From a bacterium (GTDB lineage Bacteria; CLD3; SB21), in NCBI GenBank assembly GCA_016787925.1, contig JAEUSK010000233.1, positions 1 to 36,669 on the forward strand: 36,669 nt of DNA, in the 5' to 3' direction. The stretch's first letter is position 1. Every line of letters starts with the position of its first letter. The translations under genes were made by a program, and so were the position numbers. Positions 1 through 36,669 of this stretch are shown piece after piece. Below the pieces are notes generated by a model. It was given only the letters and a program-made list of their open reading frames with translations. It was not told where the DNA came from and did not search any database.

Positions 1-1
1 G

Positions 2-958
2 GATAAGGCCAAAATGATGGTGATCAACCGCAAAGACGGCTCGATTACAGACAAGATTTTCAGGGACATTACGGATCATATTACAAAAAAAGACTGTTTG
101 GTTATCAATGAAACCAGAGTTTTTCCCGCCCGTATCATGGCGAGGAAAGAAAAGACCAATGCCAAAGTTGAAGTATTCTTATTGCGCGAACTCGAAAACA
201 ATCTGTGGGAAGTATTGGTTAAGCCGGCCCGAAAGGTTCGAATCGGCAACCGCCTCGTCGTAGACGGCGTGTTTTGCGATGTGATCGATAATACGGTATC
301 CGGAGGCCGCGTCGTACGTTTTAATTATACCGGTGATTTTCATAAATTCATCGATAAAGTCGGCCAATGTCCTTTGCCTCCTTATATCAAACGTCCGCCT
401 GAAGAAAGCGATAAGACGGACTACCAGACGGTATTTGCGAAAACACGCGGCTCTGTTGCTGCGCCCACTGCAGGCCTGCATTTTACCAAGGAACTTCTAA
501 CTAAACTGAAACGCAAGGGCGTCACCATCGTTCCTCTTATTCTGCACGTCGGGCTTGGAACTTTCAGGAAGGTTGCTGTCGAAGATCTCGGCCGTCATAA
601 GATGGATTCCGAATATTTTGAAATTTCAGAGCCGACCGCACGCGCGATCAACCAGACCAAAGATGCCGGCGGCAAAGTCATCGCCATAGGATCAACCGTG
701 ATGCGTACGATCGAAAGCTCCGTTACTTCGCTCAACCGCGTCAAACCGCATCGCGGATGGACGGATAAATTTATTTATCCACCGTATGAATTCAAGATCG
801 TGGATAAACTCGTAACCAATTTTCATACCCCCGAATCTACTTTACTTATGCTGGCGTGCGCCTTCGCGGATAAGGAACTGATCTTCAAAGCCTACAAAAA
901 AGCAATGAAAGACGGTTATCGTTTTTACAGTTTTGGCGATTCCATGCTGATCGAGTAA
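2..958 (+). CDS. queA: S-adenosylmethionine:tRNA ribosyltransferase-isomerase QueA (5' end cut by window)
   Basis: QueA transfers and isomerises the ribosyl part of S-adenosylmethionine onto 7-aminomethyl-7-deazaguanine in tRNA, the penultimate step of queuosine synthesis in the cytoplasm. The frame is open from base 2, and the first residues (DKAKMMVINR) match the family segment that normally follows about 25-30 N-terminal residues, so the true start lies before the window and the ATG at 14 is internal. Family blocks are visible: NETRVFPAR, the SVAAPTAGLHFT segment, HVGLGTFRKV, and the C-terminal TNFHTPESTLLMLACAFA. 318 residues are seen of a protein usually about 340 long. A strong hairpin terminator follows the stop, so this is the last gene of its transcript. 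Confidence 0.95.
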   Translation, partial: DKAKMMVINRKDGSITDKIFRDITDHITKKDCLVINETRVFPARIMARKEKTNAKVEVFLLRELENNLWEVLVKPARKVRIGNRLVVDGVFCDVIDNTVSGGRVVRFNYTGDFHKFIDKVGQCPLPPYIKRPPEESDKTDYQTVFAKTRGSVAAPTAGLHFTKELLTKLKRKGVTIVPLILHVGLGTFRKVAVEDLGRHKMDSEYFEISEPTARAINQTKDAGGKVIAIGSTVMRTIESSVTSLNRVKPHRGWTDKFIYPPYEFKIVDKLVTNFHTPESTLLMLACAFADKELIFKAYKKAMKDGYRFYSFGDSMLIE

Positions 959-981
959 GATAAATCGAAAATCTGTACGCA

Positions 982-1016
982 AAAAACCCCGTTCGCACCA
1001 AGCTTACGGGGTTTTT
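982..1016. terminator. Intrinsic terminator after queA
   Basis: A perfect 11-bp stem (AAAAACCCCGT at 982-992, ACGGGGTTTTT at 1006-1016) with a 13-base loop lies 24 bases after the queA stop. The stem is G/C-rich at its top and ends in T on the plus strand and, by symmetry, on the minus strand. It can therefore stop both queA and leftward transcription from the large gene at 1180-5031. Confidence 0.85.
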
Positions 1017-1083
1017 GATTCAATACCTTTGAGATCAAATATTCATTATCGCTCTTTTCCAAACATATCCCTTTGAAAAAAAA

Positions 1084-1152
1084 TAACCGCAAAGGACGCA
1101 AAGTTCGCAAAGAGAAAAATTAGCTTTGCGCGCTTGGCGAACTTTGCGGTTA
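1084..1152. repeat. Intergenic inverted repeat of the CGCAAAG type
   Basis: The outer arms TAACCGCAAAG (1084-1094) and CTTTGCGGTTA (1142-1152) are perfect inverted repeats. Between them the word CGCAAAG recurs on the left (GACGCAAAG, TTCGCAAAG) and its complement on the right. A degenerate relative lies at 7393-7483. This looks like a dispersed, non-coding palindromic element rather than a terminator, since queA already has one. Confidence 0.7.
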
Positions 1153-1179
1153 CGTATTACAGCTTCTGTTTCTGTAACC

Positions 1180-4100
1180 TTATTGTGCTTTCGCAACCGT
1201 GATCGTGCATGTCTTTGTATCGGACAAACTTCCGTCCGTGACCTTGACCGAAATAGTGTACGTTCCAGCCTGTCCAGCGCCCGGCGTCCACGAGAAACTG
1301 CCGTCCGATGACATCGCTGCCCCGGCCGGCGCTCCGGTCATAGAGAATACCAATTTATCATTTTTATCTTCATCGGATGCGGACGCACTAAAACTGATTT
1401 CCCCGCCTTCTGTCCCACTCTGATTGGAGAGCGAACTTAGTTTCGGCGCGCGGTTGACATTACTCACAGAAATGCTGATCGTTTTCGAGTCTTCCAGTCC
1501 TTCCCCGTCTTTAGCTTTGATCGTGATGGAATAATCGCCCGCCTGATCGTAATTCGGCGTCCAGGTAAACTTGCCATCGCTGAATGACGCGCCGTCCGGA
1601 AGCCCGTCCGCTGTAAGTTTCACTTTGCCGGCGTCTTCTTTATCGGGATCTGTCGCCGTCACGGTAAAGGACATCGCCTGGTTTTCAGTTCCCTTTTGAT
1701 TGGCCAATGCGCCAAGCGCCGGTTTACGGTTCACATTTTTCACGGTTATCGTTGCAGACTTGGACGAGCTTAATCCTGCCGGATCAGCCACTTTGAATGT
1801 CACTGTATAGCTGCCCGCCTGATCAAATGTCGGCGCCCACGTAAAGGACCGTCCTTGCGCGTTGAAGACAGCGCCTTGCGGCGTTCCTTCGGCGGTAACC
1901 GTCAGTTTATTTTGATCCTCTTTGTCCGGGTCGGAAACTTCAACATTAAAAGTCAATTTCTGTCCTTCGTCAACAGACTGCGCTGCGATCTCGTTCATGA
2001 CCGGTGACCGATTGACATGCGCTATTTTGACGTCCATATTTTTCGTGTCTTTTCCGCCTAAAATATCTGTCACGGTCACTTTTACGGAATAGCTGCCGGA
2101 CTGATCGTACGTTGGCGTCCAGGTGATCGTTCGTGAAGCCGCATCAAATGCGGCGCCTTCCGGCAACCCTTCTGCGGAATAAACGAGTTTTCCTGCATCT
2201 TCTTTATCAAGATCCTCCGCTTCAGGAATAACGATGCTTGCCGGTTTGTTTTCTTCGCCTGAAGCAGGTTGAAGGGCAGCAAGTTTCGGCAAACGGTTGA
2301 TATTCGTCACAGCAATCTTTATCGTTTTCGTATCAGCTAATTTATCCGGATCGGTGATTTTAAACGTAACATTGTATTCACCCGATTGGTCAAAGGTCGG
2401 CGTCCATGCAAATACCATAACGCCTTCATACACCTGAGCCGTCGCGCCGGCCGGAACATTCTCTGCCGTAATCACCAGTTTACCCGCATCTTCTTTATCC
2501 GGGTCGCTTCCTTTTACTCGGAACTGCAGAGGTTTCGTTTCATCAACTAACTGGTCGGCTACCGCATCAAGTGCCGGCGCCCTATTGACATGATTTACCG
2601 TGATCTTGAATGACGCCGCCGCAGTAAGTCCCAGCGCGTCCTTTACTGTTACCTTTATGCCGTCATAAACGCCTGATTGATCATACGTCGGCGTCCATTT
2701 GACCGTTCGTGTGATTGCATCAAACGTAGCGCCCTGCGGCAGGTTTTCAATCGTATAAGTTAATTTCCCAATATCCTCTTTGTCGGGGTCGGATGCTTCA
2801 GGCACAACCAAAACAAATTCTTTATTCTCATCAATCGATTGCGCTGCTATAACCGCGATCACCGGCGGACGATTGATATTGATAACTTTCACTGGAACGG
2901 ATAGTTCATCCGTTGCGCCGGCTCCATCCGTCGCCGTAAATACGGTTGTGAAATCGCCCGACTGTTCATACGTCGGCGTCCATGCGAAGGTATTGCTCGT
3001 TGCCTGGAAGGTTGCTCCTTCGGGCAGGTTTGACGCTTTGATAGTCACCTTACCTTCGTCTTCGACATCGGGATCCGAGGCGCTGACTTTGAATGACAGA
3101 ACTTTGACTTCGTCAATTTGTTGAGCCGTTATACCGGCTATCACCGGCGGACGGTTGACATGATTCACCGTTACGGACGTATTCACCGTATCGGATAATC
3201 CATCGACGTCCTTGACGATAAAATAAATACCGTCATATTTTCCGGATTGATCGTACGTCGGCGTCCAGTTAAATGCCTGCGAAGTCTTGTCAAATACAGC
3301 GCCGGCAGGTAAATTAAATCCGGCATAATCCAGTTTGCCCGCGTCTTCTTTATCGGGATCGGACGCCTGAATATTAAATGTAAATGGGCTATTTTCATCC
3401 GTCGTAAAACCTGCTGCAAGATCGGCAAAGATCGGCGGACGATTGATATGGTTAACGGTTATAACAGATTGTTTGGTGTCCGTTAATCCGCCATCATCTT
3501 TAGCAATAAAACTTATCGTGTAAGATCCGGATTGCTCGTAAGTAGGAATCCATTTGAATGTCAGAGTCGCCTCGTCGAATGTGCTTCCTTGCGGTAAATT
3601 GACTGCGGAAACTTTTAATTTACCGTCATCTTCCACATCCGCGTCGCTTGGTTTATTTATCGCAAAAGCGATTTCCTTATTTTCATCCACGGTATAATTG
3701 CCGGTAAGCGGCAAAGATGGCGCACGATTAGTATTGGTAACCGTTATGGTAATCGTATCTCGTGAGAATAACTTTGTTTGGGTTTTTTCCGTCGCGGTGA
3801 ATACAATACCTTCGTATTTTCCTGACTGCTCAAATGTTGGTGTCCAGGAGAAAAGACTATCCTTTTCGTTGTACGTTGCTCCTTCGGGAATAAAGTTGGC
3901 CGAGAACCCAACCGGATTTCCGTCCGGGTCTATTCCGCGAACTTTAAATTCCAGCTTTTGATTCTCTGCAATCGTTTTATCCGGCGTGGGGAAAATGACA
4001 GGCGGTTTGTTGTGTGTTAAAAATAATATCGAAGAAAGATCGGCGACGACCATGAAGATGTCGTATTTTACCAAACTGAATGCCTGTCCAGGCGTATCAT

Positions 4101-5031
4101 ATCGCGCATCGAACTTCGGTCTATTGGGATTGCTGACATCGATTGCCCGAATACCCGCATCGTCGATGGATACGTATACGTACGGACCAACTTTGGCTAC
4201 GTTATTCGTATGGCCGGGCAGTTTGAAGTCAGCCACTTGGCGCATTTTCTCGGGGTTGCTCACATCCACGATCACAACCCCGGATGGCCCATCGGCCACG
4301 TAGGCGAAATCATCATATACTTCAATGCCGACGGCGAATTGGGTCAAGAACCTCCGAAGCTCTCTCGGCGCCGCGGGATTATCGATATTGATCGCATGAA
4401 TGCCGGACTTGCGGTCGGCAACAAAAAGCAGGCCTTTATCCGATATAAACACTTTACGCGCATAGTCCCAGTCTTTATCATACCGCAGTGTCGTTACGAC
4501 TTTCGGAACTTTCGGGTCCGTAATGTCTACCACAACAAGCCCGGCTAAGCCGGCCGCAATGTAAGCATAATTATCTTTGACTTTAACATCCCACGCCTCG
4601 CCTTTCACGGCAAGCTCCGCGACCATCACCGGTTTTTTTATATTGGTTACGTCGTAAACCAGCAATCCCGCTAAATTATCCGCCATATAAACAAAATTAC
4701 CTTTTTTGGCGATGCCGTAATTTTGTCCGACGGACCGGGTACGGCTGACAACTTTAGGATTATATATATCGGTAATATCCACGATGGACAATCCGGCGAC
4801 CTTATTGGCAACAAAAAGCAGTTTACCGTCCAGCACCATTTCCAACGCATCGTCCTTTGACGCATCAATACGCGATACGAATTCAAAAGCGCCTACAGGA
4901 TTGGCCTGCGCAAAAATCGCGTTGTTTGAGCTTTCCAAAACGAACATACAAAAAAGAAAGCCGAAACTTATTTTAGAAAACCATTTCATAAACCTACCCC
5001 ATTGTGGTTTTGAGAAAGCATGAATCATCAT
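1180..5031 (-). CDS. Large secreted LVIVD beta-propeller protein with ten tandem Ig-like (He_PIG/cadherin-type) repeats
   Basis: This is a probable secreted or surface adhesion/structural protein of about 1283 residues. The frame runs upstream to 5127, but the ATG at 5031 follows a GGAG ribosome site six bases away; a second ATG at 4989, after GGGGTAGG, would give a more standard signal peptide (MKWFSKISFGFLFCMFV, cleavage near IFAQA). After the signal come about six LVIVD repeats (VDITD, YDVTN, VDITDP, VDVSNP, IDVSNP), expected to form a propeller. Ten repeats of about 95 residues follow, each with a W-T-P-T-[YF]-[ED]-Q-[SA]-G core and a DPDKEDAGKL-like calcium-type loop. It ends TITVAKAQ, with no recognisable sorting domain. 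It lies 104 bases after mscS. Ligand unknown. Confidence 0.88.
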   Translation of the reverse strand: MMIHAFSKPQWGRFMKWFSKISFGFLFCMFVLESSNNAIFAQANPVGAFEFVSRIDASKDDALEMVLDGKLLFVANKVAGLSIVDITDIYNPKVVSRTRSVGQNYGIAKKGNFVYMADNLAGLLVYDVTNIKKPVMVAELAVKGEAWDVKVKDNYAYIAAGLAGLVVVDITDPKVPKVVTTLRYDKDWDYARKVFISDKGLLFVADRKSGIHAINIDNPAAPRELRRFLTQFAVGIEVYDDFAYVADGPSGVVIVDVSNPEKMRQVADFKLPGHTNNVAKVGPYVYVSIDDAGIRAIDVSNPNRPKFDARYDTPGQAFSLVKYDIFMVVADLSSILFLTHNKPPVIFPTPDKTIAENQKLEFKVRGIDPDGNPVGFSANFIPEGATYNEKDSLFSWTPTFEQSGKYEGIVFTATEKTQTKLFSRDTITITVTNTNRAPSLPLTGNYTVDENKEIAFAINKPSDADVEDDGKLKVSAVNLPQGSTFDEATLTFKWIPTYEQSGSYTISFIAKDDGGLTDTKQSVITVNHINRPPIFADLAAGFTTDENSPFTFNIQASDPDKEDAGKLDYAGFNLPAGAVFDKTSQAFNWTPTYDQSGKYDGIYFIVKDVDGLSDTVNTSVTVNHVNRPPVIAGITAQQIDEVKVLSFKVSASDPDVEDEGKVTIKASNLPEGATFQATSNTFAWTPTYEQSGDFTTVFTATDGAGATDELSVPVKVININRPPVIAVIAAQSIDENKEFVLVVPEASDPDKEDIGKLTYTIENLPQGATFDAITRTVKWTPTYDQSGVYDGIKVTVKDALGLTAAASFKITVNHVNRAPALDAVADQLVDETKPLQFRVKGSDPDKEDAGKLVITAENVPAGATAQVYEGVMVFAWTPTFDQSGEYNVTFKITDPDKLADTKTIKIAVTNINRLPKLAALQPASGEENKPASIVIPEAEDLDKEDAGKLVYSAEGLPEGAAFDAASRTITWTPTYDQSGSYSVKVTVTDILGGKDTKNMDVKIAHVNRSPVMNEIAAQSVDEGQKLTFNVEVSDPDKEDQNKLTVTAEGTPQGAVFNAQGRSFTWAPTFDQAGSYTVTFKVADPAGLSSSKSATITVKNVNRKPALGALANQKGTENQAMSFTVTATDPDKEDAGKVKLTADGLPDGASFSDGKFTWTPNYDQAGDYSITIKAKDGEGLEDSKTISISVSNVNRAPKLSSLSNQSGTEGGEISFSASASDEDKNDKLVFSMTGAPAGAAMSSDGSFSWTPGAGQAGTYTISVKVTDGSLSDTKTCTITVAKAQ
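1240..3960 (-). repeat. Tandem domain repeat at DNA level, period about 273-294 bp, ten units
   Basis: The plus-strand word GGCGTCC or a close variant, the complement of the W-T-P core, recurs at 1283, 1556, 1832, 2114, 2399, 2690, 2975, 3260, 3545 and 3839. The spacing is 273, 276, 282, 285, 291, 285, 285, 285 and 294 bases. All steps are multiples of three, so units differ only by whole codons. The units encode the Ig-like repeats of the large secreted protein and could recombine with each other. Confidence 0.85.
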
Positions 5032-5135
5032 TTTACTCTCCGTAAAACTATAATTATTTGTGAATTTGAATTGAGACAGGGTTAAAAAACTTGATTTGAA
5101 TATACAGGACATAACAAATAAATGCAATCAAAAAC

Positions 5136-6218
5136 TCAACCGGAAGCGGATTGATTTTTGATGTGAACAACCCTTTGCGGGAAAGGAAACTCAATTCCCT
5201 GTTTATTGAACTCGTCATAGATCTTTACACGAACGGCGTCGGATGTATCAAACACTTCCCTGTAATGCTGTACGCGGGCAACAACGGCCAAGTTAATGGA
5301 AGAATCGCCAAAACCTAAAAGGTAAGCTGTTGGTTTGGGTTCGGGTAAAATTTGACTGAAACTTTCACATACGCCGGTTAATATCTTTTTTGCTTTTTCA
5401 ATATCGCTGCCGTATGCGATGCCCACTTCAATACGCAATCGGGATGCGACATCAGGATAGGATAAATTGACGATCTCATTCTTGATAATCTGAGCATTCG
5501 GTATCATGACGATATTATTGTCAAAATCCAGGATTTTAGTGCTGCGTAATCCCACTTTGATCACGTCACCGGTTTGCTGGGAGGACAGAATGCGGATCCG
5601 GTCGCCTGTGCGGAATGGACGATCCACCATGATAACAAAACCGGCGATCATATTGGCCAATGTTTCCTGTGCAGCAAATGCGATGGCGAAGGAACCGACG
5701 CCGAGCGATACGACAAGCGCCTGGATGTCGATATGAAAATGGTCCAAACAAATCACGAGCCCGATCGAATATAGCAGCATATTGGCAACGCGTTTGACGA
5801 GTGGAACCAGTTCATCGTCAACCTGGCTATCCGTTCTCGTGGCAATGGTTGTCACGTACCATTCCATCATAGCCTTGACGATACCGGATAACAGCATGGT
5901 AATAAAGATCACCATGGCTACAAAAAACGCACCATCGAGATACAGCGTCCATTTTCCGTCAAAGACGTTTTCAATACGGCCCGCGGCAATGTATAAAGCG
6001 CTCACGTTAATGATCCGCTGTACGGATTTCTCCAGAACGCCGATAATACGGTCATCGAGATCGGTTTCCGTTTTTGACGTAATCCGATGCTGGATGATTT
6101 TTACGATCAGGTGTACGATCTTGGAAATAACATAGCCGGCGGCAACGATCACCGCCGCCTGAACCAGCATCCGAGTCGTCAGGTTGTCAATTCGGAATAT
6201 ATCAAGCCACTCATTCAT
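5136..6218 (-). CDS. MscS-family small-conductance mechanosensitive channel
   Basis: This inner-membrane channel opens under membrane tension to release solutes during hypo-osmotic shock. The 360-residue protein has hydrophobic segments near residues 15-37, 65-85, 88-115 and 145-165. These are followed by the pore helix with its Gly/Ala pattern (VVSLGVGSFAIAFAAQETLANMIAG) and the MscS beta-domain (DRPFRTGDRIRI, then VMIPNAQIIKNEIVNLS). A C-terminal alpha/beta domain closes it. The length is slightly above the E. coli MscS type. Its start codon overlaps the stop of cdd by eight bases (ATGAATGA), which implies translational coupling, although the two functions are unrelated. Confidence 0.93.
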   Translation of the reverse strand: MNEWLDIFRIDNLTTRMLVQAAVIVAAGYVISKIVHLIVKIIQHRITSKTETDLDDRIIGVLEKSVQRIINVSALYIAAGRIENVFDGKWTLYLDGAFFVAMVIFITMLLSGIVKAMMEWYVTTIATRTDSQVDDELVPLVKRVANMLLYSIGLVICLDHFHIDIQALVVSLGVGSFAIAFAAQETLANMIAGFVIMVDRPFRTGDRIRILSSQQTGDVIKVGLRSTKILDFDNNIVMIPNAQIIKNEIVNLSYPDVASRLRIEVGIAYGSDIEKAKKILTGVCESFSQILPEPKPTAYLLGFGDSSINLAVVARVQHYREVFDTSDAVRVKIYDEFNKQGIEFPFPQRVVHIKNQSASG

Positions 6219-6627
6219 GGTTTACTTCTTTTTTGTGATCTAAATTATTAGCGCCAAAAGCATGAGGTATCAGATCTCCTGCTCTGAACACTTCAATTTG
6301 ACCATGTAGATTCGCGCAAATGATTTCAGCGTCCGGCGCAAAGTCCCAAATGATCTGTCGGCAAGCGCCGCAGGGGTAGCAGGGTTGAGGAGTGTCTGCG
6401 GCTACAGCAATTTTTGTAAACTCCCGCTCGCCTTCGGATAACGCTTTGAATATCGCTACTCTTTCGGCACACATAGTGAGTCCGTAGGTACTGTTTTCCA
6501 CGTTGCACCCCGTAAATACTTTTCCGCTCCGCGTAACTACGACCGATCCGACTCTGAAATCCGAATAGGTAGCGATGGCATTTTCGCGTGCGCGTATTGC
6601 TTCCTTGATAAGCTCCTCATTTTTCAT
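6211..6627 (-). CDS. cdd: Cytidine deaminase
   Basis: Cdd hydrolyses cytidine and deoxycytidine to uridine and deoxyuridine in pyrimidine salvage. The 138-residue length fits the homotetrameric class. The zinc site is complete: the TMCAERVAI segment supplies the first Cys and catalytic Glu, and PCYPCGACRQ supplies the P-C-x-x-C cysteines. The substrate-binding GCNVENSTYG segment is also present. It is the first gene of a cdd-mscS unit, and a good sigma-70-type promoter lies about 50 bases upstream at 6684-6712. Confidence 0.95.
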   Translation of the reverse strand: MKNEELIKEAIRARENAIATYSDFRVGSVVVTRSGKVFTGCNVENSTYGLTMCAERVAIFKALSEGEREFTKIAVAADTPQPCYPCGACRQIIWDFAPDAEIICANLHGQIEVFRAGDLIPHAFGANNLDHKKEVNHE

Positions 6628-6683
6628 ATTTTATCTTATTTCTTTAAGGCAGTGTCAAATGCATTTTATTAAATAACCTTCAA

Positions 6684-6712
6684 AATATAGTTATGCACAA
6701 AACGAATTTCAA
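6684..6712 (-). promoter_or_regulatory. Sigma-70-type promoter for cdd-mscS
   Basis: On the minus strand TTGAAA (6712-6707) is separated by exactly 17 bases from TATATT (6689-6684). Transcription would start near 6678, giving a leader of about 50 bases before the cdd ATG at 6627. This is a pattern match only. Confidence 0.6.
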
Positions 6713-6789
6713 GCGTTTATTCGATATCCTGACAAAAAACAGCGTATTAGAATTAACGGAATAAAAACCTCTTTTTTCTGTTTTCTTTA

Positions 6790-6818
6790 TTGACTATATA
6801 GCGATGTAGTGTTATAAT
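6790..6818 (+). promoter_or_regulatory. Sigma-70-type promoter for the OsmC-family gene
   Basis: TTGACT (6790-6795), a 17-base spacer and a perfect TATAAT (6813-6818). The predicted start is near 6825, about 97 bases before the ATG at 6922. It diverges from the cdd promoter, with roughly 80 bases between the two -35 boxes. Confidence 0.7.
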
Positions 6819-6839
6819 ATATATGTGTATTATTTCTGT

Positions 6840-6891
6840 TTGTTGTGCGGTTAGCAACAATATCCGGGTTTTGTGAAAGCGAGACCCGGAT
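6840..6891 (+). promoter_or_regulatory. Two tandem hairpins in the OsmC-gene leader
   Basis: TTGTTG/CAACAA (6840-6845 with 6855-6860, 9-base loop) is followed at once by ATCCGGGT/ACCCGGAT (6862-6869 with 6884-6891, 14-base loop). Both lie inside the predicted 5' untranslated region. No T-run follows the second stem, so it is not a standard terminator; it might stabilise the messenger or bind a regulator. No known riboswitch class is recognised. Confidence 0.45.
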
Positions 6892-6921
6892 TAGATTTGA
6901 ACAAAATTAAACGGAGAAAAA

Positions 6922-7395
6922 ATGGAAACAACTTCTGCCACACTCAAGTCAAAATACAAAACCTTTACGTATCATACAAATCTTCAATGGCTGGAAAACC
7001 GTGCAGGGCTTTTGAATTCGGAAGGCAAACCCGGTTTTCGCGTCGCCAGCCCGCCGGAATTCAAAGGCGAGGCAGGCGTGTGGACGCCGGAGGATCTTTT
7101 TGTAGCGGCGGTGGAAACGTGTACGATGACCACGTTTTTGGCCTTTGCACAACGGCTACAGATCCCTCTCGTATCATACGGAAGTTCTGCCGAAGGCATG
7201 CTCGAATTTGCCGATGGCGGTTACCGATTCACAAAAATTATTCTTAGACCGAAGATTGTCGTTGAGCATGAAACTGCCATCGAACAAGCGAAAAAAACCA
7301 TAGATGATGCGCATCACAACTGCCTCATTGCGAATTCGATTAAGAGTGAAGTTGTGCTCGAAGCGGAGTTTTCTGTAAAAAACAATAATTCTTAA
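6922..7395 (+). CDS. OsmC/Ohr-family peroxide-reductase-like protein
   Basis: OsmC/Ohr proteins are dimeric cytoplasmic thiol enzymes that reduce organic hydroperoxides. The 157-residue protein carries the two family cysteines: one in the ETCTMTTFLAFA helix (about residue 73) and one in HHNCLIANS (about residue 133). The PEDLFVAAVE segment before the first Cys is typical. The start follows a GGAGAA ribosome site by six bases. It has its own promoter and a structured leader. Its substrate is not certain: the sequence resembles the broader OsmC-like group more than classical Ohr. A DUF1858 gene follows in the same direction. Confidence 0.88.
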   Translation: METTSATLKSKYKTFTYHTNLQWLENRAGLLNSEGKPGFRVASPPEFKGEAGVWTPEDLFVAAVETCTMTTFLAFAQRLQIPLVSYGSSAEGMLEFADGGYRFTKIILRPKIVVEHETAIEQAKKTIDDAHHNCLIANSIKSEVVLEAEFSVKNNNS

Positions 7396-7483
7396 CCGCA
7401 ATAGACGCAAAGTTTTCGTGAAGCCGCTTTGAGAGATCTTTGTGCGACTCTGCGGCAAATTCAACGGAGCTTTGCGGGTAACG
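7393..7483. repeat. Degenerate copy of the CGCAAAG inverted repeat
   Basis: TTAACCGCAATAGACGCAAAG at the left end and GCTTTGCGGGTAACG at the right end form imperfect inverted arms, with further CTTTG and GCG words inside. It resembles the cleaner copy at 1084-1152. It fills the gap between the OsmC-like gene and the DUF1858 gene and starts within three bases of the OsmC stop. Confidence 0.55.
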
Positions 7484-7501
7484 TACTAAATACAATAAAA
7501 T

Positions 7502-7717
7502 ATGATAATCAATAAACACATCAGCATCGAAGACCTCATTTCACATTATCCGGATTCCGTTCATTTCCTCATGCAAAAAGGCATCCGCTGTCTGATCTGC
7601 GGGGAACCGATGTGGGGAACGCTTGAAGAAGCGGCAAAAGAAAAAGGTTTTTCCGATGACGAGATCAATACCTTCGTCGAGGAACTTAAAGAAAAGATTT
7701 TAGTGCCAAGCCTGTAA
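7502..7717 (+). CDS. DUF1858-domain small protein
   Basis: This 71-residue protein matches the DUF1858 (prismane-associated) pattern: an N-terminal amphipathic helix (ISIEDLISHYPDSVHFLMQKG), then a C-x-x-C-G motif (CLICGEP, residues about 30-36), then a helical tail. Family members are often found with hybrid-cluster proteins or in nitrosative-stress repair proteins such as ScdA, suggesting a redox or metal role that is not proven. No clear ribosome site precedes the ATG. The gene follows the OsmC-like gene across a degenerate repeat and faces the M14 peptidase gene. Confidence 0.82.
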   Translation: MIINKHISIEDLISHYPDSVHFLMQKGIRCLICGEPMWGTLEEAAKEKGFSDDEINTFVEELKEKILVPSL

Positions 7718-7722
7718 GGTTT

Positions 7723-7743
7723 CTTAAGCCTTCCAGGCCTAAG
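7723..7743. terminator. Weak hairpin between convergent genes
   Basis: CTTAAGCCT (7723-7731) and AGGCCTAAG (7735-7743) pair with one mismatch and a 3-base loop, in the 35-base gap between the convergent DUF1858 and M14 genes. Position favours a shared terminator, but no T-run follows on either strand. Confidence 0.35.
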
Positions 7744-7752
7744 CGATCAGGT

Positions 7753-9522
7753 TTACTTACTCGCCGGTTGAACCTGCATCACTTTTGCTATCGGATATTT
7801 GTTTACGTTTTGATCCCAATACAACGAATGCATATAAAACCAATTGAGCCGCCCATAACCGTTATGCGCAAATGCGGTATCGCTCTTTATTTTTTCTTCA
7901 AATGCCGCTTTCAATTCCGGCTGCGTTTTCATCAGGGAATCGGCGAGTTGCTCTAACTTATACGCTTCACCGTATTCTTTTTGCTCGAATATGGAATTGA
8001 AAAATCCCCAGTGAACAAACGAATCCGGCGCTTTGGGTTCGAGTAAATTCATGATCACGCGATTGAGCGGCTGATTCATCTGCACTTTCACGTCGCCGGG
8101 ATTAAATTCCCTGAACTCGCGGACAGGCTGCACATCGCATTCCACCGTGATGCGTCCTTCGAAAGGTTTTTGCGCCCAGGTAACGTTTTGAAATCGATAC
8201 GATTCTATCCATAGATTTTCTTTTTTCTTCAGCGTCGACATCTCCACTCCGTGCGCTTTCAAAATTTCTATAACCTGCGTCCATTGCCGGGGAACAATAT
8301 AATAAACCGGCGCTTCGGATGAATACTCCGTTACCACGGAATCGAAATAAGGTAATTTATAATCAATCGGTACGTTCTCCCAGATAACCCAGTCTTGATT
8401 GGATATATCGCTTTTATCCACGCGGTAGTTAAATCCCATAAAATCCACTACGGAATAATGATTGTAATCGACGTTAAAACGAAGCCCGACCGTTCGTCCA
8501 ATTAAACTCGCGGTTTCAATATCGCTCTTCTTTAAGGCTTCTTTCAGCGACTCATGTTCCTTATTCATCAGCTCCAACGTGTGCAGTAACGTTTGATAAG
8601 TGCCGTCAACGCGCTGTTTATAACTTTTGAACATATGCGTTTCTATCAACAGCGCAGGACGGTTGCGTAATGCGGCGTAGCCTGTAGAAAAACGCGGCCG
8701 CGCGACGCCTCCGTCAAGCCCTTTGGTGATATCGTTTTCGTCAACCAGACCAACGTATGGCGACAGCGGAAATCCGGAATTTTTCATTTTCTCTTCGAGA
8801 TAAGGCAGGTAGGTATTACCGGACCATTCTCGAACGGCCGGCGACATATTAACCTGCTTTTCGAGATAGTATGTAATAACATGCCGGTAGTCGGCGCCGT
8901 CGGTCACATGGCAATCCACAAAAAAATCCGGATTCCATTCGTTGAACATATTCAAAAACGCGCGCATTTCCGGCGCGTCGGCTTTCATGTAGTCGCGATT
9001 CAGATTAAAATTCTGCGACGTCGCGCGCCAACCCATTTCCTTCGGGCCGTTTTGGTTTATCCGGTTGTATGCGCTGAATTTTTCATGACCATCCACATTG
9101 AATATCGGCATGAACAAAATAGTCACGTGATCCAGTAAATCTGTGTATTTTCCAAGTATCGATATATCGCGGATCAGCATGAGTCCTGCGTCTTTGCCGT
9201 CGATCTCACCCGCATGAATTCCCGCTTGAATCAGCAAAATCGCTTTATTAGTACGATGAACTTTCTCCGGAGTAAAGTGACTGTTTTTATCAACGATGAC
9301 CAGCGGCAGATTCCTGCCTTCGGGTGTCACGCCGTAATAACTCAACCGAACCCACGGCGAAGCCTTTTCCAACCGCTGTATATATCGGATCGTTTCATCG
9401 TAACGCGGCGTCTCGAGAAAATTTGATTTCTCGTAAAACGTCAACCATGCCTTTTCCGATTTGTCGGGATTTCCGCACGCAGACATGCTCACCAAGGTCA
9501 GCGCCAGTATCAGTTTGTTCAT
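7753..9522 (-). CDS. M14-family zinc carboxypeptidase-like lipoprotein
   Basis: This is a probable exported zinc metallopeptidase of 589 residues. The N-terminus MNKLILALTLVSMSAC is a lipoprotein signal, with the lipidated Cys at residue 16 followed by Gly. The M14 zinc motif appears as IHAGEIDGKDAG (H and E ligands), the third histidine as VDCHVTDG, and the probable catalytic glutamate as LLIETHM. The segment YGVTPEGRNLPLVIV is the usual lead-in for this family. About 250 residues after the catalytic domain are beta-rich and uncharacterised. AAAGGAGATC lies seven bases before the ATG. It probably acts on peptides or peptidoglycan fragments in the periplasm; the substrate is unknown. Confidence 0.87.
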   Translation of the reverse strand: MNKLILALTLVSMSACGNPDKSEKAWLTFYEKSNFLETPRYDETIRYIQRLEKASPWVRLSYYGVTPEGRNLPLVIVDKNSHFTPEKVHRTNKAILLIQAGIHAGEIDGKDAGLMLIRDISILGKYTDLLDHVTILFMPIFNVDGHEKFSAYNRINQNGPKEMGWRATSQNFNLNRDYMKADAPEMRAFLNMFNEWNPDFFVDCHVTDGADYRHVITYYLEKQVNMSPAVREWSGNTYLPYLEEKMKNSGFPLSPYVGLVDENDITKGLDGGVARPRFSTGYAALRNRPALLIETHMFKSYKQRVDGTYQTLLHTLELMNKEHESLKEALKKSDIETASLIGRTVGLRFNVDYNHYSVVDFMGFNYRVDKSDISNQDWVIWENVPIDYKLPYFDSVVTEYSSEAPVYYIVPRQWTQVIEILKAHGVEMSTLKKKENLWIESYRFQNVTWAQKPFEGRITVECDVQPVREFREFNPGDVKVQMNQPLNRVIMNLLEPKAPDSFVHWGFFNSIFEQKEYGEAYKLEQLADSLMKTQPELKAAFEEKIKSDTAFAHNGYGRLNWFYMHSLYWDQNVNKYPIAKVMQVQPASK

Positions 9523-9628
9523 ACGTAAAGATCTCCTTTAATTTTTCTAACTTTCCAACAAAAGCATTAAATCATCACAAAAACGAATATCATTATCTTT
9601 GTAGCCGTCGCAGAACTTAATCTCTTTT

Positions 9629-9757
9629 TTAATGTGCGCTGCTCGAACACGGGCAATACGCAATCTTTGTCTGCAGGAAAAATTGTCTTCTGATAAACTC
9701 CGAAAACACGTTTTCCGGCGTGTCGACGATTAGTTCATCTTGAAGAGTTGAATTCAT
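9629..9757 (-). pseudogene. 42-codon reading frame resembling the N-terminus of an RDD-family membrane protein, probable remnant
   Basis: The ATG at 9757 overlaps the stop of the Cys-rich gene as ATGA, so it would be translated by coupling. The first 17 residues (MNSTLQDELIVDTPENV) look like the opening of RDD-family integral membrane proteins, where this is usually followed by a Y-x-x-A-G-I-G-S-R segment. Here the match stops and an unrelated stretch (FSEFIRRQFFLQTKIA, then YCPCSSSAH) reaches a stop. Neither other frame restores the RDD core. I infer a truncated remnant of a lost gene; a genuine small protein is the alternative. The resemblance is from memory and short. Confidence 0.4.
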
Positions 9758-10656
9758 ACTCGGGCCTTTTGCTGATTAAACTGATTACTGCACGTGTTGC
9801 CGTAGATTTCCTTCGATCCGTCATACGAGCACGAAGCCGCTGACGGCATGCCCTGCAGGCAGAATATACGATGGTACATTTTATCTTCGCCGTTATTTCT
9901 TTCGACGACGTCGATCAACATACCCTGATCGCATGAAATACATTTCTCAGCCTGTTTTGCTAAAGTCGTTCCGGTTGAACGCGTCACTAATGATTCACTG
10001 TCCGTCCAGAATACGCCTTCTTTTTTTTCCATGAAAGTGATTTTCTTAAATTGCTGAAAGACCAATCGGCCATCCTGCATGGTCAACGTGCCGCGAAATT
10101 CCACGCGGTCGCCCGGGCAGAACTTCAGCCGGCTTTGGAATTCCCGTCCGACAACACCATATACCAAATCCTCGAACCGTTGACTGCCGATAAATGCTTC
10201 TTCAAAGCAGATCAGATAACCCAGTAAATGTATAAATTCACTTTTGGGCTGATTCACATCGCCGTAAACAGTTTTTTTCATGTGCGGCTTTACGGAACGT
10301 ATCGTGCCGAGAAACCAATGCTCCTTATTTTCAGCGTCTCTCAGCCATTCCTCAAAATCATGCAATTCATCCAAAAAAGATTTATAGCCCTTTTCGTCTG
10401 ATTTAACCAACGAGCGCGTAAATTTTTCTTCGTCAAAATATTTACAACCCGGACAATTTTTACCTACATGGCTGTATCCGCGGTAACATTTTCTCCGGTG
10501 TTCCAGTTCTTCGCACTTCCAGCGGAAATACGTGCATCCGTCGGGAAAACACCCTTTGCGGCGCATGGTGTGATAAACGGACACGTGATGGCCGCGTTGT
10601 CCATGAGCATCGTGGGTACAACGAAAAATGTCCTGTCGTTTGTATTGGTTTCTCAT
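9754..10656 (-). CDS. Cys-rich protein of unknown function with possible metal clusters and an OB-like centre
   Basis: I do not recognise this 300-residue protein. It has 14 cysteines: seven in residues 13-71 (13, 36, 41, 48, 57, 68, 71, including C-P-G-C), two in the middle (150, 180) and five at the end (239, 242 as C-I-S-C, then 266, 276, 289). His residues cluster at 15, 18, 23, 24 and 29. The distribution suggests two metal-binding modules, zinc or iron-sulfur. Residues about 114-210 are beta-rich, with GDRVEFRGTL and DGRLVFQQF, like an OB-type fold. No signal peptide or membrane segment is seen, so it is probably cytoplasmic. It starts 24 bases after mazG and overlaps the next small frame by ATGA. 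Confidence 0.75.
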   Translation of the reverse strand: MRNQYKRQDIFRCTHDAHGQRGHHVSVYHTMRRKGCFPDGCTYFRWKCEELEHRRKCYRGYSHVGKNCPGCKYFDEEKFTRSLVKSDEKGYKSFLDELHDFEEWLRDAENKEHWFLGTIRSVKPHMKKTVYGDVNQPKSEFIHLLGYLICFEEAFIGSQRFEDLVYGVVGREFQSRLKFCPGDRVEFRGTLTMQDGRLVFQQFKKITFMEKKEGVFWTDSESLVTRSTGTTLAKQAEKCISCDQGMLIDVVERNNGEDKMYHRIFCLQGMPSAASCSYDGSKEIYGNTCSNQFNQQKARV

Positions 10657-10680
10657 AAGTCAGGTGGTGGAAAGATCGGC

Positions 10681-11535
10681 TTATTTCAACTCCATCTTCT
10701 TCGCTTCATTCCAAAACACATCCATCTCTTCCAGCGAAGCTTCTTTCATAGACCGGTTTAACTCCGTGAATTTCTGCTCCACATATCGAAACCGTCTCAC
10801 GAATTTCTCGATTGTTCCTCGAAGGGCGTCTTCAGGGTTTACCGCAAGAAACCTGGAAATATTGACGATGGAAAAAAGTACGTCGCCCAATTCATCTTCC
10901 GTTTTTTTAATGTCCTTTTTTTGTAAAGCTTCCTCAAGTTCTTTCAGTTCCTCGTACACTTTAGGCCAAACGTCTTTGATATTGCCCCAGTCGAATCCGA
11001 CGCGCGACGCTTTTTCCTGCACACGGTATGCGCGCGAGAGAGCAGGCATCGTTCTAGGCACCCCATCCAAAACAGAATTACGATCTGTTTCCGTCAACTT
11101 GATCTGTTCCCAGTTTTTCAATACCTGTTCCGCATCATTGGCTATCACCTCACCGAAAACATGCGGATGGCGGCGAATCAACTTGTCATTCAAGCTCCGA
11201 ATCACGTCCTCAATGCCGAAAATATGATTCTCTGAAGTGATGCGGGAATGAAACAATATCTGCAGCATCAGATCGCCCATTTCTTTGCGCAATTCCTCGT
11301 AATGTTTTTCATCCAGCGTCTCAAGAACTTCATACACCTCTTCCAGCAGGTACTGACGAAGAGAATCGTGCGTCTGTTCCCGGTCCCAAGGGCATTTGGC
11401 CCGAAGTTCCCGCATAATATTATACAAGCGGCCAAATTGCTCCCGCACCGATTCACTCTGCGCGTCATCGTCGATGCTCACCTTTTCAGTTTCGGAGAAA
11501 TCATTATTACTTGACATTTCAGGATGATCTTTCAT
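10681..11535 (-). CDS. mazG: Nucleoside triphosphate pyrophosphohydrolase MazG
   Basis: MazG hydrolyses (d)NTPs to the monophosphate and pyrophosphate and helps remove non-canonical nucleotides. The 284-residue protein has both repeats of the two-domain form. The first has CPWDREQTH, the LLEEVYEV E-E-x-x-E motif and EMGDLMLQ. The second has ELKELEEAL and DELGDVLFSIVNISRF. Metal-binding Glu and Asp residues are present in both. The first 30 residues are acidic and variable; an alternative start is the ATG at 11517, and neither has a clear ribosome site. The Cys-rich gene follows 24 bases later and is probably co-transcribed. Confidence 0.94.
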   Translation of the reverse strand: MKDHPEMSSNNDFSETEKVSIDDDAQSESVREQFGRLYNIMRELRAKCPWDREQTHDSLRQYLLEEVYEVLETLDEKHYEELRKEMGDLMLQILFHSRITSENHIFGIEDVIRSLNDKLIRRHPHVFGEVIANDAEQVLKNWEQIKLTETDRNSVLDGVPRTMPALSRAYRVQEKASRVGFDWGNIKDVWPKVYEELKELEEALQKKDIKKTEDELGDVLFSIVNISRFLAVNPEDALRGTIEKFVRRFRYVEQKFTELNRSMKEASLEEMDVFWNEAKKMELK

Positions 11536-11596
11536 GTTGGGTTTCTTGCAATAAAAGATTCAGCATAAGTCAGTGACATCTGCGGGAGATGAACTA

Positions 11597-13957
11597 TTAC
11601 TTCTTCTGCTGAATACGCTTTAACAATTCCTCCCGATAGGCTTGTTCGTACTGTTTGACGAGTTCTTTAAACGCAGGCTTGTTTCGCACAGAGTTGAACA
11701 TTTTGTTCTTTTCCAGATCGACAAAATCTGAAAAATTATTATGAAACGCTTTGAGCATCCATATAAGAGCGGATCTCTCGTCGTTCATTAAAGCATAGAT
11801 TGCCGCTATCCGATAAGGTGTGGCGGCAGATAATGAATCGAGGCGCCATTGCAGTTCATACTGCGCCAGCGCCATTTCCGGGTTCTTTCGTCCGAGCAGA
11901 ATGTCGCCGTAGTCGCCGTACAAGCTCGCATCCGGGCGCTGCCCGGCATTCATCAGACGGATTCCTTCGACAATCTCTTTTTCCGCGTCTTCCCATCTTT
12001 CCAAATTAAAATAAATATGCGATAATGACTGGCGTGCGTAATAATTATTTGAATCCAGCGTGACCGCTTTTTGTGCGTTCACGATGGCTTTATCAAATTT
12101 CTTCATGGCTTCAAAGGTCTTTGCCATTTCTAAATAGGCCTCTGTGTAATTCGGATAGGTTTTCACGGCTTTTTCAAATGCGGTGATAGCCTCGTCTTTC
12201 TGTTTAGCGCCTTTGAGCGCCAACCCGTAAAAGTAATAGGATTCTGCATTTGGATACATTCTAATACTTTTCAGTATTTCTAATTGAGCGTCTTCAAACT
12301 TTTTTTGTTTGATCAGGATCTTGCCGATCATCAAGTGGCATCGTGCGAAATTGTATCCGTCCTTCGCATCGTCGGCATAGATTTGATAATAGTCCAGTGC
12401 CGGTTGAAGTTTATCCAGCCGAAAATACGATTCCGCCAGATAAAAACGCAATCTTGCTGCATCCGGCCGCAGCTTCAGAGCAACTTGAAATTGATTGGCT
12501 GCCTCCGCAAAATCGTTGGTGTAGTACAACGACGCGTAGCCAATAGCCGCGCGATACAGAAATTCATCCCCCGCATCGGCACCCCCGTCCACCAAAACGT
12601 CATTCAGGGAGTCAATGAGGGACTGAACCGGTTGAACGTCTTTTTTATTCTTGGAAATGAATTGGAATATTTGAATTGGATTTTCTTTAGGACTTTCCAA
12701 TTCCGGTTTCACGATCACTGCCTGCATGAAATGCGCAACCGCTTGTTTCAAGTCATTCTGTAGGTAACTCATGTTGGCATACGACATCAGAGCAAAAGCA
12801 TCGGACGGATCTATCTCAACTATCTGACTATATAACGCCCTGGCGTCATCAAATCGCCCGTCCAGCTCAAACATCCGCGCTAAATTTTTTCGCGCCGGAA
12901 TTTCATAACTATTAATCCTGACCGCCCGTTGAAAATGCTCTCTGGCTGCGGCCGAATCCTTGAGGCCCATAGCCGAAAGGCCGAGAAGATTTAAAGCCGG
13001 GCTGTCGGGCACGTTCAGCTTCAACGCCTGCGCGGCATATTGTTTCGCAAGCTCATAATTTTTGTCGTCGTATGCGCAATACCCAAGGCGAACCAATACC
13101 GCAGAGTTCTGCGAATTTAACGTAAGCTCTTTTTCAAAATAGGTCTTCGCTTTTTTTGCATCATTCAAGTGGTCATAATAGACGTCCCCGATAGCGCTAT
13201 AAACTCCTTTTGCTTTTGCATCCTGCTGGAGATAACTCGTATAAGTCGTAAAGGCTCTTTCGAATTCTTTTTTTGAGATGTGGACTGCCGCCTGCGCTGC
13301 GCAGGCTTGAAAGAAGACTGAATCTTCATTGGCCGCCTTTTGATACCAATCGAGGGCGTTATTAAGCCTTTCGTCCGTCGGATTAGCCGTTTGCAGAACT
13401 TTCCCTGTAAGGTAATACCGGTAAGCCTTCATGTTTTTTGTGATCTGAATTTGCTGTAATGCCTTTTGATTATTTTCTTTATCGGCCGGATTCATTAACC
13501 TGAGAAAATCGGCGATTATTTTTCCATGCGTGGAAAATAATTCACCGGGTATCTGGGCGCTATAAACCGATTTCTTCAAAAGATATTTTTTCTGTGCAAT
13601 CGCCGCGGCATCAATCGTGTATTCAATTTTGTTTTTGCCCGACCGGCTGAAAATATTAACGGCGTACTGTGCGGGCGAAAATTTTTTCTTCAATACATCA
13701 TCGAACTTCTGCTGTCCTAATTTGATATTATTGATTGACTGAACGAAAATATGCGGGGAATAACCCAGCGCCGCCAGCGTGTGTTCAAACGACTCCAGTA
13801 TTGAATAAGCGGCCCATCCGCTGCTGTCCTGAATTATATCGGCCTCATGCATGAGCGTAACGTCGATGTTAATGACTTCCTTCTGTCCGTATCCGATACC
13901 GGCGCATGTGAAAATCAAAGCAGCAAATACAAATATCCGGTGTTTAATTGTTTTCAC
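11597..13957 (-). CDS. Secreted tetratricopeptide-repeat protein
   Basis: This 786-residue protein has a signal peptide (MKTIKHRIFVFAALIFTCAG, cleavage near GYGQ). A mixed alpha/beta domain of about 150 residues follows, vaguely like TolB-N/FlgO-type domains. The rest is about fourteen TPR units with repeated A-x-x-x-F/Y-x-x-A-L patterns (such as YAAQALKLN, HFQRAVRIN, AITAFEKAV). TPR arrays bind partner proteins; here it probably scaffolds in the periplasm. The start codon is GTG and overlaps the esterase stop by four bases (GTGA), so translation is coupled. Partner unknown. Confidence 0.85.
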   Translation of the reverse strand: MKTIKHRIFVFAALIFTCAGIGYGQKEVINIDVTLMHEADIIQDSSGWAAYSILESFEHTLAALGYSPHIFVQSINNIKLGQQKFDDVLKKKFSPAQYAVNIFSRSGKNKIEYTIDAAAIAQKKYLLKKSVYSAQIPGELFSTHGKIIADFLRLMNPADKENNQKALQQIQITKNMKAYRYYLTGKVLQTANPTDERLNNALDWYQKAANEDSVFFQACAAQAAVHISKKEFERAFTTYTSYLQQDAKAKGVYSAIGDVYYDHLNDAKKAKTYFEKELTLNSQNSAVLVRLGYCAYDDKNYELAKQYAAQALKLNVPDSPALNLLGLSAMGLKDSAAAREHFQRAVRINSYEIPARKNLARMFELDGRFDDARALYSQIVEIDPSDAFALMSYANMSYLQNDLKQAVAHFMQAVIVKPELESPKENPIQIFQFISKNKKDVQPVQSLIDSLNDVLVDGGADAGDEFLYRAAIGYASLYYTNDFAEAANQFQVALKLRPDAARLRFYLAESYFRLDKLQPALDYYQIYADDAKDGYNFARCHLMIGKILIKQKKFEDAQLEILKSIRMYPNAESYYFYGLALKGAKQKDEAITAFEKAVKTYPNYTEAYLEMAKTFEAMKKFDKAIVNAQKAVTLDSNNYYARQSLSHIYFNLERWEDAEKEIVEGIRLMNAGQRPDASLYGDYGDILLGRKNPEMALAQYELQWRLDSLSAATPYRIAAIYALMNDERSALIWMLKAFHNNFSDFVDLEKNKMFNSVRNKPAFKELVKQYEQAYREELLKRIQQKK

Positions 13958-14961
13958 TTGGATATGACTCCGCTTATTTTCGACAACGATACGTCATAGC
14001 GGTAATTCGTGCCCATGTGGCCGTCGTCAAATTCCTCATACCAATGTGCGATGCCGTATTCTTTTAATTTCTTCGTGAATATCCTCGCGCCGATATGCAA
14101 ATGGTACTCGTCGCGCGAGCCGCATTCCAGGAATACGCCTTTGAGTTTTTTTAGATTGGTCTGAAATTTTTTTTCATCGATCAGGTGCACCGGATCGCAG
14201 GCCAGCCATTTTTTCCATATATCCTCGCGTATTTCGCCTGTTTCAATATCAAAGGGGAGATCAAAACCGTAGGTTTTCGATTTCGGATTGGGTGAATAAG
14301 CCGCGGCCATGGCGATAATATTAATCGCCGTTATCATATCTCCTGTTTTTTTGGGAGCGCCGAAAAAATTTTCAAAAAAGTTTTCGAGACTGCCCGCTTT
14401 GCGAATCGTATTGTAACATTTTGGAAAATCCCCTTTATATCCGTATTCAAAATACATGTCGCCGGAACTGCAGAAAAAAGCCGCAAACAAGTCAGGGTAA
14501 TGCATCGCCAGCATCAATGCGGCGTAACCGCCGCTGGACTTGCCCATTGCGGCGCGGTGGCCGGCGGACGCCATTGTCCTGTAAGTACCGTCAACGAACG
14601 GTACGATTTCCTTCAGCAGATAATCTTCATAATTTCCCATCGCAGTGGAATTCATATACTGCGATCCGCCCCACTGTGTAAAACAATCCGGCATGACGAG
14701 TATACATTTTTCCATTCGGCCCTCCGCAATGAGTTTATCGCATCGTTCATCGATCGCGTAACCCCACGCCTGAGGGGAGAGAAACATGGTGCCAAATCCC
14801 ATAAAACCGCTCAGCAAATAAATCACAGGATATCGGCGGCTCGAATCTTCCTGATAACCCGGTGGAAGATAGACCGCCAGTTTCCGTACGAATGGATCAC
14901 CGAGCGGATTATTTTTCAGAATCTCACTTTCAAAAGTTTCAATAATGACTTGTGACGGCAT
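13954..14961 (-). CDS. Putative esterase, alpha/beta hydrolase of the esterase D/antigen 85 family
   Basis: This is a 335-residue serine hydrolase of the PF00756 type, related to S-formylglutathione hydrolases, enterochelin esterases and mycolyltransferases. The fold landmarks are YPVIYLLSGFMG (oxyanion loop region), MGKSSGGYAALM (nucleophile elbow G-K-S-S-G) and FDDGHMGTNYRY (catalytic His). SRDEYH near residue 285 may supply the acid. No signal peptide is visible, so it appears cytoplasmic even though its coupled downstream partner, the TPR protein, is secreted. No clear ribosome site precedes the ATG at 14961. Substrate unknown. Confidence 0.85.
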   Translation of the reverse strand: MPSQVIIETFESEILKNNPLGDPFVRKLAVYLPPGYQEDSSRRYPVIYLLSGFMGFGTMFLSPQAWGYAIDERCDKLIAEGRMEKCILVMPDCFTQWGGSQYMNSTAMGNYEDYLLKEIVPFVDGTYRTMASAGHRAAMGKSSGGYAALMLAMHYPDLFAAFFCSSGDMYFEYGYKGDFPKCYNTIRKAGSLENFFENFFGAPKKTGDMITAINIIAMAAAYSPNPKSKTYGFDLPFDIETGEIREDIWKKWLACDPVHLIDEKKFQTNLKKLKGVFLECGSRDEYHLHIGARIFTKKLKEYGIAHWYEEFDDGHMGTNYRYDVSLSKISGVISK

Positions 14962-14996
14962 GTGATGTGATTTTAATTAAGTAACTATTGTTTTTC

Positions 14997-15047
14997 CGCC
15001 GATCTACGCGAATAAAAACTACTGTGTAAATCTGCGAAATTTGCGGG
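14997..15047. repeat. Degenerate intergenic inverted repeat (CCGCCGATCTACGCGAA / AATCTGCGAAATTTGCGG)
   Basis: CCGCCGATCTACGCGAA at 14997-15013 and AAATCTGCGAAATTTGCGG near 15028-15046 form imperfect inverted arms between the esterase start and the dihydrouridine synthase stop. It has the same layout as the CGCAAAG elements (arms ending CCGC/GCGG, short G-C-G words every 8-9 bases) but a different core word. Confidence 0.4.
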
Positions 15048-15090
15048 AGTAATAGCTTTGTTTATTTAACTTTAGAGTATTTGCAACGCA

Positions 15091-16164
15091 TTATTCAATT
15101 GTTTGTGCGTTTTTTTGCAATTTCAACCCGATTGCACTTCGCGTTCCAACCAGTCCGCCTAATTTCGGTAAATCGTATTGATAATCGGGTGATGCTTCCC
15201 ACTGACGAATCTCCTCGCCAAACCGCGCGAGTCGCTCCACGATGGGCGCGCGCTCATGATAGGTCATTAGTTCCGCGCGTAACTTTGAGACGTTTGGCAG
15301 TCCTTTCAGATAACCGCCGTAGTATTTTCGAAACTCTAATACGCCGTACTTTTCACCCTTGTATTTTACAGACAGCTCAAGGTGTTCACCGCAAACGTGG
15401 AGGCGCTCAGCCGGGGAAGGCGGCGATAAAATAACTCCCGTTTCTAGAAAATGACGCGTTTCTCTGAATATCCAGGGATTAGCAATAGCCGCGCGTCCGA
15501 TCATAATGCCGTCACAGCCGGTGTCAAACATTCTTCTTGCGTCTTCCGGCGTACGCACATCCCCGTTGCCGATCAGGGGAATTGAAATAACCTTCTTGAT
15601 TTTTTCCAGCCAGGACCAATCTGCGTCGCCGTCATGCGCCATGTCCCTTGTACGACAATGTACCGTCAGAGCTTTGGCTCCGGTATCTTCCACCATTTTT
15701 GCAACGTCCAGAATATTGATCGTGCTTTTGTCCCAACCCAGTCTGGTCTTTACGGTTACCGGCAGAGACGTGCCGCGTATAGTGGATCGGACAATAGCTT
15801 CAAATCGGGGCAGGTCTCGGAGTAGCCCCGACCCGGCCCCGCGCATCGCTACGTCTTTTACCCAGCAGCCGCAATTGATGTCGATGAAATCCGGCCGCAT
15901 TTTTTCTGCAACCGCAGCAGCGCCTTCCATAGATGTTTCCACGCCTCCAAAAAGCTGTATAGCAACCGGCCGCTCCTCTTCCGCAACGGCAATTTTTCTC
16001 AACGCTTTCGCAGCATCCCGTATGAGCGCCTCGCTGCTGGTAAATTCCGTATACAAAAGATCGGCGCCGAGTTTCTTGCAGATGACACGAAAGGAAATAT
16101 CCGTTACATCTTCCATAGGCGCCAACGCTAAAGGCTTTACAATTTCAATATGTCCGATTTGCAT
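15091..16164 (-). CDS. dusB: tRNA-dihydrouridine synthase, DusB-like
   Basis: Dus enzymes are FMN-dependent and reduce specific uridines of tRNA to dihydrouridine. Homology begins at MQIGHIEIVKPLALAPMEDVTD, so I place the start at 16164 (357 residues), although the frame stays open to an ATG at 16365. The family segments are LLYTEFTSSEAL, QLFGG, the catalytic-Cys loop DINCGCWVKDVAMRGAGS, VKTRLGWD, VHCRTRDMAHDGDADW, IGNGDV and GIMIGRAAIANPW. The loop has Trp where the family nearly always has Pro after the catalytic Cys. The C-terminal helical tRNA-binding domain (KYYGGYLKGLPN) is present. No clear ribosome site is visible. Confidence 0.9.
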   Translation of the reverse strand: MQIGHIEIVKPLALAPMEDVTDISFRVICKKLGADLLYTEFTSSEALIRDAAKALRKIAVAEEERPVAIQLFGGVETSMEGAAAVAEKMRPDFIDINCGCWVKDVAMRGAGSGLLRDLPRFEAIVRSTIRGTSLPVTVKTRLGWDKSTINILDVAKMVEDTGAKALTVHCRTRDMAHDGDADWSWLEKIKKVISIPLIGNGDVRTPEDARRMFDTGCDGIMIGRAAIANPWIFRETRHFLETGVILSPPSPAERLHVCGEHLELSVKYKGEKYGVLEFRKYYGGYLKGLPNVSKLRAELMTYHERAPIVERLARFGEEIRQWEASPDYQYDLPKLGGLVGTRSAIGLKLQKNAQTIE

Positions 16165-16538
16165 GGTATCGGACGGTACAAAAATTTGCCAACAATTGCA
16201 ACCTTTTCGCAATCGTCCATGTCCTGGAACATGATTGCTCAGCATCAAAATATTTCTAAACCGTGATGTATTTAACAGATTTATTGTCCACTGATCTAAT
16301 CTATCTTTGACTCCAATTACAGTTATTTCTTTTTCGATGCCTCTCATAGTAGGGAAAAAATCCATTTGGTATGGTCATTTTCAGCAATCTCTGCATGGTG
16401 AATATCTTAAACAATAATTAATAAATTATTGTTAAATAGAGATTTAAATGTCAATCATACCCAACATGTAAAATGGCTCAAATTGTGCATTATTCTTATG
16501 AGACATGATATGTTGCGGATCAAATAAAGGAGAAAAAG
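16165..16538. other. 374-base intergenic region between divergent genes
   Basis: The 16165-16365 part continues the dus reading frame but the encoded residues match nothing I know. The 16370-16538 part is A/T-rich and holds the palindrome at 16410-16433. No convincing tRNA, small RNA or TTGACA-TATAAT promoter is seen, although divergent transcription implies promoters here. Confidence 0.5.
16410..16433. promoter_or_regulatory. Perfect A/T-rich palindrome, possible operator
   Basis: AACAATAATT (16410-16419) and AATTATTGTT (16424-16433) are perfect 10-base inverted arms around a 4-base centre. The element lies between the divergent dus and 89-residue genes. It is too A/T-rich for an efficient terminator, so a binding site for a dimeric regulator is a reasonable guess. 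Confidence 0.35.
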
Positions 16539-16808
16539 ATGATTCATTCGGTTCACATACCATACAAAAGTTCCATTATTGCAACGATCGAAAATATCAA
16601 TTCTTACACGGAAGCAAAGAACCTTCATGTGGAGTTTGATGAACTTGAGACCTTACCGCCCTTAGGCAGAGACTTGACCTTCATTAAAATGGACGAGATT
16701 GAGATATCCGAAGAATATCATATTTTTTTCAACGCTATCATCAGAGATTTCGAGCAGTCGCTTAGTGAATCTTTCGAGTGGATGCGGTCGCGGACGGCCG
16801 CTGCCTAA
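16539..16808 (+). CDS. Small orphan protein, unknown function
   Basis: I do not recognise this 89-residue acidic protein. It has no signal peptide, membrane segment or cysteine. It is likely mixed alpha/beta: residues 1-35 suggest strands (MIHSVHIPYKSSIIATIEN), the middle contains PPLGRDLTFIKMDEIEI, and residues 57-85 form a helix (YHIFFNAIIRDFEQSLSESF). The ATG follows AAAGGAGAAAAAG, a strong ribosome site, which supports a real gene. A promoter follows its stop by 40 bases, so it is probably monocistronic and separate from ktrB. Confidence 0.68.
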   Translation: MIHSVHIPYKSSIIATIENINSYTEAKNLHVEFDELETLPPLGRDLTFIKMDEIEISEEYHIFFNAIIRDFEQSLSESFEWMRSRTAAA

Positions 16809-16847
16809 ATTATGCTGGATAATTGAAGTAATATCATCTTATTTCTC

Positions 16848-16877
16848 TTGACAATCGTAGGCAGTACACTATATATT
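16848..16877 (+). promoter_or_regulatory. Sigma-70-type promoter for the potassium channel gene
   Basis: A perfect TTGACA (16848-16853) is followed by TATATA after 16 bases (16870-16875) or TATATT after 18 (16872-16877). The predicted start near 16884 leaves a leader of about 85 bases before the ATG at 16970. Confidence 0.6.
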
Positions 16878-16969
16878 TGCCCACTTCTCACGGCACGTTT
16901 CAACCGCTCTTGAAGTTGTGTTGAACCAAAGCATAAGCTAGCGTCCGAATTGAGAATTTTTTACAAGGT

Positions 16970-18583
16970 ATGGACGACACCACAAAATCCGGTTCCTCAG
17001 ACGCCAAGGCAAACAACACCGAATCAACTACATCAGGCTCTACTGCGGGTAATCCCCACCGTTCTCTTCACGCCGAAGTTAAAAAAATCGAAAATGTTTT
17101 TGAAAAAGGGATCAGAAAATATTCTGCGGCTGAGATCACCATTTTCGGTTTTGCATGTGCCGTGTTATTGGGCTCTTTTATCCTGTATCTTATAGAAAAT
17201 TTTTCCGACCATCCCCTTAGTTATGTTGACGCTTTGTTTATGTCCACATCCGCCATATGCGTGACGGGACTCACATCCGTTGATTTCAGCGTTTTTACTT
17301 TTGCAGGCCAAATCGTAGTCATGCTGCTCATCCAAATCGGCGGCTTTGGCGTTGTGACCGCGTTCCGATTATTGTGGATCGGCCGCTCCACCGACTTATC
17401 GCCGGGTTCCGCGCAAACGCTCGGCTCCGTCATGGACGTGTCCGGCGAGCGGCAATCGGTGTTTCAGGTTTTGGCGTCTACGGCGAAGATCACGCTGGCC
17501 GTCGAAGGGATAGGTTGCCTCATCATGTATTTACACATGAAAGAAAGCGTCGACTCGCCATTGTGGTTTTCGATCTTTCATACCATATCGGCTTTCAATA
17601 ACGCCGGTTTCGGGCTGAACGCAGATAACCTGATGCAGTTTCGCAGTGATATGTTTCTTAATATGATCGTCGCCGCGCTCATTGTCTTCGGCGGAATCGG
17701 TTACCCGGTTTTACTCGGCATTGAACAGTTTTTCCTTATGGCCTTACACAAGGCCCTTGGTTTTTCGGAGGCGTTGATGGAGATGGTGGCCATCCGGAAA
17801 CCGGACAGGTTGGGTCTTGTTGAGCCTTTTTACAATTTTGTGGATCATCTCTACGTCAGAGCAAGAAAAATCAAAGAAGAATTAGCCGGCGTCGCTTCCC
17901 CGTTACAAATGAAAATCGTTATTTACGGAACCTTGTTTCTCATTAGCGCCGGTATGACTTTCACTTTGTTTTTCGAGTGGTCGGATGAAAAAACGCTCGG
18001 CTCTTTATCTGTCGCCGATAAACTGCTGGTATCATTTTTTCACTCGGTTAGTACAAGAACCGCGGGATTTAATACAATTGATATCGGCGTATTTCAGACA
18101 CGAACTCTTTTGCTGTTTATTTTGCTTATGTTTGTCGGGGCCGCGCCGCAGGGCACTGCCGGAGGGATCAAGATTCCAACCTTCGTAACTATGCTGGGGT
18201 ATATCCGCAGTTCTTTCCGCGGCCGTACTCGCGTAACAGTCTTTAATTATATTGTGTCCAAGACATCGGTAGGAAATGCAGTGAAACTGTACGTATTAAG
18301 TTCCACATTTGTTTTGGGAGTCATTCTGCTGATGTCTATTATCGAAGTCAAATTTTCACTGGTGCAAATGGCCTTTGAGGTTGTGAGTGCTTTTGGCACG
18401 GTAGGATTATCCACCGGTATTACCATGCTTTTGTCGTCTTCCTCAAAAATTCTTCTCGTTTTTACCATGTTCATAGGACGTGTCGGACTGCTCACGATCG
18501 GGAGTGCGATCATCAAACCGGCTGATGAAATAACGCAGGCCATGGCTGCTCGCGATGACGGTATGAAACTGCAAATTGGATAG
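16970..18583 (+). CDS. ktrB: KtrB/TrkH-family potassium uptake subunit
   Basis: This integral inner-membrane potassium translocator has 537 residues. The four pore loops of the M1-P-M2 superfamily can be placed: ICVTGLTSVD, FHTISAFNNAGFGL, FHSVSTRTAGFN and FEVVSAFGTVGLSTGI. Each has the selectivity-filter glycine. GAAPQGTAGGIKIPTF is the conserved segment before the last pore unit. The first 45 residues are hydrophilic and rich in Ser, Thr and Asn, longer than in typical KtrB. The regulatory partner KtrA/TrkA is not in this window, so it must be encoded elsewhere. AAGG lies just before the ATG. Transcription ends at the terminator 18585-18620. Confidence 0.92.
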   Translation: MDDTTKSGSSDAKANNTESTTSGSTAGNPHRSLHAEVKKIENVFEKGIRKYSAAEITIFGFACAVLLGSFILYLIENFSDHPLSYVDALFMSTSAICVTGLTSVDFSVFTFAGQIVVMLLIQIGGFGVVTAFRLLWIGRSTDLSPGSAQTLGSVMDVSGERQSVFQVLASTAKITLAVEGIGCLIMYLHMKESVDSPLWFSIFHTISAFNNAGFGLNADNLMQFRSDMFLNMIVAALIVFGGIGYPVLLGIEQFFLMALHKALGFSEALMEMVAIRKPDRLGLVEPFYNFVDHLYVRARKIKEELAGVASPLQMKIVIYGTLFLISAGMTFTLFFEWSDEKTLGSLSVADKLLVSFFHSVSTRTAGFNTIDIGVFQTRTLLLFILLMFVGAAPQGTAGGIKIPTFVTMLGYIRSSFRGRTRVTVFNYIVSKTSVGNAVKLYVLSSTFVLGVILLMSIIEVKFSLVQMAFEVVSAFGTVGLSTGITMLLSSSSKILLVFTMFIGRVGLLTIGSAIIKPADEITQAMAARDDGMKLQIG

Positions 18584-18584
18584 A

Positions 18585-18620
18585 AAAATCCCGCAAGCCT
18601 GCGGAGGCGTACGGGATTTT
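18585..18620. terminator. Bidirectional intrinsic terminator between convergent genes
   Basis: AAAATCCCG (18585-18593) pairs with CGGGATTTT (18612-18620). The 18-base loop contains a smaller GCCT/AGGC hairpin. Symmetric A and T tracts let it stop both the potassium channel gene and the porin gene, whose stops flank it. Confidence 0.8.
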
Positions 18621-18647
18621 GCATAATCCGTCTGAAACATTATTTTG

Positions 18648-20000
18648 TTAGAATCGATATTGCATACGCAGAGTGAAAATATTGTCCTTTAAGTCCTTGC
18701 TATAACGTGCAAGGTCACCGCTAATGTTATTCCCCGTTTTCTCGTTCCACACTTTTTCATAATATATCGTGAACTTTACGTTGCTGTCCCAATGGTAGAT
18801 CCAGCCAATTCCCATAGTGTTGAACTTGATATCCGCACTGGTAAGTTGCCTGCCCAGCGTACCGTTGCCGGAAGTCACTGGAGTAAAATCCTTCGTTGAC
18901 ACCTTCGTATTCGGATCAAACACATCGTATTTTAGTACGAATTGATTTTTTGAACCGATATTCTGAACATAATTCACGTAGTAACCGGACACGTTACGTT
19001 TGTACAATCTCGTGTCGGATGTAACGGCGTAAAATGAGTTACTCGTCTGCGTGCTCGGTTGATCCCCGGTGATATATTCGCCGCGAATCGTGGCTTTGCC
19101 AAGCGCCGGAACATCAAAATAAATCTGTAAGTCGCCGCCAATGTATTGGCGCGTTATGGCTTTCAAACTGTCGCTTTTGGAATTTCTTGTTGCAAAGCTG
19201 TCACCCTCGGCGCTCCAGCTATAAACGCCTTTGGTCAGGCTGGTGACACTCCCGCTGTATAGCGATACGCCGCCGTCAATGGTTAATTTTTTTTCGAGCA
19301 ACGGAAGCGTAAATCCAAACCGGCCGATAAAATCTTTTTTGCTGTCATTTTCATTGGCATTTTCCCGCATACCGTTAAACAACCCGGCTTTCAGATTGAA
19401 ATGGCTTAATACGCCTTTCCGCGGCTTAATCTCGATCTTAGCGCCAAGATCGCGCTCACCGGGAAATAACGTCTGGTACATTCGTGAACGCTCCGGAGAT
19501 TCACGCTGACTTGATGAATATGAAATTTCGTATCCGAACGGACGATCAAACACGCCCGCGGTAAGGCTCACCGTCTTCTGCCACGGATCGGTAATACTAA
19601 AATAGGCATCTTTGATCCCGACACCCGCCGGAGTTACATCAATTTGAACTACAAATTTGCTAAAATCGTTGTCGTAGGTAAATTTGACTCGCCCGCGCCG
19701 GAGCAAATAACGGTTATCTGAGTTGCGTGCAAAATTTCCGCCTGCAAAATTCCCCACATTCCAGCCGCCGCCAAATGCCGTATCTGCCACCTGATACTGA
19801 GCTTGAATGTACCCGGAAATTTTTAATTTCTTGAGAGCATCCACGGTTGTTTTCAAATCCAGTAACGTTTTATTAATACCCTCGACCTGTTTCTTCAGAT
19901 CGCCCGATTCGTCTCCCGTCGATCCGCCGGTCTGCTCTTGACCTACGACTGTAAATTGCGAAGTTAATACGAACATCATCATTAAAAAAATTCTCTTCAT
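18648..20000 (-). CDS. OprP/OprO-type outer-membrane porin
   Basis: This 450-residue protein is probably a trimeric outer-membrane beta-barrel of the phosphate-selective porin family. The start at 20000 is chosen because GGAGGAAATC lies directly before its ATG; the frame itself is open to 20045. A signal peptide (MKRIFLMMMFVLTSQFTVVG) is followed by a short coiled coil (DLKKQVEGINKTLLDLKTTV), then the barrel, opening with KISGYIQAQYQ. Later segments show alternating strands (RRGRVKFTYDNDFSKFVVQID, then GVGIKDAYFSITDP, GVFDRPFGYEISYSSSQRESPERS). It ends in an aromatic, RMQYRF, as expected for barrel assembly. Substrate is not determined. Confidence 0.88.
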   Translation of the reverse strand: MKRIFLMMMFVLTSQFTVVGQEQTGGSTGDESGDLKKQVEGINKTLLDLKTTVDALKKLKISGYIQAQYQVADTAFGGGWNVGNFAGGNFARNSDNRYLLRRGRVKFTYDNDFSKFVVQIDVTPAGVGIKDAYFSITDPWQKTVSLTAGVFDRPFGYEISYSSSQRESPERSRMYQTLFPGERDLGAKIEIKPRKGVLSHFNLKAGLFNGMRENANENDSKKDFIGRFGFTLPLLEKKLTIDGGVSLYSGSVTSLTKGVYSWSAEGDSFATRNSKSDSLKAITRQYIGGDLQIYFDVPALGKATIRGEYITGDQPSTQTSNSFYAVTSDTRLYKRNVSGYYVNYVQNIGSKNQFVLKYDVFDPNTKVSTKDFTPVTSGNGTLGRQLTSADIKFNTMGIGWIYHWDSNVKFTIYYEKVWNEKTGNNISGDLARYSKDLKDNIFTLRMQYRF

Positions 20001-20257
20001 GATTTCCTCCAAAAGATTAAAGAATAATAAAAAATAAACAAGCAAGAATACGGTTTAGATGTTACCGAAGAATTATTGGATTGTTATTATTTCGTTAAGT
20101 TTATCCGAAAGGGTATGTCGGAATTAGTCAAAACGCGTTGCGAAATCAGATAGTAACTTCCTTTTTTAACTTGCATTTTCTTGGCTCCCGTGATACCTTT
20201 ATCATATGTCAGGTGAATTATTCTTTCCCCGGTTGCCTCGAAGGAGAAAGACATTTC

Positions 20258-20890
20258 ATGGAAACCACCCCCGAAATAAATTCCTCAGCACGAGACGTTT
20301 CTTTAGGTACTTCGCCTGTTAATAAAAACGCGATGCGGCGAATTATTCTGATTGTATTATCTGCATTTCTTTTTTTTGGAATCGCCGGAATATTTTCAAA
20401 GAAATATCTGATTAACCGCCATATTCTGTACGTCGCAGGCGGCTCCGACGTCACAGAGGTTAAGGTTATAGGCGTAGTCATGGACTCCCTGAGCGGAAGC
20501 CCTGCCGTCTTTTTGCATCACGAGAGTGAAGACGTCTACCTGCCGATATGGATCGGCGCCAGTGAAGCGGTGGCTATCCAGGCGGAACTTTCCGGCGTCA
20601 AGTCGCCGCGTCCATTAACTAATGACCTTTTGAAGACGGTGATCGAGTCGCTGGATGCGACGCTTGAAAAAATAATTATCAACAAAGTTGCAAATGATAC
20701 GTATTATGCGGTGCTGCATATTATCGCGCACGGGGTTTCGACTGACATTGATGCGCGCCCCAGCGATGCTATCGGGCTGGCCATTCGCTTTAAGTGTCCG
20801 ATCTTTGTAAGCAATGACGTGCTGAAGGAATACGGCGTCTCGTCCGGCGATGCCGCTAAAAAAAGAAGTGAAAAAAGCAGAAAAATCTAA
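20258..20890 (+). CDS. Membrane-anchored bifunctional nuclease (BFN/DUF151) family protein
   Basis: The BFN domain occupies residues about 66-190: VTEVKVIGVVMDSLSGSPAV, then VYLPIWIGASEAVAIQ, RPLTNDLLKTVIE, and DARPSDAIGLAIRFKCPIFV. Family members have reported DNase/RNase activity. The start at 20258 gives 210 residues and has AGGAG 10-11 bases upstream; the frame is open to 20138. Residues 27-46 (RRIILIVLSAFLFFGIAGIF) form a transmembrane segment before the domain, unusual for a family that is mostly cytoplasmic. By the positive-inside rule (RR before the segment) the domain would face the periplasm. HtrA follows 19 bases later, so the two are probably co-transcribed. Confidence 0.88.
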   Translation: METTPEINSSARDVSLGTSPVNKNAMRRIILIVLSAFLFFGIAGIFSKKYLINRHILYVAGGSDVTEVKVIGVVMDSLSGSPAVFLHHESEDVYLPIWIGASEAVAIQAELSGVKSPRPLTNDLLKTVIESLDATLEKIIINKVANDTYYAVLHIIAHGVSTDIDARPSDAIGLAIRFKCPIFVSNDVLKEYGVSSGDAAKKRSEKSRKI

Positions 20891-20909
20891 ATTGAGAAAG
20901 AGATAAACT

Positions 20910-22379
20910 ATGCGTCAACGATTGCCTCTCATCATACTATTCGCCATACTTTTTATCGGTATGCTTGCAGGACTGGTCTTAAGTTCCAAACTGGATATTT
21001 CCAGTTTCAGCAGGGCTGACAATTCACCCGAAGTTAATTTTACTTCAACCGCTCCTTCCGATCTGAATCAGATCGACAACTCCGGCAAAGCGTTTTCAAA
21101 AATTGCCAATCAGGTAAAGCCTGTAGTCGTAACGATCATCAGCGAGAAAAAAGTAAAAGTTGGCGGAGGGTTTGACGACATATTCAGAAAATTTCACAAG
21201 GACATGCCGGATCAGGGACTGGGCTCCGGCGTGATAGTGCACTCCGACGGTTATATTCTGACCAATCATCACGTGATCAATGAAGCCGATCAGATCACGG
21301 TGAGGCTGGTTGACAAGCGGGTGTTTCGCGCGGAACTGCTCGGTTCCGACCCTCTGACCGATATTGCGCTGATTAAAATTGACGCGGAAAAATTGCCCGT
21401 TGCCTCATTCGGAAATTCAGACCTTATTGAAGTCGGCGAATGGGTTCTTGCAATTGGCTCTCCTCTCAGCCTCAACTCGACTGTAACCGCGGGTATCGTC
21501 AGCGCAATCGGCCGCCAGATTGATATCATCGGCGATCAGTACGGTGTTGAAAGTTTTATTCAAACTGACGCGGTGATCAACCCCGGCAATAGCGGCGGCG
21601 CTTTGGTTAATATCAAAGGCGAACTTATCGGCATTAATACGGCAATTGCATCCAAGACCGGGCTGTACCAGGGATATGGGTTCGCCGTTCCGTCCAACAT
21701 CGCCAAACATGTTATGGAAGATATTATAAAGTACGGATATACCGTGCGCGGTTATGTCGGCGTGGGGATCAAGGATGTGGACGCAACTTATGCAAAAGCC
21801 GTGGGACTGAAGAATGCGGAAGGCGTTTTGGTGGAATCGCTTATGGATAAGGGCGCGGCAAAGGAAAGCGGCCTTGAAGAAGGCGACGTGATACTGAAAA
21901 TTGACGGTCGCAATCTGAATCAGTCCAACGACCTGCAAGCTTACGTGGCGCTCAAACAACCCGGCGATGTTGTGCAACTCCTGATCCAGCGCAACGGCAG
22001 CCAGATCACAAAATCCGTTACACTTAAATCTGTTGACGGTTCGACCTCACCGCCGCCTGCACAGTCCCGCAAGAATACCAACAAAGAAAAAGAAGACGAG
22101 ATCGGCAGCGGGATGGGATTTGAGGTGGAGGAAATATCAGACAATGTTCCGCGCGGCAAAGGGGTTATCGTGACGAATTCTTCCTGGCATGCCAAGGAAC
22201 AAAGCATTTATGAAGGCTTCTTCATCACCAAAGTGAATGACAAACCTATATCGACCATGGAAGACTACCGTGCCGCGATCAAAAACCTGAAGAACGGCGA
22301 CGCGGTGATCGTTCATCTCATGACGTCCCGACGTGAGAATAAGATCATTACCGCAATTGAAGTGAAGAAGAAGAATTAG
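20910..22379 (+). CDS. htrA: HtrA/DegP-type periplasmic serine protease with two PDZ domains
   Basis: This envelope quality-control protease has 489 residues. The N-terminal hydrophobic segment (LPLIILFAILFIGMLAGLVL, residues 5-24) looks like an uncleaved anchor or signal. The trypsin-like domain has a complete triad: His121 in TNHHVI, Asp151 in DPLTDIALIKID and Ser228 in NPGNSGGAL. PDZ1 begins near VRGYVGVGIKDV and PDZ2 near GMGFEVEEIS. A low-complexity linker (SPPPAQSRKNTNKEKEDE) joins them. It follows the membrane-anchored nuclease gene closely and is followed by an orphan sensor protein, so the three may respond together to envelope stress. Confidence 0.94.
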   Translation: MRQRLPLIILFAILFIGMLAGLVLSSKLDISSFSRADNSPEVNFTSTAPSDLNQIDNSGKAFSKIANQVKPVVVTIISEKKVKVGGGFDDIFRKFHKDMPDQGLGSGVIVHSDGYILTNHHVINEADQITVRLVDKRVFRAELLGSDPLTDIALIKIDAEKLPVASFGNSDLIEVGEWVLAIGSPLSLNSTVTAGIVSAIGRQIDIIGDQYGVESFIQTDAVINPGNSGGALVNIKGELIGINTAIASKTGLYQGYGFAVPSNIAKHVMEDIIKYGYTVRGYVGVGIKDVDATYAKAVGLKNAEGVLVESLMDKGAAKESGLEEGDVILKIDGRNLNQSNDLQAYVALKQPGDVVQLLIQRNGSQITKSVTLKSVDGSTSPPPAQSRKNTNKEKEDEIGSGMGFEVEEISDNVPRGKGVIVTNSSWHAKEQSIYEGFFITKVNDKPISTMEDYRAAIKNLKNGDAVIVHLMTSRRENKIITAIEVKKKN

Positions 22380-22427
22380 AAAAATATGATGCGCAAGTGT
22401 TTTCAATAAATATAACCGGAGACCTTT

Positions 22428-23096
22428 ATGATTCCAATCAAACGTCAATTACTAGTATTTGGTACACTGGTACTCTGCGGATTAACCGGAATCACACTAT
22501 TCATGGCCGGAATTCACGGAAAATCAAATGAAATTAACAATAATTGGCTCCCCAGTGTCATTCACGTGAGCAACATAAATAAACTCACTTCCGACTTTCG
22601 TATCAATGAACTTCAGCATATTTTATCATTGACCAACGATCAGATGAACGCCTACGAATCTGAAATTGCACATATAACTGATTTAATCAATGGCGAGTTG
22701 CGGATGTACGAGCCTTTAATCACGACGCCGCTTGAAAAAACACTTTATGCTGATTTTGTAAATAAATGGAATGAATATCTTAAACAGCATCGGCAAATGG
22801 TCGGTTTGTCACGGGAAAACAGAAATGAAGAAGCCAAAATTCTGATACGGGATCGATCCGACATGTTATTTAAGGAATATTCATTGTCGCTGAAGGCTCT
22901 TGTTGCGGAGAATCGGCATTTGGCGCATATTGAAACCGCTGAAGGGCGGAACTTATTATGGCTGTCTATTGCAAATATTCTTTTGATTCTTGGATTGGTC
23001 GCGTACGCGGCTTACATGACTGTCCAATATATAAAGAAGATGTTTGATAAGGTGATCACTTCGTGCGTCAGCATCATGACGGAAATATCAGTATAG
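22428..23096 (+). CDS. Orphan four-helix-bundle (4HB_MCP-type) sensor without signalling domain
   Basis: This 222-residue protein looks like the periplasmic sensory half of a methyl-accepting chemotaxis protein. There is one transmembrane segment at residues 7-27 (LLVFGTLVLCGLTGITLFMAG), a long helical region at about 30-175 with the typical INELQHILS and heptad pattern, and a second transmembrane segment at 178-200 (LLWLSIANILLILGLVAYAA). Only about 20 cytoplasmic residues follow (KKMFDKVITSCVSIMTEISV), so HAMP and methyl-accepting domains are absent. The next gene lies 34 bases away on the other strand, which rules out a simple downstream continuation. CCGGAG lies six bases before the ATG. 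It may act with another signalling protein or be a stable truncation. Confidence 0.8.
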   Translation: MIPIKRQLLVFGTLVLCGLTGITLFMAGIHGKSNEINNNWLPSVIHVSNINKLTSDFRINELQHILSLTNDQMNAYESEIAHITDLINGELRMYEPLITTPLEKTLYADFVNKWNEYLKQHRQMVGLSRENRNEEAKILIRDRSDMLFKEYSLSLKALVAENRHLAHIETAEGRNLLWLSIANILLILGLVAYAAYMTVQYIKKMFDKVITSCVSIMTEISV

Positions 23097-23130
23097 CGGC
23101 TGATAATAGCACGGCTGACCATACCGCTTT

Positions 23131-23748
23131 CTAGCGAAATACTTTGTCTTTCGCATTGACGATCGGTTTTCTGAGTTTATAGATAAGATATGCGCTTCCT
23201 GCCCCGATCGCGGCGCCCATCAGCACATCGCTCGGATAATGCATACCCGTCGCCAAACGGCTGTACCCTGCAAGCCCTGCCCACACAAAGCTCGGCGCAA
23301 TAACATACCACTTCGGATAATTCAGCGACACCATCGTTGCCACGGTAAATGCGGAACTGGTGTGCCCGGAAGGAAATGACGCCGAGCGTTCCGTCGAGCC
23401 GACTGTATGAACATCCGTCAGTGCTTTGTACGGCCGTTTGCGGTTAACGGCGTTTTTCATGCCGTAGGTAATACCGTAGTTCAATACCGCGGCCGTCAGC
23501 AGTAAAAAGCCCGTATCTTCCGCTTTACGGTCTTTTTGTATAATGCCAGTGACTAAAAAACCAAGCGGCGCGGCAATGTAAACGGGTTTGACCGAGTTGC
23601 TTTGGAAACTAAAAAAATTGTCGCTGAATTTCGTGTGATGATCGTTGATCGAGCGGAAAATACGGGTGTCGAGATTTTGAGCCTTAAGATTACCGAAAGA
23701 AAAAAGCAGGTATGGCAGTAATATTGGAAAAAAGGATCTTGGTCTCAT
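23131..23748 (-). CDS. PAP2-family phosphatase, secreted or membrane
   Basis: PAP2 enzymes dephosphorylate lipid phosphates such as undecaprenyl pyrophosphate or phosphatidic acid. The three motifs are intact: K-x6-R-P as KNAVNRKRP, P-S-G-H as FPSGHTSSAF, and S-R-x5-H-x3-D as SRLATGMHYPSD. The start is placed at 23748 (205 residues), whose ATG overlaps the thioesterase stop (ATGA) and opens a signal-like segment (FFPILLPYLLFSFGNLKAQ). The longer frame to 23850 lies inside the upstream gene. Overlap implies translational coupling with the thioesterase, consistent with a lipid-related unit. Confidence 0.9.
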   Translation of the reverse strand: MRPRSFFPILLPYLLFSFGNLKAQNLDTRIFRSINDHHTKFSDNFFSFQSNSVKPVYIAAPLGFLVTGIIQKDRKAEDTGFLLLTAAVLNYGITYGMKNAVNRKRPYKALTDVHTVGSTERSASFPSGHTSSAFTVATMVSLNYPKWYVIAPSFVWAGLAGYSRLATGMHYPSDVLMGAAIGAGSAYLIYKLRKPIVNAKDKVFR

Positions 23749-24134
23749 TTCAATTTCTCCAAAAACTTTCCTGGTGGTCTGGCCGGCCTGCCGCTGTGAT
23801 CGGTGAAGGCGTGAACGGTAAATCCGGTGGCTACTGATTCGTTTTTGCAAAATATTTTATATTCGATCCGGATGCGCGCACCGTTTTGTTCGGCGAATGA
23901 GGAATGAAGTTCCAATTCATCGTCGTAGCGAATTGGCCTGATATAATTACAATGCGCCTCAATTACGGGAAGAAAAAAACCCTCCGCTTCGAGTTGGGAA
24001 TATGGATATCCGAGATCGCGCATGATCTCGTTCCGGCCAACCTCAAACCAGACGAAATAATTCGCGTTGTACGCCACCTTCATGCTGTCGGTTTCTGCGT
24101 AGCGGACACGGATGCGGGTGATGTTGGTTTTCAT
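23745..24134 (-). CDS. YbgC/FadM-like acyl-CoA thioesterase (hot-dog fold)
   Basis: This 129-residue protein has the 4HBT hot-dog signature RVRYAETDSMKVAYNANYFVWFEVGR; the Asp in ETD is the expected catalytic residue, and the usual G-x-V-Y-H motif is altered to K-V-A-Y-N. It would hydrolyse acyl-CoA or acyl-ACP in the cytoplasm. Later strands (IRPIRYDDELELHSSFAEQN, then RIRIEYKIF) fit the family. Its stop overlaps the PAP2 start. A possible promoter lies about 50 bases upstream, so the pair may be transcribed separately from accA. Confidence 0.9.
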   Translation of the reverse strand: MKTNITRIRVRYAETDSMKVAYNANYFVWFEVGRNEIMRDLGYPYSQLEAEGFFLPVIEAHCNYIRPIRYDDELELHSSFAEQNGARIRIEYKIFCKNESVATGFTVHAFTDHSGRPARPPGKFLEKLK

Positions 24135-24184
24135 CGGATAATTTGAGGCTCTTTAATAAGAAATGATCGGCTCAAAGAAACTTG

Positions 24185-24213
24185 AAAATAGAAGAATGAA
24201 AAACACTTAACAA
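24185..24213 (-). promoter_or_regulatory. Possible promoter for thioesterase-PAP2
   Basis: On the minus strand TTGTTA (24213-24208), 17 bases, then TATTTT (24190-24185). It lies in the 146-base gap after accA and would give a leader of about 44 bases. The match is moderate in an A/T-rich region. Confidence 0.3.
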
Positions 24214-24280
24214 GAAATGAATAATCAAAAATCGTAAATTTGCAATCGTCAATCCATAAATGATTCAACGAAACAATTCT

Positions 24281-25234
24281 CTACTTCATCTCGCCCCAAC
24301 GCCCCATCTTGGAATATTTTTCGATACGTGCATTAAGCATTTCCTGTACAGGCATTTGTTCCAGCGTTTCCAATTCCTTCATCACGGCCTCTTTGACGTT
24401 TTTCGCCGCGAGTACGTAATCCCGATTGGCTCCGCCTACGGGTTCTTTTATGATTCCGTCAATCACATCAAATTTCATCAGATCGTCTGCTGTCAATTTT
24501 AGCGCTGAGGCGGCCTTTTCTTTGAATTCCCAACTTCGCCACAGAATACTCGAACACGATTCCGGCGCGATCACGGAATACCATGTATTCTCCATCATCA
24601 GCAGCCGGTCGCCCACGCCGATTCCCAATGCGCCGCCGGATGCGCCTTCGCCGATAATGACGCAGATAATCGGTACGGGAAGCCGGGACATTACCAAAAG
24701 GTTTCGCGCGATCGCTTCCGCTTGTCCGCGTTCCTCCGCGCCAATGCCGGGATAAGCTCCGGGCGTGTCAATCAGCGTCAGAATCGGGCGTCCGAATTTT
24801 GCCGCCATATTCATAAGCCTGAGCGCTTTCCGATATCCTTCCGGATTAGGCATACCGAAATTACGGTACACGTGGCTTTTCGTATCCTTGCCTTTCTGCT
24901 GGCTAATGATCATGAATTCTTTGTGTTCGATCTTCCCGAAACCCCCGACGATCGCATGATCATCGCCGAAAAGCCTGTCGCCGTGCAGTTCTACAAACCC
25001 TACTGCCATGCGCTCGATATAGTCGAGCGAGCGGGGCCGATCCGGATGGCGCGCAAGCTGCACTTTCTGCCAGGGCGTGAGATTGGAATAAATTTCTTCA
25101 CGCATCTGCTCAAGTTTTTTCTTCAGTCCTTCAAGTTCAGGTGATATGTCCACATTGTCAGACAACGACTCCATCTCCGATATCTTCATTTCCAAATCTG
25201 CGATAGGTTTTTCAAATTCTAATATAACAGCCAA
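24281..25234 (-). CDS. accA: Acetyl-CoA carboxylase carboxyltransferase subunit alpha
   Basis: AccA with AccD transfers the carboxyl group from biotin to acetyl-CoA, the committed step of fatty acid synthesis. The 317-residue length and architecture are typical. The N-terminal coiled segment ([19 protein letters not shown]) is followed by the carboxyltransferase domain with [62 protein letters not shown] and [13 protein letters not shown]. accD, accB and accC are not in the window. It is the last gene of a tight operon, 15 bases after the glycosyltransferase gene. Confidence 0.96.
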
Positions 25235-25249
25235 AGCAACTCCTTATAA

Positions 25250-25987
25250 TTATAACCTGCCGAAAAAATGTTTGATCTTGAGCTTCCAAACCAGCAATAA
25301 TCCTTCTTTGACAATATTCGCCGACATCTTGGAAGAACCGATCGTTCGATCATAAAAAATAATAGATGTCTCACACAGTTTAAACCCAAGTTTCCATACG
25401 CGGTAATTCATCTCAATCTGGAAAGAATAACCGCTTGCGCTTACGCGGCTGAGATCAATTGCGCGTAAGACCTCCGCGCGGAAACATTTGAATCCCGATG
25501 TCGCATCGCGAACGGGAATACCGGTTACGATACGCGCATACATATTACCGAAATAACTTATCAAAAGGCGGCTCAATGGCCAATTAATGACGTTCACGCC
25601 TTTGACGTACCGCGATCCGATCACCAGATCATGATCCTGAATTTTCTCGAAAAAATCCTTCAGGTATACCGGATCGTGCGACAGATCGGCATCCATTTCG
25701 AAAACGTAATCGTAATTACGCTCCAATGCGAACCCGAAACCTGCGACATACGCTTTTCCCAGTCCTTGTTTTTCGGCGCGTTCGAGTAAATGAATACGCG
25801 GATCGCCCGCCTGCATGTGTTTTACAACTTCTGCGGTGCCATCAGGAGAATTATCGTCCACAACAAGAATATGAAGCGTGGAAATGTATAACGCCAGGTC
25901 GTACGAATAAATTTTGCCAATGATCAGGGGAATGGTATCTCTCTCATTGTAGGTCGGAATTACAATGAGCGCGCGCTTATCCTTCAT
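25250..25987 (-). CDS. Family-2 glycosyltransferase, polyprenol-phosphate mannose synthase-like
   Basis: This 245-residue enzyme would transfer a sugar, classically mannose from GDP-mannose, to a polyprenyl phosphate at the cytoplasmic face of the membrane. GT-A landmarks are IVIPTYNERDTIP, the nucleotide-binding LVVDDNSPDGT, KQGLGKAYVAGF, the metal-binding EMDADLSHDP, SRYVKGVNVINWPLSR and RDATSGFKCFR. It lacks the C-terminal transmembrane helices of some relatives and resembles the short, soluble DPM1 type. It sits 15 bases before accA and 15 after the PurE-like gene. The sugar and acceptor are not established. Confidence 0.9.
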   Translation of the reverse strand: MKDKRALIVIPTYNERDTIPLIIGKIYSYDLALYISTLHILVVDDNSPDGTAEVVKHMQAGDPRIHLLERAEKQGLGKAYVAGFGFALERNYDYVFEMDADLSHDPVYLKDFFEKIQDHDLVIGSRYVKGVNVINWPLSRLLISYFGNMYARIVTGIPVRDATSGFKCFRAEVLRAIDLSRVSASGYSFQIEMNYRVWKLGFKLCETSIIFYDRTIGSSKMSANIVKEGLLLVWKLKIKHFFGRL

Positions 25988-26002
25988 TCAAACTCCAATA
26001 AA

Positions 26003-26467
26003 TTAAAAACGGCACCCGTTTTGTTTAAAGAATAATAAACGGTCTCTGAGGTGATGATCCGAGAATGACAGAATCTGCGCAGCAAGGATCGCGGCATTTC
26101 TTGCGCCATTCGGGCCGATGCCCATAGCCGCCACCGGAGTTCCCTCCGGTATATAGATCATAGAATATAACGCATCCAGACCTTTCGCGGATGTTGTCTC
26201 GAGAGGCACACCGATGACCGGCAGGTAAGTGCGGGCGGCTATTGCAGAAGCAAGGCCTGATGCGGAACCCGCCACGGCAATGAATATTTTAATGCCCCGG
26301 TCCGTGCCTTTTTTGACAAAATCCGCCAGATCGTCCGGATTAGCCAGGTGTTCTATGACAGCGGTTTCATAACGCAGGCCGAAACGGTCCAGGTATTCTT
26401 TACACCCCTTTACAGCTTCTGTATCCTGCGAATTCTCAAGAACGATAGCGATCTCAGTTAAATTCAT
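26003..26467 (-). CDS. Divergent PurE-like protein (AIR carboxylase fold) lacking expected active-site residues
   Basis: The 154-residue protein aligns over its whole length with PurE: the C-terminal half (LPVIGVPLETTSAKGLDAL, then YSMIYIPEGTPVAAMGIG and GARNAAILAAQIL) is very clear. The substrate and catalytic segments differ. The N-terminal G-S-x-S-D is ENSQD (11-15), the S-A-H-R-T-P-D segment is IEHLANPD with His40 one place off, and the G-G-A-A-H-L-P-G loop is GSASGLASA, so the usual second His is Gly. Class II PurE residues (SAHKT, AGRSNALSG) do not fit either. I infer a related but different activity or binding role. GAGGATAA precedes the ATG. No purK is nearby. Confidence 0.85.
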   Translation of the reverse strand: MNLTEIAIVLENSQDTEAVKGCKEYLDRFGLRYETAVIEHLANPDDLADFVKKGTDRGIKIFIAVAGSASGLASAIAARTYLPVIGVPLETTSAKGLDALYSMIYIPEGTPVAAMGIGPNGARNAAILAAQILSFSDHHLRDRLLFFKQNGCRF

Positions 26468-26473
26468 TTATCC

Positions 26474-26965
26474 TCAATCGTGTATTTTGGTTACCATGTC
26501 TGACAGAATCGCTGCCTGCGCCCGCTTTTCTTCAACTAATTTTTGCATAAAATAACGTGTTTTCTCATCTTCCGCAATCGCGGCCTGAAAAATATACTGA
26601 TTGTACATGTCGTGAATCTCCCGCAGACTGAGCGTAAGGCGTACACCGAATTGATCGTGAAAAACAAATTCCGGTTTGACCGGTTCTGCGCCCGATTGTT
26701 CGGCTATGCGCTGTTTAAGCGAGGCAATCAATGCCGCCTGCCGAGTGAGAAACGAATTTAATTTCTCTTTAAGATACGGATATTGAACTTCGTTGATCAC
26801 CAAACGCACATGGTCGTATACTTTCGATTCATGATTATAAAAATCAAGAAGCCGTACATTTGATTCTCTGAAATTCGTTTCAGCAGGAAATGTTCTATCC
26901 CACCAATTCATTAATTTTTGCAGGGTCTTGCCTGCGCCGGTTGTATCTTGTTCTACCTGTGCCAT
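26474..26965 (-). CDS. Helix-rich protein of unknown function, possibly ferritin-like
   Basis: I do not recognise this 163-residue protein. It is predominantly helical, with blocks at about 36-62 (NVRLLDFYNHESKVYDHVRL), 64-94 (YPYLKEKLNSFLTRQAALIASL) and 115-160 (LREIHDMYNQYIFQAAIAED, then EKRAQAAILSDMV). The pattern suggests a four-helix bundle of the ferritin or rubrerythrin sort, but the E-x-x-H iron ligands are not convincing (E-x-x-R at the fourth helix). There is no signal peptide or Cys. It opens the operon and lies only six bases before the PurE-like gene, which suggests linked roles. Confidence 0.65.
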   Translation of the reverse strand: MAQVEQDTTGAGKTLQKLMNWWDRTFPAETNFRESNVRLLDFYNHESKVYDHVRLVINEVQYPYLKEKLNSFLTRQAALIASLKQRIAEQSGAEPVKPEFVFHDQFGVRLTLSLREIHDMYNQYIFQAAIAEDEKTRYFMQKLVEEKRAQAAILSDMVTKIHD

Positions 26966-27001
26966 ATCGTACGTATCCTTCGATTAGTTTTAACGTGCGG
27001 C

Positions 27002-27030
27002 AATTTAAATGAATTTTGAAAACCTTGCAA
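27002..27030 (-). promoter_or_regulatory. Sigma-70-type promoter for the four-gene operon ending in accA
   Basis: On the minus strand TTGCAA (27030-27025), 17 bases, then TAAATT (27007-27002). The predicted start near 26995 is about 30 bases before the ATG at 26965, and AAGGA lies in the leader. Confidence 0.5.
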
Positions 27031-27119
27031 GTAGTATCTCATGCGCTATCAGCCTTCTGATTTTCGAAAAAGGGCGGCGGGATAAAGATTCCGGCCCGCC
27101 TTGTTCCCGATAAAATTAT

Positions 27120-27148
27120 TTGACCCGTTTTGATTATCTCACTATAAT
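27120..27148 (+). promoter_or_regulatory. Near-consensus promoter placing transcription start at the anmK start codon
   Basis: TTGACC (27120-27125), exactly 17 bases, then perfect TATAAT (27143-27148). The anmK ATG begins at 27154, only five bases after the -10 box, so transcription would begin at or within a few bases of the ATG. No ribosome site is present, which fits a leaderless messenger. Confidence 0.65.
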
Positions 27149-27153
27149 GAACT

Positions 27154-28329
27154 ATGAACTCGTTCACTGAGATAAAACAAAAAAACGAAAAGCTGATCAT
27201 TGGCCTCAATTCCGGGACTTCCATGGATTCGATGGACATTGCGCTGGTGCGAATTCAGGGAACTGGTTTGTCCACACACCTGCACCTTCAGATGTACAAT
27301 CATTTTTTGTTTCCCGAAGGCCTGAAAGAACACGTCCTGACCACCATGGATAAGGGCAGCCTCAAAGACCTTTCTCAACTAAACATATTATTAGGTCGGG
27401 TTTTTGCCAAGACGGTAAATGAGTTCCTCGATCTGCTTGGCATCAACGCAACCGACGTCGACCTTATCGGCTCCCACGGACAAACTGTCTTTCATCACCC
27501 CAATACGGAGCGGTTATTCAGGTACAATATTCATTCCACTTTACAGATCGGCGACCCTTCGGTCATTGCGCAGGAAACAGGTATTATGACGGTCGGCGAT
27601 TTTCGCTCGGCCGATGTTGCCGTCGGAGGCAGCGGCGCCCCGCTTGCGCCCTATCTGGACTATATCGTTTTCCGAAGCGACACCAAGAACCGCGGCGTGC
27701 TGAATATCGGCGGTATTGCAAATTTTTCCGTTTTGGATAAGAATGGAAAGCTGGAAGATATCACCGCATTCGACACCGGGCCCGGTAATATGATGATCGA
27801 TTATATCGCCCAGAAATTCTTCGCACTGCCCTGCGACAAGGACGGGAGCATTGCGCGGGCATCAGCAGTGCGTGAAGAGCTGCTGGAGGAACTCATGCAT
27901 CATGCGTATCTATACCAGTCACTGCCTAAAACAACAGGCCGGGAAATATTCGGCCATCATTATTGCCAGCATCTTATGGCTCATTATCCCAGGGTTTCCC
28001 CGGAAGAATTCATGGCAACCTTTACCGAGTTTACTGCGCAATCCATTTTCGATCAATATACGCGTTTCGTTCAGCCGAAGGCGGTGTGGGACGAACTCAT
28101 CGTCAGCGGCGGCGGAGCCAGAAATGTGTTTCTCATGGAAAGGTTGAAATTTTATTTTAAGGCTGTTGACGTCAAATTATCTTCGGACTACAATATTCCG
28201 ACGGATGCAAAGGAAGCGATCCTCTTTGCGCTTTTAGCCAATGAGGCGATTTGTGGAAATGCGGCCAACGTCCCGCATGTAACCGGCGCAAGGAAAAAAG
28301 CTATACTTGGAAAGATCTGTTTACCCTGA
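27154..28329 (+). CDS. anmK: Anhydro-N-acetylmuramic acid kinase
   Basis: AnmK phosphorylates and opens 1,6-anhydro-N-acetylmuramic acid to N-acetylmuramic acid 6-phosphate, recycling peptidoglycan sugars in the cytoplasm. The 391-residue protein has the ASKHA-kinase motifs LIIGLNSGTSMDSMDIAL, LIGSHGQTVFHHP, the DFRSADVAVGGSGAPLAP segment, NIGGIANF, FDTGPGNMMIDYI and IVSGGGARNVFL. Homology begins at about residue 13, and no other usable start codon lies between the ATG at 27154 and it. The initiation region has no ribosome site and an almost ideal promoter touching the ATG. A DUF6958-like gene follows 30 bases downstream. Confidence 0.95.
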   Translation: MNSFTEIKQKNEKLIIGLNSGTSMDSMDIALVRIQGTGLSTHLHLQMYNHFLFPEGLKEHVLTTMDKGSLKDLSQLNILLGRVFAKTVNEFLDLLGINATDVDLIGSHGQTVFHHPNTERLFRYNIHSTLQIGDPSVIAQETGIMTVGDFRSADVAVGGSGAPLAPYLDYIVFRSDTKNRGVLNIGGIANFSVLDKNGKLEDITAFDTGPGNMMIDYIAQKFFALPCDKDGSIARASAVREELLEELMHHAYLYQSLPKTTGREIFGHHYCQHLMAHYPRVSPEEFMATFTEFTAQSIFDQYTRFVQPKAVWDELIVSGGGARNVFLMERLKFYFKAVDVKLSSDYNIPTDAKEAILFALLANEAICGNAANVPHVTGARKKAILGKICLP

Positions 28330-28359
28330 ACATCCTAAATTTTAAAAGAGAGGTTTAGT

Positions 28360-28662
28360 ATGAAATCTGCAGGCGATGAGAAGATCCTTACGATTCATCC
28401 TCAGGGAAAAACCGGCGTGCGAATCAGCCGCAACAAGTATGACGTATTAAGACAAGCGATCATCAAGATTGTTAAAAAGGAAAGGGATATCTCATTTCAG
28501 GAACTAGGCGATGCGGTCGAAGCGACGCTCAAGAACAACTTTGACGGTTCCGTCATGTGGTATTTTGCTCATGTCAAACTGGATCTCGAGGCCAGAAAGA
28601 TCATCCGTCGGGTTCAATGCCCCGGCCCCCAGCGGATCTGTCTTGGGAAAAAAACCAAATAG
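28360..28662 (+). CDS. DUF6958-like small protein, probable winged-helix fold
   Basis: This 100-residue protein resembles the DUF6958 family: an opening ILTIHPQGKTGVRISRNKY, a helix-turn-helix-like centre (DVLRQAIIKIVKKERDISFQ, then ELGDAVEATL), and FDGSVMWYFAHVKLDLEARK near the end. The arrangement is like a winged helix, but DNA binding is not shown. AGAGAGG lies eight bases before the ATG. It follows anmK by 30 bases and is probably co-transcribed. The family name is from recollection of its pattern. Confidence 0.75.
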   Translation: MKSAGDEKILTIHPQGKTGVRISRNKYDVLRQAIIKIVKKERDISFQELGDAVEATLKNNFDGSVMWYFAHVKLDLEARKIIRRVQCPGPQRICLGKKTK

Positions 28663-28852
28663 CACGCGGTTTTTCTTATCCGGCGTCGACGAAAGACTGG
28701 CAGATCTCTATGATAGGCGCCAGGATGACTTATGTGGTATTATTGATTCAAACTATGTCTTTATTTTTGTGTTGCATTCTTGTAGCTTCACGTGATCCAA
28801 TCATCTTTATATAGTATGTTCCGTTAAAACTCCGCGCCTGAAGGCGGCCAAT

Positions 28853-30745
28853 ATGCACAAGAGAAAGATCTTCATCATTGATTTTGACAGCACTTTTGTT
28901 CGTGTGGAATCGCTTGACGAACTCGCGGAAATTGTGCTCCGTGACGATTCCCATAAAGAACAAATCTTGTCGGCGATTCGGACCATTACTAATAAGGGCA
29001 TGGACGGCACGATCACTTTCTCGGAGTCCCTGCAGCAGCGTCTGGCCTTATTCACACCGCACAAGAAAGACCTGCAGGAACTAGTTGACCGTCTTCGTCA
29101 TTCTGTGACGCCGTCCATTCTGCGGAACAGAGATTTTTTTACGCAGTTCGCGGATGATATTTATATTCTGTCGGGCGGTTTTGCCGATTACATTATCCCC
29201 GTGGTCGCAGATTTCGGGATTCCGCAGACGCATGTTCTCGCCAACGAGTTCACATACGCGCCGTCCGGAGAAATCACCGGAGTTGATTCCAAGAACATCA
29301 TGTCGCGCAGCGGAGGAAAGGCGGCAGCCGTGGAGAAATTGAAATTAAAGAAGGACATATATGTGATCGGCGACGGAATGACCGATTATGAGATCAAGGA
29401 AAAAGGATTATGCAAAACGTTCATTGCGTTTACCGAAAATGTGCAGCGAAAGAAAGTGATAGAACTGGCCGATAAAGTTTGTCCAAATTTCGACGACGTC
29501 TTATATCATCTGGATCTGCCAAGACGATTCTCATATCCGAAGAACAGGATAAAAGTTCTCCTGCTTGAAAATGTTCATCCGGCGGCCGCAGAAATATTTT
29601 CCGGAGAGGGTTATACCGTTGAAACGCTGTCCCATGCCCTAAGTCCGGAGGAACTGCAGAATAGGTTCAGTGAAATCAGCATACTTGGCATCCGCTCCAA
29701 AACTGAAATTACGCCGGAGGTCCTGAAGTCTGCGCCGAAACTCATAGCCGTCGGCGTTTTTGCGATCGGCGTCAACCAGGTTCACCTCCAAAGCGCCTCA
29801 GAACTCGGAATCCCCGTTTTCAATGCGCCGCACAGCAGTACCCGCAGCGTAGCCGAACTCGTGCTGGGATATATTTTTGGCTTATCCCGTCAACTGCCTC
29901 AAAAAAATGCGGAATTGCACAAAGGTGTCTGGTCAAAACTTGCCGGCGGGGCGAATGAGATCCGCGGAAAAAATCTCGGGATCATCGGTTACGGAAATAT
30001 TGGTTCCACTCTGTCTGTGCTCGCTGAAGCACTGGGAATGACCGTGTGTTTTTATGACGTTCAGGAAAAACTCGCCCTCGGCAATGCCGTCGCCTGTTCT
30101 TCCCTGCAGGAATTACTCCGGCGCGCCGACGTAATAACTGTGCATGTTGACGGCCGCAAGGAGAATAAGAATCTTATCGGACCACGCGAGTTTGATAACA
30201 TGAAAGAAGGCGCATTCTTTATCAATGCGAGCCGAGGGATGGTCGTGGATGTAGATGCATTGTGCGCTTGTCTGAAGTCAGGTAAGATACGTGGCGCTGC
30301 GGTGGATGTATTTCCCAAGGAACCGAAAAGCAACCGGGACGGATTTGTTTCTCCGTTGCAGGCTTTTGACAACGTGATCATGACACCGCACATCGGGGCA
30401 AGTACCGAAGAGGCGCAGAAGAATATCGGCGATTACGTTGCGGCCAAATGTATCTCCTTTGTAAATACCGGGAATACGATGTTAAGCGTTAATTTTCCGC
30501 AGCTGCAGCTGCCGGAGTTGCGCGGCGGACACAGGATCATCCATATTCACAAAAATATGCCCGGCGTCCTATCCAAGATCAACACGGTTATCGCGCGCCA
30601 TAAGATAAATATTGAAGGCCAGTATCTTAAGACAAATGAATATATCGGGTACGTCATAACGGATGTCGCCGCCGAATATCCCAAGGAAGTGATCAAGGAG
30701 CTGAGAGACATTCCCGAAACGATCAGGCTGCGCATGCTGTACTAA
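28853..30745 (+). CDS. serA: Fused phosphoserine phosphatase (SerB-like) and D-3-phosphoglycerate dehydrogenase (SerA)
   Basis: One 630-residue protein carries the first and third enzymes of phosphorylated serine synthesis. Residues 1-220 are a HAD phosphatase: nucleophile Asp10 and Asp12 in IDFDSTFV, Ser107 in LSGGF, Lys156, and Asp174/Asp178 in GDGMTDYE. Residues 230-630 follow the E. coli-type SerA closely: TRSVAELVLGY, Rossmann GIIGYGNIGS (376-385), and catalytic Arg461, Glu490 and His513, with the same 29- and 23-residue spacing as R240, E269 and H292. A C-terminal ACT domain (563-630) keeps HIHKN and the Asn of INIEGQYL, consistent with feedback by serine. The middle enzyme SerC is not in the window. 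It probably forms a tetramer in the cytoplasm. Confidence 0.94.
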   Translation: MHKRKIFIIDFDSTFVRVESLDELAEIVLRDDSHKEQILSAIRTITNKGMDGTITFSESLQQRLALFTPHKKDLQELVDRLRHSVTPSILRNRDFFTQFADDIYILSGGFADYIIPVVADFGIPQTHVLANEFTYAPSGEITGVDSKNIMSRSGGKAAAVEKLKLKKDIYVIGDGMTDYEIKEKGLCKTFIAFTENVQRKKVIELADKVCPNFDDVLYHLDLPRRFSYPKNRIKVLLLENVHPAAAEIFSGEGYTVETLSHALSPEELQNRFSEISILGIRSKTEITPEVLKSAPKLIAVGVFAIGVNQVHLQSASELGIPVFNAPHSSTRSVAELVLGYIFGLSRQLPQKNAELHKGVWSKLAGGANEIRGKNLGIIGYGNIGSTLSVLAEALGMTVCFYDVQEKLALGNAVACSSLQELLRRADVITVHVDGRKENKNLIGPREFDNMKEGAFFINASRGMVVDVDALCACLKSGKIRGAAVDVFPKEPKSNRDGFVSPLQAFDNVIMTPHIGASTEEAQKNIGDYVAAKCISFVNTGNTMLSVNFPQLQLPELRGGHRIIHIHKNMPGVLSKINTVIARHKINIEGQYLKTNEYIGYVITDVAAEYPKEVIKELRDIPETIRLRMLY

Positions 30746-30805
30746 AGGACAATCCGTCACTGCGCGAGACGTTTAAAAGTCAAAGTGATTGAGAAACAAA
30801 GTTCG

Positions 30806-30848
30806 CCGCAGCCGGATGCAGGCTGATTTCATCCGGGCGAAGTTGCGG
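30806..30848. repeat. Isolated two-part stem-loop in the gap before the DUF1801 gene
   Basis: CCGCA (30806-30810) pairs with TGCGG (30844-30848), and CCGGATG (30812-30818) with CATCCGG (30830-30836), around a loop of 11 bases. It sits in a 250-base gap between the serA fusion and the DUF1801 gene. There is no T-run, so it is not a standard terminator. The rest of the gap shows no gene; a weak promoter before 30996 is possible. Confidence 0.45.
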
Positions 30849-30995
30849 ACGCAAATTCCGGACATTTGCAGCAAGCATAAGGATGCAGTAATAAGCATCT
30901 CAAATCTCCATGCCTATAGTTTTGAATAATTTCATCACAAGACCATAGAACAAGAGCGTTGAACTTTCAAAACCATCATACTCAATCACAAAACT

Positions 30996-31424
30996 ATGGC
31001 AGAATTAAAAACAAAAAAGAACTCGAAAAACGTTACTCAATTTTTGAATACCATTGAGAACGAGCAAAAAAGAAAAGATTGTTTAGATCTGATGAAACTC
31101 ATGGCCGAAGCCACGGGATCAAAACCGGTCATGTGGGGTGATGCCATTGTCGGGTTCGGTGATTATCATTACCGATCCGAAAGCGGCCGTGAGGGCGATT
31201 GGTTTGTCGCCGGTTTTTCACCCCGGAAACAGAATATATCGCTGTACCTTCTCGGCGGGATCAAAAAGCATCCTGACCTGTTGGGTCAATTGGGCAAACA
31301 CAAGACCGGCGGATCGTGCTTGTATATTAACCATCTGAGCGATATTAATCTGAAAATCCTGAAGAATCTAATTAAAAAAACCTCTGCCTCTCTGTTGAAA
31401 AAACAAAAAGGGACCATGAGATGA
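30996..31424 (+). CDS. DUF1801-domain (YdhG-like) protein
   Basis: This 142-residue cytoplasmic protein fits DUF1801: a helical N-terminus (VTQFLNTIENEQKRKDCLDL), the PVMWGDAIVGFGDYHY segment, WFVAGFSPRKQNISLYLLGG and GKHKTGGSCLYINHLSDINL. The biochemical role of the family is not established; some members are related to the iron-chaperone-like YdhG fold. No ribosome site is clear. Its last codons overlap the next gene by four bases (ATGA). Confidence 0.85.
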   Translation: MAELKTKKNSKNVTQFLNTIENEQKRKDCLDLMKLMAEATGSKPVMWGDAIVGFGDYHYRSESGREGDWFVAGFSPRKQNISLYLLGGIKKHPDLLGQLGKHKTGGSCLYINHLSDINLKILKNLIKKTSASLLKKQKGTMR

Positions 31425-32269
31425 GGCCATTTTACGTTTTGCTGATCTTTGTTTTATGCGTATCGGCTTGCCGGTTCACTGACCCGAAGATCCAGACGAC
31501 GCTGAATTATCGCCTGGCAGGCGAAGGTACGCGCACGCTGGTCTTCGTTCACGGCTGGTGCATCAACGGGTCGTATTGGAATAGTCAGGCAGATGCGTTT
31601 AAGAACCAATACAGAGTCCTGACTCTTGACCTGGCGGGCCATGGAAGATCCGTAGTCGAAAGAAAAGACCGGAGCATTGCCGGTTACGCCAACGACGTAG
31701 TTAATCTCATCCGCCAATTAAAACTGGACAGCGTGATTCTCATAGGGCATTCAATGTCAGGAAATATCAATCTTCTGGTGTTCGATAAGATCCCCGAAAA
31801 AGTGATCGGGTTCATCGGTATAGATAATTTACATGAACTCGGCAAGGAACAAAGCGATACTGCCAAAGCGGAATCGGAAGCCATTATCAGGGCGCTTGAA
31901 ACAAACTTTACGAAGACTGCCCCTCTGTTTGCCAACTTCTTGTTCAGCCCGACGACGGACAGCACGGTTCGCTTCAGGGTCATGAACGACATCATGACTT
32001 CAGACACCGTAAGGGCTGCAGCCACATTGAAAAGTCTTTATGAAGAATCATTACAAGAAAGCGTGTACTCGAAAAAACTACGGGTTCCTCTTGTGCTGAT
32101 CAATTCGGACCGGTATCCCGTTGACGATAACCTTCTTGCAAAAAATGCAGGCAGCGGGTATAAAGTTTTCTTCGTGAAAGGTACCGGGCATTATCCAATG
32201 GTCGAAGCGCCGGAGGAATTTAATGAGCGGTTACACGAAGCATTGAGTTTTATTCAAAACCCTGATTGA
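31421..32269 (+). CDS. Alpha/beta hydrolase lipoprotein
   Basis: This 282-residue serine hydrolase has a lipoprotein signal (MRPFYVLLIFVLCVSAC, lipid-anchored Cys about residue 17). Fold landmarks are LVFVHGWCINGSYW (oxyanion H-G), the nucleophile elbow GHSMSG, INSDRYPVD (probable acid) and GTGHYPMVE (catalytic His). It would act at the envelope on a small ester or similar; the substrate is unknown. Its start overlaps the DUF1801 stop, so translation is coupled although DUF1801 proteins are cytoplasmic. Confidence 0.88.
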   Translation: MRPFYVLLIFVLCVSACRFTDPKIQTTLNYRLAGEGTRTLVFVHGWCINGSYWNSQADAFKNQYRVLTLDLAGHGRSVVERKDRSIAGYANDVVNLIRQLKLDSVILIGHSMSGNINLLVFDKIPEKVIGFIGIDNLHELGKEQSDTAKAESEAIIRALETNFTKTAPLFANFLFSPTTDSTVRFRVMNDIMTSDTVRAAATLKSLYEESLQESVYSKKLRVPLVLINSDRYPVDDNLLAKNAGSGYKVFFVKGTGHYPMVEAPEEFNERLHEALSFIQNPD

Positions 32270-32317
32270 TTCAGCCTTAACACGGGTCTGTATAGTCAAG
32301 AATTTCTTGTGACAACT

Positions 32318-32905
32318 TCACATTTTATTGCCGGACGTTCTTCGAAGTTGTTTTATCCTTAAGCCCGCAGCAGAGTCTGCGATCAATTGCAAAAGTCTTT
32401 TCATCTGCGTGGCCTCCTGTTTCGCGCTCATCACCCACCACATCGCGGTTTTTTTGTACGACGGCGGCTGCGCGGAGAAATATTTCCACGCTTTTGTGTA
32501 TTTTCTGAATAGCGCTTCATATTTCTTGTTGAGCTTGACTGCTTTCCGTTCAAATGAATATACTTCTGAATTTTTTTCATTTCGCCTGTCGAAAGCCGCA
32601 ATCCCGGCAGGCTTCATAAGCCCCAATTTTGTAAGTTCTGCGACGCGTTTAATATTTACCGCGCTCCAGTTGCTCTTAGGCCTTCGGGGGGTGAACCGGA
32701 TCATATAACTTTTCTCATCAACGGATTTGCGAATTCCGTCAATCCAGCCATAACAAAGCGCTTCATCAACCGATTCCGGCCAGGTGATACTAGGTATTCC
32801 GGAGTTTCTTTTGTAATAACCAACCCATAATTCCTGCGCCGTATTGTGATTTTTTTCTAGCCATTTTCTGAATTCGGGTTCACTGGAAAAAAATATCGGT
32901 TTCAT
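32318..32905 (-). CDS. YdeI/OmdA-like family protein
   Basis: This 195-residue protein matches the YdeI/OmpD-associated family: the opening FSSEPEFRKWLEKNHNTAQELW, the diagnostic SVDEALCYGWIDGIRKSVDE and RFTPRRPKSNWSAVNIKRV segments, and a C-terminal MKRLLQLIADSAAGLRI helix. Relatives have been linked to polymyxin and antimicrobial-peptide tolerance and to a DUF1905-like fold, but the reaction is unknown. It follows the GNAT gene by nine bases and converges on the hydrolase gene. Confidence 0.87.
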   Translation of the reverse strand: MKPIFFSSEPEFRKWLEKNHNTAQELWVGYYKRNSGIPSITWPESVDEALCYGWIDGIRKSVDEKSYMIRFTPRRPKSNWSAVNIKRVAELTKLGLMKPAGIAAFDRRNEKNSEVYSFERKAVKLNKKYEALFRKYTKAWKYFSAQPPSYKKTAMWWVMSAKQEATQMKRLLQLIADSAAGLRIKQLRRTSGNKM

Positions 32906-32914
32906 GTTTGAAGT

Positions 32915-33487
32915 TCATTTCACTTTTGGCGCCAATTTCGAATAAATATACGAGTCCAGGAACTGTCCGTTGAAATAATAGTTTTCCTTAAAAAAAGCCT
33001 CCCTCACGAATCCGTTCTTTTCAAGAAACCGTATGGATACGGCGTTGCCCGTATTGACATTGGCCTCGACGGAATGAAGGCGCATGATGCTGAATCCGTA
33101 ATTCAAAATGGGAACAATAGCTTCCTGCATCAGGCCCTTGCCCCAGTGGTCGGGATGAAGCAGATATCCGATCTCGGCGCGATGATGTTCTTTTATGATC
33201 TTCCAAAAACCGATCGTGCCGATCATGTTCGCCTCATTCTTCAAAGAGATTGCCCAAGTAATGCTTTCATTAGCGGCGACAGCGTTTTCTATTTTTTGAA
33301 TTGCCTCTAACGCCTCATCAACCGATTGCATGAGCGGCTTGTCCATAAATTTCATCACCCGGGGATCGGAGCGTAAACCAAATAATGAATAAGCATCATC
33401 AAGTCTAACCTGCCGCAGATCCAACCGCACAGTTGATAAGAGCGGAAAGAGTTTGAAATTAATATCCAGCATGAAGTCGGCGCTCAT
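32915..33487 (-). CDS. GNAT-family N-acetyltransferase, RimJ/RimL type
   Basis: This 190-residue acetyl-CoA-dependent acetyltransferase has an N-terminal substrate half (LRQVRLDDAYSLFGLRSDPRVMKF), strand IGTIGFWKI, the HRAEIGYLLHPDHWGKGLMQ acetyl-CoA loop and EAIVPILNYGFSIMRLHSVE. NTGNAVSIRFLEKNGFVREA completes motif B. The target, ribosomal protein or small amine, is not predictable. It lies 35 bases after the sortilin-like gene and may be co-transcribed with it and YdeI. An alternative start is the ATG at 33472. Confidence 0.88.
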   Translation of the reverse strand: MSADFMLDINFKLFPLLSTVRLDLRQVRLDDAYSLFGLRSDPRVMKFMDKPLMQSVDEALEAIQKIENAVAANESITWAISLKNEANMIGTIGFWKIIKEHHRAEIGYLLHPDHWGKGLMQEAIVPILNYGFSIMRLHSVEANVNTGNAVSIRFLEKNGFVREAFFKENYYFNGQFLDSYIYSKLAPKVK

Positions 33488-33522
33488 TAAAATAATTTAC
33501 GTTCTTCGGCAACTTTGGAAAT

Positions 33523-36500
33523 TTATTCTATTAGCTTCATTATCTCCACTGTTTTGAATACAGAAAAACCGGAGTCTTGAACTTTCTTCTGGTAGGCCGC
33601 AACGTCTTTTTCATATAGTTCGTTGTATTCTGCCGTCAGGGCTTCCATACGTTTTCTGATCTTCCCGTACTTCACAAGATTGCCTTCGGTTGGAGCGCCG
33701 TAAGTGCTCGTGGCGGTCCACATCAGCGTGTTGATCTCCGGCATGATGACCTCTTCAAAATCGTCGAACCCTTGGCGATCGTTATCCGGCTCGATCTTTC
33801 TTTCAAACGCGGTCAGTTTTTTCTGCAGTTCCTCTCCGGCTTTTTTCAGATCCGCCGCTTTGGCGGAATCAAGATTCTTTACAAAATCCGAAACAGTCTT
33901 GATCGTTTTTTTGGTTTCCTGCAATTGTTTATACATCGACGACGCTGTCTCCATCAGCCGGCCCGTCTTCATCGCTAATTCCTGCGTTTGCAAACGCCCT
34001 TCTGCGTCCGCCGCATATCGCGGATCGGGTTTGACATCTATATTCTGCAAATATTCTTTGCCGTCATATTGGATCCGAACTTTGTACATTCCCGGCGTAA
34101 CGAAAATACCGGATTTTTCAATGTCCGTACTGTCTATCGATGACGGCGAATGAAATTGTCCATGCGAAAGGTCCCAGGCAATTCTGTTCAATCCCTTTCG
34201 AGCCGGGCCTTTGATCACACGGATCACTTGATTGTCGTCCAGTATCTCGATCTTTAGTTTATTTTCCTTCGGCGTGTCTTCCAAGGCACGCACGCTGTCC
34301 GGCGGATTAACGGCATAGGTCATGATCGCTCCGTACTCACGCTGCCGGCCCCGGTACATCGCGTCGCCTGAACTGGTGTACGGCCCGGCCCAATACTCCG
34401 TGTGATACTGGTACGCCGGCTCAACTTCAAACAAATGAAATTTCTTGCCCGTGAGCTCTTTGCTAAGTTTTCTCAGCGGCGTGATATCGTCCAGAATATA
34501 AACGCCTCGTCCGTGGGTACCGATGACAAGATCGTTGTCGCGGGACTGCACAGCAAGTGCAAGCACCGGCACAGTTGGAAATCCCGTCGTCCATTTCATC
34601 CAATTTTTTCCGCCGTTAAAGCTGAAGTATAACCCGAATTCCGTTCCGACAAACAATAAATCTTTATTCACAGGGTCTTGTTCGATCACGTGAACATAAC
34701 CGTCAATTTCCGCCGTTGCGAGACTTTCCCACGTTTTCCCAAAATCCCGCGTAACGAAAATATATGTTTTCCAGTTTGACCTACGGTGATCGTCGAAAAC
34801 CGCATACGCCGTTCCTGCGTCAAATTTTGACGCTTCAATATGCGGGCACCACGTCGCGGCCGGAGGCGCGTTCTTATTGCTGCGCAGCGCGCTGATCGTA
34901 TTCGTCCATGTTTTCCCGCCGTCCTGTGTCACCTGAATATTTCCATCGTCCGTGCCAACCCATATCACGCCGCGTTTGACCGAGCTTGGAGCAATGGTTA
35001 AGATCGTGCAGTGGTTTTCCGCGCCGGAGGCATCCTGCGTTAATCCGCCGCTTTGAGATTGTTTTAGTCTCGTCGAGTCGGCGGTCGTAAGATCAGGGCT
35101 GATGATCTCCCATGAGTTTCCTTTGGTCGAACTTTTATGCACGAATTGGCTTCCGTAATATATCGTTTTTAAATCGAACGGATCAATGGCAAACCCGGCG
35201 TTCCAGTTGTACCGGTGTTTGACATCGCTTTCCGTCGGGCGAATATCTTTGCGGAATCCTAATTTATCATTGTAATAATACAAGTAGCCCGCCTGCGACA
35301 TGCCGTATCCGCTTTGCGCGTCTTCAGGGTCGGGCACTGTGGCAAATCCGTCGCCGAAGCCGACCATTTCCCATTCGTGATTGTAGATCCCGTCTTTTTT
35401 GAATGTGGTGTTCGGGCCTTTCCATGAACCGTTATCCTGAAGCCCGCCGTATACGTTGTACGGAAATTCATTATCATAGCTGATATGATAGAACTGCGCG
35501 AGCGGAAGATTCTGAACAAATTTCCACGACTTCCCGCGATCATAACTTATCGCAATGCCGCCGTCATTTCCTGAAATCATAAATTCGCCGTTAGGATGAA
35601 TCCACATGGCGTGATAGTCCGGATGGATCTGGTTCCAAGGCGCGAGGGTCGCAAATGTTTTTCCGGCATCTTCACTCACGCTTAAAACAAACTCAAGCCG
35701 GTATACAATATTTTCATTCTTTGGATTAACCATCAACTGGGCAAAATAAAAAGGGCGCGGACTCACGTTGGTTTCCTGATTCACTATTTTCCATTTGTAA
35801 CCGCCGTCGTCCGAGCGCAGCAGTACGCTGCGTTTCGCTTCAACGAGCGCGTACACGATGTTCGATTTATTTGCCGCGAATGCGATTCCGCATCGTCCGA
35901 GGTTGCCTTCGGGCAAACCGTCTTTCACATCTAATTTTTTCCATTTATCCCCGCCGTCGGCCGTAATGTACAAACCGCTCCCCGGGCCTCCCGATGTAAA
36001 GAACCAAGGCCAACGGCGGTGTTCCCACATAGATACGATTAATTTATTCGGATTATTTGGATCCATGACGAGATCAGCCGCGCCGGTTTTTTCATTCACA
36101 TATAAAATTTTTTGCCACGATTTTCCGCCGTCGGTTGTTTTGAATACGCCGCGTTCCGGATTCTCGCCCCAGGTTGTTCCGAGCGCCGCCACATACGCCA
36201 CATTCGGATCATCGGGATTCAGAACGATTCGTGAAATTTTTTCCGTTTTCTCCAGGCCGATGGCTGACCAGGTTTTTCCCGCGTCGAGCGATTTAAACAT
36301 GCCCCGTCCTACGCCCGCGCTGTTTCGCACATTGGACTCGCCGGTTCCAACCCAGACAATGTTCGGATTAGACTGGCAGATCGCGACATCGCCGATCGAC
36401 GATACATTCTGCTCATCAAATATAGGCATCCAGCTGACTCCGTTGTTCGTGGATTTCCACACGCCGCCGGTCGCGGTTCCGACATAAATAATATTCGGAT

Positions 36501-36669
36501 CGTCTTTCACTGCATCGATCGACGCAATACGCCCGCTCATTCCGGCCGGGCCGATACTTCGGGCTTTCATGCCGGAAAAAAAAGTAGAATCAAATTGAGA
36601 ATACAGGTTAGACTGCGTAAGCGAAACTAACAGGAATGCACAAGCAAGGCCGAACAGAAATTTTTTCAT
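33523..36669 (-). CDS. Large secreted sortilin/BNR-repeat beta-propeller protein
   Basis: The ATG is exactly the last base triplet of the window (minus strand), so promoter and ribosome site are outside it. The 1048-residue protein has a signal peptide (MKKFLFGLACAFLLVSLTQSNLYSQ). It then shows many BNR/VPS10-like repeats with S/T-x-D-x-G-x-x-W motifs (such as STNNGVSW, SLDAGKTW, TTDGGKSW, SDDGGYKW, TQDGGKTW, TRDFGKTW) to about residue 750. These form one or two propellers. IGPAGMSGRIASIDAVKDDP is the typical opening. The last 300 residues include an Ig-like region and helical coiled segments. Databases often call such proteins glycosyl hydrolases, but no glycosidase active site is evident. 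No sorting domain is seen. Confidence 0.88.
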   Translation of the reverse strand: MKKFLFGLACAFLLVSLTQSNLYSQFDSTFFSGMKARSIGPAGMSGRIASIDAVKDDPNIIYVGTATGGVWKSTNNGVSWMPIFDEQNVSSIGDVAICQSNPNIVWVGTGESNVRNSAGVGRGMFKSLDAGKTWSAIGLEKTEKISRIVLNPDDPNVAYVAALGTTWGENPERGVFKTTDGGKSWQKILYVNEKTGAADLVMDPNNPNKLIVSMWEHRRWPWFFTSGGPGSGLYITADGGDKWKKLDVKDGLPEGNLGRCGIAFAANKSNIVYALVEAKRSVLLRSDDGGYKWKIVNQETNVSPRPFYFAQLMVNPKNENIVYRLEFVLSVSEDAGKTFATLAPWNQIHPDYHAMWIHPNGEFMISGNDGGIAISYDRGKSWKFVQNLPLAQFYHISYDNEFPYNVYGGLQDNGSWKGPNTTFKKDGIYNHEWEMVGFGDGFATVPDPEDAQSGYGMSQAGYLYYYNDKLGFRKDIRPTESDVKHRYNWNAGFAIDPFDLKTIYYGSQFVHKSSTKGNSWEIISPDLTTADSTRLKQSQSGGLTQDASGAENHCTILTIAPSSVKRGVIWVGTDDGNIQVTQDGGKTWTNTISALRSNKNAPPAATWCPHIEASKFDAGTAYAVFDDHRRSNWKTYIFVTRDFGKTWESLATAEIDGYVHVIEQDPVNKDLLFVGTEFGLYFSFNGGKNWMKWTTGFPTVPVLALAVQSRDNDLVIGTHGRGVYILDDITPLRKLSKELTGKKFHLFEVEPAYQYHTEYWAGPYTSSGDAMYRGRQREYGAIMTYAVNPPDSVRALEDTPKENKLKIEILDDNQVIRVIKGPARKGLNRIAWDLSHGQFHSPSSIDSTDIEKSGIFVTPGMYKVRIQYDGKEYLQNIDVKPDPRYAADAEGRLQTQELAMKTGRLMETASSMYKQLQETKKTIKTVSDFVKNLDSAKAADLKKAGEELQKKLTAFERKIEPDNDRQGFDDFEEVIMPEINTLMWTATSTYGAPTEGNLVKYGKIRKRMEALTAEYNELYEKDVAAYQKKVQDSGFSVFKTVEIMKLIE

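Follow-up and report, generated by a model that had tools for sequence, protein, structure and literature searches.

A cysteine-rich bacterial protein family with a predicted OB fold, a candidate binder of single-stranded nucleic acid

Zinc-extended OB proteins and the cysteine-rich gene

In the internal domain of Mcm10 an OB fold and a CCCH zinc finger form one continuous surface which binds both ssDNA and dsDNA (PMC5333062). The DBD-C domain of RPA, an OB fold with a zinc finger, binds ssDNA and is a precedent for a zinc-extended OB surface (PMC8329085), and MCM provides a further precedent for such a DNA-binding surface (PMC8881015). The bacterial protein described here is likewise predicted to place an OB fold beside a small zinc module; Mcm10, however, is a eukaryotic replisome scaffold with one zinc finger in its internal domain, and no sequence match to it was found. 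RPA1 DBD-C and the archaeal zinc-finger RPA proteins contain an OB fold with a C4 or C3H finger, and an RPA subunit was the top Foldseek match of our predicted middle domain. In RPA the finger sits within the OB fold, between strands b1 and b2, whereas here no finger interrupts the middle domain, which holds no conserved Cys, and the Cys modules flank the OB fold at both ends. The middle part showed no sequence similarity to RPA. SSB and PriB, each a single OB fold of similar size, were also among the nearest structures; to our knowledge neither has flanking Cys modules. RecO is a bacterial OB-fold protein with helices, and with a zinc site in some species. Its OB fold is N-terminal whereas the one predicted here is central, and none of the 41 family members scanned matched the Pfam RecO models. 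By the tests made the Cys protein resembles the zinc-extended OB proteins and is not RPA, SSB, RecO or Mcm10.

The gene lies in a same-strand run within the window, that is, the whole stretch of 36,669 nucleotides which was analysed (contig JAEUSK010000233.1).

9754..10656, minus strand: Cys-rich gene, 300 amino acids, ATG start, with three predicted metal sites and a predicted OB fold
10681..11535, minus strand: mazG, the upstream neighbour (TIGR00444, E 1e-85), separated from the Cys-rich gene by 24 bases
11597..13957, minus strand: TPR-repeat protein gene, upstream in the same run
13954..14961, minus strand: esterase-like gene (labelled from sequence reading, with no profile match), first in the run and overlapping the TPR gene by 4 bases

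The initial annotation had reported a 14-Cys open reading frame behind mazG with no export signal, and its coordinates, Cys count and gap were all correct; the protein begins MRNQYKRQDIF and by sequence reading no hydrophobic export signal is visible in its N-terminal sequence. Seven of the cysteines are N-terminal (C13, C36, C41, C48, C57, C68, C71), C150 and C180 lie in the middle, and the C-terminal part has five (C239, C242, C266, C276, C289); together they make a Cys share of 4.7% compared with 0.85% across the open reading frames of the window. Comparison with its nearest relatives gave low dN/dS values (0.075/1.02 and 0.072/0.93), which indicates that this is a real, maintained protein-coding gene under purifying selection. 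The ratio of 0.074 against the nearest relative, together with the invariance of 11 of the 14 cysteines in 76 homologues, argues that the Cys richness did not arise by chance. Terminator and promoter scans of the operon returned no more sites than were found in shuffled sequences.

The protein had been assigned to no named family, with the proviso that a clear match to a known unrelated family would overturn the description. No credible match to Pfam, NCBIfam, PHROGs or PADLOC was obtained when the window protein and 41 homologues were scanned singly, and a single-sequence search with the window protein against Pfam, NCBIfam and the PDB gave no match. The sole PDB match of the 41-member family profile was coiled-coil tropomyosin, and a part-by-part profile search, as had been proposed for this protein, gave chance-level matches (each third of the family against the PDB, the first and middle thirds against Pfam) and named no family. 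At the sequence level, profiles of the family and its parts revealed no homology with OB or zinc families. Among the curated OB and zinc models of Pfam and NCBIfam, SSB and RecO included, none matched above cut-off, and the SSB profile matched none of the family members. The Pfam Mcm10 zinc-motif model matched one of 26 members at chance level (E 0.12), and PADLOC gave three isolated matches, in one member each, with nothing consistent among them. The assignment to no named family therefore holds for the databases searched.

Putative metal sites and the predicted middle domain

The protein can be divided into the following parts, given from the N terminus.

10531..10656, minus strand: putative metal site 1, residues 1-42, C13 + H18 (or H29) + C36 + C41
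10432..10530, minus strand: putative metal site 2, residues 43-75, C48-x8-C57-x10-C68-x2-C71
10321..10431, minus strand: acidic linker, residues 76-112, with conserved F94, F101 and W104, probably helical
10015..10320, minus strand: predicted OB-fold domain, residues 113-214, b1-b2-b3-a-b4-b5, low to moderate confidence
9820..10014, minus strand: putative metal site 3, residues 215-279, C239-x2-C242 ... C266-x9-C276
9790..9792, minus strand: C289, the fifth C-terminal Cys

Conservation was counted over 76 full-length members from five phyla. Eleven cysteines (C13, C36, C41, C48, C57, C68, C71, C239, C242, C266, C276) and H18 were invariant in all 76, and H29 was kept in 73. The N-terminal spacing C-x4-H-x17-C-x4-C-x6-C-x8-C-x10-C-x2-C was exact in 75 of the 76 members and the C-terminal pattern C-x2-C...C-x9-C was found in every one. 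C150 and C180 showed no conservation. C289 is missing from most sequences of the phylum represented by 132 genomes and so cannot be a universal ligand. The expectation that all 14 cysteines would be conserved was thus borne out for 11, failed for C150 and C180, and was partly true of C289.

Two strongly diverged, shortened homologues were found in two genera of one family (L150:8204-8929 and L151:6597-7319). Both are missing exactly the stretch of residues 43-74, which contains C48, C57, C68 and C71, while C13, C36 and C41, the site 1 cysteines, and the C-terminal Cys set are retained; H18 is replaced in both, and H15 and H29 remain as possible ligands. Since there are twelve universal ligands and the site 2 Cys set is lost as a unit, their most probable arrangement is three metal sites of four ligands each. 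Such sets of four Cys or His residues, conserved together at each site, are the pattern of zinc fingers; the assignment of individual ligands to sites is our reading of the alignment, and the bound metal is presumably zinc. The metal centre suggested in the initial annotation is thus supported by the eleven invariant cysteines, the invariant H18 and the joint loss of all four cysteines of one block.

The middle third had been called OB-like from its sequence, and an independent fold prediction agreed, at moderate confidence. An AlphaFold run on residues 106-226, using an alignment of two sequences, gave a model with mean pLDDT 55 and pTM 0.53 in which the strands follow the order b1-b2-b3-helix-b4-b5, the five-stranded barrel topology of the OB superfamily. 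When this model was compared with the PDB by Foldseek, all 50 of the best matches listed were OB-fold proteins, among them RPA, archaeal RPA, SSB, PriB, the LysRS anticodon domain, CST, ExoVII and MCM. The best E value was weak (0.0085, about 0.01), with probabilities mostly of 0.97-1.00 and TM scores of about 0.4-0.5, and the assignment is therefore based on the consistency of the matches and not on any single E value. Among viral predicted structures several ssDNA-binding proteins also ranked high against the model. We regard the middle third, with moderate confidence, as a predicted OB fold. A full-length AlphaFold model, also from two sequences, had a pLDDT of 33 and gave no usable structure.

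The N-terminal Cys module carries a charge of +11.0 +/- 2.3, with a minimum of +5 in any member, compared with -0.6 +/- 4.4 in 75-residue windows taken from neighbouring proteins; 1.3% of those windows reach +10. The site 2 block is itself very basic (mean +6.6 over 33 residues). In the predicted OB fold an aromatic residue was found at position 147 in 73 of 76 members, at position 155 in 73 and at position 166 in all 76, and R197 was kept in 75. Judged from these residues, the basic charge and the OB aromatics together fit the profile of a single-strand nucleic-acid binder.

Distribution and gene neighbourhood

Homologues were gathered with a profile of the window's own family followed by further profile rounds, and were found in 114 genomes, which belong to six or more bacterial phyla: six of the nine genomes from the phylum of the window, 49/82, 14/40, 7/9 and 37/132 genomes in four others, and one genome in a sixth. 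A profile search of 386 genomes spread across the domain gave no strong match beyond the phyla with homologues. Marginal matches in three genomes (G034, G037 and G138, E 0.003-0.007) were short and partial and were judged to be chance; those in G034 and G037 were not reproduced by a second profile. One homologue (L134/L149, G390:C96:46291-47151) is interrupted by stops and is either a pseudogene or an assembly error.

The gene is essentially single-copy per genome and in the homologue tree sequences cluster by phylum with few exceptions, a pattern which fits mostly vertical inheritance. No homologue was found in the phages and plasmids searched, nor in viral contigs in three profile scans. A role in anti-phage defence or as a mobile gene was not supported, there being no consistent PADLOC match, no phage or plasmid copies and no patchy transfer. 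Because the gene has stayed single-copy across six phyla and its ligand set is invariant, it is probably a housekeeping gene and not an oddity.

The proximity of mazG had suggested a link to nucleotide house-cleaning, in which the Cys protein would work alongside MazG. Within the family of the window the gene order esterase-TPR-mazG is conserved, and each of the six members has mazG upstream of the Cys gene, either next to it or with one gene in between. Three of these members, from two genera, do carry such an unrelated gene separating the two. In G007 (L008:6663-8312) it encodes a Schlafen/AlbA_2 protein that also has a RecG-C-like ATPase domain, an insertion found in one species of its genus, and in G004 (L011:14476-14907) and G003 (L010:3766-4137) a 23S-IVP-like protein (23S rRNA-intervening-sequence protein), four-helix and bAvd-like. 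In G005, a genome of this family in which no Cys gene was found, the slot behind mazG is filled by an unrelated gene of 213 amino acids (L034:9845-10486). A mazG gene is present in all nine genomes of the window's phylum, three of which do not have the Cys gene, and none turned up close to the Cys gene at 74 loci from the five other phyla. On these comparisons the adjacency is a local accident confined to the window's own family; the house-cleaning link is not supported, MazG partnership as a family-wide function is largely refuted, and we consider it extremely unlikely that the protein works with MazG.

A tRNA- or translation-associated factor working with prolyl-tRNA synthetase was also considered, as in the 82-genome phylum 20 of 32 loci have an archaeal-type proS beside the gene or close by, most often as the next gene downstream, and the anticodon OB folds of LysRS are among the nearest folds. 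The two genes do not co-occur, however, since of the 33 genomes that lack the Cys gene 20 contain this proS, and in 12 of the 49 carriers it was not found (p 0.22), and the adjacency was not seen in the other phyla with the Cys gene. This makes a partnership with proS very unlikely. In the remaining phyla the loci have no neighbour in common. No neighbour gene which would name a nucleic-acid process is shared across phyla, and as the mazG linkage is limited to one family and proS does not co-occur, neither neighbour explains a function; as far as gene order can tell, operon position does not reveal what the Cys gene does. At ten loci of the 82-genome phylum (L120:3968-4429 and nine others) a second small, unassigned Cys-rich protein of about 153 amino acids, with CPxGC and CPxC motifs and a weak zinc-ribbon match, is encoded downstream at a distance of a few genes, with proS/AGCS transporter on one side and era on the other.

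Possible function

Iron-sulfur clusters, and not zinc, may occupy the four-Cys sites, in which case the protein would sense redox state or oxygen and use the OB fold as its effector domain. Carriers in the 82-genome phylum less often have a strong heme-copper oxidase match (11 of 49 genomes with the gene compared with 19 of 33 without, Fisher p 0.002), although this depletion is driven by two families (f184 and f193) and the statistics ignore phylogeny; in a second phylum the difference was not significant (15/37 carriers, 53/95 non-carriers, p 0.13). There is no CxxCxxC-type cluster motif, the N-terminal module combines a strong positive charge with an invariant His, and we regard such a sensor as unlikely. 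It is distinctly unlikely that the OB fold and metal modules make up a protein-protein adaptor without nucleic-acid binding. OB folds do also serve in protein binding and some bind SSB (PMC8881015), and the gene has no conserved enzymatic partner; on the other side the Cys module is strongly basic in every member, the aromatics are conserved, and nearly all of the nearest folds bind single-stranded nucleic acid or tRNA.

The reading to which we lean, with modest confidence, is that the family consists of zinc-stabilised OB proteins which bind single-stranded DNA or RNA and that it is new. The invariant ligand set, the modular Cys sets, the charge and the predicted OB order all point this way; nucleic-acid binding, the identity of the metal as zinc and the division of labour between the parts are what we infer from them. 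A cytosolic, single-copy protein would bind single-stranded nucleic acid, with two N-terminal metal sites (C13/His/C36/C41 and C48/C57/C68/C71) building a strongly basic module which an acidic linker would connect to one OB fold (about residues 113-214), and a third, four-Cys site (C239/C242/C266/C276) closing the C-terminus. The OB groove may hold a short single strand via the conserved aromatics Y147, F155 and Y166 and R197, while the basic Cys module may grip the nucleic-acid backbone. Of the initial suggestion of nucleotide or nucleic-acid handling, it is the tendency to bind nucleic acid which the basic module and the OB fold support.

We would give an even chance to the broader proposal that these proteins are an undescribed bacterial class of single-strand nucleic-acid-binding proteins, an OB fold flanked by three zinc sites, which predates the split of at least six phyla and takes part in DNA repair or replication or in RNA metabolism. 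The family is new to Pfam and NCBIfam, where no model matches its members, and the N-terminal Cys/His spacing given above is a ready signature with which many hypothetical proteins can be annotated. If single-strand binding proves true, bacteria would gain a zinc-extended OB architecture like those of RPA and Mcm10.
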